DNA of 64,000 bases from assembly GCA_021845665.1 (NCBI GenBank), contig JAJZVO010000002.1, positions 62,001-126,000 of the forward strand, given 5' to 3'. The DNA comes from Bacteroidota bacterium (lineage in GTDB: Bacteria > Bacteroidota > Ignavibacteria > Kryptoniales > JAKASW01). The notes under the pieces were generated by a model. That model made no database searches. It saw only the letters and a list, made by a program, of their open reading frames with translations, and was not told where the DNA came from. This document shows, piece by piece, positions 1-64,000 of this stretch (within the stretch, counting starts at the first letter, position 1; the number at the start of each line of letters is the position of its first letter). The translations under genes and the position numbers were made by a program.

Positions 1-3000
1 CTCGGTACCAATTCAATCGGCTGGGCTTTGATTGAAGACGGAAGGAAAATAATAAGAAGCGGCGTAAGGATTTTTCCCGTCGGAGTTCAGGAAGAAGATC
101 TCCTGAAGAACGGTAAGGAGGTGTCTAAGAATATTGGACGCCGCATGGCACGGGGTGCGCGTCGAAGGCGCTTCCGCTTCAAACTGCGCCGCAAGCAGCT
201 GATACAACTGCTCAAAATGAATCAGATGCTTCCGGAGAACGGCGACTTCCTCAGCACAAAAGAGCTTTATGCTTTAAGGGCGAAGGGGCTTGAAAGCAAG
301 CTGTCACTCGAGGAATTCGGGCGAATCCTGCTCATGCTCAACAAGCGGCGGGGATTCAAGAGCAACCGTAAAAGCGCAGACAATCCTGTAAAGAAGAAAG
401 AGGAAGGAGTTGTAAAGGAAGGGATACTCAAACTGCAGCGGCAAATTGACGCGGAGCAATGCAGAACCGTAGGCGAGTATTTCTATAAGTTGTTCAAGAG
501 AGCGGAGGAAGAACCGGATTGGCCTAGCGAAAGCACGCCCATAGAAAGAATTCGGGGTCGCTTCGTTGGGCGTGAAATGTACGAAAGAGAATTCGAATTG
601 CTCTGGGCTAAACAAAGTAGCTACCATCCGGAAGTTCTGAACGGCGATTTGAAAACTCGGATCGGTGACGAGACCATTTATTACCAAAGACATTTAAAAT
701 CCCAAAAGGGTCTCGTCGGCAAATGCCGCTTTGAACCGAAGAAACGCTGCGCCGCGAGAAGCTCATTTGAATTTCAGGAATATCGTATATGGCAACAGCT
801 CTGGATGGTACGCTTTGCGTCAGGCAACCGTAACGGTGAAGAATTAAGCGCAGAAGAAAAACAAAGAGCCCGCTCCGCGTTAATGAGAACAAGAAAGTTG
901 ACTGAAGCGAAACTGAAAACACTCCTGGGCATACACCGAGATGTCCGTTTGAATGACGTGTTCGATATGAAAGGTAATCGTACCACTGTGGATCTGATCG
1001 AAGCTTTAGGCGAAAAGACCTGCGGCGAGCTTAGCGAAGCACAATTATTTGAATTATGGCACATTCTCTCCTACTGCGACAATACGGACAAACTGAAGGA
1101 CATCGTAAAGAAAAAGATTTCCAACGGATTATTGCCTCAACTAACTGAGGAGCAAGTCGATGCTTACTCCGAGATAAATCTTGAAGAAGGCTTCTGCAAT
1201 CTCTCCAGGAAGGCGCTTAATAAAATACTTCCATTCCTGCGTCAAGGCATGGGATTGGCGGATGCCATTGCAAAAGCCGGATATGACCCCGCCAGGAAGG
1301 TTGTGAAGGGAAGAGATGAGGAGCAAAACAAGATTCCCCCTCTTGGATCGAACGAGCTTCGAAATCCTATAGTTCAACAAATGTTGAGCGAGACTTTTCG
1401 TCTCGTCAATGCCGTGATAAAAGAATACGGTAAACCCGACATGGTACGCATCGAACTAGCACGCGAGCTTAAGAAGCCTAAGGCAAAACGAGAAGAAGCA
1501 AGAACCGGCGCGATACGGAAGCGGGCCCTCAGAGAAGAGTATGCGGAGTTCCTCACCCGGGAACTCGGATACCGCATCGAGCCGAACTCTCCGGAAATAA
1601 GAAAGTACGAGCTCTGGCTGGAGATGGGATGTGAAGACCTGTCGCTGAACGATTTGAAGACCTTCATGAGGAACAACAGAGTCACTGATTCGGTGAAATA
1701 CAAACTCTGGAAGGAGTGTGGTCGAATATCTCCATATTCGGGCAAAGTCATTTCCCTGAGCAGACTCTTCAGTCCCGAGATACAGATCGAACACATTCTA
1801 CCATACAGCCAAACGATGAATAACGAGTTCGGAAACCTATGCTTGTGTGAGGCAGATATCAATAAGCTGAAAGGCAACAGGCTTCCTTACGAGTACTTTG
1901 AGTCGATCGGAAAGCTCGACGAATTCAAAAACAACGTCGCTCAGCTTCAGAATGAAGCAAAGAGAAGACGCTTTCTTGCGAAGGAAATACCGGAAGGTTT
2001 TCTCAATAGCCAGCTCAACAACACAAGCTACGCAGCACGAGATCTGGTATGGCGGCTCTCTTCAGTCTTTCCGCCGGTCAAAAAGGGGGCCATCGAAAGT
2101 CCCAGGGTCCAGGTTGTCAATGGGCAAGCAACTAGCGACCTGAGAAGACTGTGGCAGCTCAACGGCCTTCTCTCGAACGATGTCGACACGAAGAATCGCG
2201 GGGATCACAGGCATCATGCAATCGATGCTTTCGTGATTGCTTGCACCACTCCATCCGTAATGCATACACTTTCTAACTCCAGCAAATTCAATCTGAGGGG
2301 CCAGGTTACCAACGACGAGATCAAAGAGCCGTGGCCAGGTTTCCGGAACGACTGCCAGGATTCCATTAATTCAATCGTCATTTCGTACCGGAACCGGAAG
2401 CGGCTGACGGGAAAGAAACCGAACAATATAATGGCAAAGGATCTATCAAAGCATCCCGATGGAAAGATCCGGCAGAGCACCACCACGATTCGAGGTGCGA
2501 TGCACGAAGAAACAATTTACGGCGAAATCCGGCTGAAGAACGAACGGAAGTTCGTCACCCGGTGGCCCCTTGGTAAGTTTACGGACGAAAGACAACTTGA
2601 GAAAGTAGTCGATCCTAAAGTTAGAGAAATCCTCAAACAACGGGTGGAGAAGTACGGCTCTATAAAAAAGGCGTTCGGGCCTAATGAAGAGGATCCGGTT
2701 CTGATGTATTCCCTCAAAGGGAAGAGAGTACCCATCAATTCCGTCCGAGTGATAAATTCCGGCGAGCATCTGGAAGAGATAAGAGAGGGTGCTTTCGTTG
2801 AGACGGGTAACAACTACGCGATTGCTATTTACAGGGATCCGGAGACGAAAAAGCGGGCTTTCGAGACAGTGTCCTTTTATACTGCGGTTCAGCGTTCGCT
2901 CCGGGGCGAACCGAGCGTGAGGCCCGAGATGAAGGGAAAACCTCTCCTCCTTGTACTCAAACAACACGACACAGTGATCCGTTATGAAAAGCACCCGGAT

Positions 3001-3218
3001 GAAATAGAGTGGGACAACATGGAGTACCTCAGAAGCAGGCTCTTCAGGGTCAGGAAGTTCGACGTGAAGGGGACAATTTTTCTCGATTACCTGTATGCTT
3101 CAAAGCTTGAAAAAAAGGGCGACAGGAATATTCTCTTCTTTCAATTTGTACCGAATACCCTCAATTGCGTGAAGGTCGAGATAGATATCCTTGGCCGCAT
3201 AGTTGGTAAACAGGGTTT

Positions 3219-3222
<4 letters not shown>
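1..3222 (+). CDS. cas9: Cas9 endonuclease, type II-C (5' end outside window)
   Basis: RNA-guided DNA endonuclease that cuts crRNA-matched DNA. The frame is open from base 1, so the start lies upstream; 1073 residues are visible, fitting the compact II-C size. Seen, numbering from codon 1-3: RuvC-I tail GTNSIGWA at 2-9 (the catalytic Asp should be the codon just before the window), an Arg-rich bridge helix near 42-65, RuvC-II VRIELARE with Glu485, an HNH site IEHILPYS with His598 and likely Asn621, and RuvC-III HHAIDA with His739 and Asp742. All nuclease residues that can be seen are intact, so the enzyme looks active. The TGA stop overlaps the cas1 ATG (ATGA), so cas9-cas1-cas2 is one coupled operon. 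No csn2 or cas4 follows, which supports II-C. The partner tracrRNA was not found in the window and may lie upstream. Confidence 0.97.
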
Positions 3223-4597
<1,375 letters not shown>

Positions 4598-4621
4598 CAG
4601 GCATAAACGGCCAGCAAAAGC

Positions 4622-4653
4622 AAAAGCGTCCCGGAATACGGGACGCTTTTTTC
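4622..4653 (+). terminator. Rho-independent terminator after cas2, probably bidirectional
   Basis: Perfect 12-bp arms (AAAAGCGTCCCG / CGGGACGCTTTT) around a 5-base loop, followed by TTCTTT. The flank on the other strand is also T-rich, so it could end both the rightward cas operon and a leftward array transcript. Confidence 0.9.
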
Positions 4654-4706
4654 TTTGGCGCTCTTTCGTCTAACCTATTATTCTTCAATGAGTTGTTCTA
4701 TGATGC

Positions 4707-6881
4707 ATCGAAAGAACATAACTCAAAGAACATTCTGAAAGCAAACTACAACCGATCGTGACGCTATCAGACAGCTCAACGAATCGAAAGAACATAACTC
4801 AAAGAACATTCTGAAAGCAAACTACAACCCCGAAAAGAAGGAGCATCATGGCACATAAAATCGAAAGAACATAACTCAAAGAACATTCTGAAAGCAAACT
4901 ACAACTCAGTTCCGTGAGTTTGTTCAAACGGCTCTATCGAAAGAACATAACTCAAAGAACATTCTGAAAGCAAACTACAACCAACGACACTACCCCCATT
5001 TGCGATAAGATATCGAAAGAACATAACTCAAAGAACATTCTGAAAGCAAACTACAACTCTCCGTCGCTGACGCTCTGCGCATGACGCATCGAAAGAACAT
5101 AACTCAAAGAACATTCTGAAAGCAAACTACAACACGATCAACAACCAGGTGTACGTAATCGGAATCGAAAGAACATAACTCAAAGAACATTCTGAAAGCA
5201 AACTACAACTAGGTGCGAATGATTTCCTCGACAATCTGCATCGAAAGAACATAACTCAAAGAACATTCTGAAAGCAAACTACAACTACCTTCATGCCCTG
5301 AAATACTTTACGATAATCGAAAGAACATAACTCAAAGAACATTCTGAAAGCAAACTACAACTGATAGGTCAAATAAGGGGGGACATTCGTAATCGAAAGA
5401 ACATAACTCAAAGAACATTCTGAAAGCAAACTACAACTGTAGAGAAATTCTGTGTCATATGTGTCAGATCGAAAGAACATAACTCAAAGAACATTCTGAA
5501 AGCAAACTACAACTTCCGTTGTTATCATTGAAACACTTATCCAATCGAAAGAACATAACTCAAAGAACATTCTGAAAGCAAACTACAACTAAGTATGGAT
5601 GAATTGCCGGGTATGTTGAATCGAAAGAACATAACTCAAAGAACATTCTGAAAGCAAACTACAACTGATAGGCCAGATAAGGGGGGACATTCGAAATCGA
5701 AAGAACATAACTCAAAGAACATTCTGAAAGCAAACTACAACCCGTATTGGTACTCATTGAGCTGTCTGATAATCGAAAGAACATAACTCAAAGAACATTC
5801 TGAAAGCAAACTACAACCTTTCCCGCGACGACAGATAGGGTGAGCCTATCGAAAGAACATAACTCAAAGAACATTCTGAAAGCAAACTACAACTGCAAGG
5901 ATAGGAGCCGACTCGACTTTCGCATCGAAAGAACATAACTCAAAGAACATTCTGAAAGCAAACTACAACATATTGTTATCGTGCCAGATCAAGTGGCCGA
6001 TCGAAAGAACATAACTCAAAGAACATTCTGAAAGCAAACTACAACTGGAAGAATAGTTATCATTTGTCTCAAAAAATCGAAAGAACATAACTCAAAGAAC
6101 ATTCTGAAAGCAAACTACAACCCCGACGTTCTTGTCCCTTCCGGGAAGCATATCGAAAGAACATAACTCAAAGAACATTCTGAAAGCAAACTACAACGTA
6201 GGCTGCCTTATCAGCTTTGGTCGGTCTATCGAAAGAACATAACTCAAAGAACATTCTGAAAGCAAACTACAACTTGATAGATTGCGGCGACTGGGTCTGG
6301 ATAATCGAAAGAACATAACTCAAAGAACATTCTGAAAGCAAACTACAACTAAGTTCATCGAGATCATGGATGTCTATCTATCGAAAGAACATAACTCAAA
6401 GAACATTCTGAAAGCAAACTACAACTGATGCCGTGTTCTGCTGCAAGCACTTGCTATCGAAAGAACATAACTCAAAGAACATTCTGAAAGCAAACTACAA
6501 CTGTCACGCCGGTATAGTTAACAATAAATCCATCGAAAGAACATAACTCAAAGAACATTCTGAAAGCAAACTACAACTGATGCCGTGTTCTGCTGCAAGC
6601 ACTTGCTATCGAAAGAACATAACTCAAAGAACATTCTGAAAGCAAACTACAACTGATGCCGTGTTCTGCTGCAAGCACTTGCTATCGAAAGAACATAACT
6701 CAAAGAACATTCTGAAAGCAAACTACAACATTGAGTGAGCTGGCGGGGTATGCACTTGAATCGAAAGAACATAACTCAAAGAACATTCTGAAAGCAAACT
6801 ACAACGAGCCGCAAGCGTTATAGGGTGCGTACTCTATCGAAAGAACATAACTCAAAGAACATTCTGAAAGCAAACTACAAC
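4707..6881. CRISPR. CRISPR array, type II-C: 29 repeats of 46 bp, 28 spacers
   Basis: The 46-bp repeat starts ATCGAAAGAACATAACTC and ends GCAAACTACAAC as written; I saw no variant among the 29 copies. Spacers are 30 bp (the second can be read as 31), giving a 76-bp period. On the minus strand the repeat begins GTTGTAGTTTGC, the usual 5' end of type II repeats, so crRNAs are probably transcribed leftward, opposite to cas9-cas1-cas2. The repeat holds an internal 9-bp direct duplication (AAAGAACAT, 14 bases apart). Spacers at 6426, 6578 and 6654 are identical. Spacers at 5362 and 5666 differ at 3 of 30 positions. Spacers at 4753 and 5742 overlap on opposite strands. No degenerate end repeat marks the old end. 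Confidence 0.99.
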
Positions 6882-6894
6882 ATGCACCATTATA
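6882..6894 (-). promoter_or_regulatory. Possible promoter -10 box for leftward array transcription
   Basis: A perfect TATAAT lies on the minus strand at 6894-6889, seven bases before the first repeat in the predicted crRNA sense, so transcription would begin at the array edge. No convincing -35 box sits 17 bases upstream (CTGTCC), and the segment is also part of a remnant reading frame, so the match may be chance. Confidence 0.35.
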
Positions 6895-7350
6895 CTGATT
6901 TCGGCGGCGAGGACAGGGGGATTTGAACGGATCGCCATAGTAACCGGAAGGAGGATATTCTGCCACTACGTTTGCTGGATGTCGCCGTTTATGATAATCG
7001 GCGAGAAAATCAGGGAAGCATTTGGCATAAGGGTTCTGAGTCTCGAGGCGAAGGAGGTGAAGTGCACAAAGTGCAATCTGTGCAGCGAATACTGCCCGAT
7101 GAGTCTCGATGCTCAAAACATGGTGCAATCGGGATCTATGTACGACTCCGAGTGCATCTTGTGCGGCGAGTGTGTCGACAGATGCGCGAAGAATGCGATT
7201 GGCTTTCGCTTCAAACCCGTGAAAATCGTTTTAGCCGGAACACCCTCCGTCCAGGCGGAACATAATGCCGTTCCGTTGTTTCGCCGGATCGGATCGGTCC
7301 TCCGCTCGAAGATTGGATCGCAACAAACGGTCGCGATCGGGCCGAAGTAG
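6883..7350 (+). pseudogene. 5'-truncated membrane-type 4Fe-4S ferredoxin protein, cut by the CRISPR array
   Basis: The stretch from an ATG at 6979 encodes 123 residues with two [4Fe-4S] motifs, CTKCNLCSEYCP and CILCGECVDRC. Family-like sequence continues in the same frame upstream of that ATG (GRRIFCHYVCWMSPF), back to near 6922 and possibly to the array edge. In the family this block joins an N-terminal set of membrane helices to the ferredoxin part. Here the helices and the real start are missing, and the frame meets a stop inside the last repeat. I therefore read it as a gene whose 5' part was lost when the array or a rearrangement arrived. The ATG at 6979 has an AAGGAGG sequence 24 bases upstream, so a shortened soluble ferredoxin could still be made. 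Confidence 0.7.
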
Positions 7351-7413
7351 AACGAGAAGGGATGAGAAACAGCCGTCGCACTCGAATCCGGATTTTCTTA
7401 TATTTACTCCATT

Positions 7414-8598
7414 ATGTTGAGACTAATTACAGCTGGAGAATCGCACGGACGCGGGCTCGTCGGAATAATCGAAGGCGTTCCTTCGAACCTCGAGTTGACC
7501 GCGGAATATATAAATCACCAACTCTACCGCCGCCAGCAGGGCTACGGTCGCGGCGGGAGAATGAAGATAGAAACAGACAAGGTCGAGATAATCACCGGTG
7601 TCAGGCACGGCAAGACGCTCGGATCGCCGGTCTCTTTCTTGTTATGGAACCGCGACTTCGCCAACTGGGGCGAGAAGATGGCTGCGGGACCAATAGAGAA
7701 GGAAATCGAGAAGATCGTCATCGCGCGTCCCGGTCATGCGGACATGGTGGGCAAATACAAGTACGCCTTCGACGATATCAGGAACGTTATCGAGCGTTCG
7801 AGCGCCCGTGAAACGGCGATGCGCGTCGCGCTGAGTGCGGTCGCACGGAAACTCCTCGCCGAACTCGGGATCAGTTTGGGAGGGCACGTCCTCTCGATAG
7901 GAAATGCGGGCTTCAAGGACAGGCACGCTTTGGACGCAATGCTTGCTAAGATGATGAGCCGAAAAGGCGGCGCCGAGGAAATTTCGGATGCAACCGACAA
8001 GTCGGAAGTGCGCTGCCTCGACGAGGATGTCGCGGCAAAGATGGTACAACAGATCAAGCGTGCGAAGAAGTTGGGCGATACACTCGGCGGCATTGTCGAG
8101 GTCTTTGTCACGGGATTGCCCATAGGGTTGGGAAGTTATGTCGAGTCTGATCGGAAGCTGGACGGCCAGCTCGCCCAGGCGCTGATGTCCATACATGCGA
8201 TTAAAGGAGTGGAGATCGGCGAGGGCTTCAGAAACGCGACGAAATTCGGTTCGGAAGTGCACGACGAGATGCTTCTGAAAGGGAAGAGGATCGTAAGGCC
8301 GACAAACCGGGCGGGCGGGCTTGAAGGGGGAGTCACGAACGGTCAGCCGCTGTGGCTGCGTGCCGCGATGAAGCCGATATCGACGCTGATGAAGCCGCTG
8401 AGGAGCGTCGATCTCGCTGCCATGAAACAGATCGAAGCCCGGCGGGAAAGGTCGGACTTTTGCGCCGTTCCGGCCGCAGCGGTGGTCGCCGAAAACGTTG
8501 TCGCGCCGGTCCTCGCGAATGCGGTGCTCGAGAAATTCGGCGGGGACAGTATCGGCGAATTGAAGAAAAGATTTGAAGCGGAGGCGTTCTTCGGATAA
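7414..8598 (+). CDS. aroC: Chorismate synthase
   Basis: Last step of the shikimate pathway: 5-enolpyruvylshikimate-3-phosphate to chorismate, using reduced FMN, in the cytosol. The 394-residue protein has the family signature near the N-terminus (ITAGESHG), the QGYGRGGRM loop, GxRHGKTLGSPV, and the C-terminal NRAGGLEGGVTNGQPL block. The length is normal. No strong ribosome binding site precedes the ATG. Its TAA stop shares bases with the next gene's ATG (TAATG), so the two are translationally coupled although the partner is not an aromatic-pathway enzyme. Confidence 0.97.
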   Translation: MLRLITAGESHGRGLVGIIEGVPSNLELTAEYINHQLYRRQQGYGRGGRMKIETDKVEIITGVRHGKTLGSPVSFLLWNRDFANWGEKMAAGPIEKEIEKIVIARPGHADMVGKYKYAFDDIRNVIERSSARETAMRVALSAVARKLLAELGISLGGHVLSIGNAGFKDRHALDAMLAKMMSRKGGAEEISDATDKSEVRCLDEDVAAKMVQQIKRAKKLGDTLGGIVEVFVTGLPIGLGSYVESDRKLDGQLAQALMSIHAIKGVEIGEGFRNATKFGSEVHDEMLLKGKRIVRPTNRAGGLEGGVTNGQPLWLRAAMKPISTLMKPLRSVDLAAMKQIEARRERSDFCAVPAAAVVAENVVAPVLANAVLEKFGGDSIGELKKRFEAEAFFG

Positions 8599-9749
8599 TG
8601 GCTCAGCGTAGACTGGGCTTCGTCGACCAGTTCAGGGGATTCGCGACGATATTCATGATTGAAACGCACGTTCTGAACGCGCTCCTGTTCGCATCCCTTA
8701 AATCACAGCAAGCGTTCAAGTTCGTGGACTTTGTAAACGGCCTCGTCGCGCCCTCGTTTCTATTTGTCGCCGGATTCTCATTCACTCTTGCATTGAACAG
8801 GAAAGGAGATGCCTACAGGAAATTCTCGCCGGAACTTTTCCGGCACCTCAGGCGCCTTCTCTTCATTTGGGTCGCGGGATACTTTCTCCATGTTCCATTC
8901 TTCTCGCTACGTAAATCTCTGTACGGGACATCGCCGGAAGGCGTGCTCGCCTTCACGGCAGTAGACATATTGCAGTGTATCGCGGTCACACTTTTCATCT
9001 TACACATACTCCGGGTGATCATCAAAGACGACAGGAAGTTCAACCTCTTCGTCTTTGTCCTCTTCATTTTCTTTGTGTTTGCCGCTCCGATAGCCGGTTC
9101 AGTCGATGTGAGTCGAACGCTGCCTCTCTTTCTTGCGCAGTACTTCAACAGGCTGCACGGCTCGCTCTTCCCGCTGTTCCCCTGGGCGAGCTTCCTTATC
9201 GGAGGTACGATCGCCTCGCAGTTCGTGGCCAGCCGTACCGACGCTGCCGGGACCGGAAAGATCGACAGAAGCGCGTCGACGAGAATTTTGTGGATCGGAG
9301 TCGCAACTACATTGGTGGGGTTAATCTTTTCGATCGTTGAAAAGGAGTTGTTTACCGAACCGCATTTCGCGGACTATTCGCCTTCATGGTTTCTTCTAAG
9401 GTTCGGGTTGCTGCTTTTGATTTTATATGGACTGACGGTTTATGAAGAGGCGAAAGGAACGGACTCTTCGGCGATAAAGCTATTCGGAAAAGAGTCGTTC
9501 TTCATCTACGTGTTCCATCTTATTATAGTGTATGGCTCGAGCGTGACATTCCCATCGCTGATCAACCTGATCGGGCCGCACCTCGGTTACGCTGGATGTG
9601 TCGGGGTATTCATCCTTCTCGCTGTCGCGATGTATATCGCGGCGAGGATATGGAGCAATCTCAAACGAAACCATTACGAGATGTCACGACGGGTTCAGTA
9701 TTTATTCGTCACGATTGTCCTTTACTTCTTCATAAGCAGGCCCTACTGA
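8598..9749 (+). CDS. DUF1624 / HGSNAT-like integral membrane acyltransferase
   Basis: A 383-residue polytopic membrane protein with about ten hydrophobic segments. It begins RLGFVDQFRGFATIFMIETH, the hallmark of the DUF1624/heparan-alpha-glucosaminide N-acetyltransferase-like group, whose members are thought to move acyl groups across the membrane to sugars. A second conserved-looking segment, ESFFIYVFHLIIVYG, lies near residue 300. It overlaps aroC by one base (TAATG), so co-translation is expected. The substrate cannot be told from sequence; a role in modifying surface glycans is inference. Confidence 0.75.
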   Translation: MAQRRLGFVDQFRGFATIFMIETHVLNALLFASLKSQQAFKFVDFVNGLVAPSFLFVAGFSFTLALNRKGDAYRKFSPELFRHLRRLLFIWVAGYFLHVPFFSLRKSLYGTSPEGVLAFTAVDILQCIAVTLFILHILRVIIKDDRKFNLFVFVLFIFFVFAAPIAGSVDVSRTLPLFLAQYFNRLHGSLFPLFPWASFLIGGTIASQFVASRTDAAGTGKIDRSASTRILWIGVATTLVGLIFSIVEKELFTEPHFADYSPSWFLLRFGLLLLILYGLTVYEEAKGTDSSAIKLFGKESFFIYVFHLIIVYGSSVTFPSLINLIGPHLGYAGCVGVFILLAVAMYIAARIWSNLKRNHYEMSRRVQYLFVTIVLYFFISRPY

Positions 9750-9807
9750 CATTGCATTTAGCAGCGCCCGACAGACTACTGTGAAAGTGGTCGGTCACAA
9801 GCAGCAA

Positions 9808-10608
9808 TCATAAGTTGTTCGTTGACAGGAACTTGAGAAGGGCGGCGTTGAATTCTGAGCTGTTCTCCAGGTTAGAGAGGTGACCCGCCTCATGGACCAC
9901 GGCCATACGAGATCCTTTTATCGCGGCGTGCATTTCACCGGCGTCTGTCAGCGTGGCGATCCGGTCCTGCTTCCCTACGATAATCAGTGTCGGCACGGAT
10001 ATCCTGGTCAGGCTCTCGGTCATATCCATTCTTGCCGAAAGTGCGATCAACGTACCTATCAGTGCCGTGTCGGAGGTCGATTCAATAATTGCCCTGATCC
10101 TTTCCACCGCGGGGATTTTGTTTTCGATACTTTTCGGGGCGAAGAGAGCCTTAACCTGACCGTCTGCAAATTGAGATTTGTTTCCGGCGAGGATTGTTTT
10201 GATGAGATTGGCCCGGTTGAGCTTCGTTTCGTTCGTGTCGGGAGCGCTTTTCGTGTCGCAGAGGATTAGTCCCGAAAAGCGATTCGGTTCCCGGTCTATT
10301 GCGCGCATCGCCGTGTACCCTCCCATCGAGAGACCACAGAGGCAGGTCCTTTCCAGACCGAGATGGTCCATAATTGCGATTACATCGTCGACGTAGAACT
10401 CAACGAGGTACTGTCCACTTCCCGCGTCGCTCCCGCCGTGTCCACGCATATCGAACGTGACCGCGAAATGATCGCCTGACAGCAGCGCCGCCTGTTTGTC
10501 CCATATCGATCTGTCAAACGGAAATCCGTGAATGAAAAGGATGCTCTTCTCTTTTTTGTCGCCATGTGTTTCGAATGCGATTCTGCCCGACCCGGTTTCC
10601 AGGAACAT
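9808..10608 (-). CDS. Alpha/beta hydrolase
   Basis: 266-residue single-domain alpha/beta hydrolase, probably cytosolic as no signal peptide is seen. The oxyanion-hole segment FIHGFPFDRSIWD, the FDMRGHGGSD strand, the nucleophile elbow GLSMGG (Ser near 97), a late Asp in VGKQDRI and the catalytic His in HEAGHLSNLE are all present, so it should be active. The fold family includes esterases, haloperoxidase-like and 3-oxoadipate enol-lactonase-like enzymes; the substrate is not evident. The start is well set by AGGAGG four bases before the ATG. It is convergent with the gene to its left and divergent from the cyclase gene. Confidence 0.85.
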   Translation of the reverse strand: MFLETGSGRIAFETHGDKKEKSILFIHGFPFDRSIWDKQAALLSGDHFAVTFDMRGHGGSDAGSGQYLVEFYVDDVIAIMDHLGLERTCLCGLSMGGYTAMRAIDREPNRFSGLILCDTKSAPDTNETKLNRANLIKTILAGNKSQFADGQVKALFAPKSIENKIPAVERIRAIIESTSDTALIGTLIALSARMDMTESLTRISVPTLIIVGKQDRIATLTDAGEMHAAIKGSRMAVVHEAGHLSNLENSSEFNAALLKFLSTNNL

Positions 10609-10761
10609 GAGTCCTCCTTTGTGTAATAGAATGGAAATGATATTTGTTCAATTTAAAAATCTGGTTAGTTACGAAAAAGCGTCGTATTTTTACGTAAGGG
10701 CAAATGGCTCGAAATCTATCGGTGATATTGTGTGCGGAGCACATTGTGTATTGGCGGGTTC

Positions 10762-12099
10762 ATGGGTAATCCCGTCTTGAAGTTCTGGCAAAACAGTCTA
10801 AGAACAATTCCCTCCGGAGAGAGACTTTCATTCCTCAACGAGGTCTATTTCACGAATTACTCCAGGGTGAGAACATTTGCCGCAGCACTTTTCACGATTG
10901 ATGCCTTCCTAATCGTAGTCGATCTTCAGCACGTGGCAGGCGGCCTGTGGAAGATGATAGAGGGTTACCGATATCTATACTATCTTCACCTTCTCCTGCT
11001 GGCGGTACTCATGGTGTTCATCATTCTCACAACTGTCAGGAAGCCCGACAGTCCTAAATCGATACGGGCTTCCCACAAGGCGACTGTCTTGCTGTTCATT
11101 CTATTTATTATGATCTGGGCTGCATCTGTGGCCACTGTCGAACAAACCTTTCATGGTCTAATCTCCGTCTATGTCATCGTCATTTTCGGAATTGCAGTGG
11201 TATTTTACGTGAGCGGGGCGATGAGTTTACTGATGTATCTCTTGGCACATGCATGTTTCCTCGTCGGCATAAGTTACTTTCAGTCGAATCCTGAAATGCT
11301 GCTCGGCCATTACCTGAACAGTACTGCGCTCGTTGTCGTCGCATGGGTCCTTTCGCGTCTCGTCTTCTCCGGGAGGGTGAAAGAATATCTGGACAATCGC
11401 ACGATCGAAAAGCAAAAGCTGGAAATCCAGGCGGCGAAGGAGAAGAGCGACACCATTCTTAAGAATATTTTGCCGGAGAACATCGTAAGCCAGATAAACG
11501 GGTTGGGGTATCCTCAGCCGAGATACAATTCTTCGACGACGATCGTGTTCGTCGATTTCGTATCGTTTTACAGGATCGTGGAAACGTCCGATGCATTGAA
11601 GGTGCTCAAGATACTTGAGAAGCTGTTCAACTCATTCGACGATTGTGTGAGGAGGCATAATCTCGAAAAGCTGAAGACGATAGGCGATTGCTATATGTAC
11701 GCCGGCGGTCTTTTTACCGAGGACAATCAGCTTGAGGATTCGATTGAGGCTGCCGTCGAGATGAGGGAAATAGTGCGTGAATCTTCCGAGCAATTGAGAT
11801 CGCGAACGGGCCGTGACTGGGGCATCAGGATCGGCATACACACAGGGCCTGCGATAACGGGAATAATAGGTACGTGGAGATTCATATTCGACGTGTGGGG
11901 ACCGACCGTCAACGTCGCATCCCGGCTGGAGGCCGCGTCGCAAGCGAACAAGATCAATGTCTCACGGGAGGTATATGAGCATCTCAAGCGGAGCGGCAAA
12001 TACGATCTCGAGCCGCGGGGCGCACTTGCGATTAAGGATATGGAACCGGTCGAGATGTTCTTTGTGGAAAGAAAAGGCACGAGCCAGCAGCAGTCGTAA
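10762..12099 (+). CDS. Class III adenylate cyclase with membrane-anchored N-terminus
   Basis: Makes cyclic AMP from ATP. About 200 N-terminal residues form several membrane helices, followed by a coiled linker (IEKQKLEIQAAKEKSD) and a C-terminal cyclase domain. Catalytic features: metal Asp in FVDFVSF and in KTIGDCYMYAGG, the Lys of that motif and a later Asp in FDVWGPT that favour adenine over guanine, and the transition-state Asn/Arg in NVASRLE. The domain therefore looks active as an adenylate rather than guanylate cyclase. I chose ATG 10762 (445 residues); a GTG at 10732 in frame would add ten residues and neither has a strong ribosome binding site. The ligand or signal of the membrane part is unknown. 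Confidence 0.9.
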   Translation: MGNPVLKFWQNSLRTIPSGERLSFLNEVYFTNYSRVRTFAAALFTIDAFLIVVDLQHVAGGLWKMIEGYRYLYYLHLLLLAVLMVFIILTTVRKPDSPKSIRASHKATVLLFILFIMIWAASVATVEQTFHGLISVYVIVIFGIAVVFYVSGAMSLLMYLLAHACFLVGISYFQSNPEMLLGHYLNSTALVVVAWVLSRLVFSGRVKEYLDNRTIEKQKLEIQAAKEKSDTILKNILPENIVSQINGLGYPQPRYNSSTTIVFVDFVSFYRIVETSDALKVLKILEKLFNSFDDCVRRHNLEKLKTIGDCYMYAGGLFTEDNQLEDSIEAAVEMREIVRESSEQLRSRTGRDWGIRIGIHTGPAITGIIGTWRFIFDVWGPTVNVASRLEAASQANKINVSREVYEHLKRSGKYDLEPRGALAIKDMEPVEMFFVERKGTSQQQS

Positions 12100-12157
12100 T
12101 TGTCTCCCGTGGCGGGAAGCGCTCTTTACTTGAACTGACGGGAGCGAGCCGGTCCTT

Positions 12158-12616
12158 CTATTGTTCTCTTTTCCTGGCAAAGAAATCTTTCAATAGCGAG
12201 CTCGATTCGGTATCCATTACTCCGGCGATGACTTCTATGCGATGATTAAGCCGATCGTCCTGGACGATGTTGTACAGGGTTGAGCAGGCGCCCATTTTGG
12301 GGTCATAGCTGCCAAAAACAATGCGGTCGATCCTGGAAAGCACGAGGGCTCCCGCGCACATCGGACAAGGTTCGAGTGTCACATATAGAGTGCAGCCCTC
12401 GATCCTGCGGTTTCCCAGGTGATTTGCGGCCGCTCCGATTGCAAGTATTTCCGCATGGGCCGTCGGATCCTGAAGCATCTCTACCTGGTTGTGGGCCTTG
12501 GCAATGACCGAGCCGTTTTTGACGATGACTGCGCCGACGGGAACCTCATCCTGCCGGAGTGCCGCCATCGCTTCCTTGAGAGCGATTGCCATAAAACGTC
12601 TGTGTTCGTTTTCCAT
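12158..12616 (-). CDS. tadA: tRNA-specific adenosine deaminase
   Basis: Converts A34 to inosine at the tRNA wobble position, which is essential for arginine decoding in most bacteria. The 152-residue protein has the zinc deaminase site HAEILAI (His ligand and proton-shuttling Glu) and LEPCPMCAGAL (two Cys ligands), plus GACSTLYNI, which is typical of TadA rather than cytidine deaminase. It begins 17 bases after the sprA stop on the same strand, so the two are probably co-transcribed. Confidence 0.95.
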   Translation of the reverse strand: MENEHRRFMAIALKEAMAALRQDEVPVGAVIVKNGSVIAKAHNQVEMLQDPTAHAEILAIGAAANHLGNRRIEGCTLYVTLEPCPMCAGALVLSRIDRIVFGSYDPKMGACSTLYNIVQDDRLNHRIEVIAGVMDTESSSLLKDFFARKREQ

Positions 12617-12633
12617 TCTGATTATTTTCCCGA

Positions 12634-15600
12634 TCAGCCCGCGATAGATACGTGGATGTCCACACCCGCCTCGTTCGTAGTTGTCCCGGGGATCGGCGAG
12701 CTCGATACCGTCGGGACTACGCGAGTATTCTTATAGTAGATGGATGCGGTTACTCGCTGGCTCACGTCGTATTTGAAGCGCAGCTCGATAGAAATCTGGT
12801 TTGTCCCGCCGAGAGGCTCGGGACCGCCGCTAAGATTGGTGACCTTGTAGGATGTGTTGCTTGATTGGGACACCGAGTAGCTGGCGCTGATGTCTATGTC
12901 ATTCTTTAGGTTCAAGCCGAATATCGGAAATGAGAAGCCCCTCTTCGCGTAATCGGCAGTCACGGACAGTTGACCTGTATAGGTCTCGGCGATCGTCTGT
13001 GCTGACGGATTGAGCGAATACTGGTCACTGGTGTTGTAAAGGACGGAGCCCGATATGTTCGCGTCGCCCCAATTCTTGAAAGCGATGTTGAGGCCGACCA
13101 GAGGCTGGAACCCGTACGCTATTGTCTGTGCGTTGGTTACTCTGCCGCCGCCGTTATTGTCCTGCCAGTTCTGTGAATATGTAGACTGGTACGCGTTGCT
13201 GAAGCTTACCTGGGAAGCGAAGCTCTTGAAGAGGGGAAGATTCTCGAGCCCGCTCCAGCTGAAGGAGTAGTTCATTCGCGGCATGTATTGGCCGAATATC
13301 TTGTCGAGTATGGGAAGCGTTTCAAAGCCATTCAGGAATGCCTGCGAAATGTTCTGCTGGGGAGTTGAGGGACTGCTGTTCTGCAGGCTCTGGTAATCGG
13401 CAGCTACCTGGTTGATACCGCTCTTGAACATCGAGAAGATGAATACGGGAGGAAGCGTAAAGAAACTCCTCGACACCTGACCGGTTGCCTGCGTACTCAA
13501 ACTGGCCGGTATGATGTTCCCCAATGAGTCGGTAGTGAATGTCGTGTTTCTGTTGTATGACCAGCCTACGTGCCATGACAAGTCGATTCGTGCGCCGGTC
13601 CATAGGTTGCGTGAAGTTTTGATATCCATTGTATTACTGTTGGAGAAATTGTCCGTCAACCCCACACCGCCCACGCGTCGTCCAGGGACGGTATAGAACG
13701 TGAAGAAAGGGAATGCCTTTTTGGGGGCATACATCAGCTTTCCGAACGGGTCGGAGACCAGTCCGAGCTGGTACAGCTGGGACGGTCCAAGCTCGGGGTC
13801 GCTGACCTGTATGAAGGGCACCTTGAAGAAGTTGCTCATGCCGGGGCGATAGCTCGGCAGTCCGCCGTTTGAAGAGGTGTTCGTCGAAGAGAAATTTACG
13901 CCGATGTTATCGAAATCGAGGAACGGGATTTTGACAATATTTTTCAGGAGTTTAAGGATGTCTTCAGTGTTACCCTGGTTCGACTTCGATGTGTCTGCCT
14001 GCGGGGGACCAATTTCTTCCCTCCCTCTCCTTCCACGTTCACCGCGCTCGGGTACCTGGTTGGCCTGGCCCGACGTTCCCGCAGAGAACCAAGGATCGGT
14101 GAGATCTTTCAACCTCAGATTCGTACCGAGCTGGAGGGATGAGTTGAACCCGGCTCCTTTCCCTTTCGCACCCTGCTGGATGGAGTTGGTCCATTGATAT
14201 CCGGAATTATAGCTCGCCTGCAAGTCCATGTATTTCTGAATTCCCAGCGGAAGTTTCGGAGAGGTTGAGAGTGCGAACTGTTCCGTGAAACTGTAATCGT
14301 CTCCGAAATTGATCAGGCCGCCGTTGAGGAAGATTTGGCGGAAGACATACGAATTGGGACGTAAAATGAGCGGGCTCGCCGCCGTAGTGTCGTGAGTTGT
14401 ATCCGTCTCGATCGAGAGAAGCGAGCTGCTGATGTTGAAATTGTATGCTATGCTCGGGTTGAGGATCCCATTATTTGTAAGTTTCCAGGTGAATCCTCCC
14501 GAGCGCTGTGCCGTGAAGTTGGGTGTAATAATAGGACTCGTCTGTGTCCAGAGCTTGTTTACCGTCAGGGAACGCGCGGCGTTCATGGAAAATGTAAGCG
14601 TGTTCGGCAAATACCTGATCTGAAAGTCCTGCGATTGCCCGGATGGTCCGGCGTGGGAAGCAGGGAACGGGGTGTAATAGGCCATCGGGTCCAACTGGAC
14701 GGAATATCCCGCGTTGTACTGCCACGACCACATGTCTCCGGATTTCGTCTGCGTGTTCCTGAACCGGGATCCATTCCAGTTGAATCCCATCGTGATATTG
14801 TCGACGATGTCCCGGATATACCACTGGTTCGAAGGGAACGCGATCCTCATGCCCGATATCGACCATTGGTCGTTCACCGAAAGAGTCTGCGAGCTGGTCA
14901 GAAGGCTGTCCGCGATGATGGCCGCAGAGTCGGCCGATACGCCTTCTTTGATCAGGTACGCCTTTCTTCTCTGGACCGCCTCTGAAACTAATATATCGCT
15001 GTTGGGAAGATAGAGCGGGTTGGAAAATGATTCGGCATGATTGTAGTAGAATGGGATCGAAGTCCCGACCCATGCACGCGGCAGGAATCTGTTGATGTTG
15101 AACGAACCGCTGATTCCCCAATTTCGCTGATTACTTCTCGATCCGAACTGAGTGGTAAGTGTGTGAAAATACGGATCGACGTTCGTGTAGTTGAAAGATA
15201 CTGTACCAAGGTCCGCCAACTGGATACTGCTTGAGACTTGATAAGCAAGTCCCGGCGTATTGTCGACGTTGGTTAGTCTTAGTTCGTCAACCCAAACCTG
15301 GCCGACCAGAGGAAGCGGGGTCCCCGTATGTCTCGGATTTGTGATCCCGATCTGGAAGTAAGTTACGTTTTGAAGAGAGGGGTTACCTTGCAGCCAATAA
15401 GTGGAGCCTGGTAGACCGTTATCGGCGACGACTCTTCCAATAACCTGATTCACAGAGTCACGCGTCTGTTTGAGAGAAGTCAGTGCTGCAAGATTGATGG
15501 AGATATCCTGCCACCCGCGCTTGATGGGCTGGCGATACTCGTAGAAGTTGTTGGCGTCGGTGCCGAACCTAAGGTAGACTTCGGCATCGTAGTTGGTCGA

Positions 15601-18600
15601 GTCCACATAATTGAAACTCGGGTCGCCGTGGACGAAGACTTTCATTGTGTGGTAATTGAAAAAGTCCTGCGCCTGCGGGAAAGTCTTGTAAACATAACGG
15701 GAACTGTCGTCCTGAAGCCCGTTGAGGAGCAGCGCGAGAGATTGTTCGTTTCCGAGTATCGGCCCGGAAGGATTTGAATTGTCGACCGGCTGAAGTCCTG
15801 GAGCCGGCGCAGTATACCCGGGATTGTCTTCGATGTTTACGACCGACACCTGCATCGTGCTGTCATTCGGGTTGGGAGTCTTCCAGTAATTACCGACAAG
15901 GTCCATTTCCGCGATCTTGACATGCATCGGGCCGACATTCCCGTTGAACCATATTCGCACGTATTGAACGTTGGTGAGGCTTGGGCTTCCGACAGCTCTT
16001 TCGTAATTCTGCAACGGGATGATGTACTGATACCATCCATTGGACCCTCCGCCTGCGATAAACGGATTATTTGTGGTATCGAGCTTGACATTATACTCAA
16101 AGTAGCTGTTCAGGAGATCGAGTGTGCCATTGTGGTTCAGGTCCTCGGTGTCGGGAATCCTGCCGTTTTCTGTCACGCTGTTTCCCTGTGTCCCGTTAAC
16201 CCGGTAATACGCGCTGTCACCGGGGACATTCGGGTTCGAAAATTCGTAGTTGTCGCCTTCCGGATCTTCTCCGTTCGGATCCCACGGCCTGTCTGAGTTC
16301 TGAACGACCCATGGGAACGCGGCTCTTTCTTGAACATCATTCATCAAATCGAGTCCGAGGTCCATGCCCGGCAGCAGTCCGCCATTCCCCGTTGTATCCT
16401 CGGTATGCAAAATCCTGTCTCCGAAGACATCCTCGCTGATCTGACCCAGATCGATGTGCATCTGTCCGAGTCCGTTCACCGTGTCGACCTTCATCCAAAT
16501 TTCGATGTAAGTCATGTTCTGCGCGACCAGGTCACTCGCGTTCGAAGAAAGGAGCGTCATCATTCCGCCCCAGTTCTGTGACGGATCGGATAGGAGAGTT
16601 GAGTTGAGGTCTCTCGCCCGGTTGTATTGTCCCCTTACCGTGGGCAGCATGCCCACGGAGAGAACTGTCTGGTTTTGCTGATCCGACGGAACGTTTCTCT
16701 TCGGCCATATGTCTCTGACGCTGATGGGTGAAGGACTCCTGTTGTACCAGAATGTCCAGCCTCTGTATTCGTTCTTTAGCGTATCGGTTATCCCGGGATG
16801 AAGAGAATCGAGTACCGAGGCCGCCGGTGGACTTGCCATTGTCCAGTTATAATAGTTTATGGGAAGTGGTATCGTTTTCTTCGATCCTTCAAAGTCGTCA
16901 ATGTAGGCGATACCCTGGTTGTTGTCTCCCGGGATGACGCTCGTCCGCGTGTTCGGGTTTGGGAGCATATAAGCGGCTTCACCGTGTACGGCAAGGCTTG
17001 AGGGCGCTGCAGTTTGGAGAAGAGGGAGCGCATTCAGCGCCTTAGTCACGAACGGGAGATTAACCGTCGTACCGGCGTCGATATCCATTATGAGGTTGTT
17101 GATGGGTTCCTCTCCCAGTCTGACCTTCGTATTAGGAGATTGACGGGAGAAATCCATCAGGGTGAATCCGATATCGGTATTGTCGTTTACCTTGTAATCG
17201 GCCCTCATGCCCATAAGCGATTTTGACGCGATCTGGAAAATGTCGTTTGTTTCGTACTGTATCTGGACGTTCGCTCCAGATTGTAATGCAGTCTGGTTCT
17301 TTATGTCCACTTCTCCGGTCACGTAGTCGACAGTATAGTCGCTGCCCGCTGTCAACGGCTGACCGTTTAGAAGGACTCTTACGCTTCCCTCGACCAGGTT
17401 GAAGCCAAGGTTATAATGCGAAGTGGCGGAACTCGTGTATGTCCCCGTTAAAAGGAACCGGTCCCTCGAACTGAAATCGTTCTGAGCAGATTCGAGTGTC
17501 GTATCGTAGATCGCGTTATAAGTAAAAGAGTCCGGGGCGGTAATCTTCTGTCCCTGCGGACTGGAATAATCATGGAAAGCTTCCTTGAAAGGCTCCAGGT
17601 AGGGAAAAACTATCTCACCGGTGGTCTGATTTATGTCGTATGGAGGATTCCAATCCATTTGACCGTCAGGTGGACCGTTACCATTCGGGCCGGTCCGGTC
17701 GAGACCGAAGACCTGGAGCAGGTTCACATTCTCAATGTTGTCCTGCGCCGATTGGCCGGGTACAGTGTAAGTGATCTGCACATTCTTCAGCGAATTCTGA
17801 TCGAGATTCAACCCGCCGGTCTGGTAAATGTTACGGAGCATCAGCCGCCACGCGTCGATCTCGCTTGGAATCGGGTTCGTCGGCACGATCATGTTGAGCA
17901 CGAGTGGAAGGTTCGTGGTATCTAAAGAAGTCAGAGTTCCGTACACTCCTCCGCCAGCTGTTGTAAAGGCGACCGCGATGATCTGGTTGGATTGGACCGA
18001 CGTATTCAGCGTAAGCACGCCGGTCTTGGGGTCGTACGAATACTCGGTGCCTTCAATGAGCTTCTGAAATCTTCCCGTTTGAATTTCCCAAGTGGTCTGG
18101 TTGAAGGACTTTACGGTCCGGAGCGAGTCGTAAAAATTCCTTCCGGCCAAACTGTTTTCGGGCTCAAGATCCATTACCGCGAATCCTTGCCGGAGGTTCG
18201 AGTTCGGTGCGGTCGTCGGCTGCGACACGTACACTTCAAGGTTGGTCACATACAAGCCCGGGACATATTGCTGATTTTGCAGATAATTCTCGTATCCGCC
18301 AATGTACATCGAATCAATGAAAAAGTGGTTTGTCGCATACTGGTACGCATGCAAACTGAAGGTCTGGCTCGAAGAACCGTTGCTGACTGAGAGCGTTTTG
18401 CTTTGAGCTTTCTGCTGGCTTGCCAGAGCCGTCAGTGTCAGAGGGCCGAATTGCATCTTCGTCTTAATCCCGAACAAGGACTGGTTGCTCCCGACAAAGG
18501 ATGAGGGCGTGCTCATCGACACGTTTCCGGCTTCGACGCGCTGAACGACTTCGTCGGGATACCCGGAGTACTGGATCTTCAGCTGGTTTTCATAGTCGAA

Positions 18601-19620
18601 CTGGTTCTGCGTGTCCCAGTTCGCGCCAATGCTCAGCTTGTCCCCTACAGTACCGCTGACATTGATGGAAACATCCTGCTTGAAGTCCGGCTGGTTCGTC
18701 ACATTTCCCAGCTGGGAGAGTGTCTGCGCGTTGAGTTTCTGGTTCCTCCAGCCGCCGTGAATGTCTACTGCGCCTGATATTCTAAGATTAATCCTCGGTG
18801 GTCCGAATATACTCAGGACAGGATTTGAAGGTATCGGGATGCTGATGTTAGTCACGCCGGCCATCAGAGATTGAAGTCCGCCCGCTTCCTGCAGTGTGTA
18901 GGCGTGAGCGAGGTCTTCCCATGTGCTCTCGATGTAGTGTTTTCTGTCGAGCGCTATATATTCATCGAGAGGAATCTGAATCGGAACCCGAATATCATGG
19001 TTCAGAAAAGTCTCCCTGATTTCGACGTATTTTCCGGCAGAGTCCATTGTGGCAGTATGCTGGACGCCCCCTGAGTAAAGGAAGAGCGGATACTTGTATT
19101 CTTCGAAAAGCGCTGCTTGTGGCTGTGACGCCCTGAGGTCTTGCAGCCATGCGGAAAGTTTCAAGCTATCCAGCGACACCGAATCTGCAGACGCGGATGA
19201 ATCCTGTGAACCTGATGCGCCGAGTGAATCTCTCGGGGCTCTTACGACTGATGAATCCGTTCTGCTCAAAACACTGTCGACGGGGAAAGCCTCATCAGCG
19301 CCCGGGTGAACGTCTAACCTTCCTGTCGCGCGTGAGGTCGTTGCCTGCTGCGCGAGTAGAGGGACTACCGCGTGTCTGCTCAGATGCAGAGCATCGGTCG
19401 GCTGAAATGATACCGCTTCAAAGGTTGTGAGCTTTGTGGGGGAATCAACTCCCGTCCGCCAGTGACGCCTGTTCGTCCGCCTGCCGTGGTTTTCGTCCGT
19501 TGAATTGAAGTCAACGCTTGAGGCTGCCAGCTCCATGAATGCCCAAACACCGATGCTGATAACCAGCACCAGAAGAATTGGAAGCGTGATACGGCTTAGG
19601 TGCGTTTTAGCGTTTTCCAC
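12634..19620 (-). CDS. sprA: SprA, outer-membrane translocon of the type IX secretion system
   Basis: Giant beta-barrel protein that forms the T9SS pore in the outer membrane and moves folded cargo to the surface. At 2328 residues it matches the usual SprA size of about 2400. An N-terminal hydrophobic segment (LPILLVLVISIGVWAFMELA, near 13-32) is the signal. The rest is rich in aromatic-Asn/Gln-Thr beta strands, with family blocks such as DDFEGSKKTIPLPINYYNW and repeats of a GxDYxVDYxTG motif. The start is GTG, with only a distant GGGAG. tadA follows closely. No other T9SS gene (gldK-N, porV) is in the window. It is the strongest sign that the organism belongs to the Bacteroidota/Chlorobiota group. 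Confidence 0.95.
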   Translation of the reverse strand: MENAKTHLSRITLPILLVLVISIGVWAFMELAASSVDFNSTDENHGRRTNRRHWRTGVDSPTKLTTFEAVSFQPTDALHLSRHAVVPLLAQQATTSRATGRLDVHPGADEAFPVDSVLSRTDSSVVRAPRDSLGASGSQDSSASADSVSLDSLKLSAWLQDLRASQPQAALFEEYKYPLFLYSGGVQHTATMDSAGKYVEIRETFLNHDIRVPIQIPLDEYIALDRKHYIESTWEDLAHAYTLQEAGGLQSLMAGVTNISIPIPSNPVLSIFGPPRINLRISGAVDIHGGWRNQKLNAQTLSQLGNVTNQPDFKQDVSINVSGTVGDKLSIGANWDTQNQFDYENQLKIQYSGYPDEVVQRVEAGNVSMSTPSSFVGSNQSLFGIKTKMQFGPLTLTALASQQKAQSKTLSVSNGSSSQTFSLHAYQYATNHFFIDSMYIGGYENYLQNQQYVPGLYVTNLEVYVSQPTTAPNSNLRQGFAVMDLEPENSLAGRNFYDSLRTVKSFNQTTWEIQTGRFQKLIEGTEYSYDPKTGVLTLNTSVQSNQIIAVAFTTAGGGVYGTLTSLDTTNLPLVLNMIVPTNPIPSEIDAWRLMLRNIYQTGGLNLDQNSLKNVQITYTVPGQSAQDNIENVNLLQVFGLDRTGPNGNGPPDGQMDWNPPYDINQTTGEIVFPYLEPFKEAFHDYSSPQGQKITAPDSFTYNAIYDTTLESAQNDFSSRDRFLLTGTYTSSATSHYNLGFNLVEGSVRVLLNGQPLTAGSDYTVDYVTGEVDIKNQTALQSGANVQIQYETNDIFQIASKSLMGMRADYKVNDNTDIGFTLMDFSRQSPNTKVRLGEEPINNLIMDIDAGTTVNLPFVTKALNALPLLQTAAPSSLAVHGEAAYMLPNPNTRTSVIPGDNNQGIAYIDDFEGSKKTIPLPINYYNWTMASPPAASVLDSLHPGITDTLKNEYRGWTFWYNRSPSPISVRDIWPKRNVPSDQQNQTVLSVGMLPTVRGQYNRARDLNSTLLSDPSQNWGGMMTLLSSNASDLVAQNMTYIEIWMKVDTVNGLGQMHIDLGQISEDVFGDRILHTEDTTGNGGLLPGMDLGLDLMNDVQERAAFPWVVQNSDRPWDPNGEDPEGDNYEFSNPNVPGDSAYYRVNGTQGNSVTENGRIPDTEDLNHNGTLDLLNSYFEYNVKLDTTNNPFIAGGGSNGWYQYIIPLQNYERAVGSPSLTNVQYVRIWFNGNVGPMHVKIAEMDLVGNYWKTPNPNDSTMQVSVVNIEDNPGYTAPAPGLQPVDNSNPSGPILGNEQSLALLLNGLQDDSSRYVYKTFPQAQDFFNYHTMKVFVHGDPSFNYVDSTNYDAEVYLRFGTDANNFYEYRQPIKRGWQDISINLAALTSLKQTRDSVNQVIGRVVADNGLPGSTYWLQGNPSLQNVTYFQIGITNPRHTGTPLPLVGQVWVDELRLTNVDNTPGLAYQVSSSIQLADLGTVSFNYTNVDPYFHTLTTQFGSRSNQRNWGISGSFNINRFLPRAWVGTSIPFYYNHAESFSNPLYLPNSDILVSEAVQRRKAYLIKEGVSADSAAIIADSLLTSSQTLSVNDQWSISGMRIAFPSNQWYIRDIVDNITMGFNWNGSRFRNTQTKSGDMWSWQYNAGYSVQLDPMAYYTPFPASHAGPSGQSQDFQIRYLPNTLTFSMNAARSLTVNKLWTQTSPIITPNFTAQRSGGFTWKLTNNGILNPSIAYNFNISSSLLSIETDTTHDTTAASPLILRPNSYVFRQIFLNGGLINFGDDYSFTEQFALSTSPKLPLGIQKYMDLQASYNSGYQWTNSIQQGAKGKGAGFNSSLQLGTNLRLKDLTDPWFSAGTSGQANQVPERGERGRRGREEIGPPQADTSKSNQGNTEDILKLLKNIVKIPFLDFDNIGVNFSSTNTSSNGGLPSYRPGMSNFFKVPFIQVSDPELGPSQLYQLGLVSDPFGKLMYAPKKAFPFFTFYTVPGRRVGGVGLTDNFSNSNTMDIKTSRNLWTGARIDLSWHVGWSYNRNTTFTTDSLGNIIPASLSTQATGQVSRSFFTLPPVFIFSMFKSGINQVAADYQSLQNSSPSTPQQNISQAFLNGFETLPILDKIFGQYMPRMNYSFSWSGLENLPLFKSFASQVSFSNAYQSTYSQNWQDNNGGGRVTNAQTIAYGFQPLVGLNIAFKNWGDANISGSVLYNTSDQYSLNPSAQTIAETYTGQLSVTADYAKRGFSFPIFGLNLKNDIDISASYSVSQSSNTSYKVTNLSGGPEPLGGTNQISIELRFKYDVSQRVTASIYYKNTRVVPTVSSSPIPGTTTNEAGVDIHVSIAG

Positions 19621-20193
19621 TTACAGATTGCCCGAAAACTCCCTGTCTTAATAACCTGATGTTCTAATGCAATAGCAATCTGTATGGCTTAAGCTCCACT
19701 CTTCTTGTTCTAAGTTTGTCGGAAAAATTATCAAAGCACAAAGTAAATATCAAGCAAACGTGATATGCATCTCCCCCATTTTGAGTGGAATTTGAGGGGT
19801 TGCGATTGACGAAAGCCCCGAGGCGTCTTTGCTCCCAGGTAAAAGCTGCTGTACTTCTCCCGAAATGTCTCGCCAGGGCCCGAGATAAGCGAAGTTAAGC
19901 GGATCAGGCGCTTCTCCGGGTCCTGCTTTGGTTAGGCCTTGTTTTCTTTATTCGGAAGATTGGCTTTTTCCTTTAGTCACGACTTTGAGGGAACACGTGA
20001 CCTGGTTCCGACATCCGTAGCGACCCGCACCGTAAGTCCTCTTGAGATTGGTGATGGGCTGTCGGTTGGATGCGATCTTTTCAAGATCGGAGCGGTTTCG
20101 CCGGAGTTGAAAGTGAAACTGGCTAGTGCGATTTTCAAGATATCTTAGGATGCAATCGGAAGGATTCACGAAAAACTAAATGAGAAGGCATTT
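19621..20193. other. Intergenic region between divergent sprA and a response regulator
   Basis: 573 bases with no gene that I can support. A 69-codon open frame at 19939-20148 has no recognisable domain and no good ribosome binding site. The region should contain promoters in both directions; I could not fix them. Confidence 0.5.
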
Positions 20194-20592
20194 ATGAGCA
20201 CGGGAGAAAGTAGAACCGGAACGATCCTGGTTGCCGAAGATCAATCGGCGATGCGGGAACTCGTAAAAGACATTCTCGAAAGCGTCGGCTACAAAGTCAT
20301 CTCTGTCGTGGATGGCGAGGCCGCGGTTGCAACTTACATTGAACGGGAGAGCGAGATCGATCTCGTCATTCTCGACATGATCATGCCGAGGTTGGGCGGC
20401 GGTGAGGCTTTCAGGAAGCTCAAATCGGTCAACCCTGGTGTTCTTGTCTTGATCTCGAGCGGGTACAACCATGATGAGAACGCACAGAGACTACTCAACG
20501 AAGGCGTGGCAGGATTCCTTGGAAAGCCGTTTCAGGTCGGCGAACTCGTCGAAAAAGTCAGACAGGTTCTCGACAGAAAAGCGAAGAGTTGA
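20194..20592 (+). CDS. Single-domain response regulator (CheY-like receiver)
   Basis: 132-residue stand-alone receiver. Acidic pair in VAEDQSA, phospho-acceptor Asp in LVILDMIMPR (near residue 68), switch Ser in ISSGYN, and the conserved Lys in LGKPFQV are all present, so it should be phosphorylatable. There is no output domain, so it must act by protein contact or as a phosphorelay intermediate. GAGAAGG six bases before the ATG sets the start. No partner kinase is adjacent. Its sequence resembles the receiver fused to the hybrid kinase at 41937-43271 (ISASGYLE, LAKPYRI), which may hint at a shared type. Confidence 0.9.
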   Translation: MSTGESRTGTILVAEDQSAMRELVKDILESVGYKVISVVDGEAAVATYIERESEIDLVILDMIMPRLGGGEAFRKLKSVNPGVLVLISSGYNHDENAQRLLNEGVAGFLGKPFQVGELVEKVRQVLDRKAKS

Positions 20593-20705
20593 AAAAGGTG
20601 ATATACCTTTCTCCGGCTTAACCGGGACGTACCGGCAAACAGTATCGGCGGCCAGCCTGATGTTGTCAGCCGAGAATTCCTTATCGAGCGGCGAATGGAT
20701 ATTAA

Positions 20706-21479
20706 CTAAGCTTTGTAAGCGATGAAGAATATCCTTCTGAACGGATACAGCAGCCTGCCGTCTCTCTGTGCATGGTAGGTCGCTTTGCATCGCGTGAGGA
20801 CTTCTTGCTCGAATTCCGACCGAGCTTCGTCGTCGGGGAGCTTTTCAAGGAACGGCCTCATCGCCGTTCCCTTGTACCATTCCACGAGTTCCGTATGTGA
20901 TTTGAGGATGTGGTAATAGGTTGTAGTCCACAACGAAACCCTGGTCCCGGCCGATGAGATGATATCGTAGTAGAATTCCGGCGTGTTGTTGCTGAGTATC
21001 CTTTCGACGCCAGCGATCATCCCAGACCACTTGCCCTGCGAGGCTACATTTCTGACGGCGAGATGCAGCGGCGAGTCCCAGTTGGCTGGCACCTGGACGG
21101 CGAGAGCGCCACTGCTGTTGACGATATCCAGAAGGCGTGGGATCAAAGAAGTGTGATCGGGCATCCATTGGATCGCCGCATTCGAGAAAACGATGTCGTA
21201 CTTTTCATTGAAGTGGTATGTCGGCGCATCCGCAACAATCCAGTTGGTATCGCGCCGGTCGCGTTTCGCCTTTTCGATCATTGCGGGAGAACTGTCCAGT
21301 CCGGTGAACTGCGCCTTTGGCCATCTGTTCCGCAATATCGCGGTGCTGTTGCCCGGTCCGCATCCGATGTCGATTATCGAGCGGGGGATTTCAATTTCGA
21401 TACGTGCAGCAAGATCGATTGACGGCTGTGTTCGCTCATTTTCGAATTTCAAATATTGATCAGGATCCCAATTAGGCAT
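20706..21479 (-). CDS. tam: Trans-aconitate 2-methyltransferase
   Basis: SAM-dependent methyltransferase that methylates trans-aconitate, a side product that inhibits the citric acid cycle. It opens WDPDQYLKFENERTQPSIDL, which is the Tam signature, then the SAM-binding loop IIDIGCGPGNST, GLDSSPAMIEKA, and the Tam-type block FSNAAIQWMPDH. Length of 257 is typical. I prefer the ATG at 21479, which has GAGGTG just upstream; a GTG two codons earlier overlaps that ribosome binding site. It converges on the response regulator. Confidence 0.92.
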   Translation of the reverse strand: MPNWDPDQYLKFENERTQPSIDLAARIEIEIPRSIIDIGCGPGNSTAILRNRWPKAQFTGLDSSPAMIEKAKRDRRDTNWIVADAPTYHFNEKYDIVFSNAAIQWMPDHTSLIPRLLDIVNSSGALAVQVPANWDSPLHLAVRNVASQGKWSGMIAGVERILSNNTPEFYYDIISSAGTRVSLWTTTYYHILKSHTELVEWYKGTAMRPFLEKLPDDEARSEFEQEVLTRCKATYHAQRDGRLLYPFRRIFFIAYKA

Positions 21480-21591
21480 TTTCACCTCTTACTTCTTCCG
21501 TATTGCTGAACGCGTGGCGTCTGCCATCTCATTATTCTAATATTCCTTTGTTCCACCGTTCCAACTCGAAGGCTCTTCGCTGCGGCGATCG

Positions 21592-22839
21592 TCATCTCCT
21601 CACCTGGCCGGCGCCGTGGACAATGAACTTCGTGCTTGTCAATTCTACGAGACCCATCGGGCCGCGAGCGTGGAGTTTCTGTGTGCTTATGCCGATCTCG
21701 GCACCGAGACCGAATTCAAAGCCGTCCGTGAAACGCGTCGACGCATTTACGTAGACCGCCGCGGAGTCGACTTCGCGCAGAAACCTCTCGCCATTCGAAC
21801 GATTGGCGGTAACAATCGAGTCTGAGTGATGCGATCCATAATGGTTTATGTGTGCTATCGCCTCGTCGACATCCCTGACGACCTTCACAGCCATTATCAG
21901 CTCGAGATACTCGCGGTACCAATCTTCCTCCGTCGCGGGCCGGACATTTCCGATGATCGCGCGTACCTTTCTGTCTCCACGGAGTTCGACACCGGCAGTC
22001 GTGAGCCTTTCTGCAACCGCGGGAAGGAATTTCCCGGCAATCTTCTCGTGCACTAGGAGCTTCTCCGCCGCGTTGCATACGGACGGGCGCTGCACTTTCG
22101 CATTGAAGACAATCTCTACGGCATCTTTCAAATCGGCGGGACTGTCTACGTATACATGGCAATTTCCTTCCCCGTGTGCGATGACCGGTACGCTGGAATT
22201 TTCCTGTATGTACTTTATGAGTTTCTGGCTCCCGCGGGGAATGATTATGTCGAGAAACCGATCCTGCTTGAGCATCTCGGCGACCGCTTTTCGGTCGGTC
22301 GTGTCGATGAACTCCACGCATCCCGTCGGGAGCCCGACGTCGCGCAACGCTTTCTTCACGATGCCGACCAGCACGCCGTTCGAGTGAATTGCTTCGGAGC
22401 CGCCGCGTAAGAGAACGGAGTTGCCCGCTTTCAGACAGAGTGCAGCGGCGTCGATTGTTACGTTAGGTCTCGCTTCATAGATGATGCCGACGGCTCCAAG
22501 AGGGACTCTTATCTTTTCGATCACAAGTCCGTTCGGACGCCGCAACAGCTGGATCTTTTCGCCGACAGGGTCGGGGAGTTTAATGACGTCCTTTACCCCG
22601 GCAATCATCTGTCCGATCCTCTTTTCATTCAGGGTAAGCCTGTCAAGCAGCGTTTGGGAAATTCCGGCGCGTCTGGCGTTTGAAAGGTCTTTCTCGTTCG
22701 CGGAGCGAATTGCCTTTATCTCTTTACCGAGCCTGGTGGCAATGGCCTTAAGGAGTGCATTCTTCTTAGAGGCTGAAGTAGTGTATAATACCCCGCTGGC
22801 TTTCTTTACAGACTCGGCTTTCTTTTCGACGTTATTCAT
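21592..22839 (-). CDS. proA: Gamma-glutamyl phosphate reductase (glutamate-5-semialdehyde dehydrogenase)
   Basis: Second step of proline synthesis: NADPH-dependent reduction of glutamyl-5-phosphate. The 415-residue product has PLGAVGIIYEARPNVT, LRGGSEAIHSN and the catalytic Cys block RPSVCNAAEKLLVHE. The frame stays open upstream to a TTG at 22902 that would overlap proB, but the ATG at 22839 fits the family start (MNNVEKKAESVKKAS) and is chosen here. It lies 46 bases after proB on the same strand, forming the usual proBA operon. Confidence 0.96.
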   Translation of the reverse strand: MNNVEKKAESVKKASGVLYTTSASKKNALLKAIATRLGKEIKAIRSANEKDLSNARRAGISQTLLDRLTLNEKRIGQMIAGVKDVIKLPDPVGEKIQLLRRPNGLVIEKIRVPLGAVGIIYEARPNVTIDAAALCLKAGNSVLLRGGSEAIHSNGVLVGIVKKALRDVGLPTGCVEFIDTTDRKAVAEMLKQDRFLDIIIPRGSQKLIKYIQENSSVPVIAHGEGNCHVYVDSPADLKDAVEIVFNAKVQRPSVCNAAEKLLVHEKIAGKFLPAVAERLTTAGVELRGDRKVRAIIGNVRPATEEDWYREYLELIMAVKVVRDVDEAIAHINHYGSHHSDSIVTANRSNGERFLREVDSAAVYVNASTRFTDGFEFGLGAEIGISTQKLHARGPMGLVELTSTKFIVHGAGQVRR

Positions 22840-22885
22840 CTTCACGTGCTCTCGGTTCGGTCCCGTCCGATTGGTTTCCGGGACA

Positions 22886-24040
22886 TCATTCAACAATTCC
22901 AACGTTCCATTCTTCAGTTGGTGCGAAGTCGTTTCGATGTATCACCTCGGCCGGAGCCTTTCTGTGGAGGATCGTTTCAACTTCGGCGCTCTTCTTTCCC
23001 TTGATCCTGATCAATTCAGCGGATGAATAGGCTGTGATTCCTTTTCCCAATTCGATTCCGGCAGAGTCAAGAATGGATACGATGTCGCGAGCCCTGAAAT
23101 CGCCTCGGACTTCCACAATACCGGAAGGGAGAAGACTTTTGTGTTTCTTTGCCAGCGCTAACTTTGCACCGTCATCCACGATGACGCTTCCCTTCGTATG
23201 CGAAACGAAGCCTATCCATTGCTTTCGCATCGGAAGAGTTTTGTCCGCGGGAAGGAAGACTGTGCCCGGTACGTTGCCCGCGACGACGTTCTCTATGACG
23301 CCGGGGTTCGCGCCGTTCGTTATGACGACGGGGATACCGGAGGCTACACATCGTTTTGCCGCCTGTATCTTCGTCGACATCCCGCCCGTACTCAACTCGC
23401 TAGTTGTCCTCCTGGCGTAACGTTCAATTTGAGGAGTAATCTTCTCCACGACACGGAGCAGTTCGGCGTCACGTTCCCTTGAAGGGTCTGCAGTGTAAAG
23501 CCCGTCGACATCGGAGAGTATGATAAGTATAGCAGCCTCGATCAGGGTGGCAACCATCGCCGAAAGGTTGTCGTTGTCGCCTAATTTTATTTCTTCGATG
23601 GCGACGGTGTCGTTCTCGTTGATGACAGGGACTACACCCTTTTCGAAAAGGGCAGCGAAGGTGTTCCGGGCGTTCACAAACCGCGCACGGTCGGAAAAGT
23701 CATCCTTCGTCAATAGAAGCTGGGCGATGGGCTGCTTGTTCCTGCGAAAGGCCTTCTCATAAGCTTCCATGAGAAGAGGCTGGCCGATGGCCGCGGTTGC
23801 TTGCTTTGCAGGAATTGTACGGGGGCGTTCCTTCAAACCTATCGCGGCAACTCCCGCGCCGATTGCACCGGAGCTCACGATCGCGACGTTCTTACCTGAA
23901 GCTCTGAGTGAACAGACGCTTTTTGCGATGGACTCTATCCGGGCCGCGTCTATCCCTTTCGTCTTGTCTGCTAAAAGGTTGGTTCCAATCTTTATTACGA
24001 CGGTATTTTTCGTCAGGATTATATTTTTCAGCTGCTGCAT
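22886..24040 (-). CDS. proB: Glutamate 5-kinase with C-terminal PUA domain
   Basis: First and usually feedback-controlled step of proline synthesis: phosphorylates glutamate. N-terminal amino-acid kinase domain with VVIKIGTNLLAD, IVSSGAIGAGVA, PVINENDTVAI, GDNDNLSAMVA and LSDVDGLYTADP. A PUA domain follows from about residue 285 (GSVIVDDGAKLAL, LPSGIVEVRGDF). Length 384 is normal for the PUA-containing form. It is followed by proA. Confidence 0.96.
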   Translation of the reverse strand: MQQLKNIILTKNTVVIKIGTNLLADKTKGIDAARIESIAKSVCSLRASGKNVAIVSSGAIGAGVAAIGLKERPRTIPAKQATAAIGQPLLMEAYEKAFRRNKQPIAQLLLTKDDFSDRARFVNARNTFAALFEKGVVPVINENDTVAIEEIKLGDNDNLSAMVATLIEAAILIILSDVDGLYTADPSRERDAELLRVVEKITPQIERYARRTTSELSTGGMSTKIQAAKRCVASGIPVVITNGANPGVIENVVAGNVPGTVFLPADKTLPMRKQWIGFVSHTKGSVIVDDGAKLALAKKHKSLLPSGIVEVRGDFRARDIVSILDSAGIELGKGITAYSSAELIRIKGKKSAEVETILHRKAPAEVIHRNDFAPTEEWNVGIVE

Positions 24041-24181
24041 TTGCCAATTTCATTTCTCTCAATATATGAGGAATGTCGGGAATAATCATGCTTCAGGAGA
24101 GAGACACGAAAGGATTTACCGCACTTATTCGGCTCATCTCGCTAAAGTTAGTTAAGGAATTGAGTACCATGCCGCAGAGAC

Positions 24182-24206
24182 CGCTCCCGTTATTTTAAAG
24201 GGAGCG
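24182..24206 (-). terminator. Hairpin downstream of the membrane-protein gene
   Basis: Seven-bp GC-rich arms (CGCTCCC / GGGAGCG) around an AT-rich 11-base loop, 38 bases past the stop of the gene at 24244-25065. No clear U-tract follows on the minus strand, so a terminator role is only likely. Confidence 0.4.
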
Positions 24207-24243
24207 CGCCGCCGGGTGGAAATGTGTACTAACGGGTCCGGGG

Positions 24244-25065
24244 CTACGCGACCGGTTTCTTCATGTGTCCGAGAAACATCACGAGTACCGCGACGCCTAT
24301 TGCTGCGAAAATAGCGAAAAGTATTGAAACGGAGACATTGTCGTTCGAGCCGCCCATTTTCATAACGATGGCTATCACGGCAATCGTTATGTTCATCAGC
24401 ACGGCGAACGTCATGAATACAGGGGCAAGCAAATATCCGAGCGCCTTTTTCTTCAGCAGAAGGACCGATGTTATGATGAAGCCTGGAAGCACGAGGGAGT
24501 AGTCCAGAACGTGTACGGGGTTTGTCGGTAAACCGGTGCCGCGAAGACTTGCAGGAGCCTGGTTGCTTATCATCGCCGGGAGATCGTCTTTCAACCACAT
24601 AAGATAAAACAATACACCGGCCGCGAGGACGAATAATGACATGAAGTATTCCTGCCTCGAATCTTCGAACCATTCCTTGACGCCGCCGGGTGTAATCTGA
24701 ACCATCAGCGTCATGAACGAATAAGCGGAGACACCCAGCGTCCAGCAGTAAACGAGGAAAAGAGAATTGAAATGAAGACCGAAGGAGTAGATGACGAACG
24801 TGTACGATGTGTAGAGCATCGTACCCAACCACACGAAAAGGCCCCACCGGATCTCTCTTCTCGCGACTATGGCAGATACGAGGAGAACAGGCACGATGAG
24901 CCCCAGATTGACGATGTCCTGACCGGCCGCCTGCGCAATCCAGAGCGCCGTCTCGCGCGAGTAAGTATTATGATAAAACAGTCCCCCCAGACTGGTTATT
25001 GCCATAAGTATTACCGTTGCCAGCGTAAAATAGAAAATCTCTTTTCCGCGAAGCTTTCCGTTCAT
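24244..25065 (-). CDS. Unrecognised integral membrane protein
   Basis: 273 residues with seven or eight hydrophobic helices and short loops; the C-terminus is a basic HMKKPVA. I do not recognise a named family. Visible traits are a conserved-looking NTYSRETALWIAQAAGQD loop after the first helix and a WFEDSRQEYFMSL segment in the middle that probably faces the cytoplasm. AGAAGGAG precedes the ATG by about six bases, so the start is good. It stands alone on the minus strand between proB and a cytochrome gene on the other strand, and nothing in the context suggests a function. Confidence 0.7.
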   Translation of the reverse strand: MNGKLRGKEIFYFTLATVILMAITSLGGLFYHNTYSRETALWIAQAAGQDIVNLGLIVPVLLVSAIVARREIRWGLFVWLGTMLYTSYTFVIYSFGLHFNSLFLVYCWTLGVSAYSFMTLMVQITPGGVKEWFEDSRQEYFMSLFVLAAGVLFYLMWLKDDLPAMISNQAPASLRGTGLPTNPVHVLDYSLVLPGFIITSVLLLKKKALGYLLAPVFMTFAVLMNITIAVIAIVMKMGGSNDNVSVSILFAIFAAIGVAVLVMFLGHMKKPVA

Positions 25066-25483
25066 CCTGTACTCCTTCTATTTTCTACCTGCCCGTATAG
25101 GAAGGCGTATTGAAACGTAGGGATTCCGTCAATGCATTGCAGCCGCTACTTTCGTGCGACTCTTTTACTCAGGACTGATTACTGACGGGTGATCACGACT
25201 CGACCCACGCGATCCAATTTTACACATCCGCAGCTTAAGATTCAAACCACCTACAACCATTCCCGGGATGTCGCCATCGAAGATCGTCGCGTGAACACAA
25301 ACGGTTTACCATAGCGTAATGGGCCCGATGAAACCCTCTTTGAGTGAGGAAGTCCTTCAAAATGAATTCTATCGTGATTCAAAGGAGTCTGCGCGCAGTT
25401 TCATGGTGCCGATTGTTTCGGCGAATTTGCCGCACTATCTTTTCTCCGAGGAGCGATTCACAACATTAACCGAGGAGAATTGA
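25066..25483. other. Intergenic region between divergent genes
   Basis: 418 bases between the membrane protein and the cytochrome c gene. I see no coding frame, repeat or RNA that I can support. Promoters for both flanking genes should be here. Confidence 0.5.
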
Positions 25484-26467
25484 ATGAGGAGGTTCTTTAA
25501 AATAACGGGATATACCATCGTCGCCGCAGTTAGCGTTGCACTTGCCGCACTGACTTATTTCAATATGACGTACCCGAGGGTGGAGACAGCGCCGGACATA
25601 ATGATCAAACTGACACCGGCAAGGATTGAGCGCGGGAGCTATCTCGTAAACAGCGTGGTGGGGTGTTTCGACTGTCACTCGGAGAGAGACTGGACCAAAT
25701 TTTCCGGACCGATCAAGCCCGGAACCGAGGGAAGGGGGGGAGAGAAATTCGACGAGAAGGGCGCGGGAGTACCGGGTACGTTGTACGCTCCGAACATAAC
25801 TCCGGCGGGATTGAAGAACTGGACCGACGGTCAACTGGTAAGAGCCCTGACCTGCGGCGTCGACAATAAAGGACGCGCGCTGTTTCCGATTATGCCGTAC
25901 ACGCATCTGAACACGATGTCGAAAGAAGACATTTATTCCATCGTAGCCTATCTCAGAACGATCAAGCCGATAGATAACAAGGTTCCGAAGGGGAGTCTCA
26001 ATTTTCCCGTGAATCTCATCGTTAAGACCATGCCGATCTACTCTTTCAATCCGCCGCCGGCCCCTGACACAACCGACATGGTCGGTTACGGTAAGTACCT
26101 TTTGAATGCCGCCGACTGCGCGGATTGTCACACTGAAATGTCGAACGGTGAATACGTGAAGGGGATGATGTTGGCGGGCGGAGCGCCCTTTCAAATGTCG
26201 GGAGGAATCGCCCGATCTGCCAACATAACGCCGGATTCGGCTACCGGCATCGGCAAATGGGATGTGAAACGGTTTATTTCGTTTTTCAAAGCATTCGATT
26301 CCGATTCATCGGCGAATATTCGCGTGTCGCCGAGCGACTATAACACACCGATGCCGATGATATCATTTGCAGGAATGACAGACCACGATCTGGCCGCTAT
26401 CTACGCTTATCTCAGAACGGTGAAGCCTGTGTACAATGAGGTCGTTAACTGGACGCCGGAAAAGTAA
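25484..26467 (+). CDS. Membrane-anchored diheme cytochrome c
   Basis: 327 residues: one N-terminal hydrophobic helix (ITGYTIVAAVSVALAALTYF) and two c-type heme domains, with CFDCH near residue 62 and CADCH near residue 211. Each heme has a later Met for axial ligation (IMPYTH and MPMISFAG). The layout matches periplasmic electron-transfer cytochromes of the alcohol/aldehyde dehydrogenase-subunit or CccA-like type. No dehydrogenase is adjacent, so the electron donor is unknown. GAGGAGAATTGA directly before the ATG fixes the start. Confidence 0.9.
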   Translation: MRRFFKITGYTIVAAVSVALAALTYFNMTYPRVETAPDIMIKLTPARIERGSYLVNSVVGCFDCHSERDWTKFSGPIKPGTEGRGGEKFDEKGAGVPGTLYAPNITPAGLKNWTDGQLVRALTCGVDNKGRALFPIMPYTHLNTMSKEDIYSIVAYLRTIKPIDNKVPKGSLNFPVNLIVKTMPIYSFNPPPAPDTTDMVGYGKYLLNAADCADCHTEMSNGEYVKGMMLAGGAPFQMSGGIARSANITPDSATGIGKWDVKRFISFFKAFDSDSSANIRVSPSDYNTPMPMISFAGMTDHDLAAIYAYLRTVKPVYNEVVNWTPEK

Positions 26468-26480
26468 GGACGCATTGCAT

Positions 26481-26513
26481 AACCTTGTCAAGGTTTCAAA
26501 CCCTGACAAGGTT
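26481..26513. repeat. REP-like hairpin, copy 1
   Basis: Arm AACCTTGTCAAGGTT at 26481-26495, 3-base loop, and a partner arm at 26499-26513 with one mismatch. Located between convergent genes. A related copy lies at 31726-31758, so this looks like a dispersed palindromic family. Confidence 0.7.
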
Positions 26514-26533
26514 GTCAACAATTCATAAATCCA

Positions 26534-28030
26534 TCATTCCATCATTTCCTTATTCGTTTGTCCGGTTCTTTTCCAGACGTAGTATACCGGCACACCGATG
26601 AGAACGATGACAACTCCCGGCCAGGTATAGGCGGGTTTGAATATCAGAAGATCGATTGCGATAGCCGCCGCGATAAGTATGTAGAGAGCCGGCAGGAACG
26701 GGTAGCCGAACGCTTTGTAAGGTCTCTCGGCGTCGGGGCGCTTCTTGCGCAGGACGAATATGCCGGCTATCGTCAGGATAAAGAAAATCAGAACGGCGAA
26801 GATGACGTAATCGAGCAAGTCGCTGTAGGTACCTGACAGGCAGAGGAGGCTGGCCCAGATTCCCTGGAAGAGAAGTGCCGCCCCGGGGACTGCTTTGTCG
26901 TTCAATTTGCCCGCTTTCTTGAAGAAGACATTGTCCTTCGACATCGCGTAGTAGATCCTCGGACCTGCCAGGATCAGGCCGTTGTTGCAGCCGAATGTAG
27001 AAATCATTATCAGGATCGCCATGATGACGGCGGCGGGAGCTCCGAAGAACATCGCCGCGGCGGCCGTGCCTACTCTATCGTCCGCGGCAAACTGGATACC
27101 CTGTGCCATGACCGTGTGACCCGCGGGCGAGCCGTGAAGAGGAAGCGTCAGCACATATGCAATGTTTGCAAGCAAATACAAAACAGTGACAGCGAGAGTC
27201 CCGAAAAGAAGGCTCAGCGGTATGGTCTTCTTGGGATTGACGACTTCCCCCGCGGCAAAGGTTATGTCGTACCACGCGTCGCTCGAAAAGAGCGAGCCGA
27301 CCGAAGCGACACCGATAGCGGCAAGGAGCATCGGCCCGGAAAGCGATTCAATGAGTACCACCCTGCCGTTTGCCAGGTGAGTCCAGCTGGCGTTCCAGAA
27401 TTCGGAAAAGTTCATATGCATGGCCGTTATGTTTCGGCCGACAAAGATTCCCAGTACGATCAGCCCCGCCAGGGCGATTATCTTGGTAATGGTAAAAACG
27501 TTCTGTACCAGCTTACCGCGCTTCACACCGCGCATGTTGATGTAAGTGAGAAGGGCGATGCTGAGAATCGCGACGATTTGTGCCGCCGAGATTCTCAGTC
27601 CGGCAATCGTAAAGAGAACGTTACCTTCGCCGAGCGAGGGGACCAGGACGGATGTGAATTTCGCGAATGCGACTGCGACAGCCGCTATCGTCCCGGTTTG
27701 AATGACGAGGAAGGAGGTCCATCCGTACAGGAAGCCGAGCAGCGGGCCGTATTCCTCTCTCAAATATGCGTAAAGCCCACCGACGTGCGGCATCATACTC
27801 GCGAGTTCCCCGTAACTGAGTGCGGCTATAACGGTTATCACGCCGGTGATCAACCATGTGAGGAGCAGGTATCCCGGTGAGCCGAGCGTTCTCGACATGT
27901 CCGCACTTACGATAAATATCCCCGACCCGATCATCGAACCGATAACGATCATCGTCGAGTCGAGAAGCTTAAGCTCACGCTTGAACTGCGTCCCTCCTTG
28001 AACTTCCGTTGTTTCGGAATTAGCGCTCAT
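26534..28030 (-). CDS. APC-family amino acid permease
   Basis: 498-residue transporter with about twelve membrane helices of the amino acid-polyamine-organocation superfamily. The first helix carries the unwound MIGSGIFIVSAD motif that binds the amino group of the substrate. Later segments such as LYAYLREEYGPLLGFLYGW are typical of the basic amino acid/antiporter (APA) branch and L-type transporters. Substrate is not certain. The start is set by GGAAGGAGG just before ATG. A second APC permease follows upstream at 28193 on the same strand, but the two belong to different subfamilies. Confidence 0.88.
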   Translation of the reverse strand: MSANSETTEVQGGTQFKRELKLLDSTMIVIGSMIGSGIFIVSADMSRTLGSPGYLLLTWLITGVITVIAALSYGELASMMPHVGGLYAYLREEYGPLLGFLYGWTSFLVIQTGTIAAVAVAFAKFTSVLVPSLGEGNVLFTIAGLRISAAQIVAILSIALLTYINMRGVKRGKLVQNVFTITKIIALAGLIVLGIFVGRNITAMHMNFSEFWNASWTHLANGRVVLIESLSGPMLLAAIGVASVGSLFSSDAWYDITFAAGEVVNPKKTIPLSLLFGTLAVTVLYLLANIAYVLTLPLHGSPAGHTVMAQGIQFAADDRVGTAAAAMFFGAPAAVIMAILIMISTFGCNNGLILAGPRIYYAMSKDNVFFKKAGKLNDKAVPGAALLFQGIWASLLCLSGTYSDLLDYVIFAVLIFFILTIAGIFVLRKKRPDAERPYKAFGYPFLPALYILIAAAIAIDLLIFKPAYTWPGVVIVLIGVPVYYVWKRTGQTNKEMME

Positions 28031-28131
28031 GCTTCCTCCTTCCAGGTTTGAACTTCATGGTCTACACCAACAGCGACGACAAAATAATACGATTTCGATG
28101 TCACGAACGAACGAATTGGCGAGGGACAGAA

Positions 28132-28161
28132 CGGCTCCGCTTTGCTGGGAGCGCGGAGCCG
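28132..28161 (-). terminator. Hairpin between the two permease genes
   Basis: Nine-bp perfect GC-rich arms (CGGCTCCGC / GCGGAGCCG) with a 12-base loop, about 30 bases after the stop of the upstream permease gene. There is no U-tract. It probably separates the two transcripts. Confidence 0.5.
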
Positions 28162-28192
28162 CTGAGAAAGCCGGTTGGTGTTCAAGTAACGG

Positions 28193-29659
28193 CTATTTGT
28201 TCGTTCCGGTCGCCAGCCTGACCTTGCTGTGTCTTCGGCTGTACCAGAAATAGATTACGAACCCAATCGCCATCCACACGATAAGCCTGACCCACGTGTC
28301 GAACGGAAGGCTTACCATCTGAGCGAGCGAGACGACGACGCCCATAATCGGAACGAAAGGCACCCACGGAGTCTTGAACGGCCTGTGTACGTCCGGTTTC
28401 GTGCGTCTCATGACAAGCACGCCTGCGGAGACAATCGCGAACGCGAGGAGTGTGCCGATTGAAACCAGTTCGCCGAGAATGCCTATGGGGAAGAGCCCCG
28501 CGACAATCATCGCGACGGTTCCCGTAACGATTGTCGTTATATATGGCGTTCTGAATTTCGGATGAACGGCGGCAAACTTCTTCGGAAGCAGTCCGTCGTT
28601 TGCCATGCTGTAGAATATCCTCGGTTGTCCCAAAAGCATAACGAGTACGACGGAACTGAGGCCGGCGATAGCTCCGATTTTGACCAGGGGTCGCAGCCAG
28701 AACAGTGCAGGTCCGGCTGCATCGACGCCGACTGCTATCGGATCGGGAACGAGAAGTTTCTTATAGCTGACGAGACCCGTAAGGACGAGGGAAACCAGTA
28801 TGTATAGCACAGTCGAAACGGCGAGCGATCCCATGATTCCGACCGGCATGTCCTTCATGGGATTCTTCGCCTCCTGTGCCGTCGTGGACACCGCGTCGAA
28901 TCCTATGTACGCGAAAAATATCACGCCGGCACCGCGGAAAATTCCGCTCCATCCGAAATCGCCGAAGTGGCCGGTGTTCTTCGGGATGAACGGCACCCAG
29001 TTGGAGTGATGGATGAACGACAGTCCGAATCCGACGAACAATAGAATAACCGCCACTTTTATGATAACAATAATATTGTTGAACCCGGCAGATTCACTGA
29101 TCCCGATCACAAGGAGCGTGGTCATGATTGCTATGATGAACATCGCGGGGAAATTGATAAGCGCCCCAGTCATAATCCATCCGACGTGCGGCTCGTAGTT
29201 TATGGGAGCATTGGCGAGATATCCCGGGATGATTATCCCGAAGTCCTTAAAAAAGCTGACTACGTAACCCGACCATCCGACCGCAACGGTGGAAGCACCG
29301 AAAAGGTATTCGAGTATCAGATCCCATCCGATGATCCATGCGAGGAATTCGCCGAGCGTGGCGTAGGCGTAAGTGTAAGCGCTCCCAGCTATCGGTATCA
29401 TGGATGCAAATTCGGCGTAGCAGAGACCGGCAAAGGCGCAACCAATACCGGACACGACAAACGAGAGTACTATTGCCGGTCCGGCGTATTGAGCAGCTGC
29501 CTGGCCCGTGAGTACGAATATCCCGGCGCCGATGATAGCGCCGACGCCTAGCGTAGTGAGGTTGAGGGGACCGAGAGTTCGCTTCAGACCATGTTCCGTC
29601 TCCGAAGCTTCTTTTGTCAAGTCCTCCAAATTCTTGGTAGCAAAAAGCGGGTTACCCAT
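28193..29659 (-). CDS. APC-family amino acid permease, cationic amino acid transporter type
   Basis: 488 residues, about twelve helices. The N-terminus ([28 protein letters not shown]) is the eukaryotic-CAT/YfnA-like form of the APC family, with the GAIIGAGIF substrate loop. The [22 protein letters not shown] block also fits. The frame extends ten codons upstream of my start, but ATG 29659 has GGAGG five bases away and is preferred. Probably an inner-membrane proton-coupled amino acid importer; substrate unproven. Confidence 0.88.
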
Positions 29660-30215
29660 TAATCCTCCATTCTCGTCCGAAGGGCCCATTCGATTTGTCT
29701 CGATCCGCCGAATGGGAACGGCGCTTTCGAAAATAGTGCTTCGGACTTGTAATTGTTTTGAATCGCGGAGCCGCCCCGTGGGACCTCGCCACTGATTATG
29801 GCGTGGCAGACTAGAACGGATGCTCCGAGCCTAAAAGAAATCCATAATCTGAAGAAACAAGAGCACCGGTTCTCAAATCCTTTGTGCCCCCTCCTGCGGG
29901 TGTCGTTTTCTCAGGTCGGAGACAGCATGATACATATTAACCCGCCGGGGGAAGCTCCCGGTGACAAAGGAGATGTCTAATATGACTGATTCTATGATAT
30001 AGTTTTCTGAATTCTGAAACCTTAATGTCGATTTCTCTTCGGAGTCTGATGTTTGAGAAAAGGAGCTTACCAATATAAAATGGATGATTGAATCGTGGGA
30101 GTGATTAATAGGGATTCTTCCTGAGAGCGAGTTTCGGGCAAGATATCGCCTGGAATTTTTGTCATCGAAGGAAAAAATATCAACTCACCCTATCAGAATC
30201 AAGATTAGGCGAGAT
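29660..30215. other. Intergenic region left of the mobile element
   Basis: About 550 bases with no supported gene. Two short open frames, at 29798-29980 (+) and 29873-30073 (-), have no domain or good ribosome binding site. The region ends at the target duplication of the element that starts at 30224. Confidence 0.5.
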
Positions 30216-30223
30216 TTGGTCTT

Positions 30224-30659
30224 CACGAGTTTACCCAATTTTGAGGGAAATGGAATAAATTTGGGTGGTGTTGAGGAGGGGAGGTAGTCGTAAAGAATGT
30301 TTCATTGGCCAGTGATTCTATAACGCGTCAGATGGCGCGCCGGTATTCCGACCGCTGGGCTATAGAGGAAGAGTTGCAGTTCATAAAACAGCGTTTACAA
30401 CTGGAAGACATTAGAGTCCGACATTGGAAGGCGATCGAGCGGTTGTGTCTGTCCGTTATGCTTGCATTCGCTTTTCTGGTCCAGTTTGTTGAGTACATCT
30501 GTGCCAAGAGAAAGCGCCTCTTCCCGATTTTATGCGGAACGCAATCTGAACTCAACCCAGATGCAAAGTTTGTCAGCTACAGAGTCCTTGATGCATTGCA
30601 GATGGCCACCGCCTTTGTCTTGGCCCTTAATCTCTGGCTAAAAAGTAGGTAAACTCGTG
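30224..30659 (+). mobile_element. 436-bp internally deleted IS4-family element with inverted repeats and 8-bp target duplication
   Basis: The ends are perfect 12-bp inverted repeats, CACGAGTTTACC at 30224-30235 and GGTAAACTCGTG at 30648-30659, with weaker similarity for about nine more bases. An exact 8-bp direct repeat TTGGTCTT flanks both ends (30216-30223 and 30660-30667), which is the mark of a single insertion of this very unit. Inside is only the C-terminal end of an IS4-type transposase, so it is a non-autonomous, MITE-like derivative that must have been moved by a full-length relative. The intact target duplication suggests that the insertion is fairly recent. Confidence 0.85.
30275..30652 (+). 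pseudogene. C-terminal fragment of an IS4-family DDE transposase
   Basis: The frame is open from 30275, just after a stop, to a TAA at 30650-30652 that lies inside the right inverted repeat. It carries the IS4 signature Y-(2)-R-(3)-E-(6)-K in YSDRWAIEEELQFIK, with the last catalytic Glu, followed by QRLQLEDIRVRHWKAIERL. The N-terminal part with the two catalytic Asp residues is absent, so it cannot transpose itself. About 115 residues remain of a protein that is normally 350-450. Confidence 0.88.
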
Positions 30660-30779
30660 TTGGTCTTGATTTGCTTTGAGGGGAGACGTTTGCTATCCTT
30701 AGGACAGTCAGGCAAAAATACCTCGGTAAAATCAGGGTTCTTAAATATCAGGTTTGTCAATTAAAGCGGGGGGCGAAAC

Positions 30780-31751
30780 TTGGCAAACGAGAAATCCTTA
30801 CAGGAATATAAAGCCAGGATCCAGAGGGCTGTCGATCACGTGGAGAAAAATATCGCCGACAGAATTTCTCTCGCGGTCCTCGCGGAAGTCTCGTGTTTCT
30901 CGTCGTACCATTTTCACCGCATTTTTCACGCGTTCGTTGGAGAAACACCGGGCGAGTTTGTGAACAGGATCAGGCTTGAGAAGGCGGCAAGCCGGTTGAT
31001 AACTTACCCGTCAGAACAGATAACTGAAATCGCCTTCAAGTGCGGGTTTGCTTCCTCACCGGCTTTCGCTCGTGCGTTCAGAGAATATTTCGGTTGCAGC
31101 GCGAGCGAGTGGCGCGGAGGGAGACTTGAAGGCGTTAATAACGGCGATAGTGGGAAAGCGAACGATGAGCAGCGTGAAATCTCTTCCACTTCATCCGTTT
31201 GTCGTCCTGATGATGAGAATTCCAGATCAATAGCCGAACGAATGGAGGAGATGCTTGTTAAGACGGAGATCAAATCGATGCCGTCGTTTCACCTGGCGTA
31301 TCTTGAATGCCTGCATGGCTATAACGAAAAGATAGGAAAGTTTTTCGACAGGCTATGCCGGTGGGCCGGACCGAGAGGTCTACTCACTGATGATGCCAGG
31401 TTCATCGGGATTGCGCCGTACGATCCGAAGGCGGCCGCCTCCGATAAATGCAGGCATTACGCTTGCATGACAGTCCCTGCCTATATCGTGTCTGAGGAGG
31501 AGATCGGAGTGGCGGACATCCCCGCGGCAAGATGCGTCGTAGCCCGCTTCGAAGGAGTGCAAGGGGAAATTGCGTATGCTTACGACGAATTGTTCGGGAA
31601 GTTCATACCGGAGAACGGCTACCAGCCTGCCGACCTCCCCGCTTACGAGATATATTATAATGATCCGCAAAATGCGTCCGGGAAGGAGTTCACACTCGAT
31701 CTCTGCGTGCCGGTGGAATCCTGGAAACCTTGTCAAGGTTCGGAAACTTGA
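30780..31751 (+). CDS. AraC-family regulator with GyrI-like effector domain
   Basis: 323-residue transcription factor. N-terminal AraC/XylS double helix-turn-helix (residues 8-110: ISLAVLAEVSCFSSYHFHRIF, then EIAFKCGFASSPAFARAFREYFG), a polar linker, then a GyrI/Rob-type small-molecule-binding domain from about 150 (FHLAYLECLHGY, PAARCVVARFEG, YEIYYNDP). Proteins of this layout (Rob-, BltR-like) sense hydrophobic compounds or drugs. The start is TTG with a purine-rich GCGGGGGG upstream; no ATG is near. The last codons and the stop lie inside a REP-like hairpin (31726-31758), so the natural C-terminus may have been altered by that repeat. Confidence 0.88.
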   Translation: MANEKSLQEYKARIQRAVDHVEKNIADRISLAVLAEVSCFSSYHFHRIFHAFVGETPGEFVNRIRLEKAASRLITYPSEQITEIAFKCGFASSPAFARAFREYFGCSASEWRGGRLEGVNNGDSGKANDEQREISSTSSVCRPDDENSRSIAERMEEMLVKTEIKSMPSFHLAYLECLHGYNEKIGKFFDRLCRWAGPRGLLTDDARFIGIAPYDPKAAASDKCRHYACMTVPAYIVSEEEIGVADIPAARCVVARFEGVQGEIAYAYDELFGKFIPENGYQPADLPAYEIYYNDPQNASGKEFTLDLCVPVESWKPCQGSET

Positions 31752-31758
31752 CAACGTT
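31726..31758. repeat. REP-like hairpin, copy 2, overlapping a gene end
   Basis: Arm AACCTTGTCAAGGTT at 31726-31740 is identical to the left arm of the copy at 26481. The partner arm at 31744-31758 has two mismatches. It contributes the last eight codons and the stop of the AraC/GyrI gene. Confidence 0.65.
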
Positions 31759-31781
31759 GCGCATGTCTTCTAGATTCCTAC

Positions 31782-32444
31782 ATGGCAAAGACGTCGGGTA
31801 CCATAGACTGGAACAAAGCTCTGTCGCCGCTCTTCAGCAAATACGGCAGCCGCAAACATCCGCTCGAGTACGAGAATATTTACCAGCTTGTTGTCATGGT
31901 AATACTCTCTTCGAGAAGCACGGACGTTTTAATAAACAAGATTGCCCCGGAGCTTTTCAAAGCATTCCCATCGATGAAGAAGATGGCGAAAGCGAAGCCG
32001 AAGGATCTTTTTCCTTTCGTCCACGGCATAACGAACTTCAGACACAAGTCGGAGTGGATCGTTTCGATCGCTCGCACCGTCGTCGACGACGAGCACATTC
32101 CAACTGGCATGGAAGGGCTGACTAAACTACCGGGGATCGGCAGAAAATCCGCGAACGTCATCATAGGCGAATCGGGCGGCAAACCCGAGGGGGTGATTGT
32201 CGATCTGCACGTGGCTCGCGTCGCGCCGAGACTCGGCATAACAAAATCGGACAAGCCTGACAAGATCGAGGAAGACATCATGAAGGAGATCGCGCCGAAG
32301 CACTGGCACCAGGCTGGAATGGGGATGACTTTCTTAGGAAGGGAGATATGCAGGCCGAAGAATCCGAAATGTCCGGAGTGCGTGGTAAGGGAAGTGTGCA
32401 GCTATTACAGGAAGTTTGAACGGGCGAGAAGATTGACACGCTGA
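31782..32444 (+). CDS. nth: Endonuclease III (DNA glycosylase/AP lyase)
   Basis: Base-excision repair enzyme that removes oxidised pyrimidines. The 220-residue protein has the helix-hairpin-helix LPGIGRKSANVI with the catalytic Lys, the catalytic Asp in VDLHVARV (usually VDTHV, so Thr to Leu here), and the C-terminal [4Fe-4S] cluster C-x6-C-x2-C-x5-C in CRPKNPKCPECVVREVC. The N-terminus (YENIYQLVVMVILSSRSTD) aligns with the family, with S-R-S-T-D where LSAQTTD is common. That helix lies near the active site, so a shifted substrate range is possible but unproven. Confidence 0.93.
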   Translation: MAKTSGTIDWNKALSPLFSKYGSRKHPLEYENIYQLVVMVILSSRSTDVLINKIAPELFKAFPSMKKMAKAKPKDLFPFVHGITNFRHKSEWIVSIARTVVDDEHIPTGMEGLTKLPGIGRKSANVIIGESGGKPEGVIVDLHVARVAPRLGITKSDKPDKIEEDIMKEIAPKHWHQAGMGMTFLGREICRPKNPKCPECVVREVCSYYRKFERARRLTR

Positions 32445-32644
32445 CGGCACGGAAACAGATTCAGGGAGATCACGGATGAGATTCTGTTTAGTTCCAATCC
32501 GTGAGAATTTGTTCCCTATCCGCGTCTTCCGTGTACAGTGAATCGAGAGCAGCCCACCGACGGATCTTTTGAATTCTTGAGTTCCTAACCGCCGTTTCCT
32601 ATATTCAACAAGCCAATTTTTACGAATTCAACCAAGGTCACAAG

Positions 32645-33808
32645 ATGAAAATCCACGAATACCAGGCAAAAGAGATTCTCAAGAAATTCAACGTGGCTAT
32701 TCCAAAGGGGAAGGTCGCGTTCAGCGTCGAGGAAGCAGTTCAGGCAGCCCAGGAAATTGGAGGAAACGTATGGGTGGTTAAGGCCCAGATCCACGCAGGT
32801 GGACGCGGGAAAGGCGGCGGCGTAAAGGTCGCCAGAAGCCTCGATGAGGTCAGACAGCTTGCCTCACAAATATTGGGCATGACGCTAATTACTCATCAGA
32901 CCGGGGCTGAAGGAAAGCTTGTCAAGCGTCTTCTGATCGAACAGGGTATCAACATCGCGAAGGAGCTCTACGCGGGAATAGTGCTCGACCGCTCGACTTC
33001 GAAGAACGTCTTCATGGTATCTACCGAGGGAGGCGTCGAGATAGAGAAAGTCGCCGCCGAGTCGCCGGAAAAGATACTGAAGGAAACGGTGGACCCCGGA
33101 CTCGGTCTGATGCCGTTCCAGGCGAAGAAGCTCGCCTTCGGACTCGGCCTCCAGGGAGATGCTTACAAGAACGGAGTGAGGTTTCTTACCGCGCTTTACA
33201 ACGCTTATATCGGAACCGATTCCAGTCTTGCCGAAATCAATCCGCTCGTCCTGACGACCGAAGGGTACGTCATGGCTCTCGACGCGAAGATGAATTTCGA
33301 CGACAACGCTCTTTTCCGTCACCCCGACATTCTCGAGCTGAGAGACCTCGATGAAGAATCCCCGCTTGAAGTGGAGGCATCAAAGTCGCATCTGAATTAT
33401 ATCAAGCTCGACGGCAACGTCGGTTGCATGGTCAACGGCGCCGGACTTGCGATGGCAACGATGGACATCATAAAGCTGACAGGCGGCGAACCTGCCAATT
33501 TCCTCGATGTGGGCGGCGGCGCTAACGTAGAGACCGTGTCGAACGGATTCAAGATCATTCTGTCCGACCCGAACGTGAAGGCGATACTGATAAACATATT
33601 CGGCGGAATAGTGAGATGCGACCGGGTCGCTCAGGGCGTCATCGAAGCTGCCAAGCGCGTTTCGGTCAACCTGCCGGTGGTTGTAAGACTCGAAGGGACG
33701 AACGCTAAAGAAGGCGCGGATCTTCTGAAGAACTCCGGACTCGATTTCGCCGTCGCTAACGGTTTGAAGGACGCCGCCGAGAAAGTGGTTTCGGCTCTCA
33801 AAAATTAG
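32645..33808 (+). CDS. sucC: Succinyl-CoA ligase, beta subunit
   Basis: Nucleotide-binding subunit of the citric acid cycle enzyme that makes ATP or GTP from succinyl-CoA. The 387-residue product starts [17 protein letters not shown], followed by the ATP-grasp domain with [13 protein letters not shown], then the ligase domain with [32 protein letters not shown] and FGGIVRCD. Length is typical. sucD is not adjacent, so the alpha subunit must be elsewhere. An AT-rich palindrome separates it from gatB. Confidence 0.97.
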
Positions 33809-33816
33809 GTCAAGGT

Positions 33817-33885
33817 GAATTCTCAATTTTAAATTCTAAATTTTGAATTAATTGAGAATTCAACATTCAAAATTTAAAATTCTAT
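33817..33885. repeat. AT-rich palindromic element between sucC and gatB
   Basis: Perfect 12-bp inverted repeat GAATTCTCAATT (33817-33828) and AATTGAGAATTC (33850-33861), with a loop of AAATT/AATTT words and a further run of the same words to 33885. It fills almost the whole gap between the two genes. It may act as a terminator or RNA-stability hairpin, or be a dispersed repeat. Confidence 0.55.
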
Positions 33886-33893
33886 TTAGATAG

Positions 33894-35357
33894 TTGGATT
33901 GGAATAAATACGAAGCAGTAATCGGACTGGAAGTACATTCGCAGATGCTCACTCAAACGAAAGCGTTCTGCGGATGCTCGACCAAGTTCGGTAATCCCCC
34001 AAACTCGAATGTCTGCCCGGTATGTCTCGGCATGCCCGGGGTGCTCCCCGTTTTGAACAAGCAGCTCGTCGAGTTCGCGATAAAGATGGGGCTTGCCACT
34101 CATTGCAGAATCACTCCTTATTCAATATTTGCAAGGAAGAATTATTTCTATCCGGACCTTCCGAAGGGATACCAGATTTCCCAATTCGAGGAGCCGATCT
34201 GCGTCGGAGGATATGTGGAGATCGAAAACAAGGACGGGGTAAAGAAGAAGGTCGGACTCGTCAGGATCCATATGGAGGAGGATGCTGGAAAATCGATACA
34301 CGACCAGGGCTCAGAGACGTTTGTCGACCTGAACCGTTGCGGCGTGCCGCTCCTCGAGATCGTCAGCGAGCCCGACATACGCTCCGGCGAAGAAGCGTAT
34401 CTCTATCTCCAGCAGATAAGGCAGACCGTGACTTATCTCGGTATTTGCGATGGCAATATGGAAGAGGGTTCCTTGAGGTGTGACGCCAACGTTTCGATTC
34501 GCCTTCGCGGCGAGGCGAAGCTCGGGACCAAGGTCGAGATAAAGAACCTGAATTCTTTCCGGAACGTCGAGCGTGCCATCGACGTCGAGATCGACAGGCA
34601 ATATCTCCTGATAGAGTCGGGCGGCCACGTGAAACAGGAGACGCTTCTCTACGATGCCGATACGAACGAGGTTAGATCGATGCGGTCGAAAGAAGAGGCG
34701 AACGATTACAGATATTTCCCCGACCCGGATCTTGTGCCGGTCGTTATCGACGACGCCTGGATCGGGCGCGTGAAGGCGGCCCAGCCAGAGCTCCCACTGG
34801 AGCGGCGGGACAGGTACATGCGCGATTTCTCCCTTCCGAAATACGACGCCGAAGTTCTTACGGCGGAAAAGGACATAGCGGAATATTACGAACAGGTTGT
34901 GACCAGCTTCAAAGCGAAGTCCCGGGAGGCCTATAAGCAGGCGAGCAACTATTTGATGACCGATGTCTTGCGCGTCGTCAACGAAAAGAACATAGGGATT
35001 AGGGACTTTTCCATCCGTCCTGCTCAGCTTTCAAGGATGATCGACCTCATCAATGAAGGGACGATCTCCACCAAGATCGCGAAAGAAGTTTTCGAAGAGA
35101 TGCTGCAGTCGGGAGATGACCCCGATTCGATCGTCGAGAAGAAGGGGCTTCGCCAGGTATCCGACGAATCGGCAATCGGAGAAGTCGTCGAGGAAGTCCT
35201 GCAGTCAAATCCCGACGAAGTTCAGAAGTATATCGATGGGAAGGAGAAGCTCTTCGGTTTCTTCGTCGGCGAGATAATGAAAAAAACTCGCGGCAAAGCC
35301 AACCCGAAGATTCTGAACGAACTCTTGAGACAAAAGCTGGAAAAGCTGAAGAACTAG
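33894..35357 (+). CDS. gatB: Aspartyl/glutamyl-tRNA amidotransferase subunit B
   Basis: Kinase/tRNA-binding subunit of GatCAB, which turns Glu-tRNA(Gln) and Asp-tRNA(Asn) into Gln- and Asn-tRNA. The 487-residue protein begins [18 protein letters not shown], followed by the zinc-site segment [44 protein letters not shown] and RCDANVSIR, and a C-terminal YqeY-like tail. The start is TTG at 33894, the only option in frame that keeps the family N-terminus. gatA and gatC are not adjacent. Confidence 0.97.
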
Positions 35358-35516
35358 TATAAGCAAGGTCAAAACACCGAATACCAGGTTCCAAGGAAAA
35401 AGAAAACAGGCAGCAGCTAAGGAGAAATGTTTATCTGCAGCTCGTTTGCTTTTGGATGATAGAACCTCCGTGGAGCTTGAATTTTGTAGCTTTGTTTTTT
35501 CAAAAGAAGAGGGTAT

Positions 35517-36284
35517 ATGAGAAAGACGATTGTTGCTGCAAATTGGAAAATGAACAAAGACGTCGACGAGGCGTCCGAATTTGTCTATGCGTTCCAGGAA
35601 GAGATGAAGGATTTGGATCCCAATGCGGAGGTGGTGATCTGCCCTCCCTTCATAGCGCTCGACGCGGTGGCGGAGCTGCTTCAGGAAAGCGGCTTCAAGC
35701 TCGGGGCGCAAAATATTCATTATGAAAATGACGGTGCTTTTACAGGAGAGATATCTGCCAGGATGTTGAAGTCGCTAGGAGTGCACTACGTGATAGTGGG
35801 CCATTCCGAGAGGCGCCAGTTCTTCGGCGAGACGGATGAGATCGTCGCGAAGAAAGTAAAGAAGGCGCTTTCGTCCGACCTCAAGGTTATCCTTTGTGTC
35901 GGTGAATCGCTGTCCGAGCGCGACGGCGGCGTCACGGAGAAAGTGCTCGAGAGGCAAGTCAAGGCTGCACTCGACGGCCTGACTGCCCAGCAGCTAACCT
36001 CGCTCGTGATCGCATATGAACCCATATGGGCCATCGGCACTGGACGCAATGCTACTCCGCAGCAGGCGCAGGATGCTCACGCTTTCATAAGGTCAACCGT
36101 TGCCGGCATGTTCGGCAAAGAAGTGGCAACGTCGCTTACGATCCAATATGGCGGAAGCGTGAAACCTGAAAATGCCGCCGAGCTTCTGTCGCGTCCGGAT
36201 GTAGACGGTGCTCTCGTCGGAGGCGCGAGCCTGAAAGCCGATTCATTCGCGAAAATCGTAAAGAGCTCTCCGGCCTCGAAGTAA
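35517..36284 (+). CDS. tpiA: Triosephosphate isomerase
   Basis: Glycolytic enzyme interconverting dihydroxyacetone phosphate and glyceraldehyde-3-phosphate. 255 residues with the N-terminal AANWKMNKD (catalytic Lys), IVGHSERRQFFGE (catalytic His), AYEPIWAIGTG (catalytic Glu and phosphate loop) and the C-terminal IQYGGSVKPENA and GALVGGASL. AGAGGG lies just before the ATG. It stands alone after gatB with a gap of about 160 bases. Confidence 0.98.
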   Translation: MRKTIVAANWKMNKDVDEASEFVYAFQEEMKDLDPNAEVVICPPFIALDAVAELLQESGFKLGAQNIHYENDGAFTGEISARMLKSLGVHYVIVGHSERRQFFGETDEIVAKKVKKALSSDLKVILCVGESLSERDGGVTEKVLERQVKAALDGLTAQQLTSLVIAYEPIWAIGTGRNATPQQAQDAHAFIRSTVAGMFGKEVATSLTIQYGGSVKPENAAELLSRPDVDGALVGGASLKADSFAKIVKSSPASK

Positions 36285-36295
36285 TTCAGCTTTGC

Positions 36296-36350
36296 CGTTT
36301 GGAGCTTTTTCTTCACTTGGAACTTGCAGATTGGAGCTTGGAACTTACGA
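36296..36350. repeat. Short direct-repeat intergenic sequence
   Basis: Several near-copies of TTGGAGCTT and TTGGAACTT in 55 bases between tpiA and the next gene. A TTG inside this stretch gives an artificial extension of the next reading frame. Confidence 0.4.
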
Positions 36351-36380
36351 CAGTTAGGTGTCCGTTGCGCAATTGACACG

Positions 36381-39300
36381 ATGTCTTCTGCCAAGTGTGT
36401 CTTAATTGCCCTGGTATGCCTAATAGCATCGTCAGAGGTCTTTGCACAGTCAACGTCCGACTCGCTGGTAGTGCATGTTACGCCAGATACAGTTCTCCAG
36501 CTCCCCGCGAAATACATTATCCAGAATTCGGAGAGATTAGTAACCGGTTCTGTGATTCTGAAGCCCGGTATTGATTACAACATCAATTATACGACCGGTT
36601 CGCTGAGGCTCGATACCGCTTCAGCCTTCTTCCGGACGCACCAAGATTCCGTTTACACGATCGGCATTTTCTACCGTAATTTTCCTTTCAATCTTCCCAC
36701 CGAGTATACCCGCCATGTGACGATCGTGAAGTATGACACTTCCGGGAAGCGAAACATTACCATGATCGAGCAGGCCGCGCCTCTCACACCTTCGGAGATG
36801 TTCGGAAGCAACATTCAAAAGAGCGGGAGCATTGTCCGCGGTTTCACAATTGGTTCGAACCAGGATCTGCAGGTCAATTCCGGTTTCAGAATGCAGCTGG
36901 ACGGCATGCTGACTAAAGATGTGGAAGTGACGGCCGCTCTCACGGATCAGTCGAGCCCGATCCAACCGGAGGGAAACACGCGTACACTTCAGGAGTTCGA
37001 CAAGGTTTTCATCAACATCAAATCTCCGCATATTTCCGGAACGCTGGGTGATTTCGAGTTCTCGCAGACAGGTACGGAATTCGGGATAATCAGCCGAAAG
37101 CTTGAAGGCGCCATGGGAGTCGCGCACTACGGCCAAACTACTGTGACTGTGAGCGGCGCAGTGAGCAGGGGAACATACACTACCCAGCAGATCGCACCGA
37201 TTGATGGAAGCGAGGGACCGTACCAACTCTTGGGAAGCGACGGCAGTCCGAACATAATCGTGATTGCCGGGACCGAGAAAGTCTACCTTGACGGCGTGCC
37301 CATGGTGCGCGGCGAGACGAACGATTACACGATCGACTATTCGAACGCGCAAATAACCTTCACGCCGAAACATCTCATTACCAGCCTCAGCCGCATATTC
37401 GTGGAGTTCGAATACACGAACGGGAATTTTCAGCGTACCTTTGCCGGTGGAGCGGCCGATACGAAGCTGTTGCACAACAAACTCGACGTAGGAGTATCCT
37501 ATTACCAGGAGGGCGACGATCCGAACTCCGCATTCGGCGTTACGCTCGCTGATTCCGACAAAGCTCTTTTGAGCGCCGCCGGCAGCAACAGGCTGGCAGC
37601 TGCGAGAAGCGGAGTCACATACGTCGGGCGGGATTCCATTACAGGCATAGGGAAAGGGGAGTATATGCTCGACTCTACAGTCGTCAGCGGGAACGAATAT
37701 TACTACTACGCCTTCGTCCAGCCGACCGATACAACTGACCTTGTAAATGCCGTCTACAGTGTCTCCTTCTCTCTTGTGGGGGCAGGCAAGGGAGATTATC
37801 AGTCTGTAGGGTTTGGGCAATACAGTTTTGTCGGCGTAAACCAGGGCGACTATGCTCCGATCGTGATACTCCCGATGCCTCAGTTCCAGCAGCTTGCCGA
37901 TGTCCATTCGAAATACAGGTTCAGCAAGGATGGTAACGTGACCCTCGAATATGCGGCGAGCAGTTTCGATCCGAACAGGCTTTCGACGCTTCCTGGAATC
38001 ACATCCACAGGATCTGCGATGAAATTCGGGGTGGAGTATGCACCGAAGCGCGTGCGCATCGGAGACGCCGTGCTCGGATCGCTCAACTTCAATGAAATGA
38101 CACGATACGAGGATCAGAACTTCACGCCGATGAGCTGGACGAACAGCGTCGAATTCAACCGCGAGTGGGGAATCGATACACTAACTGCGGCGAACGAGCT
38201 TCTCAACCAGGCTCACATAGACTTCACGCCGGCAATAAACAAGGTTAAGCTTACCGTCGGCGGCGACCTGGGGAGAATTACACGTGGTGCGGGATTCAGT
38301 TCGGGAAGGTACACGGGCTTCGTCAACTTCGGCGGCGACTCGGTAGGCCTCCCGACCGTGAATTACCAGGCGACGGAAGTCGACAGCAAGGATAATCAAT
38401 TCGGAAATTTCGGAACCTGGTTCAGACAACAGGGAAATATCAATTACACTTTCTGGAAAGTCACGCCCGGTTTCATGCTCGAGTCGGAAGACCGACGCGT
38501 CGCCACTACCGGTACGGATTCGCTTTGGACGACTTCGTACAGGTACATGCAATATGGTCCCACACTCTCTTTAGCCAGGTTCTACAATATCGGCCTTTCC
38601 GCTCAGATGTATGTTAGGAACGAAAGCGGAACAATCGGCGGCGAGATGCTTCCCTCTTCGAACTCGATGACCGACCAGCTCAGTATGAATTTCTCAGAGT
38701 GGAACGATCTCACTTCCAGTCTGACCCTGACGTACAGGAAAAAGAGCTATACAGAAAGTTTCAGAAATCTCGGCTACGCGGACAACGAGTCGGTCCTTTC
38801 CAAGTGGGAAACCAATTACTCTCCTCTGGAACGCGGCGTCGAGACGAATCTCTTTTACCAGGTAACGACGCAGCGGGCGGCGAGATTGGAGCAGATATTC
38901 TGGAAGGTCCAGCCGGGACAGGGACAATACATCTGGATCGACGGCAACCACAACGGCCAGGTGGACATTACCAACCCGGCCGATTTTCAACAGGTGAACT
39001 TCAACGGCGATTACATACTTCTTACCCGGCCGACAACCACCCTTTATCCCGTCGTCGATCTTAAAACAAATCTCCGGGTCGCTCTTACGCCCGAAAGGTT
39101 TGTCAAACGCAACGGTAATCTGTTTAATACCGTGCTCCGGTCGCTATCGAGCGTTACACTTTGGCAGATCGACGAGAACAATCAGACGACGAACGTCAGC
39201 GACATTTATCTCCTTCATCTATCGAAGTTCCTGAACGACAGTTTGACAATCAGCGGGGCGCAAGTGTTCCAGCAGGACATATATGTGCTTCAGAACAACC

Positions 39301-39899
39301 GCGACTTCTCGCTTCGACTAAGATACCTTCAAAACAAATCTCTAAGCCAGTACTCCATAGCGGAGGAGCGAGGATACCAGCGCGAACAGAGTCTGCGCCT
39401 TCGTACTAAACTGTCGAATACATTCTACGAGCAGCTGGACCTTGCGTGGAGGGAGAACGACGTGTTCACAGCCTACACCGACCAGGCGTACCAGATCGGG
39501 TCAAACGCAGTATCATCTGAGCTTTCCTACAGGCCGAATATGGATGTCGAGTCATCTTTTACGCTCACGTTCTCCAAGGCGGCGGATGCTTCGCGCGCCG
39601 ATCTGACCGCTTCCATGAATACCGAAATACTCAAAGTCGCCTACTCGATACTGATGCGCGGAAGATTGACGGTACGGCTTGAACGCGACGAAGTGGCAAT
39701 TGCCAATGCTCAGCAGAACGTCTACATGCCTTTCCAGCTCACTCAGGGGTTTGTACCCGGCCAGACTTACATCTGGGAAGTAGGATTTCAGTATCGCATA
39801 AATTCCTTCATCCAGGCGAATGCAGACTATTCCGGAAGAACCGAGGCGGGTGGAACGCCCATACATATGATGACCGCCGAAGTCAGAGCTTTCTTCTGA
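36381..39899 (+). CDS. Large outer-membrane beta-barrel protein with SprA-like motif
   Basis: 1172 residues starting with a signal peptide (KCVLIALVCLIASSEVFA, cleavage before QSTSD). The body is a run of alternating aromatic/polar beta strands, ending in a strand with a terminal Phe (MMTAEVRAFF), as outer-membrane barrels do. Two segments, PGIDYNINYTTGSLRL and ETNDYTIDYSNAQITF, share the G/T-x-DY-x-I/V-DY pattern seen repeatedly in SprA in this window. A well-conserved-looking block RGFTIGSNQDLQVNSGFRMQ lies near 155. I do not know an assigned function; an SprA-related role in secretion or surface structure is inference. The frame opens upstream at a TTG (36324) in repetitive DNA, but the ATG at 36381 gives a clean signal peptide. 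Confidence 0.75.
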   Translation: MSSAKCVLIALVCLIASSEVFAQSTSDSLVVHVTPDTVLQLPAKYIIQNSERLVTGSVILKPGIDYNINYTTGSLRLDTASAFFRTHQDSVYTIGIFYRNFPFNLPTEYTRHVTIVKYDTSGKRNITMIEQAAPLTPSEMFGSNIQKSGSIVRGFTIGSNQDLQVNSGFRMQLDGMLTKDVEVTAALTDQSSPIQPEGNTRTLQEFDKVFINIKSPHISGTLGDFEFSQTGTEFGIISRKLEGAMGVAHYGQTTVTVSGAVSRGTYTTQQIAPIDGSEGPYQLLGSDGSPNIIVIAGTEKVYLDGVPMVRGETNDYTIDYSNAQITFTPKHLITSLSRIFVEFEYTNGNFQRTFAGGAADTKLLHNKLDVGVSYYQEGDDPNSAFGVTLADSDKALLSAAGSNRLAAARSGVTYVGRDSITGIGKGEYMLDSTVVSGNEYYYYAFVQPTDTTDLVNAVYSVSFSLVGAGKGDYQSVGFGQYSFVGVNQGDYAPIVILPMPQFQQLADVHSKYRFSKDGNVTLEYAASSFDPNRLSTLPGITSTGSAMKFGVEYAPKRVRIGDAVLGSLNFNEMTRYEDQNFTPMSWTNSVEFNREWGIDTLTAANELLNQAHIDFTPAINKVKLTVGGDLGRITRGAGFSSGRYTGFVNFGGDSVGLPTVNYQATEVDSKDNQFGNFGTWFRQQGNINYTFWKVTPGFMLESEDRRVATTGTDSLWTTSYRYMQYGPTLSLARFYNIGLSAQMYVRNESGTIGGEMLPSSNSMTDQLSMNFSEWNDLTSSLTLTYRKKSYTESFRNLGYADNESVLSKWETNYSPLERGVETNLFYQVTTQRAARLEQIFWKVQPGQGQYIWIDGNHNGQVDITNPADFQQVNFNGDYILLTRPTTTLYPVVDLKTNLRVALTPERFVKRNGNLFNTVLRSLSSVTLWQIDENNQTTNVSDIYLLHLSKFLNDSLTISGAQVFQQDIYVLQNNRDFSLRLRYLQNKSLSQYSIAEERGYQREQSLRLRTKLSNTFYEQLDLAWRENDVFTAYTDQAYQIGSNAVSSELSYRPNMDVESSFTLTFSKAADASRADLTASMNTEILKVAYSILMRGRLTVRLERDEVAIANAQQNVYMPFQLTQGFVPGQTYIWEVGFQYRINSFIQANADYSGRTEAGGTPIHMMTAEVRAFF

Positions 39900-40112
39900 T
39901 GCCCCTTTCAAATTATCCTCGTTAGTCCGTCACTGCGATCTTCCAGATTTAAGAAATTAATTTTGATTCATTGCCCGTTTTCTGAGCGTTTGTTAAGTCT
40001 GTTGAGAAACTGATTTGGCACCGATTGTGTCTTATATATTACCGGTGCTCTTCAGGGCGTGGAGCTCGACGGTAATTGAACGGCACCGGGTGATTCGGAA
40101 AGGAGATTTGCC

Positions 40113-40874
40113 ATGAGAACGAATCGAATTTCACCCCGCCTGATCGCGCTCCTGACGGCTTTCGCGGTCGGCATTACCATCAGCCCGGCTCGGATCAGGG
40201 CAGCCGAGTCAAAGAAGCCCGATAGCAAAGTGAAAACCTACATCGAACACAAACTCGCCAGCGACGGAATCCTGAGAGACCACAATATTAGCGTGGGTGT
40301 CGCTCGCGGAGCAGTAACCCTTAGCGGGACAGTTCCCACACTGCACGACCTGAGTAAAGCCATCGAGGTCTCGAAGAAAGCAGGCCGTCGTTTTAAGGTA
40401 ATCGACGAACTGTCGCTTGCGGCCCCCAATGTACCGGACACCGTTTTGGCGGCTGCGGTCCTGCACCGCGTGGAGGACCATGCGTTTTACACCGTGTTCG
40501 ATTGGCTCACGGTAGGTGTAAACAACGGTGTTGTAATTCTTCATGGATGGGTCAGTGAACCTTGGGAGGTCGGTCAATATCAAAACGAGGCTGAGAAGGT
40601 GCCCGGCGTCAAGCGGATAATTAACGAACTTAGAGTAGAGATGACGTTTGGTTATCTGCGGTACCGGGTGGCGAGACTCATTTATCGAAATGAGATGTTC
40701 AGGCCCTACTCCACCGAGTTGAATCCGCCCGTGCACGTGGTCGTTAACAACGAAACGGTGATACTTGAAGGCTTCGTCGACTCGACGGGAGAACGCGGCT
40801 TTCTCGGAAGTGAGGTCACGTTCCGCACCGATGCGTTTAGCGTCGTGAATCATCTACAGGTAGTGCCGGACTAG
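40113..40874 (+). CDS. Exported protein with three BON domains
   Basis: 253 residues with an N-terminal hydrophobic stretch (LIALLTAFAVGITISPARIRA) that looks like a signal peptide. Three BON-type repeats follow: near 45-105 (ISVGVARGAVTLSGTVPTL), 110-180 (LTVGVNNGVVILHGWV) and 185-250 (VHVVVNNETVILEGFV). BON domains are thought to bind membranes or phospholipids, as in OsmY, and often act in envelope stress. AAAGGAG before the ATG supports the start, and a strong terminator follows. It is a single-gene transcript. Confidence 0.85.
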   Translation: MRTNRISPRLIALLTAFAVGITISPARIRAAESKKPDSKVKTYIEHKLASDGILRDHNISVGVARGAVTLSGTVPTLHDLSKAIEVSKKAGRRFKVIDELSLAAPNVPDTVLAAAVLHRVEDHAFYTVFDWLTVGVNNGVVILHGWVSEPWEVGQYQNEAEKVPGVKRIINELRVEMTFGYLRYRVARLIYRNEMFRPYSTELNPPVHVVVNNETVILEGFVDSTGERGFLGSEVTFRTDAFSVVNHLQVVPD

Positions 40875-40907
40875 AACGTCCCGGCGCGAAACATATAGAC
40901 AAGAAGA

Positions 40908-40936
40908 CGCCCGGCCCTTTCGCCGGGCGCTTTCCT
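40908..40936 (+). terminator. Rho-independent terminator after the BON gene
   Basis: Eight-bp GC-rich arms (CGCCCGGC / GCCGGGCG) around a 6-base loop, followed by CTTTCCTTT. Confidence 0.8.
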
Positions 40937-41097
40937 TTAGCAACTCACAAGTGATAAGCCTTTTTGTCATCAGATCTTTTTGCGGTTCCGGATCCGGCAG
41001 CGGCGTCCACTGAGCCGTTGCTGTTAAGTAGTTCTAAAACTTTGGAACTAATGGAATGTTTCGGACGTTTATGCGTGAGTAAAATCGGGAAGGCCGC

Positions 41098-41394
41098 ATG
41101 AAAGACGATTTCGATAGACAGGCGGTGAAAGTATTCAAGGCGCTTGGAGATCCGAACCGCTATTCTATACTCAAGCTTCTCGTTGAACAAGGAGAACTGT
41201 CATGTGCGGCCTTCGACGGTAAGACGACTCTTTCCAAGCCGGCAATGTCCCATCATTACCGAACACTCGAAAATGCACGCTTGATCGACGTGCGAAAGGA
41301 AGGCCTGCACTACTATATGAAAGCGAATTTTAAAGTATTGGAGAGATTTGTCCCTTCTTTTATCGAAACGCATCTAAAGAAGAAGAACAGATAG
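41098..41394 (+). CDS. ArsR-family transcriptional regulator
   Basis: 98-residue winged-helix repressor. DRQAVKVFKALGDPNRYSILKLL is the classic ArsR first helix pair; the recognition helix is near LSKPAMSHHYRTLENARLIDVRKEG, with the wing GLHYYMKAN. No metal-binding Cys pair is visible (one Cys in ELSCAAF), so it probably senses something other than arsenite. The doxX gene follows after 8 bases with its own AGGAGG, so the pair is an operon, and the regulator likely controls it and itself. Confidence 0.9.
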   Translation: MKDDFDRQAVKVFKALGDPNRYSILKLLVEQGELSCAAFDGKTTLSKPAMSHHYRTLENARLIDVRKEGLHYYMKANFKVLERFVPSFIETHLKKKNR

Positions 41395-41402
41395 GAGGAA
41401 AC

Positions 41403-41777
41403 ATGCAAATACTTTTTCTAATAGGAAGACTAATGTATGCCGCCCTATTCATTGAATCGGGGATAGGCCATGTAACGAAGACAAAACAGATGGGCGCCTA
41501 TGCCAAATCGAACGGTGTGCCTGCTGCGGAATTCATGACTTTCCTCACCGGGATAATGTTACTGGTTGGGGCAATCTCCGTTATATTCGATTTCATGATC
41601 TTCTTCGGCGCGCTGCTGATACTGCTTTTCCTCGTGCCGACTGCGTTCATGATGCACGCCTTCTGGAAAGTCCAGGACCCCGGGATGAAGCAAATGCAGC
41701 ACATCCAATTTATGAAAAACATATCTCTCGCCGGCGCGGCGCTGATGATAATGTTCTTCAGTTATGGGCTGCACTGA
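41403..41777 (+). CDS. DoxX-family membrane protein
   Basis: 124 residues with four membrane helices. The N-terminal LIGRLMYAALFIESGIGHVTKTKQMGAYAKSNGVPAAEF is typical of the DoxX family (YphA/MhqP-like), whose members are linked to quinone or thiol stress and unknown redox reactions at the membrane. Co-transcribed with the arsR-type regulator, which suggests induction by an electrophile or oxidant; that is inference. The start is fixed by TAGGAGGAAAC. Confidence 0.88.
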   Translation: MQILFLIGRLMYAALFIESGIGHVTKTKQMGAYAKSNGVPAAEFMTFLTGIMLLVGAISVIFDFMIFFGALLILLFLVPTAFMMHAFWKVQDPGMKQMQHIQFMKNISLAGAALMIMFFSYGLH

Positions 41778-41936
41778 AAAGGGGAAGCTTCTTTTCTTTC
41801 ACAATACTATCTAGCCGGAGGCTATTGCGATCGCATTAGGATGGCGACCATTACCCCCATTTTAAAACTTATAAAATGAGATATGACCTGCAGCAGGAAT
41901 CCGGTCGTGCGCGTCCGCGCTCCTGCAAAATTCCAG

Positions 41937-43271
41937 TCAAGAGATTGGCCGGGCCCGTGTTTGGAGTGCGCGGTTCACTTTGGTAAGGAGTTCCTCAATC
42001 CTATAAGGCTTAGCCAGGAAATCGCGTGCCCCGATATTCAAGGCCTCGCGCTCCACTTCCGGCTCCAGGTAACCGCTTGCCGAGATGACGTTTGCGTTGG
42101 GATTCAACAGCAGAAGGCCGGCGAGGACTTCCGTCCCGCTCATCTCGGGAAGGCCCATATCCAGGATGACAAGGTCGATTTCCTTGGCGTGTTCCCTGTA
42201 GGTTTGCAGTCCCTCAAGACCGTTCGATGCGAGTAACACTTTGTAGCCGCTATCTGTGAGGATGGTATAAAGAAAGTCTTTCAACGGTCCCTCGTCTTCT
42301 ATCGCGAGGATTTTTTCGCCATGCCCGGTCGGCAGGTCATTCTGTTGCTTCTCTTCGGGAGGCATATCGGCAATTTTAGCGGGCATCGGGAAATAGAGTG
42401 AGAACGACGTCCCTTTGCCCATTGCGCTATTCACATCGATGAAGCCGTTATGTGACTTCATTACTCCGTAGACAACGGCAAGTCCGAGGCCGGTTCCGAA
42501 ACCACCTTTAGTAGTATAGAACGGTTCAAAGATGTGTTCGAGTATTTCCTTTTCCATGCCCGAACCAGTATCCGAAACGCAAATGACAAGATATCCGTCG
42601 GTTCCCCTCGAATGGGCACGCTTGTCCATGTCCCCGAATCTCGACTTTCCGACGGTGATGCCTATCGTCCCTCCTTTGGGCATCGCATCTCTGGCGTTGA
42701 CGCATAGATTGAGAAGGGCTTGGTGTATCTGGTTAGGGTCGGCGGGAATGGCAGGCATGCCCGCTTCGATTCTCAGATCGAACACGATATTCTCCGGGAA
42801 GGTTTCCTTTAGGAGATCTATTATTTCCTGCACGACATCGCCAACATTGATGCGGTCCGTGGCGACGTTTGTCTTTCTGGCAAATGTCATAAGCTGTTTT
42901 GCCGTATTGGCGCCGCGCTCGGTCGCCTTCCTTACGGCGTCGTAGCTTCTTTTGAAACGCTCGGGATCCGTTCGCCATCTTTCCATGAGAGATACATGGC
43001 CCGCGATGACATTCAGGATGTTATTGAAATCGTGAGCGATTCCTCCGACGAGCGTTCCCAACGCTTCGAGTCTCTGCAATTGAAGCAGTTGTTTTTCTGA
43101 CCGCTGTTCACTGCTTTCGTGCGGTCGGTTAATGCCGAACAAATTAGTCTCTCCATTGGCGTCGGACTTGCCGTCGATGTTTTCATTCATTTGGACACTC
43201 TCAACTTCGGCGAATGTGCGTTCCGCTCTTTGCTTGTCAAGCCGTTTGTTATCGCTGATGATTTTTCTCAT
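41937..43271 (-). CDS. Hybrid histidine kinase with C-terminal receiver
   Basis: 444 residues with no membrane helix, so cytosolic. A short variable N-terminus (1-60) is followed by a HisKA dimerisation helix with the phospho-acceptor in GGIAHDFNNIL (His80), an HATPase domain (NLCVNARDAMP, VSDTGSGM, TTKGGFGTGLGLAVVYG), and a receiver from about 318 with LVILDMGLPEMSG and LAKPYRI. There is no recognisable sensor domain, so input must come from the N-terminus or a partner. It is the last gene of the minus-strand series that includes the peptide maturase, but a gap of about 500 bases to the precursor gene makes co-transcription uncertain. The ATG at 43271 lacks a clear ribosome binding site; ATG at codon 28 is possible. 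Confidence 0.9.
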   Translation of the reverse strand: MRKIISDNKRLDKQRAERTFAEVESVQMNENIDGKSDANGETNLFGINRPHESSEQRSEKQLLQLQRLEALGTLVGGIAHDFNNILNVIAGHVSLMERWRTDPERFKRSYDAVRKATERGANTAKQLMTFARKTNVATDRINVGDVVQEIIDLLKETFPENIVFDLRIEAGMPAIPADPNQIHQALLNLCVNARDAMPKGGTIGITVGKSRFGDMDKRAHSRGTDGYLVICVSDTGSGMEKEILEHIFEPFYTTKGGFGTGLGLAVVYGVMKSHNGFIDVNSAMGKGTSFSLYFPMPAKIADMPPEEKQQNDLPTGHGEKILAIEDEGPLKDFLYTILTDSGYKVLLASNGLEGLQTYREHAKEIDLVILDMGLPEMSGTEVLAGLLLLNPNANVISASGYLEPEVEREALNIGARDFLAKPYRIEELLTKVNRALQTRARPIS

Positions 43272-43298
43272 CGGGCGTTCTAGTGAACCAGAGCCGGA

Positions 43299-43535
43299 CT
43301 AACCGGCGGTTGGCTGGAAATCATGTTCCGGAGCAGGTTGAGAAATCTCCTTTGCTGAAGTCCCCCGGTTTTTGCGGGTAACTTCAAACTCTATCCGGTC
43401 GATAACCGCATCGTTATACTTACAGAAAGAGGAACCTCCGATGCGATCCGCCTCCAAACCTGCGGACGGAACCACGTCGGAAGTTGACTTCTGACGACGA
43501 CCCCGTTCATGAAGGATGGTAGGTATTGGGTACAT
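43299..43535 (-). CDS. Possible small protein of 78 residues, unrecognised
   Basis: Open frame with GGGAG eight bases before its ATG, ending 27 bases before the hybrid kinase. The product is polar with one Cys and no membrane segment. I recognise no family. Position and ribosome binding site favour a real gene, but the composition is unremarkable and it could be a chance frame. Confidence 0.3.
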   Translation of the reverse strand: MYPIPTILHERGRRQKSTSDVVPSAGLEADRIGGSSFCKYNDAVIDRIEFEVTRKNRGTSAKEISQPAPEHDFQPTAG

Positions 43536-43657
43536 ATGCTGTCTCCCGTTTGTTCAGCCATTCAAATTTGTGACAGATTCCACTTGTGCTGCGCCGGTTC
43601 CCCCCGTTGAAAGCGCCGCACTATTTCAATGTCGATACTCTTTAGTTCAGTCTGGCC

Positions 43658-43801
43658 GGGACTGTCCCGATGCCTTCAAGCTTGCCGCTCTGAAAGAACT
43701 GAGCCCGTCCTACGACGAACTCCTGTCTTCCGGGACGCTCAGCTGGAAAGCCTGTGACTTCCGGGACAGTCCCTGCCTTGTGCCGGGCACTAGTCCGGCA
43801 C
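43658..43801. repeat. Short palindromes next to the precursor gene
   Basis: GGGACTGTCCC at 43658-43668 and its complement GGGACAGTCCC at 43763-43773 are both near-perfect palindromes. A further hairpin, GTGCCGG / CCGGCAC, spans 43780-43801 and overlaps the stop of the peptide gene on the minus strand. The last one may stabilise or end the message. The first two resemble REP-type palindromes. Confidence 0.5.
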
Positions 43802-43897
43802 GCAAAACATGTAGTTACAACCGCCGCAATTAAGGCCGGGTGTCCATGATGTGTCCTCCGACTGCAGGAGCACTTTTGGAGCGACTACCATTTTCAT
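43790..43897 (-). CDS. Putative radical-SAM RiPP precursor peptide, 35 residues, three Cys
   Basis: Small gene 31 bases downstream of the radical SAM/SPASM maturase on the same strand. Its ribosome binding site, AAAGGAGGTGA, is almost a perfect match to the 16S 3' end and is among the best in the window, which argues for a highly translated real gene. The product begins MKMVVAPKVLLQSEDTSW, which would be the leader, and ends TPGLNCGGCNYMFCVPD, a core with Cys at 24, 27 and 32 in C-x2-C-x4-C spacing. Partner enzymes of this class link Cys sulfur to a carbon of another residue (sactipeptides, ranthipeptides). I do not recognise the core as a named family. A hairpin overlaps the stop. There is no Gly-Gly protease site, so leader removal is unclear. 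Confidence 0.8.
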   Translation of the reverse strand: MKMVVAPKVLLQSEDTSWTPGLNCGGCNYMFCVPD

Positions 43898-43928
43898 ACC
43901 TTTCACCTCCTTTCAATAGTTCTCATTC

Positions 43929-45272
43929 TTAACGAACTTCAGCAAATTCTTCTTCTATAACGGCAGTGACTACGAATGTCTTAATGTCTTCTTTGTACGG
44001 TGGACATACTGGCTGAGAACCGTCTTCATTCTTTCTAGTCCTTTCGATATCGATTTTTGGGCAATGCCCTGAATTACAAATTGGTAGAATGGCGCACTGC
44101 CGGCACTGCGAATATTTCTCGGTTCCTGGTTTTATCCAAAGATTGAAGTATTCCAGGTTCAGATGGACTGCTCCTTCTTCCGTGAGTTGACCTACCCGAT
44201 TCTCCGGGAGCTCAAAGGCGGATGTACATTTGTAGAGGGTACCGTCCGGACCTACCACTAGAGAGTGGGCGTCCGCGGCGTAGCACATTCCACCGCCGGG
44301 ATTGAGGAAGAGATCGCTGTCGAATAGATGCAGACCGTTCTCTTCGCATATTTCGACCATCTGTTTTCTCAGACTCCTGGATTCGAAGTTTGTAAGGAGG
44401 TCACACTCACTCTTACCCCAGACAGGTCTGGCGAAAAATCTGGCTCTCTTGTCGTCTCCGACAATTTCCTTGACGATTCTTGCGAATTCTGGAACAGTCT
44501 TGAGATTTTCGTGATCCACATTCATCCTTATGATATAGAGTAGATCTGGATAATCGGACTTTGCCATGTGCTCTAGATGCGAGATGATCTTATCGAAGGT
44601 CGGTCCGCCTGTTTCCAAGACGCGGCGCTTGTCGTGGAAATCCTTGGGCCCGTCGATAGTAATCTGGAATTGTTTAAGGTTCCACTCGGTGACCGCTTCA
44701 TCGAACAAATCCGGCGTCAAAAGGTAACCGTTGGTTGTGATCGAAGATCTAAATGCGATACTGCGTTCGCGAGTAAGTGCAACGGTGTGGGTGGAGATAT
44801 TTCGGATGACGTCCTTTCCGAGAAGAGGTTCTCCACCGAACCACTCAATTGAAAACGCCTTGACGTGTTCTACTGATGTCGCAATGTATTTCTTCAATGC
44901 TTCCTGCATCTTCAAATTCATCTGTGGTTTAAGAAAGCTTTCGTAACAGTAAACGCATCGGAAATTGCATTGCTCGGTCGGCATTACTATCAGGCTCATG
45001 TGGTCGTTTGTTTTCTGCATCGAGTCGAATGATGTCATATAATCCGATATCTCGTTCACCTCGTCAGGAACAATGAAGCCTGTTTCTCTCAACGCGGAGA
45101 ACCACACGTGGTCGCTTAGCTCGAACTTCTGCTGCTTCCACGCTTCAGCAAACGAAGGGGAAAGCGGATCGAACTTATCGAGCTCAATTATTGCGCCTGT
45201 CCTCGAATTGAAAAGGCGGGATCCTTTATCGTTCTTCGCTATCACATTGTATCGGCTCTTTTTATAGCTCAT
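43929..45272 (-). CDS. Radical SAM/SPASM peptide maturase
   Basis: 447 residues in three parts. The N-terminus (1-80; RYNVIAKNDKGSRLFNSRTGAIIELD) looks like the peptide-recognition extension common in RiPP maturases. The radical SAM core has CNFRCVYC (Cys102, 106, 109), GGEP at 146-149 and the SAM-binding TTNGYLL. The SPASM domain has Cys330, 349, 390, 393, 399, 404 and 423, enough for two auxiliary [4Fe-4S] clusters. Such enzymes install thioether or carbon-carbon crosslinks in a small peptide. The Cys-rich 35-residue peptide downstream is the obvious substrate. Its ATG overlaps the stop of the 105-codon gene upstream (ATGA), implying coupled translation. Confidence 0.92.
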   Translation of the reverse strand: MSYKKSRYNVIAKNDKGSRLFNSRTGAIIELDKFDPLSPSFAEAWKQQKFELSDHVWFSALRETGFIVPDEVNEISDYMTSFDSMQKTNDHMSLIVMPTEQCNFRCVYCYESFLKPQMNLKMQEALKKYIATSVEHVKAFSIEWFGGEPLLGKDVIRNISTHTVALTRERSIAFRSSITTNGYLLTPDLFDEAVTEWNLKQFQITIDGPKDFHDKRRVLETGGPTFDKIISHLEHMAKSDYPDLLYIIRMNVDHENLKTVPEFARIVKEIVGDDKRARFFARPVWGKSECDLLTNFESRSLRKQMVEICEENGLHLFDSDLFLNPGGGMCYAADAHSLVVGPDGTLYKCTSAFELPENRVGQLTEEGAVHLNLEYFNLWIKPGTEKYSQCRQCAILPICNSGHCPKIDIERTRKNEDGSQPVCPPYKEDIKTFVVTAVIEEEFAEVR

Positions 45273-45586
45273 TTCTTGTCTCCGGTTTTGTTCACGGGAG
45301 TAATAGTGCCAATACTGTGCCGGACCGGCGGGCCTGTTTTTAGCGCGGATGTGTGGCCTCCGGAATTATGATTCCGAAATTCTGGAAAATGGCAATTTGT
45401 TTGGTCCACAATTTCGGAAAATGACCAGAGGGACGATCGAAATCCATGAATGAGCTGAGCCGTTGCCGGATGGTGACCGCGGGTGGACGAAAAAGGCCCA
45501 TGGCGCTGAAGCTGGTGGTGGAATTCCATCGCGATATTGTTGGCCATGAGAAAACATTCGAACAGATTTGAAGATGCTTTACTCAT
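45269..45586 (-). CDS. Unrecognised 105-residue protein coupled to the peptide maturase
   Basis: Open frame whose TGA overlaps the maturase ATG (ATGA), the usual sign of translational coupling, with GGTGG about eight bases before its ATG. The product is rich in His, Ser and Asn, starts MSKASSNLFECFLMANN, has two Cys (near 11 and 65) and no membrane segment. I recognise no domain. It could be a second peptide substrate, a recognition partner for the maturase or a regulator. The frame extends upstream by 21 codons without a better start. A chance frame remains possible because the region is only about 440 bases long. Confidence 0.45.
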   Translation of the reverse strand: MSKASSNLFECFLMANNIAMEFHHQLQRHGPFSSTRGHHPATAQLIHGFRSSLWSFSEIVDQTNCHFPEFRNHNSGGHTSALKTGPPVRHSIGTITPVNKTGDKK

Positions 45587-45632
45587 ATATATCCACCGAG
45601 ACCGCGCGGGTGAAAGCGGACTCCGTATCCAC

Positions 45633-45658
45633 AGGCGTGCTGTAGACAACGCACGCCT
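45633..45658 (-). terminator. Hairpin after the sigma-54 activator gene
   Basis: Perfect 8-bp GC-rich arms (AGGCGTGC / GCACGCCT) around a 10-base loop, about 50 bases past the activator stop and before the 105-codon gene. No U-tract is visible. It may attenuate read-through into the maturase genes or protect the upstream message. Confidence 0.45.
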
Positions 45659-45709
45659 TCAAACAATCATGGCTGATTCCGGCGATGTAGGAGTCGGGCG
45701 AAGGGGGGG

Positions 45710-46696
45710 CTAATCTTCGATGGCGGCCGGGGCCGTGACTCTTGAATTCTTCCCGGCGATGATCTCGTAGACAGTGCTCTTGGAAGTCCCGAGCGTCTGT
45801 GCCACGGATTTGTAATCTCCCGAACAGGCGGTGACGGCGGCACTGACGAGGTTCTCCTTGAAACACTTTTCCTTTTCCTTGAGGGTGAGGCTCATGCCTC
45901 TGAGAATCCCGCAATTCATGCCGTAGAATTTTTCTTCGGGAAGATGGTACACCTCTATCACGCGTTCGTTCTCGTCGAGAATGGCCAGCGCATACTCGAC
46001 GACATTCTTCAACTCTCTTATATTGCCGGGCCAATTGTAGCAGGAGAATATCTCCGTCACGTCAGGAGACATAAGTATATCGCGCCTGCCGTTGATTTCG
46101 AGGAAATATTTGGCGAGCATCGGGATCTCGTCGATCCGGTCGCGCAGGGGAGGGAGGGTCAGCTCGCAGGCGTGTATCCTGTGATATAAATCGACCCGGA
46201 AAGTCTTTTCTGCGACCATCTTGTCCAGGTTCTCGCTGGTGGCGCACACAAGTCTGAAATTTACCTTCTTCGGTGTAACGGAGCCGATCGGGTAGAACTC
46301 CCGGTATTCCAATGCCCTTAACAATTTCTTTTGCACTGCGAGACTCATCTCCGCCACTTCGTCGAGAAAGAGTGTCCCGCCGTCGGCGACCGTAAGGAGA
46401 CCGATCTTATCACTCCGGGCGTCCGTAAATGCGCCTTTGCTGTATCCGAAGAGCTCGGTCTCTATAAGATGATCGGGGATCGTCGCACAGTTAAGAGCGA
46501 TGAAATCGCCGGTGGAATTTCTCGGAGAGTTTTCGTGAATGAACCGCGACAGGATTTCCTTTCCAGTCCCAGTGTCTCCCGAGATAAGTATGGGAAGGTC
46601 CGATTTTGAAAGCTTGCGGGCTCGTTCGTAGGTGTTCTGTACGTTGGAGTTCAGGACAACGGCGGAGCCGCAGGTCCCAGAGTATGAAGTTGACAT
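45710..46696 (-). CDS. Receiver-less sigma-54-dependent transcription activator
   Basis: 328 residues, made only of the AAA+ domain and a Fis-type helix-turn-helix. Walker A GDTGTGKE (40-47), Walker B GGTLFLDE (106-113), the R-finger region PLRDRIDEIPMLA, and the C-terminal SVAQTLGTSKSTVYEII. The sigma-54-contacting loop reads GAFTDA (88-93) where GAFTGA is the rule; Gly to Asp there is unusual. With no receiver or sensor domain, activity must be set by expression or by a partner, as in PspF. GAGGTGAT just before ATG 46696 sets the start. It sits between the ABC permease and the peptide maturase on the same strand and is the natural candidate to control them. Confidence 0.9.
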   Translation of the reverse strand: MSTSYSGTCGSAVVLNSNVQNTYERARKLSKSDLPILISGDTGTGKEILSRFIHENSPRNSTGDFIALNCATIPDHLIETELFGYSKGAFTDARSDKIGLLTVADGGTLFLDEVAEMSLAVQKKLLRALEYREFYPIGSVTPKKVNFRLVCATSENLDKMVAEKTFRVDLYHRIHACELTLPPLRDRIDEIPMLAKYFLEINGRRDILMSPDVTEIFSCYNWPGNIRELKNVVEYALAILDENERVIEVYHLPEEKFYGMNCGILRGMSLTLKEKEKCFKENLVSAAVTACSGDYKSVAQTLGTSKSTVYEIIAGKNSRVTAPAAIED

Positions 46697-46794
46697 TGGA
46701 TCACCTCTATCGAAGTTTTGCATTGGTTCTTAAGAATGATATTCTATAGTGCGTTAGAACGCCAAAGAAATTTCCAAACATTACGGCGCATTTC

Positions 46795-49182
46795 TCATTC
46801 ATACCTGAGTGCGTCCGCTGGATTTGAAAGTCCGGCATTGATAACCTGGAAGCTCAACGTAAGTATGGCGATAACGAAGACCAAGAAACCGGAAAGGAGA
46901 AAAATAAGAGGACTCAAGTCTATCCTATAAGCAAACCCTTCGATCCAGCGATCCATGAAAAAATATGTCACTGGCCAGGCAAGCAGGCATGCAACTGCAA
47001 CGAGCTTCATGGTTTCTTTCGAGAGCATAAGTACAATATCGGTGAGAGAAGCCCCAACCACCTTTCTTATCCCTATTTCCTTGATTCGCTGTTCCGTCGT
47101 GTGAAGAGTAAGTCCGAAGAGACCGAGACACGCCACGAAAACCGCGACAAGAGAAAACAGAATAAGCAGGTGCTCATCCTCGCGCTCGTTTCCATATTGC
47201 TTGTTCAAGTAATCCGAAAGGAAACCAAATTCAAACGGATGATTTGGCAGCACAGAGCGCCATGTATTCCGGATGAAACTAATGGTGGCCTGCCTGTCCT
47301 TGGATGTCGTCCTAATTAGAAGGTAAGGACACCTTCCCGGATCCAACCACATGACAAGTGGATCAATTCTGTTCCGCAATGAGAAATAATTGAAATCTTT
47401 GACCACACCTGCGACTGAAAATGTTCTTCCGGTTCCAATCATCTTGATTTTGTGGCCTATTGGATTTGCCCAACCCAATAGCCTGGCCATCGTCTCGTTT
47501 ATAACTACAGAATTTGAATCCGAAGGAGTATCCCTGGAGAATTCACCTCCTCTGGCGATCTTCATCTTCATTGTTTTGATATATCTGTAACCGACGTAAC
47601 TCTTCCTCACCATAAGTCTCGCGGGACCATTCGCCCCCATGACAGAAACTTCTCCCTGAGTAGGACCCGACCCTGTAAGTTCGCCCGCCGACACTGAGAT
47701 GACACTTGGATTCTCAAGCATTCTCTCGCTCAGCAAAGGTACTCGTTCCCTTGATTGAATATCGTGCAGGGGAATGTACATCAGGTCGTGCTCGTCGAAG
47801 CCGAGCGGCTTGGTGTTCAAGTAGTCCATTTGACCGACGACTACACATGTCGCAGTAACTAACCCTACAGCTATAAGAAATTGGAGCCCAATCAGGACCT
47901 TCCTCAAGAATAGCCCCCTGGTACTTGAGGCGAATCTTCCTTTCAACAAATCGGCGGGTCGAAACGAAGAGAGGTAAAAGGCTGGATAAATTCCCGCTAT
48001 GAGGCCAACCATCACGGCTACCAGAAACATTCCGAGAAGAAACGGAGTTTGATTGTTGTAGGATATAATAATCCTTCCTTGCATCACTGAATTGAATGTC
48101 GGAAGTATAGCCTCTACAAGCGGGAGAGATAGAAGCAGTCCCACGAGTGAAATCACTATTGACTCACCTATAAATTGGTAGACGAGATGTGAATGGTAAG
48201 AGCCGAGTAGTTTACGAATTCCAACTTCCCTGCTCCTGATCACGGAGCGGGCCGTAGTAAGATTTATGAAATTGATACATGCCAGGAATATGACAAAGAA
48301 GGCGATTAAGCTGAATAGCCTAACAGTATCAATGCTACCCTTGTTGTGGTTCATTTGATAAAGTATTTGCCCGGAGTATAAGTGAATATCCTTCAGTGGC
48401 TGCAGGTAGATTTCCAATCCCTTCCAGAGGTTCACGGGAAGATAAGTGGCCAGGAAAGCGGGGAGCGCTCCCTCGACCGTTTTTTCCTTAGATTCTCTTC
48501 TGAATAAAACATAAGTAACAACATCGTTGACTGCCCACCCTATGAAAGGACTGTACTTCTTTTGTAAAGTGCTCAATGAAGCAATCATTTCGAAGCTAAG
48601 ATGAGAATTACGTGGGAAATCCTGGATCACTCCTGTTACCTGAAAGACATTCTTACCGAAATCTGTTTCCACGGTTATGAACTTCCCGATTGGCTCGACA
48701 TCACCGAAGTATCTTCTTGCCGCGGCCTGGTCAATGACTATTTGATAAGGGGAGTCCAGCGCGGTTGATGGACTGCCTGCAACGAAATGAAATGTGAAGA
48801 TGTCAAAGATGCTTGAGTCTGCAAAAGATAGTCCGTGCTCGTAAAAACGTTTCTCACCGTAGTGGCACAGGACAGTCGGCCATAGGACAAATCTTGCGGC
48901 GCTTTCTATTCCTGGGAATTCCCTCTTTAACGCCGGCGCAAGAGCTGGCATCGTTATGGCAACACGTTGGACTTGTCCTCCCGGCGATTTCTGAAGCTCG
49001 ACTACTCTATATATCCTGTCGGCTTTCGTGTTGAATGTGTCGTAGCTCAGCTCGTTCAGGACATAGAGCATTATCAACGTGAAGATCGTGAATCCTATAC
49101 AGAGCCCTGCGACATTTATGAAGAAGTAAACCTTGGAGCCGGATATGTTTCTGAAAATCGTCTTAAGATAGCTCCGAAACAC
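46795..49182 (-). CDS. ABC transporter permease, FtsX/MacB type
   Basis: 795 residues with an N-terminal helix (FFINVAGLCIGFTIFTLIM), a large periplasmic MacB_PCD-like domain, FtsX-type membrane segments in the middle and at the C-terminus, and a second periplasmic domain between them. This is the duplicated form common in Bacteroidota. The family moves peptides, lipoproteins or signals across the inner membrane, or transmits force to periplasmic partners. It starts at a GTG inside the end of the ATPase gene (20-base overlap) with GAGGG eight bases upstream, so the two are coupled. Placed directly before the peptide-maturase genes, it may export the mature peptide or give immunity to it; that is inference. 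Confidence 0.92.
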   Translation of the reverse strand: MFRSYLKTIFRNISGSKVYFFINVAGLCIGFTIFTLIMLYVLNELSYDTFNTKADRIYRVVELQKSPGGQVQRVAITMPALAPALKREFPGIESAARFVLWPTVLCHYGEKRFYEHGLSFADSSIFDIFTFHFVAGSPSTALDSPYQIVIDQAAARRYFGDVEPIGKFITVETDFGKNVFQVTGVIQDFPRNSHLSFEMIASLSTLQKKYSPFIGWAVNDVVTYVLFRRESKEKTVEGALPAFLATYLPVNLWKGLEIYLQPLKDIHLYSGQILYQMNHNKGSIDTVRLFSLIAFFVIFLACINFINLTTARSVIRSREVGIRKLLGSYHSHLVYQFIGESIVISLVGLLLSLPLVEAILPTFNSVMQGRIIISYNNQTPFLLGMFLVAVMVGLIAGIYPAFYLSSFRPADLLKGRFASSTRGLFLRKVLIGLQFLIAVGLVTATCVVVGQMDYLNTKPLGFDEHDLMYIPLHDIQSRERVPLLSERMLENPSVISVSAGELTGSGPTQGEVSVMGANGPARLMVRKSYVGYRYIKTMKMKIARGGEFSRDTPSDSNSVVINETMARLLGWANPIGHKIKMIGTGRTFSVAGVVKDFNYFSLRNRIDPLVMWLDPGRCPYLLIRTTSKDRQATISFIRNTWRSVLPNHPFEFGFLSDYLNKQYGNEREDEHLLILFSLVAVFVACLGLFGLTLHTTEQRIKEIGIRKVVGASLTDIVLMLSKETMKLVAVACLLAWPVTYFFMDRWIEGFAYRIDLSPLIFLLSGFLVFVIAILTLSFQVINAGLSNPADALRYE

Positions 49183-49867
49183 TCCTCATTCCCTCTAAGA
49201 TATTCTCGTTGGTGACATGACCGTCAAAGAGCTGCACTGCACGAATGGCCCAGCGCGCGTACTCCGTCGAGTGAGTAACCATGACGACCGTCGCGCCTTC
49301 CTCGTTTAGTTTTCCCAGCAGTTCCATCACTTCTTCGCCGTTCCTTGAATCAAGGTTGCCGGTCGGTTCGTCCGCCAGGATCAGTCTTTGATTTCCTACC
49401 ACGGCTCTCGCAACTGCCACTCTCTGCTGTTGTCCGCCAGAAAGCTGCTGCGGGTAGTGATTCCGCCTCGTCGTAATGCGAAGCTTATCCATTACAGCCA
49501 TAACCATCTCTTTGCGCTGCAGTGATGCAACACCCATGTGCAGTAGCGGCAACTCGATGTTTTCATACACCGTAAGCTGGTTGATAAGGTTAAAGTTCTG
49601 AAACACGAATCCGATGTTCTTCCTTCGAAGATCTGCTCGCCGCTTCTCCGACAACTTCGATACATCTTCGCCGAGGAAGTAGTACTGTCCTTCGGTCGGA
49701 TTGTCCAGAAGCCCCAGTATGGTAAGCAAAGTTGTCTTACCCGAACCAGATGGTCCTGTGATAGCCACGAATTCTCCCGGGTCGATTCGGAGATTTGCGT
49801 TCGCGATGGCTATCGTTTCGACTTGGTCGGTTCTGTAGACCTTTTTTAGGTTGTAGAGTCGAATCAT
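49163..49867 (-). CDS. ABC transporter ATP-binding protein, LolD/MacB type
   Basis: 234-residue ATPase partner of the FtsX-like permease that follows. Walker A GPSGSGKTT, Q-loop VFQNFNL, signature LSGGQQQR, Walker B LILADEPTGNLDS and the His switch VTHSTEYA are all intact. The layout is that of LolD/MacB/FtsE-type enzymes. It overlaps the permease gene by 20 bases. A sigma-54-like promoter element lies about 50 bases upstream of its ATG. Confidence 0.95.
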   Translation of the reverse strand: MIRLYNLKKVYRTDQVETIAIANANLRIDPGEFVAITGPSGSGKTTLLTILGLLDNPTEGQYYFLGEDVSKLSEKRRADLRRKNIGFVFQNFNLINQLTVYENIELPLLHMGVASLQRKEMVMAVMDKLRITTRRNHYPQQLSGGQQQRVAVARAVVGNQRLILADEPTGNLDSRNGEEVMELLGKLNEEGATVVMVTHSTEYARWAIRAVQLFDGHVTNENILEGMRSVSELS

Positions 49868-49916
49868 TCTTAGAGCCTCGACGTTATCATCAACATATTA
49901 CGATCCAATATAGTCT

Positions 49917-50007
49917 CCAAAGAGTGTGCCCGATCATTTCGACCGTATACGTGCTGGATTAATACATCAAATTTCTTGGGTGTTCGATTTTGGCACAGTT
50001 AGTGTGC
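49917..50007 (-). promoter_or_regulatory. Possible sigma-54 promoter and upstream activator site for the ABC operon
   Basis: On the minus strand, GGGCACACTCTTTGG at 49931-49917 matches the -24 GGCAC and -12 TTG of sigma-54 promoters with correct spacing, but has GG for the -12 GC. A dyad GCACA-N5-TGTGC at 49993-50007, about 75 bases upstream, could bind the divergently encoded NtrC-type regulator. Both are sequence matches only. Confidence 0.4.
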
Positions 50008-50084
50008 GGATTTGATACACTCTCGAAATTGCGGCCTGACGCGAGAATATTCGCTTTAGAAGGAAATGATTATTAGATTTTCCC

Positions 50085-51470
50085 ATGGCACCATCAATTG
50101 AAAAAGCCGGCACCGCGTTAATTGTGGACGACGATGTGGCCGTTCTAACCGCGTTTGAACTCCTTCTCAAGCCGCATCTGGCGTCCGTCGAGACTGAAAA
50201 GGACCCCCGGAAGATCGAAGCACGGATGAAATCGAAGACTTACGACGTTGTCTTCCTCGACATGAACTATGCTAAGGGAGTGACGACGGGGGAAGAAGGA
50301 TTCCGGTGGTTGAACAAGATCCTGTCGATTGACCCGGCGGCGGTCGTAATTCTTATAACGGCATACGGAGATATAGATACAGCGGTCAGGGCGATCAAGG
50401 AAGGGGCTACCGACTTCGTCGTCAAGCCATGGCAGAATGAGAAGATTCTTGCCACACTGTCATCGGCACTAAAACTCCGGGAATCGAGAGTAGAGTTGGA
50501 AGCGTCTCGGAATAGGGAAAAGCTCCTGAGTGCCGAACTCGATCAACCATTTCTGGATATGGTCGGTAAGTCTCCGTCGATGGTTCGCGTCTTCGAGACA
50601 ATACGGAAGGTGGCTGCCACGGAGGCAAACATACTTCTACTTGGCGAGAACGGGACAGGCAAAGAACTGGTCGCGCGGGCTATACATCGATTTTCCAAGC
50701 GCGCGGCGAATCCTTTCATACCGGTTGACATGGGTGCAGTGAGTGAATCTCTTTTCGAAAGCGAACTCTTCGGGCATGAGAAGGGCTCTTTTACAGGTGC
50801 GACAAATGAGCGTATGGGGAGATTCGAGGTCGCTTCCGGCGGTACGCTCTTCCTCGACGAAATAGCGAACCTTCCTCTATCTTTTCAGGCAAAACTGCTT
50901 GCTGTGGTGGAAAGACGCGAGATCATGCGCGTTGGCTCGGACACCCCTCGTCCGATTGATATACGCCTTATCACCGCCACCAACGCGGCGATCCATGAGA
51001 TGGTGGCTCAAAAGAAATTCAGGGAGGATCTCCTCTACAGGATAAACACGGTGGAGATCAACCTCCCGCCGCTCCGGGAGCGACGGGACGATGTCCCTCT
51101 TCTCGTGGAACACTTCATGAAGATTTACGGAAGGAAGTACCAGAAGCCGGATATCCACGTATCTCCGGATACACTCAGAGTGCTGGGCAACTATCAGTGG
51201 CCGGGTAACGTCCGGGAGCTCCAGCACGTCATCGAGAGGGCCGTCATACTGACCGAGTCGGATTCCATCAGGCCCGAAGGAATATTGCTCTCGTCGTCCG
51301 TTACTTCGCGCGAAGACTCTTCGGGTCCGGAGCATTCACTGTTCCAGGTCGAAAGAAAGCATATCGAGATGGTGATCAAGAAACACGATGGCAGCGTTTC
51401 GGCCGCGGCGAAGGAACTTGGCCTGACAAGGACTGCCTTATACCGCAGAATGAGAAAGTACGGATTGTAA
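50085..51470 (+). CDS. NtrC-family sigma-54 response regulator
   Basis: 461 residues. Receiver domain 1-125 (LIVDDDVA, phospho-acceptor Asp in VVFLDMNYA at 59, FVVKPW), AAA+ domain about 150-390 (Walker A GENGTGKE, loop GSFTGA, Walker B GGTLFLDE), and a Fis-type helix-turn-helix at the end (VSAAAKELGLTRTALYRRM). The loop keeps GSFTGA, a normal working variant, unlike the activator at 45710. It is followed after 17 bases by its likely partner kinase. Divergent placement from the ABC operon suggests that it drives that operon from a sigma-54 promoter. Confidence 0.95.
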   Translation: MAPSIEKAGTALIVDDDVAVLTAFELLLKPHLASVETEKDPRKIEARMKSKTYDVVFLDMNYAKGVTTGEEGFRWLNKILSIDPAAVVILITAYGDIDTAVRAIKEGATDFVVKPWQNEKILATLSSALKLRESRVELEASRNREKLLSAELDQPFLDMVGKSPSMVRVFETIRKVAATEANILLLGENGTGKELVARAIHRFSKRAANPFIPVDMGAVSESLFESELFGHEKGSFTGATNERMGRFEVASGGTLFLDEIANLPLSFQAKLLAVVERREIMRVGSDTPRPIDIRLITATNAAIHEMVAQKKFREDLLYRINTVEINLPPLRERRDDVPLLVEHFMKIYGRKYQKPDIHVSPDTLRVLGNYQWPGNVRELQHVIERAVILTESDSIRPEGILLSSSVTSREDSSGPEHSLFQVERKHIEMVIKKHDGSVSAAAKELGLTRTALYRRMRKYGL

Positions 51471-51487
51471 CACTGAAGAGCTATCTC

Positions 51488-52843
51488 ATGCATCTTGACC
51501 GTTTCCGAATGGCGACGGTGCTTCGTGTGCTCCTTCTGACCTGTACTTTGTGTCTCTTTGCGTACTTTCTTTTCCGCACCGACTTGTACAGGATCGCAGC
51601 ACTGATGGGAGTGCTTGCGGCCTATCAGGTTTTTGCGCTTGCAAGGTGGATCGAAAGGAAAAATCGAAACATGGCGAGGTTCCTTGAGGCGATAGAAGCG
51701 GAAGATTTCACCCAGACGTTCAGTCTAGCGGGGCGAAGCAAAGCGTTCGACGAACTGAACAGGACCTTCAATAAAATAACCCAGAGATTTGAGGAGATGA
51801 GGTCCGAGAGGGAAGACCAATTCCAGTACTTCCAGTTCGTTGTCGAGCGCCTGAGTGTCGGACTCATCGTGTTCCGGCATGACGGCAAGGTCGACGTAAT
51901 CAACCGGGCCGCCAAGCGACTCATCGGTATGCCTTCGTTGAGAAACATAAATGAGCTGGGAGCGCTTAGTCCTGACCTCCTGGACGCTGTCCGGGATGCT
52001 AACCGCAGAGGAAGAAATCTCGTCCGTGTGGAGAACGACAATCTCTCCGTGCGTCTGGCTATTTTGACGTCCGAATTCAGAATGAGGGGGATCAGTTATA
52101 CTCTCGCTTCACTTCAGGACCTCAGGGGTGAAATGGAGGAAATCGAGCTCGACGCGTGGCAGAATCTCATACGGGTCCTTACTCACGAAATCGTCAATTC
52201 AATCGCGCCGATTGCGTCGCTCGCCTCCACGGCGAACAAGCTTCTAACCGATTCCGGCACGCAATCAAGTGAGCAAGGTGAATCTGTCCCGCAGGTTTTC
52301 GGCGACATCCAGACCGCGGTGAGGACGATCGAGACTAGAAGCGAGGGGCTGCTGCGGTTTGTGAATTCGTACAGGACGCTCACACACGTGCCAGAACCTA
52401 AGTTTAGGATTTTCCCGATCATTACACTTTTCAAAAGAGTCGAACAGCTTGTGGGATCGTCCCTGAGCAAGAGCAGCATAAAACTCACCATCGCTGTCGA
52501 TCCCGAGTCGCTGGAGTTGACGGCGGATCCGGACCTGCTGGAGCAGGTGCTCCTCAATCTTGTGATGAATTCGATACAGGCGCTCGAAGGAAAGACGGAC
52601 GGTGAAATTGAGCTGTCGGCTCATCTTGAAGAGCGAGGAAAAATAGCAATCAGAGTCGAGGACAACGGTGCCGGCATCCCCAGGGAAGTCCAGGAGAAGA
52701 TCTTCATCCCCTTCTTCACCACGAAGGACAGTGGGTCGGGAATAGGGCTTAGCCTGTCCCGTCAAATACTCCACCTCCATCGCGCTTTGATAAGCGTTTG
52801 GTCCAAACCCGGGGAACGTACCGTTTTCACAATTGTTTTCTGA
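51488..52843 (+). CDS. Membrane sensor histidine kinase, partner of the NtrC-type regulator
   Basis: 451 residues. Two N-terminal helices with almost no periplasmic loop (VLRVLLLTCTLCLFAYFLF and YRIAALMGVLAAYQVFALA), a PAS-like domain near 115-215 (VVERLSVGLIVFRHDGKVDVIN), a phospho-acceptor His in NLIRVLTHEIVNSIAPIASL, and an HATPase domain (NLVMNSIQALEG, VEDNGAGIP, TTKDSGSGIGLSLSRQI). The tiny loop suggests sensing within the membrane or cytosol, which would fit monitoring of an ABC permease in the same membrane. Co-transcribed with the regulator. Confidence 0.94.
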   Translation: MHLDRFRMATVLRVLLLTCTLCLFAYFLFRTDLYRIAALMGVLAAYQVFALARWIERKNRNMARFLEAIEAEDFTQTFSLAGRSKAFDELNRTFNKITQRFEEMRSEREDQFQYFQFVVERLSVGLIVFRHDGKVDVINRAAKRLIGMPSLRNINELGALSPDLLDAVRDANRRGRNLVRVENDNLSVRLAILTSEFRMRGISYTLASLQDLRGEMEEIELDAWQNLIRVLTHEIVNSIAPIASLASTANKLLTDSGTQSSEQGESVPQVFGDIQTAVRTIETRSEGLLRFVNSYRTLTHVPEPKFRIFPIITLFKRVEQLVGSSLSKSSIKLTIAVDPESLELTADPDLLEQVLLNLVMNSIQALEGKTDGEIELSAHLEERGKIAIRVEDNGAGIPREVQEKIFIPFFTTKDSGSGIGLSLSRQILHLHRALISVWSKPGERTVFTIVF

Positions 52844-52934
52844 ATAACGGCCGCCGATCGTATGATCCGTCAGATGCGGCTTGGAAGCACATTCCTTAAT
52901 TAAATGATTGCAGTGGAAAGGTATGTCTTAGTCA

Positions 52935-53807
52935 ATGGGTAATATCGTGCTGACATCATATTTATCGCATGGGGCGCCCACATCGCTGGTCGAGCGGACG
53001 GGAATTCATGACGTCTACGAGAATCTTGGACGAGCGCTGATTCAACGCGGAGTCGATACAGTGGTCGTCTGCTCGCCGCACTATTTCAGTCGGGGAGATT
53101 TCCAGGTTGAATCTCGCGAAATCATCCCGTGCATACAAGACTATTATGGTTTTCCGGAAGAGCTTTACAAATATTCCTATGAAGCGAAGAACAATATGGC
53201 CATCGTTGAAAAGATCGTCGATCTGTCCGCCGAGCGAGGATTGGAAGTCGTTGCCTCTCAATCCTGGGGACTCGACCATGGCGCATGGCTTCCTCTTTAT
53301 TTCATGTTCCCTGCGCGGCACGTGAAAGTCGTTCCGGTGTCCGTCAGCCCATCTGATCCCGAAACGCATTTCAAGTTCGGTGAGGCAATCAGATCCGCTT
53401 TAGACAACACGGAAGGAACGTTCGCGGTTATCGGAACGGGGTCTCCCGTCCACAGACTCGATCTCATGCGTTTCGGATATTACGGGGAAGAGAAGTTTGA
53501 ACCCGGCGAGAAGTTCGACGAGAAGCTTACCGAAGTCATCGCGTCCGGCGACGCGGGTGGGATCTTAAAGATAAGCGTGGAATTCCCGTCGCTTTTTCAG
53601 GCTGCAGCACCCGAAGGGAATTTGAACCCTCTTTATGTCGCCCTCGGGGCTTCCGGCATGAAGGACTATGTCGGAAAAACGCTGTACCATGATTTCATGT
53701 ACTATGGAGTATCGCTCATGGCTGCGATTCTCTCCGCCGAACAGGGACTTTGGACTGTCCTCGCCGGCCAGGACCGAAAGAGCAGCGGTGGTTATACCGC
53801 CGGATGA
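52935..53807 (+). CDS. Class III extradiol ring-cleavage dioxygenase (LigB/DODA type)
   Basis: 290 residues, cytosolic. The metal ligands of the LigB fold can be picked out: the His in LSHGAPTSL near 13, His in VVCSPHYFS near 49, and the later active-site His in WGLDHGAWLPLYFM. The length and the GTGSPVHRL segment fit the DODA/YgiD-like branch, whose bacterial members open aromatic diols or remain untested. No aromatic degradation genes are near, so the substrate is unknown. The ATG at 52935 has AAAGGT rather far upstream. Confidence 0.85.
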   Translation: MGNIVLTSYLSHGAPTSLVERTGIHDVYENLGRALIQRGVDTVVVCSPHYFSRGDFQVESREIIPCIQDYYGFPEELYKYSYEAKNNMAIVEKIVDLSAERGLEVVASQSWGLDHGAWLPLYFMFPARHVKVVPVSVSPSDPETHFKFGEAIRSALDNTEGTFAVIGTGSPVHRLDLMRFGYYGEEKFEPGEKFDEKLTEVIASGDAGGILKISVEFPSLFQAAAPEGNLNPLYVALGASGMKDYVGKTLYHDFMYYGVSLMAAILSAEQGLWTVLAGQDRKSSGGYTAG

Positions 53808-53862
53808 AGCACGGCCGACGCGCGTCGTAGGCGGCCGCGCATCGGCCCAGTGCCCGATCAGA

Positions 53863-54477
53863 TCAGAACTTTCCGAATTTGAAAGTGAGGTTTACGGCAA
53901 AATCGGAGAGTTGTGAATCAGAAATCCCTACTAAATCAGTTCCTCTTACAAGCCTGTAGCTCGCTCCCGCGTCGATGCGGAAAAATCGTGCCACATTGAG
54001 CGCGGCGCCGGCACTCGGCTCGAACACGAAGCAGGAGGTTGCATCGCCGAAATTATCGTTGTACGGCCAGGATGCGTTCTCGATGTAGCTGTAATTGACT
54101 CCACCCGCACCGATCAGCGTCGACACATTATAGTGGATCAGGCTGTTCGGTTCGCCGATATAATCTAACATCAGTCCGCCGTATCCGAATTGCAGCTTCA
54201 GGTTATCGCCGGTTCCGTAATAGACCTGTGCCGCGCGCGATCCCCGGATGTTATTGGCCAGACCGAATCCGCCACCGCCTATCGTGAAGGAGTGGTTGAT
54301 AAGCCAGCCGCCGTATCCGCCGACAAAGAGGGCAAACCGGTTGTCGATTTGCGAGAACTTGACGACCGGCCCGCCGAAGCCGCCGTTGTCGATCGGGCCG
54401 CCGATGAGCGTCTGCTCCCGGGCGTGCAACGGAATTGCTGAAATCATTACGATTGACAATAGGACTAGATTTTTCAT
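53863..54477 (-). CDS. Small outer-membrane beta-barrel-like protein
   Basis: 204 residues with a clear signal peptide (NLVLLSIVMISAIPLHA, cleavage before REQTL). The mature part is Gly- and aromatic-rich beta sequence (LFVGGYGGWLINHSFTIGGGGFG) and ends in FAVNLTFKFGKF, an outer-membrane strand pattern with terminal Phe. It resembles the OmpA-like/porin-family small barrels of Bacteroidota, without a peptidoglycan-binding domain. Function unknown. It converges on the dioxygenase gene. Confidence 0.75.
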   Translation of the reverse strand: MKNLVLLSIVMISAIPLHAREQTLIGGPIDNGGFGGPVVKFSQIDNRFALFVGGYGGWLINHSFTIGGGGFGLANNIRGSRAAQVYYGTGDNLKLQFGYGGLMLDYIGEPNSLIHYNVSTLIGAGGVNYSYIENASWPYNDNFGDATSCFVFEPSAGAALNVARFFRIDAGASYRLVRGTDLVGISDSQLSDFAVNLTFKFGKF

Positions 54478-54640
54478 TTTGCATGCCCTTATTGAAGTTG
54501 TTCGATAACATTATCTAAACACGACAATGTATTACACGGAGGATTTGACGTAATGTTTCGGCGAGAGGCTGAAAGAATCGTTTACGCTTTCTATTTTCCA
54601 TGAGAGGGACATTCGCGAAAATCGTGCAGAAAGGAAAAAG

Positions 54641-55516
54641 ATGAAGCTAGATATCGAGAAATTCATGGTCCATGAGAATCACATAGCGGATCTCTCCAAC
54701 AGGCCGACGAGAATAAAACCGGTCTACAATTCCAAGAAAGAATACAAAGGGTTTCTTGATGAACACGTGACGCAGCTGAGTTCCTTGCAGAATGTCCACT
54801 ATGCTTCGAATAAATATGCGGTGCTCCTGATATTTCAGGCGATGGATGCCGCAGGAAAGGACGGAACCATCAGGCACGTAATGTCCGGGGTGAACCCGCA
54901 AGGGTGCCAGGTTTACAGCTTCAAGCAGCCAAGTGCCGAAGAGCTCCAGCACGATTTTCTATGGCGGACAACGGGGTGCCTTCCGGACAGAGGTAAGATC
55001 GGTATCTTCAACAGGTCTTATTATGAGGAGGTACTGATTGTGCGTGTCCATCCGAATTTCCTGACGGCCGAGGGAATTGAGACGCGCAAATCGCGCAGTG
55101 ATAAATTCTGGAAAGAGAGATTCAAGTCGATCAGGCATTTCGAGAAACATCTCTACGAGAATGGGACCCGAATAATCAAGTTCTATCTTCATCTCTCGAA
55201 AGAAGAGCAGCGAAAGAGATTTCTGGAAAGGATAGATGACAAGGAGAAGAACTGGAAGTTCAGCGAGGCGGACATAGCTGAAAGGGAATACTGGAAGGAT
55301 TACACCAAGGCTTACGAAGAATGTATCAGCGCGACAAGTACCGATGAGTCACCATGGTACGTTGTGCCTGCGGACGACAAGGAAAACGCGCGGCTTATAG
55401 TCTCCCAAGTGGTCATCGATGTTCTTAAATCCCTGGAGCTCGAGTATCCGACGACATCCGCGAGCCGCCGGGAAGAGCTCAAATCCATCCGGAAACGTCT
55501 CGAAGATACGCGTTGA
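54641..55516 (+). CDS. ppk2: Polyphosphate kinase 2 family protein
   Basis: 291 residues. Uses polyphosphate to phosphorylate nucleotides. Walker [16 protein letters not shown], the [24 protein letters not shown] block, the Walker B/lid region [16 protein letters not shown] and [19 protein letters not shown] are all as in the roughly 270-300-residue PPK2 group that converts AMP or ADP (class III-like). Which nucleotide it uses cannot be read from sequence. GGAAAAAG precedes the ATG, and a strong hairpin follows the stop. Confidence 0.93.
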
Positions 55517-55526
55517 GTTCGCCGGC

Positions 55527-55556
55527 GCAGAAGGGGGTGTCGCCACCCCCTTCTGC
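55527..55556. terminator. Strong hairpin between convergent genes
   Basis: Perfect 13-bp arms (GCAGAAGGGGGTG / CACCCCCTTCTGC) with a 4-base loop, 10 bases after the ppk2 stop and 10 bases before the stop of the convergent gene. There is no U-tract, but its position fits a two-way terminator. Confidence 0.75.
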
Positions 55557-55566
55557 CTGCCCATGT

Positions 55567-57177
55567 TTAACAGCCCCCCTGGATTTTCCTTTTGACGACC
55601 GTCTCAACCGGTTTGTTCTTCGCGTCCGCAATCATTTTAAGAATTGCAGTCCGAGCGCCTTCGCGGAATTCCTTGACGTCAGCATCCCAGCGTGAGCCCG
55701 TCGGAACAAAAAGAGTCGAGTCGAGTATAGTCTTCTTGAACGTGCCGATCCCTCCACGGAGGATTGCGACATTTTCATAGCCGAGTTCGTGAAGCAGGTA
55801 GTACGCCGTGCGCTCCTGAGTCTCGTCGTCACCGACTACAACTTTCCTGAGATGTCTTTGTGAGAAAGTGGAAACCCAATCTTTCCCGAACAAACCGGTT
55901 CTCTGAACGTTGTACGAGTTCAGAAGGGCGAGTGCAGCGTATTCTTTCGGCGCGCGGATGTCAATTATCCGGATGTTCAGCTCGTGATCGACGATACGGA
56001 AAGCGAGTTCATCCGCGTCCATTTTGTCGACCGGATGGACGGCAGCGTACGACGGGGCGGTCACCTTCTCTATCAGGCTCGTCTTGTGGTCGGGCATGAA
56101 AATGAAGATGACGCCGAGTGCGACGGCGAATGTTCCTGCCGCTACGTGCTTCAGCGGCCTGAATTGAAGCGAGGGAGCCGACTTCTCGTCCACGCGCCTT
56201 TCTATCAATGTTGTGATCGCGAAGGCGGCGACGGCCACTGCGACTAGAATGAAAGCGAATACGCCCTGCGGCATACCGAGCGAATCGAAGACCTTGATCG
56301 GGCCGAGAGCCGTTGATGTGTAGAAGTTCTCGTACAGCGGAAATAGCTCGCCGAAAGTAAAAACGCCGATGAGTCCTCCGCCGACGAAGAACATCGCGTC
56401 AACTTTTCCGATTGCCGCGGCGCAGACGCTTGTACCTGGGCAGTAGCCACCGATGATGAAACCGATTCCCATGATGACTCCGCCGACGATTGCGGGAACA
56501 AGCCAGGTTGGGTTAATATAGATGACATCGACGTCGCGCGCCGGGTTGAAGAGAGCCTCTTCGAGGTCGCCGTGCTTCACGTTATTCCCGCCTCCTCCGA
56601 AGAAGTGACAGGTCCCGCAGTCAGTGCGTGTGGGGAGTCCGACGTGCTGTGCGACATAGCTGAGGTTGACGGACGTGTCGGGCATGCCGGCACCTTCGTT
56701 CATTTTTGCGTAGGTGCCGCTGTTATCATGGCACGCGAGGCAATCGACGTCGAGCGAGTCGGCAAAGTAAGCCTTGTCGTTCGCGTAACCGTAACCGGCG
56801 TGACAGCGCGTACAGCTCTGTTCGTTGCTTTGAACGCCTATACAGAAATTGTTGAGTATGTTCCTTTTGCCGACGCTGCGGATTCCTTTTCCTGCGATAT
56901 ACTCCGTCCTTTCCCACTGCCAGTGGGATGAATGCATCACTTCTTCCGCGCGGCCGTTATGACACGAGATACATGCCGCGGTGACATCCTGGGGATGATT
57001 GAATTTCTTTCTGAGTTCGGAAAACAACGAATGGTCGACTGACGGCTTCGTCTTCGTCGCGTACTGTTCCTTCAGCTTCGTAAGTGGAGGAGTGTCTGAG
57101 CTGTTCTTGTGAAGTGGTGTGAGGATCAAAGCGACGAAGGTTCCCAGAACCAGGAGAGTGAGAGAGAGTCTTTTCAT
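55567..57177 (-). CDS. Chimeric protein: truncated octaheme cytochrome + YeeE/YedE half + rhodanese-like domain
   Basis: 536 residues in three blocks. 1-217: a signal anchor and the N-terminal part of the octaheme tetrathionate reductase-type cytochrome family, with heme motifs CISCH (69), CTRCH (122), CLACH (146) and CGTCH (187) and the family block NNFCIGVQSNEQSCTRCHAGYG. 218-330: joined at DVDVIYINPTW, the second half of a YeeE/YedE thiosulfate-type transporter with GGYCPGTSVCAA. 395-536: a rhodanese-like fold (IRIIDIRAPKEYAA) where the catalytic-Cys loop reads VVVGDDETQ, so sulfur transfer by that Cys is lost; the chain ends GGC. The cytochrome lacks its last four hemes and the transporter its first half. 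It looks like an in-frame deletion between two adjacent genes. Start ATG 57177 has AGGAAG upstream; the frame opens earlier inside merR. Confidence 0.85.
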   Translation of the reverse strand: MKRLSLTLLVLGTFVALILTPLHKNSSDTPPLTKLKEQYATKTKPSVDHSLFSELRKKFNHPQDVTAACISCHNGRAEEVMHSSHWQWERTEYIAGKGIRSVGKRNILNNFCIGVQSNEQSCTRCHAGYGYANDKAYFADSLDVDCLACHDNSGTYAKMNEGAGMPDTSVNLSYVAQHVGLPTRTDCGTCHFFGGGGNNVKHGDLEEALFNPARDVDVIYINPTWLVPAIVGGVIMGIGFIIGGYCPGTSVCAAAIGKVDAMFFVGGGLIGVFTFGELFPLYENFYTSTALGPIKVFDSLGMPQGVFAFILVAVAVAAFAITTLIERRVDEKSAPSLQFRPLKHVAAGTFAVALGVIFIFMPDHKTSLIEKVTAPSYAAVHPVDKMDADELAFRIVDHELNIRIIDIRAPKEYAALALLNSYNVQRTGLFGKDWVSTFSQRHLRKVVVGDDETQERTAYYLLHELGYENVAILRGGIGTFKKTILDSTLFVPTGSRWDADVKEFREGARTAILKMIADAKNKPVETVVKRKIQGGC

Positions 57178-57203
57178 TTCTGGTCTTCCTGTCGTCTGTG
57201 AAT

Positions 57204-57650
57204 TTACGGTAGTGGTAAGATGTCCTTGTAAATCAGAGACTTGATGCTTTCGCAGGTGCCGGAAAGCTGGTACACCTTGCAGTCTTCGCACTCGAGCCCT
57301 GCGCATTGGTTATTGTTGTGTTTGTATGTCCAGCACCCGCCGCTTGATCTCAGGAATGCGGGACACTCCTTTCTCTGATTTTCCGGACATTGAATGTGAG
57401 ACCAGCATGGCACGAGCGATTGCATTCGCAGTATACCTTCTATCGAGATTTTGTGGTCGTTGATCGCGCTGCGTATGCACTTCAGCCGCTCAATGTCTAT
57501 GTCGGAAAAGACCCTGCGGCCTTTTTCGGACTTTGAAATAATTATGAGTCCCAGCCGATCGTAAAGCCGGATCGTCTCGACCGAGATTCCAAGTGCGCCC
57601 GCAACTTCTCCGATGGAGTAGATTGGTGTAGCCTCGACTCGTTTTTCCAT
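57204..57650 (-). CDS. MerR-family regulator with Cys-rich C-terminal tail
   Basis: 148 residues from ATG 57650 (the frame runs 34 codons further up without family sequence). N-terminal MerR winged helix (YSIGEVAGALGISVETIRLYDRLGL) and a short dimer helix. From residue 82 a Cys-rich tail has eight Cys (82, 88, 96, 106, 116, 121, 124, 133), including CPA and CW words in the order CW-C-CPA-CW-C-C-C seen in sensory proteins with a presumed metal or Fe-S site. It lies 26 bases upstream of the cytochrome/YeeE/rhodanese chimera on the same strand and probably controls it in response to a redox or sulfur signal. Confidence 0.88.
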   Translation of the reverse strand: MEKRVEATPIYSIGEVAGALGISVETIRLYDRLGLIIISKSEKGRRVFSDIDIERLKCIRSAINDHKISIEGILRMQSLVPCWSHIQCPENQRKECPAFLRSSGGCWTYKHNNNQCAGLECEDCKVYQLSGTCESIKSLIYKDILPLP

Positions 57651-58078
57651 GCCTGTATTTATAAACACAAGCGCTGTGCCCGAATTTGTGCGATTTCCCG
57701 CCTCTTTGGAGGGAGCCTGGTGGTATAATGTCCCAACTTCGGAAGCCTTCAAAGGTGGCTTGCCGCAATCTACACAGGGCTACCAACCCCCTTTTCCTGA
57801 GTTTTGAATTCACGGGAGAAATGAACCTCCTGAAATCGGATGCCTGCGATTAAGTCAAGGAATATGATAGCTATGTCTTACCTGATTGATTCAGAGCTTC
57901 CCTCCTTGGAAAAGAGATGTAACGAAAACGGGATTATTTCCACCTGGCCAAGCTTTTCTGTTCGATTTTCGCCGTAAGGATTCAGGTCCTCAAACGACAG
58001 ATTATGTGAAGGCCGCCGAATCACCCGGGGCCGGAACTTTAGTCGATATTCTCAGTTTACAAATAGATAGGAGTGACT
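57651..58078. other. Divergent intergenic region between merR and dipZ-like genes
   Basis: About 430 bases with no supported gene. It must hold both promoters. I could not identify a MerR-type dyad with the usual 19-20-base promoter spacer with confidence. Confidence 0.45.
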
Positions 58079-59824
58079 ATGCTAGTATTACTTGGATTTT
58101 CGTTCCTGGCCGGCCTGGTGACGATCCTCGCCCCGTGCATCTGGCCGATACTGCCGATCGTTCTGTCATCCTCCGTAGCCAGCAAAGGCCGCAAGAGGCC
58201 GCTGGGGATTACGGCCGGGGTGATGCTGAGCTTCGGGTTCTTCACGCTGACTCTTTCTTACCTCGTTAAGGAATTCCATTTCGACCCCGATTCTCTTCGG
58301 ATTGTTGCAGTGATCATCATAGCCTTCATGGGGCTCACGATGGTTGTCCCCCCTCTCTCATGGAAGGTGGAAGGCTTCATAAGCAGGCTCAGCAGCTTCT
58401 TCGGACAGCGCTCGAAGCAGGGGAACGGCTTCGGCCCGGGATTTCTGACGGGACTCTCACTTGGTATTGTATGGTCGCCGTGCGCGGGACCGATACTTGC
58501 CTCGATAGCCGCACTTGCCGCCACCGGAAAGGTGACGTTCGCTGTCGTCCTCGTCACTGTGGCCTACGTCGTCGGTGTCGGGGTACCGCTCTTCCTCTTT
58601 GCCTACGGAGGGCAGGCTGTCATTACCCGTACCCGTTCTCTTTCGGCGCATCTCGGAAGGATACAACAGGCATTCGGCGTGATAATGCTTCTTACAGCTG
58701 TGGCGATATATACGAACTACGACAGGTACATCGAGTCCAAACTGCTCAATGCGTTCCCGGAATTCAGCACTTCTCTGAACGGCTTCGAGAGCGATGGAGC
58801 GGTTATGCGGCAGCTCGATCTTCTCAAAGGCATCAAGGAAGTGAAATATGTCGATCCGCCTCCCGCTCAGAAAGACTTGTTCAACGCCGACTATAAGGCT
58901 CCGGATTTCGTAGGTATAACACATTGGCTCAACACGGACAAGCCGATCTCAATAAAGAGCCTGAGGGGTAAAGTCGTACTGGTGGACTTCTGGACGTACA
59001 CCTGCATCAACTGCATCAGGACTCTTCCCCATGTCACGGCGTGGTACGACAAGTATAAGGATAAAGGATTCGTCGTCATCGGGGTACACACACCTGAGTT
59101 TCAGTTCGAACATAAAACCTCGAACGTACTCGACGCGATAAAGATGTACCATATCAAATATCCTGTCGCACAGGATAACGACTATGCGACATGGAACAAC
59201 TACAACAACGAGTACTGGCCCGCAGAGTATCTCATCGACGCGAACGGGATGGTGCGGCGGACGCATTTCGGGGAAGGCGAGTATCGTGAGATGGAGATGG
59301 CGATCCGGGAGCTTCTCAGGCAGGCCGGCCAAAGTGTCACGGCGCCGTTGACGGACGTTCCGAACAAGACGCCGGATGGGAATCAGTCGTCGGAGACTTA
59401 CCTCGGCGTGTATCGCATGGAGTACTTCTATCCGTCCGGCTCTGTCAATGCCGGGAACCGCCTGTTCGTCCTCGCGAAAGAACCGTCGCTAAACTCGTTC
59501 AGCCTCGGCGGACACTGGGATATCAGACAGCATGAAGCAGTCTCTGGGAAAGATGCGACGCTGAATTATCATTTCTATGCTGACAAGGTATTCCTCGTTC
59601 TTCGTCCCGGCTCTGCGGGCGCGGGCGCGAAGGTGAGGGTCTTCCTGGACGGGAAACCAGTCGATAGCGCGAACGCAGGCTCCGACGTGAAGGACGGCGT
59701 AATCACAATAGACACCGCGCGACTTTACAACCTCATAGACTTGCACGGCAATAAGGGGAACCACCTGCTCAGACTGGAGTTCGAGAATCCCGGTACGGAA
59801 GCATTTGCCTTTACATTCGGATGA
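58079..59824 (+). CDS. DipZ-like CcdA-thioredoxin fusion protein
   Basis: 581 residues in three parts. 1-230: CcdA/DsbD membrane domain with the two reactive Cys in APCIWPI and WSPCAGP, which carries electrons across the inner membrane. About 275-420: a periplasmic TlpA-type thioredoxin with WTYTCINCIRTLPH as the CxxC site. 430-581: a C-terminal beta-sandwich as in mycobacterial DipZ (LGGHWDIRQHEAV). The whole delivers reducing power to periplasmic partners. Start ATG 58079 has AGGAG five bases upstream; a GTG two codons earlier overlaps it. The exported MsrB encoded next is a likely electron acceptor, and the heme protein on the other side may need it for maturation. Confidence 0.92.
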   Translation: MLVLLGFSFLAGLVTILAPCIWPILPIVLSSSVASKGRKRPLGITAGVMLSFGFFTLTLSYLVKEFHFDPDSLRIVAVIIIAFMGLTMVVPPLSWKVEGFISRLSSFFGQRSKQGNGFGPGFLTGLSLGIVWSPCAGPILASIAALAATGKVTFAVVLVTVAYVVGVGVPLFLFAYGGQAVITRTRSLSAHLGRIQQAFGVIMLLTAVAIYTNYDRYIESKLLNAFPEFSTSLNGFESDGAVMRQLDLLKGIKEVKYVDPPPAQKDLFNADYKAPDFVGITHWLNTDKPISIKSLRGKVVLVDFWTYTCINCIRTLPHVTAWYDKYKDKGFVVIGVHTPEFQFEHKTSNVLDAIKMYHIKYPVAQDNDYATWNNYNNEYWPAEYLIDANGMVRRTHFGEGEYREMEMAIRELLRQAGQSVTAPLTDVPNKTPDGNQSSETYLGVYRMEYFYPSGSVNAGNRLFVLAKEPSLNSFSLGGHWDIRQHEAVSGKDATLNYHFYADKVFLVLRPGSAGAGAKVRVFLDGKPVDSANAGSDVKDGVITIDTARLYNLIDLHGNKGNHLLRLEFENPGTEAFAFTFG

Positions 59825-59973
59825 AACAACCGGAACACGGCGAAAGGGAGAAACGGAGGCATCGAGAAGGTCTGGAGGGGATGGATGCCTTTTGCTCTTT
59901 GTCTCCGGCGATTTTGTTGAAGATGACTCGATGAAGGGGTGTAAGGTTTCAGACTTGGAAACGAGGATCTGTG

Positions 59974-60504
59974 ATGTTAAAGAATCTTTGGATTGTACTG
60001 GTAGCGCTGGCAGTCGCGGGAGTGGGATCGGTGCTGAGCAAGGGAACGGGCGAAGTCGCGGGACCTGTTCCATCTAACGGGAAGATAATATCCGGTATCT
60101 TCGACATGAGTGAGTTCAAGACGAACGCGCAATGGCGGAAGATACTGACGCCGTACCAGTATTATATCATGAGAGAGGCGGGCACGGAAATGCCGTACAG
60201 TGGCAAACTCGATCAGGAGTTTAAGCCGGGCATTTACCTGAGTGCTGCGACACACCAGCCGGTCTTCAGCTCGGCGACCAAGTTTCATTCGGGCACCGGC
60301 TGGCCGAGCTTCTGGGCGCCGATCGACTCGAATGCAGTCGTGCTCCGCTGGGATTACAGCATTCCGGGCGAGCCGAGGATAGAAGTGCTCGACAAATCGG
60401 GCAATCATCTCGGACATCTTTTCCACGACGGCCCGCCGCCGACCGGTGAAAGGTTCTGCATCAATTCGGCCGCGCTGATATTCGTGCCGGACAGCGGCAG
60501 GTGA
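59974..60504 (+). CDS. msrB: Exported peptide methionine-(R)-sulfoxide reductase
   Basis: 176 residues with an N-terminal hydrophobic helix (NLWIVLVALAVAGVGSVLS), so periplasmic or membrane-anchored. The MsrB core follows: WRKILTPYQYYIMREAGTE, KFHSGTGWPSFWAPID, HLGHLFHDGPPPTGERFCINSAAL with the catalytic Cys. The four zinc-binding Cys of the common form are absent (SAATHQPVF and LDKSGNHLG where two CxxC pairs are usual), so it is the zinc-free type. Repairs oxidised methionine in exported proteins; the DipZ-like thioredoxin encoded upstream is a plausible reductant. ATG 59974 has GAGG seven bases upstream. Confidence 0.93.
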   Translation: MLKNLWIVLVALAVAGVGSVLSKGTGEVAGPVPSNGKIISGIFDMSEFKTNAQWRKILTPYQYYIMREAGTEMPYSGKLDQEFKPGIYLSAATHQPVFSSATKFHSGTGWPSFWAPIDSNAVVLRWDYSIPGEPRIEVLDKSGNHLGHLFHDGPPPTGERFCINSAALIFVPDSGR

Positions 60505-60565
60505 CCCGCGATCGTGACGTCAACTCCCCCGCCGCGACATCCGGACCCCTCCCTGCATTTGGCGA

Positions 60566-61696
60566 TTAGACGTTCATGCAGAAGTCTTCGATATTATTTG
60601 GCTTGACCGCGATGGTCCGTTCCACTTTATAGCTATCGGTGAAGGTGCTGGGGAATCTCACTCTGCTCCTGTCATTCCATTTGAACTCAAAGGCGCTCAG
60701 CCTGCCATCATGTTCTTCAACGTAGTCAATTTCCTGCTGCTGAGTTGTCCGCCAGAAATACCTCCGAGCATCAACGCCCGAGTTTTGGAGAAGCTTAACG
60801 CGCTCGCTCATTAGATAATTTTCCCAGAGCGCCCCGGCATCGGAGCGTGACGACAGCGATGAGAAGTTTGCAATGACCGCGTTCCTAACGCCGTTATCGT
60901 AGAAATAGATCTTCTTTCCTTTTTTTATTTCGTTGCGGACGTTCCGGCTCAATGCTGGCACACGAAATAGAACATACGCCTGCTCCAGGAGTGACACGTA
61001 TTTTTCGACAGTCTGATTGTCGGCGCCTACCAGTTGTCCCACTTCGTTGTAAGATACCTCGTTTCCCACCTGCAGGGCCAATGCCCTGATAATCTTGTCG
61101 AGAAGAGCCGGCTTCTTCATCTGATCGAGTGTCAAGAGATCCCTGTAAAGGTAACTTCCCGCGAGGAGTTTAAGCAGCTCCTTCTCTTCGCTCTGCTTCA
61201 CCACGATTTCAGGGTATGAACCGAAGATGAGACGGTGCTCGAGCAACCGCTTCTCTTCCGTTAGACCGTGATGATCCATCAACTCGCGGAAAGAGAGTGG
61301 AAACAACATAAATTCGTACTTTCTCCCGGTCAGAGGCTCGGAGATGTCTCCGGCAAGCAGGAAGGATGAAGAGCCCGAGGCAATAACCTGGATTTCCGGC
61401 AGCTGATCGACAAATAGTTTCAGTGTGAGGCTGATGTTCTGTATTCGCTGCGCTTCGTCAATGAAGACGATTCTGGCTCCACCGACAATTGTCTTAAGCT
61501 GAGTCGACGTTACCGACGCCAAGGTGTCACGAACATCGGGCTCATCTCCGTTAAGCTGGAGGATCTTCTCGCCGCGATCCTTGAGAATGGAGTTAACCAA
61601 CGTAGTCTTACCGGATTGACGCGGACCGAAAAGAAGAATCGCTTTCCCTTTGAAGAAGTGCGCGCTAAGAGATGAAGCAATAGCTCTTGGAATCAT
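60566..61696 (-). CDS. AAA ATPase with DUF4143 domain
   Basis: 376 residues. N-terminal P-loop ATPase (AAA_14) with Walker A LFGPRQSGKTTLV, Walker B IVFIDEAQRI and sensor Ser in VIASGSSSFLLAG. A DUF4143 C-terminal domain follows from about 200 with the nuclease-like fold (ALWENYLMSERVKLL, YFWRTTQQQEIDYVEEHDGRLSAFEFKW). The D..E.K pattern of that part recalls the PD-(D/E)XK fold. These widespread proteins have no settled role. Two palindromes and a sigma-70-like promoter lie just upstream, so it is probably tightly repressed. Confidence 0.9.
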   Translation of the reverse strand: MIPRAIASSLSAHFFKGKAILLFGPRQSGKTTLVNSILKDRGEKILQLNGDEPDVRDTLASVTSTQLKTIVGGARIVFIDEAQRIQNISLTLKLFVDQLPEIQVIASGSSSFLLAGDISEPLTGRKYEFMLFPLSFRELMDHHGLTEEKRLLEHRLIFGSYPEIVVKQSEEKELLKLLAGSYLYRDLLTLDQMKKPALLDKIIRALALQVGNEVSYNEVGQLVGADNQTVEKYVSLLEQAYVLFRVPALSRNVRNEIKKGKKIYFYDNGVRNAVIANFSSLSSRSDAGALWENYLMSERVKLLQNSGVDARRYFWRTTQQQEIDYVEEHDGRLSAFEFKWNDRSRVRFPSTFTDSYKVERTIAVKPNNIEDFCMNV

Positions 61697-61701
61697 AAGT
61701 G

Positions 61702-61754
61702 TTTGCGGTTTGAATCGCAGGATAATATACTCTTTTGCGATTACAATCGCAAAA
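61702..61754 (-). promoter_or_regulatory. Promoter with two tandem palindromic operators upstream of the AAA ATPase
   Basis: A perfect 10-bp-arm palindrome TTTTGCGATT-AC-AATCGCAAAA at 61733-61754, and a weaker copy TGCGGTT-TG-AATCGCA at 61704-61719. Their centres are 32 bases apart, close to three helical turns. On the minus strand TTGCGA and TATATT, spaced 17 bases, overlap them and point at the ATPase start. This looks like a repressor-bound promoter; the regulator is unknown. Confidence 0.65.
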
Positions 61755-61955
61755 CGTTATGACTTGCCTTGGAATGGGTGGAATCTCTCGCTATTTACGA
61801 AAAGCGGGATTCGACCGGGTCAGCTATTCAAATTGCACTGTCCCGAAGGGACCGCTTGTTGTTTCGACAGGCGCCAGTGGCTAGCTTTCACAATTCATTC
61901 TTAGAGTAATTCACTCCTCCTGAAAGAGTTCAGGTCGGGAAAATGGAGATGCCGG

Positions 61956-64000
61956 ATGACAAAAAGATTACTGCTTATCCTCTCACTTAATATCCTTCTC
62001 ATATCGGCTTCTTTCGGCGTGCAGTCCGAGCACGGCAAATTCAAAATTGTGAACGATGGTAAGAGCGACTTCCATATCGTGATCGCCGCCGACCCCGATT
62101 CGGTCGAGCTTCGTTCCGCGAACCAACTTCAAAAATACTTCGCTGAAATCAGCGGAGCTGTATTACCGATCGAGCGGGAACCTGCAAGTTTCAAGGATGA
62201 GATACTGATCGGCCGGACGCGGGAGACTGAGAAGCTGCTGTCTACGAAGACGCTCGACTCGCTCGATCCCGACGGCTACCTCCTCCGCACCGTGGGGACG
62301 AAGCTGATCATTTGTGGTGGAACGCGGAAGGGGACGTTGTACGGAGTCTACTCTCTCCTCGAAGATTATCTCGGGTGTAGGAAGTACGCCGCGACTGTGA
62401 CTGTGATTCCGCACTCTTCATCTATCGTTCTCCCGCAACTTCACAAACTTTACAATCCTTTTTTCCGGTACAGGCAGGTTTACTACCTCGATACACAGGA
62501 TCAGGATTACTGCGACTGGCAGAAACTCTACTCGCCCGCCGACCAGCACAAGATATGGGGGATGTGGGTACACACGTTCGCTAAGCTGGTTCCGCCGTCG
62601 AAATACTTCGCCGATCATCCGGATTACTTCTCGGAAATCAACGGGCAGCGAGTGCCCAACGGTCAGCTGTGCCTGTCGAATCCCCACGTCCTGCCGCTAC
62701 TCGTTAAGAACCTGAAGAAGATGATGGCCGAAAACCACGGCGCAGAGTACTGGTCCGTATCGCAGAACGACAATACCAACGAAAGTCAGGACGATTCAAG
62801 CAAAGCGCTCGACGAAAGATACGGCGGCTCTTCCGGGACGATCGTCAATTTCGTGAACCAAGTTGCCGCCGAATTCCCCGACAAAACGATTTCTACGCTC
62901 GCGTACCAGTACACCCGCGCCGCTCCTACACATATCAGGCCGGCGAAGAACGTCAACATCATGCTCTGTTCCATCGAGTGCAACAGGAGCGAGCCGATCG
63001 CGACCGATCCCCGGAGCGCGTCCTTCCGCCGGGACATGGAGAACTGGACGAAGCTCACTCATAACATCATAATGTGGGACTACGTTGTTCAATTCAGCAA
63101 TCTCGTCAGCCCTTTTCCCAACTTCCGGGTCCTTCAGCCGAACATCCGGTACTTTGAGCGGAACGGGATACGCATGGTGTTCGAGCAGGGATGCGGCGAC
63201 AACGTGGGGGAGTTCTGCCATCTCCGCGCTTATGTTCTCGCGAAGCTTCTCTGGAATCCGAATATAAATGTCGATTCTGTCATGACCGATTTCCTCGACG
63301 GGTACTACGGCGCTGCCGGCCCGTACCTTCACAGGTATATAAAAATGATGGAGGATGCTCTCGCGAAATCGGGAAAGGGACTCAACATTTACGGGTCGCC
63401 GTATGACGCGCTGGACAGCTACCTTACTCCATCATTGATCAAAAAGTATTCACGATTATTCGACGAAGCCGAAAGAGCTGTTGCTAAGCGTCCCGCCTTT
63501 CTACGGCGAGTGAAGATCGCGCGGCTTCCGCTGGAGTTTGCCATTCTCGACATTTCGATGCGCCATCCCACACCTCAGCTATCCTACTTTGTCAGGCGCG
63601 GCAGTAGCTGGACGGTTCGCCGATCGATGGTGAAGCTTCTCAACTCTTTCGTGAAGGAGGCGGAGAAGGCTGGTATCAAACTGCTCCAGGAGCACGGCAT
63701 GTCTCCCGAAGAGTACAAGGAGTCGGTCGAGCAGTTTATGCGCCTCAGCATCAAAGGAAACCTCGCCTACAAAAAGCCTGTGAAGATACTCACCGAATAC
63801 AGTGATAAGTATCCCGTCGGAGGCGGCGCTGCCCTGACGGACGGTTTCCACGGACCCGACAATTACGACTGCAACTGGCTCGGTTTTCAAGGCGATAACT
63901 GCGAGGCAGTCGTCGACCTCAAGTCCGTGAAACGCGTCGACGAAATCAAGACTTCATGGCTCCAGGACTGGTACGCCTGGATATGGCTTCCATTGAAGGT
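61956..64000 (+). CDS. Exported DUF4838-type glycoside hydrolase-like protein (3' end outside window)
   Basis: The frame is open from ATG 61956 to the right edge, giving 681 residues so far. N-terminal signal peptide (RLLLILSLNILLISASFGVQS). Then an alpha-glucuronidase-like N-terminal domain (ADPDSVELRSANQLQKYFAEISG, DEILIGRTRET), a YGVYSLLEDYLGCRKYA segment that joins it to the barrel, and the DUF4838 barrel with RYRQVYYLD, MWVHTF, WSVSQNDN and NIMLCSIECNRSEP. The last 60 residues (GGAALTDGFHGPDNYDCNWLGF) begin a discoidin-type carbohydrate-binding module. Probably a periplasmic or secreted polysaccharide-acting enzyme; substrate unknown. The start is supported by GGAG about eight bases upstream. 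Confidence 0.85.
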   Translation, partial: MTKRLLLILSLNILLISASFGVQSEHGKFKIVNDGKSDFHIVIAADPDSVELRSANQLQKYFAEISGAVLPIEREPASFKDEILIGRTRETEKLLSTKTLDSLDPDGYLLRTVGTKLIICGGTRKGTLYGVYSLLEDYLGCRKYAATVTVIPHSSSIVLPQLHKLYNPFFRYRQVYYLDTQDQDYCDWQKLYSPADQHKIWGMWVHTFAKLVPPSKYFADHPDYFSEINGQRVPNGQLCLSNPHVLPLLVKNLKKMMAENHGAEYWSVSQNDNTNESQDDSSKALDERYGGSSGTIVNFVNQVAAEFPDKTISTLAYQYTRAAPTHIRPAKNVNIMLCSIECNRSEPIATDPRSASFRRDMENWTKLTHNIIMWDYVVQFSNLVSPFPNFRVLQPNIRYFERNGIRMVFEQGCGDNVGEFCHLRAYVLAKLLWNPNINVDSVMTDFLDGYYGAAGPYLHRYIKMMEDALAKSGKGLNIYGSPYDALDSYLTPSLIKKYSRLFDEAERAVAKRPAFLRRVKIARLPLEFAILDISMRHPTPQLSYFVRRGSSWTVRRSMVKLLNSFVKEAEKAGIKLLQEHGMSPEEYKESVEQFMRLSIKGNLAYKKPVKILTEYSDKYPVGGGAALTDGFHGPDNYDCNWLGFQGDNCEAVVDLKSVKRVDEIKTSWLQDWYAWIWLPLK

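Follow-up and report, generated by a model that had tools for sequence, protein, structure and literature searches.

A probable recent deletion in a conserved sulfur-respiration operon joins an octaheme cytochrome gene to a YeeE/YedE-rhodanese gene in a Bacteroidota genome

Introduction

The closest described counterparts of the open reading frame (ORF) analyzed here are cytochromes c of the octaheme tetrathionate reductase (OTR) type, represented by the family model TIGR04315 and by the Shewanella oneidensis structure 1SP3, together with the YeeE/YedE transporters and the rhodanese domain (PF00581). The activity expected of OTR is the reduction of tetrathionate, nitrite or hydroxylamine, and Lys153 of 1SP3 is reportedly the lysine ligand of the active-site heme (Mowat 2004). 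The YeeE/YedE family includes the full-length transporter TsuA, in which Cys91 and Cys293 are indispensable, and a two-gene half-size form consisting of PmpA and PmpB (PMC11582611).

We analyzed a window of 64,000 nucleotides in which parts of these families are found in a single ORF. The window comes from a single assembly, apparently a metagenome-assembled genome (MAG) of 135 contigs with 3.1% contamination, which forms the whole evidence base for the fused ORF.

Results

The fused ORF (55567-57177, minus strand) is stop-free over 536 aa and encodes OTR hemes 1-4, then the later portion of a half-size YeeE/YedE protein with a rhodanese domain, with Pfam matches to Cytochrom_c3_2 (residues 118-191), Sulf_transp (223-358) and Rhodanese (399-481). 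Its first part (56525..57177, minus strand; residues 1 to ~218) was assigned to the 5' part of an OTR-type cytochrome c gene from TIGR04315, the CXXCH motifs and the identity to the sister genome, and encodes an N-terminal hydrophobic segment (signal or anchor) followed by hemes 1-4. Residues 47-218 match positions 1-179 of the 440 of TIGR04315, and residues 1-218 are 92% identical to the intact 522-aa gene of sister genome G012. Compared with OTR, the fusion has four of eight hemes (CXXCH at residues 69, 122, 146 and 187; hemes 5-8 are gone), lacks the C-terminal Cytochrome_cB domain and scores 224 bits against a full-model cut-off of 375, whereas the protein of the nearest relative, locus L032, reaches 593 bits. 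The motif VKHGDL is common to the fusion and 1SP3, with the lysine at chain position 153.

The second part (55567..56535, minus strand) comes from the 3' portion of a half-size, PmpB-like YeeE/YedE gene whose product carries a C-terminal rhodanese-like domain and a terminal Gly-Gly-Cys; it is 89% identical to L032 4776-5969. It covers the C-terminal 80% of a half-size protein of 397 aa, retains the GGYCPGT cysteine motif and scores above the Pfam gathering thresholds for both Sulf_transp (PF04143; 37.4 vs 27 bits) and Rhodanese (35.6 vs 22.2 bits). The initial annotation, made from the letters alone, had taken the transporter part for the second half of a YeeE/YedE protein and the first half as missing; the match in fact covers positions 52-192 of the 310 of the Sulf_transp profile and is thus a homologue of the N-terminal half. 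What is missing from the PmpB-like protein is its first ~76 aa, with two predicted transmembrane (TM) helices, and what is lost whole is the PmpA-like half, which matches the C-terminal half of the profile. A YeeE/YedE transporter with both halves is therefore not found here, the PmpA-like half (RGCTSG) being absent from the whole assembly and present in seven congeners. The same annotation had correctly recognized a start from an octaheme cytochrome that switches in frame to another protein (at about residues 214-219), the loss of four hemes and the rhodanese-like domain at the end.

Unlike typical members of PF00581, the rhodanese-like domain has an active-site loop (VVVGDDETQERT) that is free of the usual cysteine, both in the window and in eight relatives; instead, the protein ends in a Gly-Gly-Cys that is invariant between the window (55567-55580, minus strand) and loci L031-L039. 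The terminal Cys may serve as the sulfur carrier.

Immediately upstream and on the same strand lies a MerR-family regulator with a cysteine-rich C-terminus (57204..57752, minus strand; Pfam MerR_1, 57 bits; ortholog L032 1503-1949), whose ortholog precedes the intact operon directly. This gene is conserved in relatives and evolves faster than the operon genes (dN/dS about 0.2).

In seven of the 12 other genomes of the genus, OTR and YeeE-rhodanese are separate full-length ORFs (about 520-590 aa and about 400-450 aa, respectively) whose starts lie roughly 3 kb apart, with a cytochrome b561-type gene and a PmpA-like YeeE half between them. The initial annotation had proposed looking for intact parental genes in sister species, and they were found, with extra DNA between them. 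The gene order in L032 (MAS4.bin38) is MerR, OTR (1976-3544, 522 aa; matching the whole TIGR04315 model, and 1SP3 over 414 residues), cytochrome b (230 aa, PF01292), YeeE half 1 (PmpA-like, 177 aa, C-terminal half of Sulf_transp) and YeeE half 2 with rhodanese (PmpB-like, 397 aa, N-terminal half of Sulf_transp). From OTR onwards this order is identical in all nine loci L031-L039, which come from MAGs of Bacteroidota, KSB1 and Acidobacteriota and carry the operon at about 1.9-6.0 kb. Eight CXXCH motifs are present in the OTR of L031 and L033-L039 and seven in that of L032, where CISCY replaces the first, through either a real loss or a base error (contig at about 4.7x coverage).

Like the two-gene PmpA/PmpB form, the intact operon encodes a C-terminal-half protein (with the RGCTSG cysteine) and an N-terminal-half protein (with the GGYCPGT cysteine), cysteines that, by profile coordinates, are the putative counterparts of TsuA Cys293 and Cys91, respectively. 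Of this pair, the window has only the PmpB-like gene, without its first two helices. The operon's PmpB-like protein differs from PmpB in having an extra TM helix and the rhodanese-like domain (about 400 vs about 130 aa). Structure prediction for the intact PmpB-rhodanese protein gave a mean pLDDT of 57.7, with low confidence in the membrane part and values mostly >80 in the rhodanese part. In the open-access literature that we searched for an OTR/YeeE/rhodanese operon as a unit, the components are mentioned separately and the arrangement is undescribed.

A blastn comparison of the window with L032 showed collinearity on either side of the join, at 86.4% and 85.5% identity, with an offset that shifts by 2,383 bp (a figure relative to this nearest relative) at 56525-56535. 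In the alignments to L031-L039, the blocks on either side have 11 bp in common at the junction (56525..56535, minus strand; GACGTCGATGT). From the relatives we infer matching stretches of about GACgTCGATGt in the first gene and GACaTCGATGtc in the last, with a microhomology of about 7 bp (TCGATGT) that is exact within 11 bp containing one mismatch; the relatives narrow the breakpoint down to these roughly 7 bp, which occur in both parents. Four genes are affected, two truncated and two completely lost: the missing DNA comprises OTR hemes 5-8 and the rest of OTR, the entire cytochrome b, the entire YeeE half 1 and the first ~76 residues of YeeE half 2. The earlier suggestion of an in-frame deletion fusing two neighboring genes thus holds as to the in-frame deletion but not as to the neighbors, as two whole genes separate the parents in relatives.

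Neither the missing DNA nor its proteins were found elsewhere in the assembly (G000, 95.6% complete), where no leftover fragment occurs on other contigs, while the same protein queries (cytochrome b and PmpA-like half) match in seven congeners. We accordingly rejected an intact copy of the operon elsewhere in the genome. A second, distant multiheme cytochrome is encoded on contig C75 of the assembly (51089-51583, L043; 33% identity to OTR residues 136-302, in an open frame of 526 aa).

The join could also be an assembly artefact, as the initial annotation had allowed, or a minority strain variant: the operon would then be intact in the population, the short version having been made by a chimeric read pair, a strain mixture or the resolution of a bubble in the metagenome assembly. 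We consider this unlikely, if well worth weighing. The draft state of the assembly, in 135 contigs, speaks for it, but the window contains no N and no long repeat at the join, and the shared sequence there is only about 7-11 bp, far shorter than the overlaps used by k-mer assemblers; moreover, no remnant of the 2.4 kb is found on any other contig. On either side of the join, the window follows one and the same relative at equal identity, which argues against the joining of two organisms. We rejected an interspecies chimera for this reason, the nearest relative being unchanged across the join.

We found no other fused match covering both parts in two overlapping sets, of 100 relatives and of 395 genomes of the phylum, which together amount to about 475 genomes. 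The same junction, for which the initial annotation had suggested searching related genomes, is thus absent from them. A candidate recurrent fusion in G306 was rejected, as both matches lie in 533-aa open frames but about 2.7 kb apart and belong to separate genes. That the fusion is unique to one genome is compatible with an artefact, and it also weighs against a retained new protein.

The dN/dS against the sister species was 0.076 for the cytochrome part and 0.073 for the YeeE-rhodanese part. Amino-acid changes on the window and sister branches numbered 6 vs 5 in the former (6 unpolarised) and 11 vs 8 in the latter (14 unpolarised), summing to 17 vs 13 (20 unpolarised). Both kept parts are therefore under purifying selection like intact orthologs, with no extra changes on the window branch, and pseudogene decay was rejected, the ORF being stop-free and showing no surplus of changes. 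A fusion free of constraint could account for about 5% of the branch at most (11% when changes are assigned as leniently as possible), so the selection seen on the kept parts reflects the intact operon and not the fusion. Because the parts evolve like intact orthologs without extra changes, the join is either very recent or a strain or assembly variant; an intact locus that had been misassembled would likewise show an open ORF with the dN/dS of intact orthologs.

Discussion

We consider it probable that a recent deletion of ~2.38 kb in a conserved sulfur-respiration operon left this ORF as its scar, with function likely lost. As a matter of judgement and not of computation, we hold a real deletion to be roughly three to four times as likely as an artefact or minority variant. 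In its intact form, the operon encodes an OTR-type octaheme cytochrome c, a membrane subunit of the cytochrome b561 type, a PmpA-like half and a PmpB-like half with a rhodanese-like domain, and two short matching stretches in its first and last genes were probably joined by a microhomology- or slippage-mediated deletion. The join would have fallen in frame by luck (a chance of 1 in 3), giving a single ORF of 536 aa; since one deletion in three is in frame, an in-frame join needs no selection. From OTR, the predicted product has lost the C-terminal hemes and the Cytochrome_cB domain, and from the PmpB half two TM helices; the cytochrome b and the PmpA-like half are gone altogether, the latter with the cysteine apparently corresponding to the essential Cys293 of TsuA. 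As pieces needed for both parental functions are missing, loss of function is the likeliest state, and the fusion product most likely can neither reduce tetrathionate or nitrite nor transport sulfur, to judge from its domain content. Frame and probably topology are nevertheless preserved, with the join in a loop that is probably periplasmic by positive-inside reasoning, and this leaves a small chance of some residual partial function.

The initial annotation had also raised the prospect of a new redox-sulfur protein. Such a protein would be an expressed and retained membrane-anchored tetraheme cytochrome tethered to a sulfur-handling membrane and rhodanese module, and it would exchange electrons with persulfide species. 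The ORF is indeed open, in frame and downstream of its regulator, the lysine aligned with residue 153 of 1SP3 is kept, and the join between predicted helices would keep the cytochrome part on its own side of the membrane. However, the fusion occurs in only one of about 475 genomes, the substitution pattern on the window branch is unchanged and gives no sign of adaptation in the parts, the fusion has lost the cytochrome b, the C-terminal half of OTR and, along with a cysteine of the essential type, the PmpA half, and the usual loop of the rhodanese-like domain is free of cysteine, as it is in intact relatives. We therefore regard a functional chimera as highly improbable, and the proposal found no support.

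The fusion is thus most likely an ordinary, very recent deletion scar in a separately conserved operon and not a new redox-sulfur protein. The chimera itself carries little weight, being most likely a relic of an operon, dead or dying, and it cautions against reading a domain fusion seen in a single genome as a new enzyme. The intact operon is more useful. In several phyla it unites the genes of an octaheme OTR-type cytochrome, of a cytochrome b and of a split YeeE transporter whose rhodanese-like domain is followed by an invariant terminal Gly-Gly-Cys. That these genes are kept together across phyla suggests that OTR in these operons acts alongside a sulfur-anion transporter, so that its substrates would include sulfur compounds and not just nitrite.
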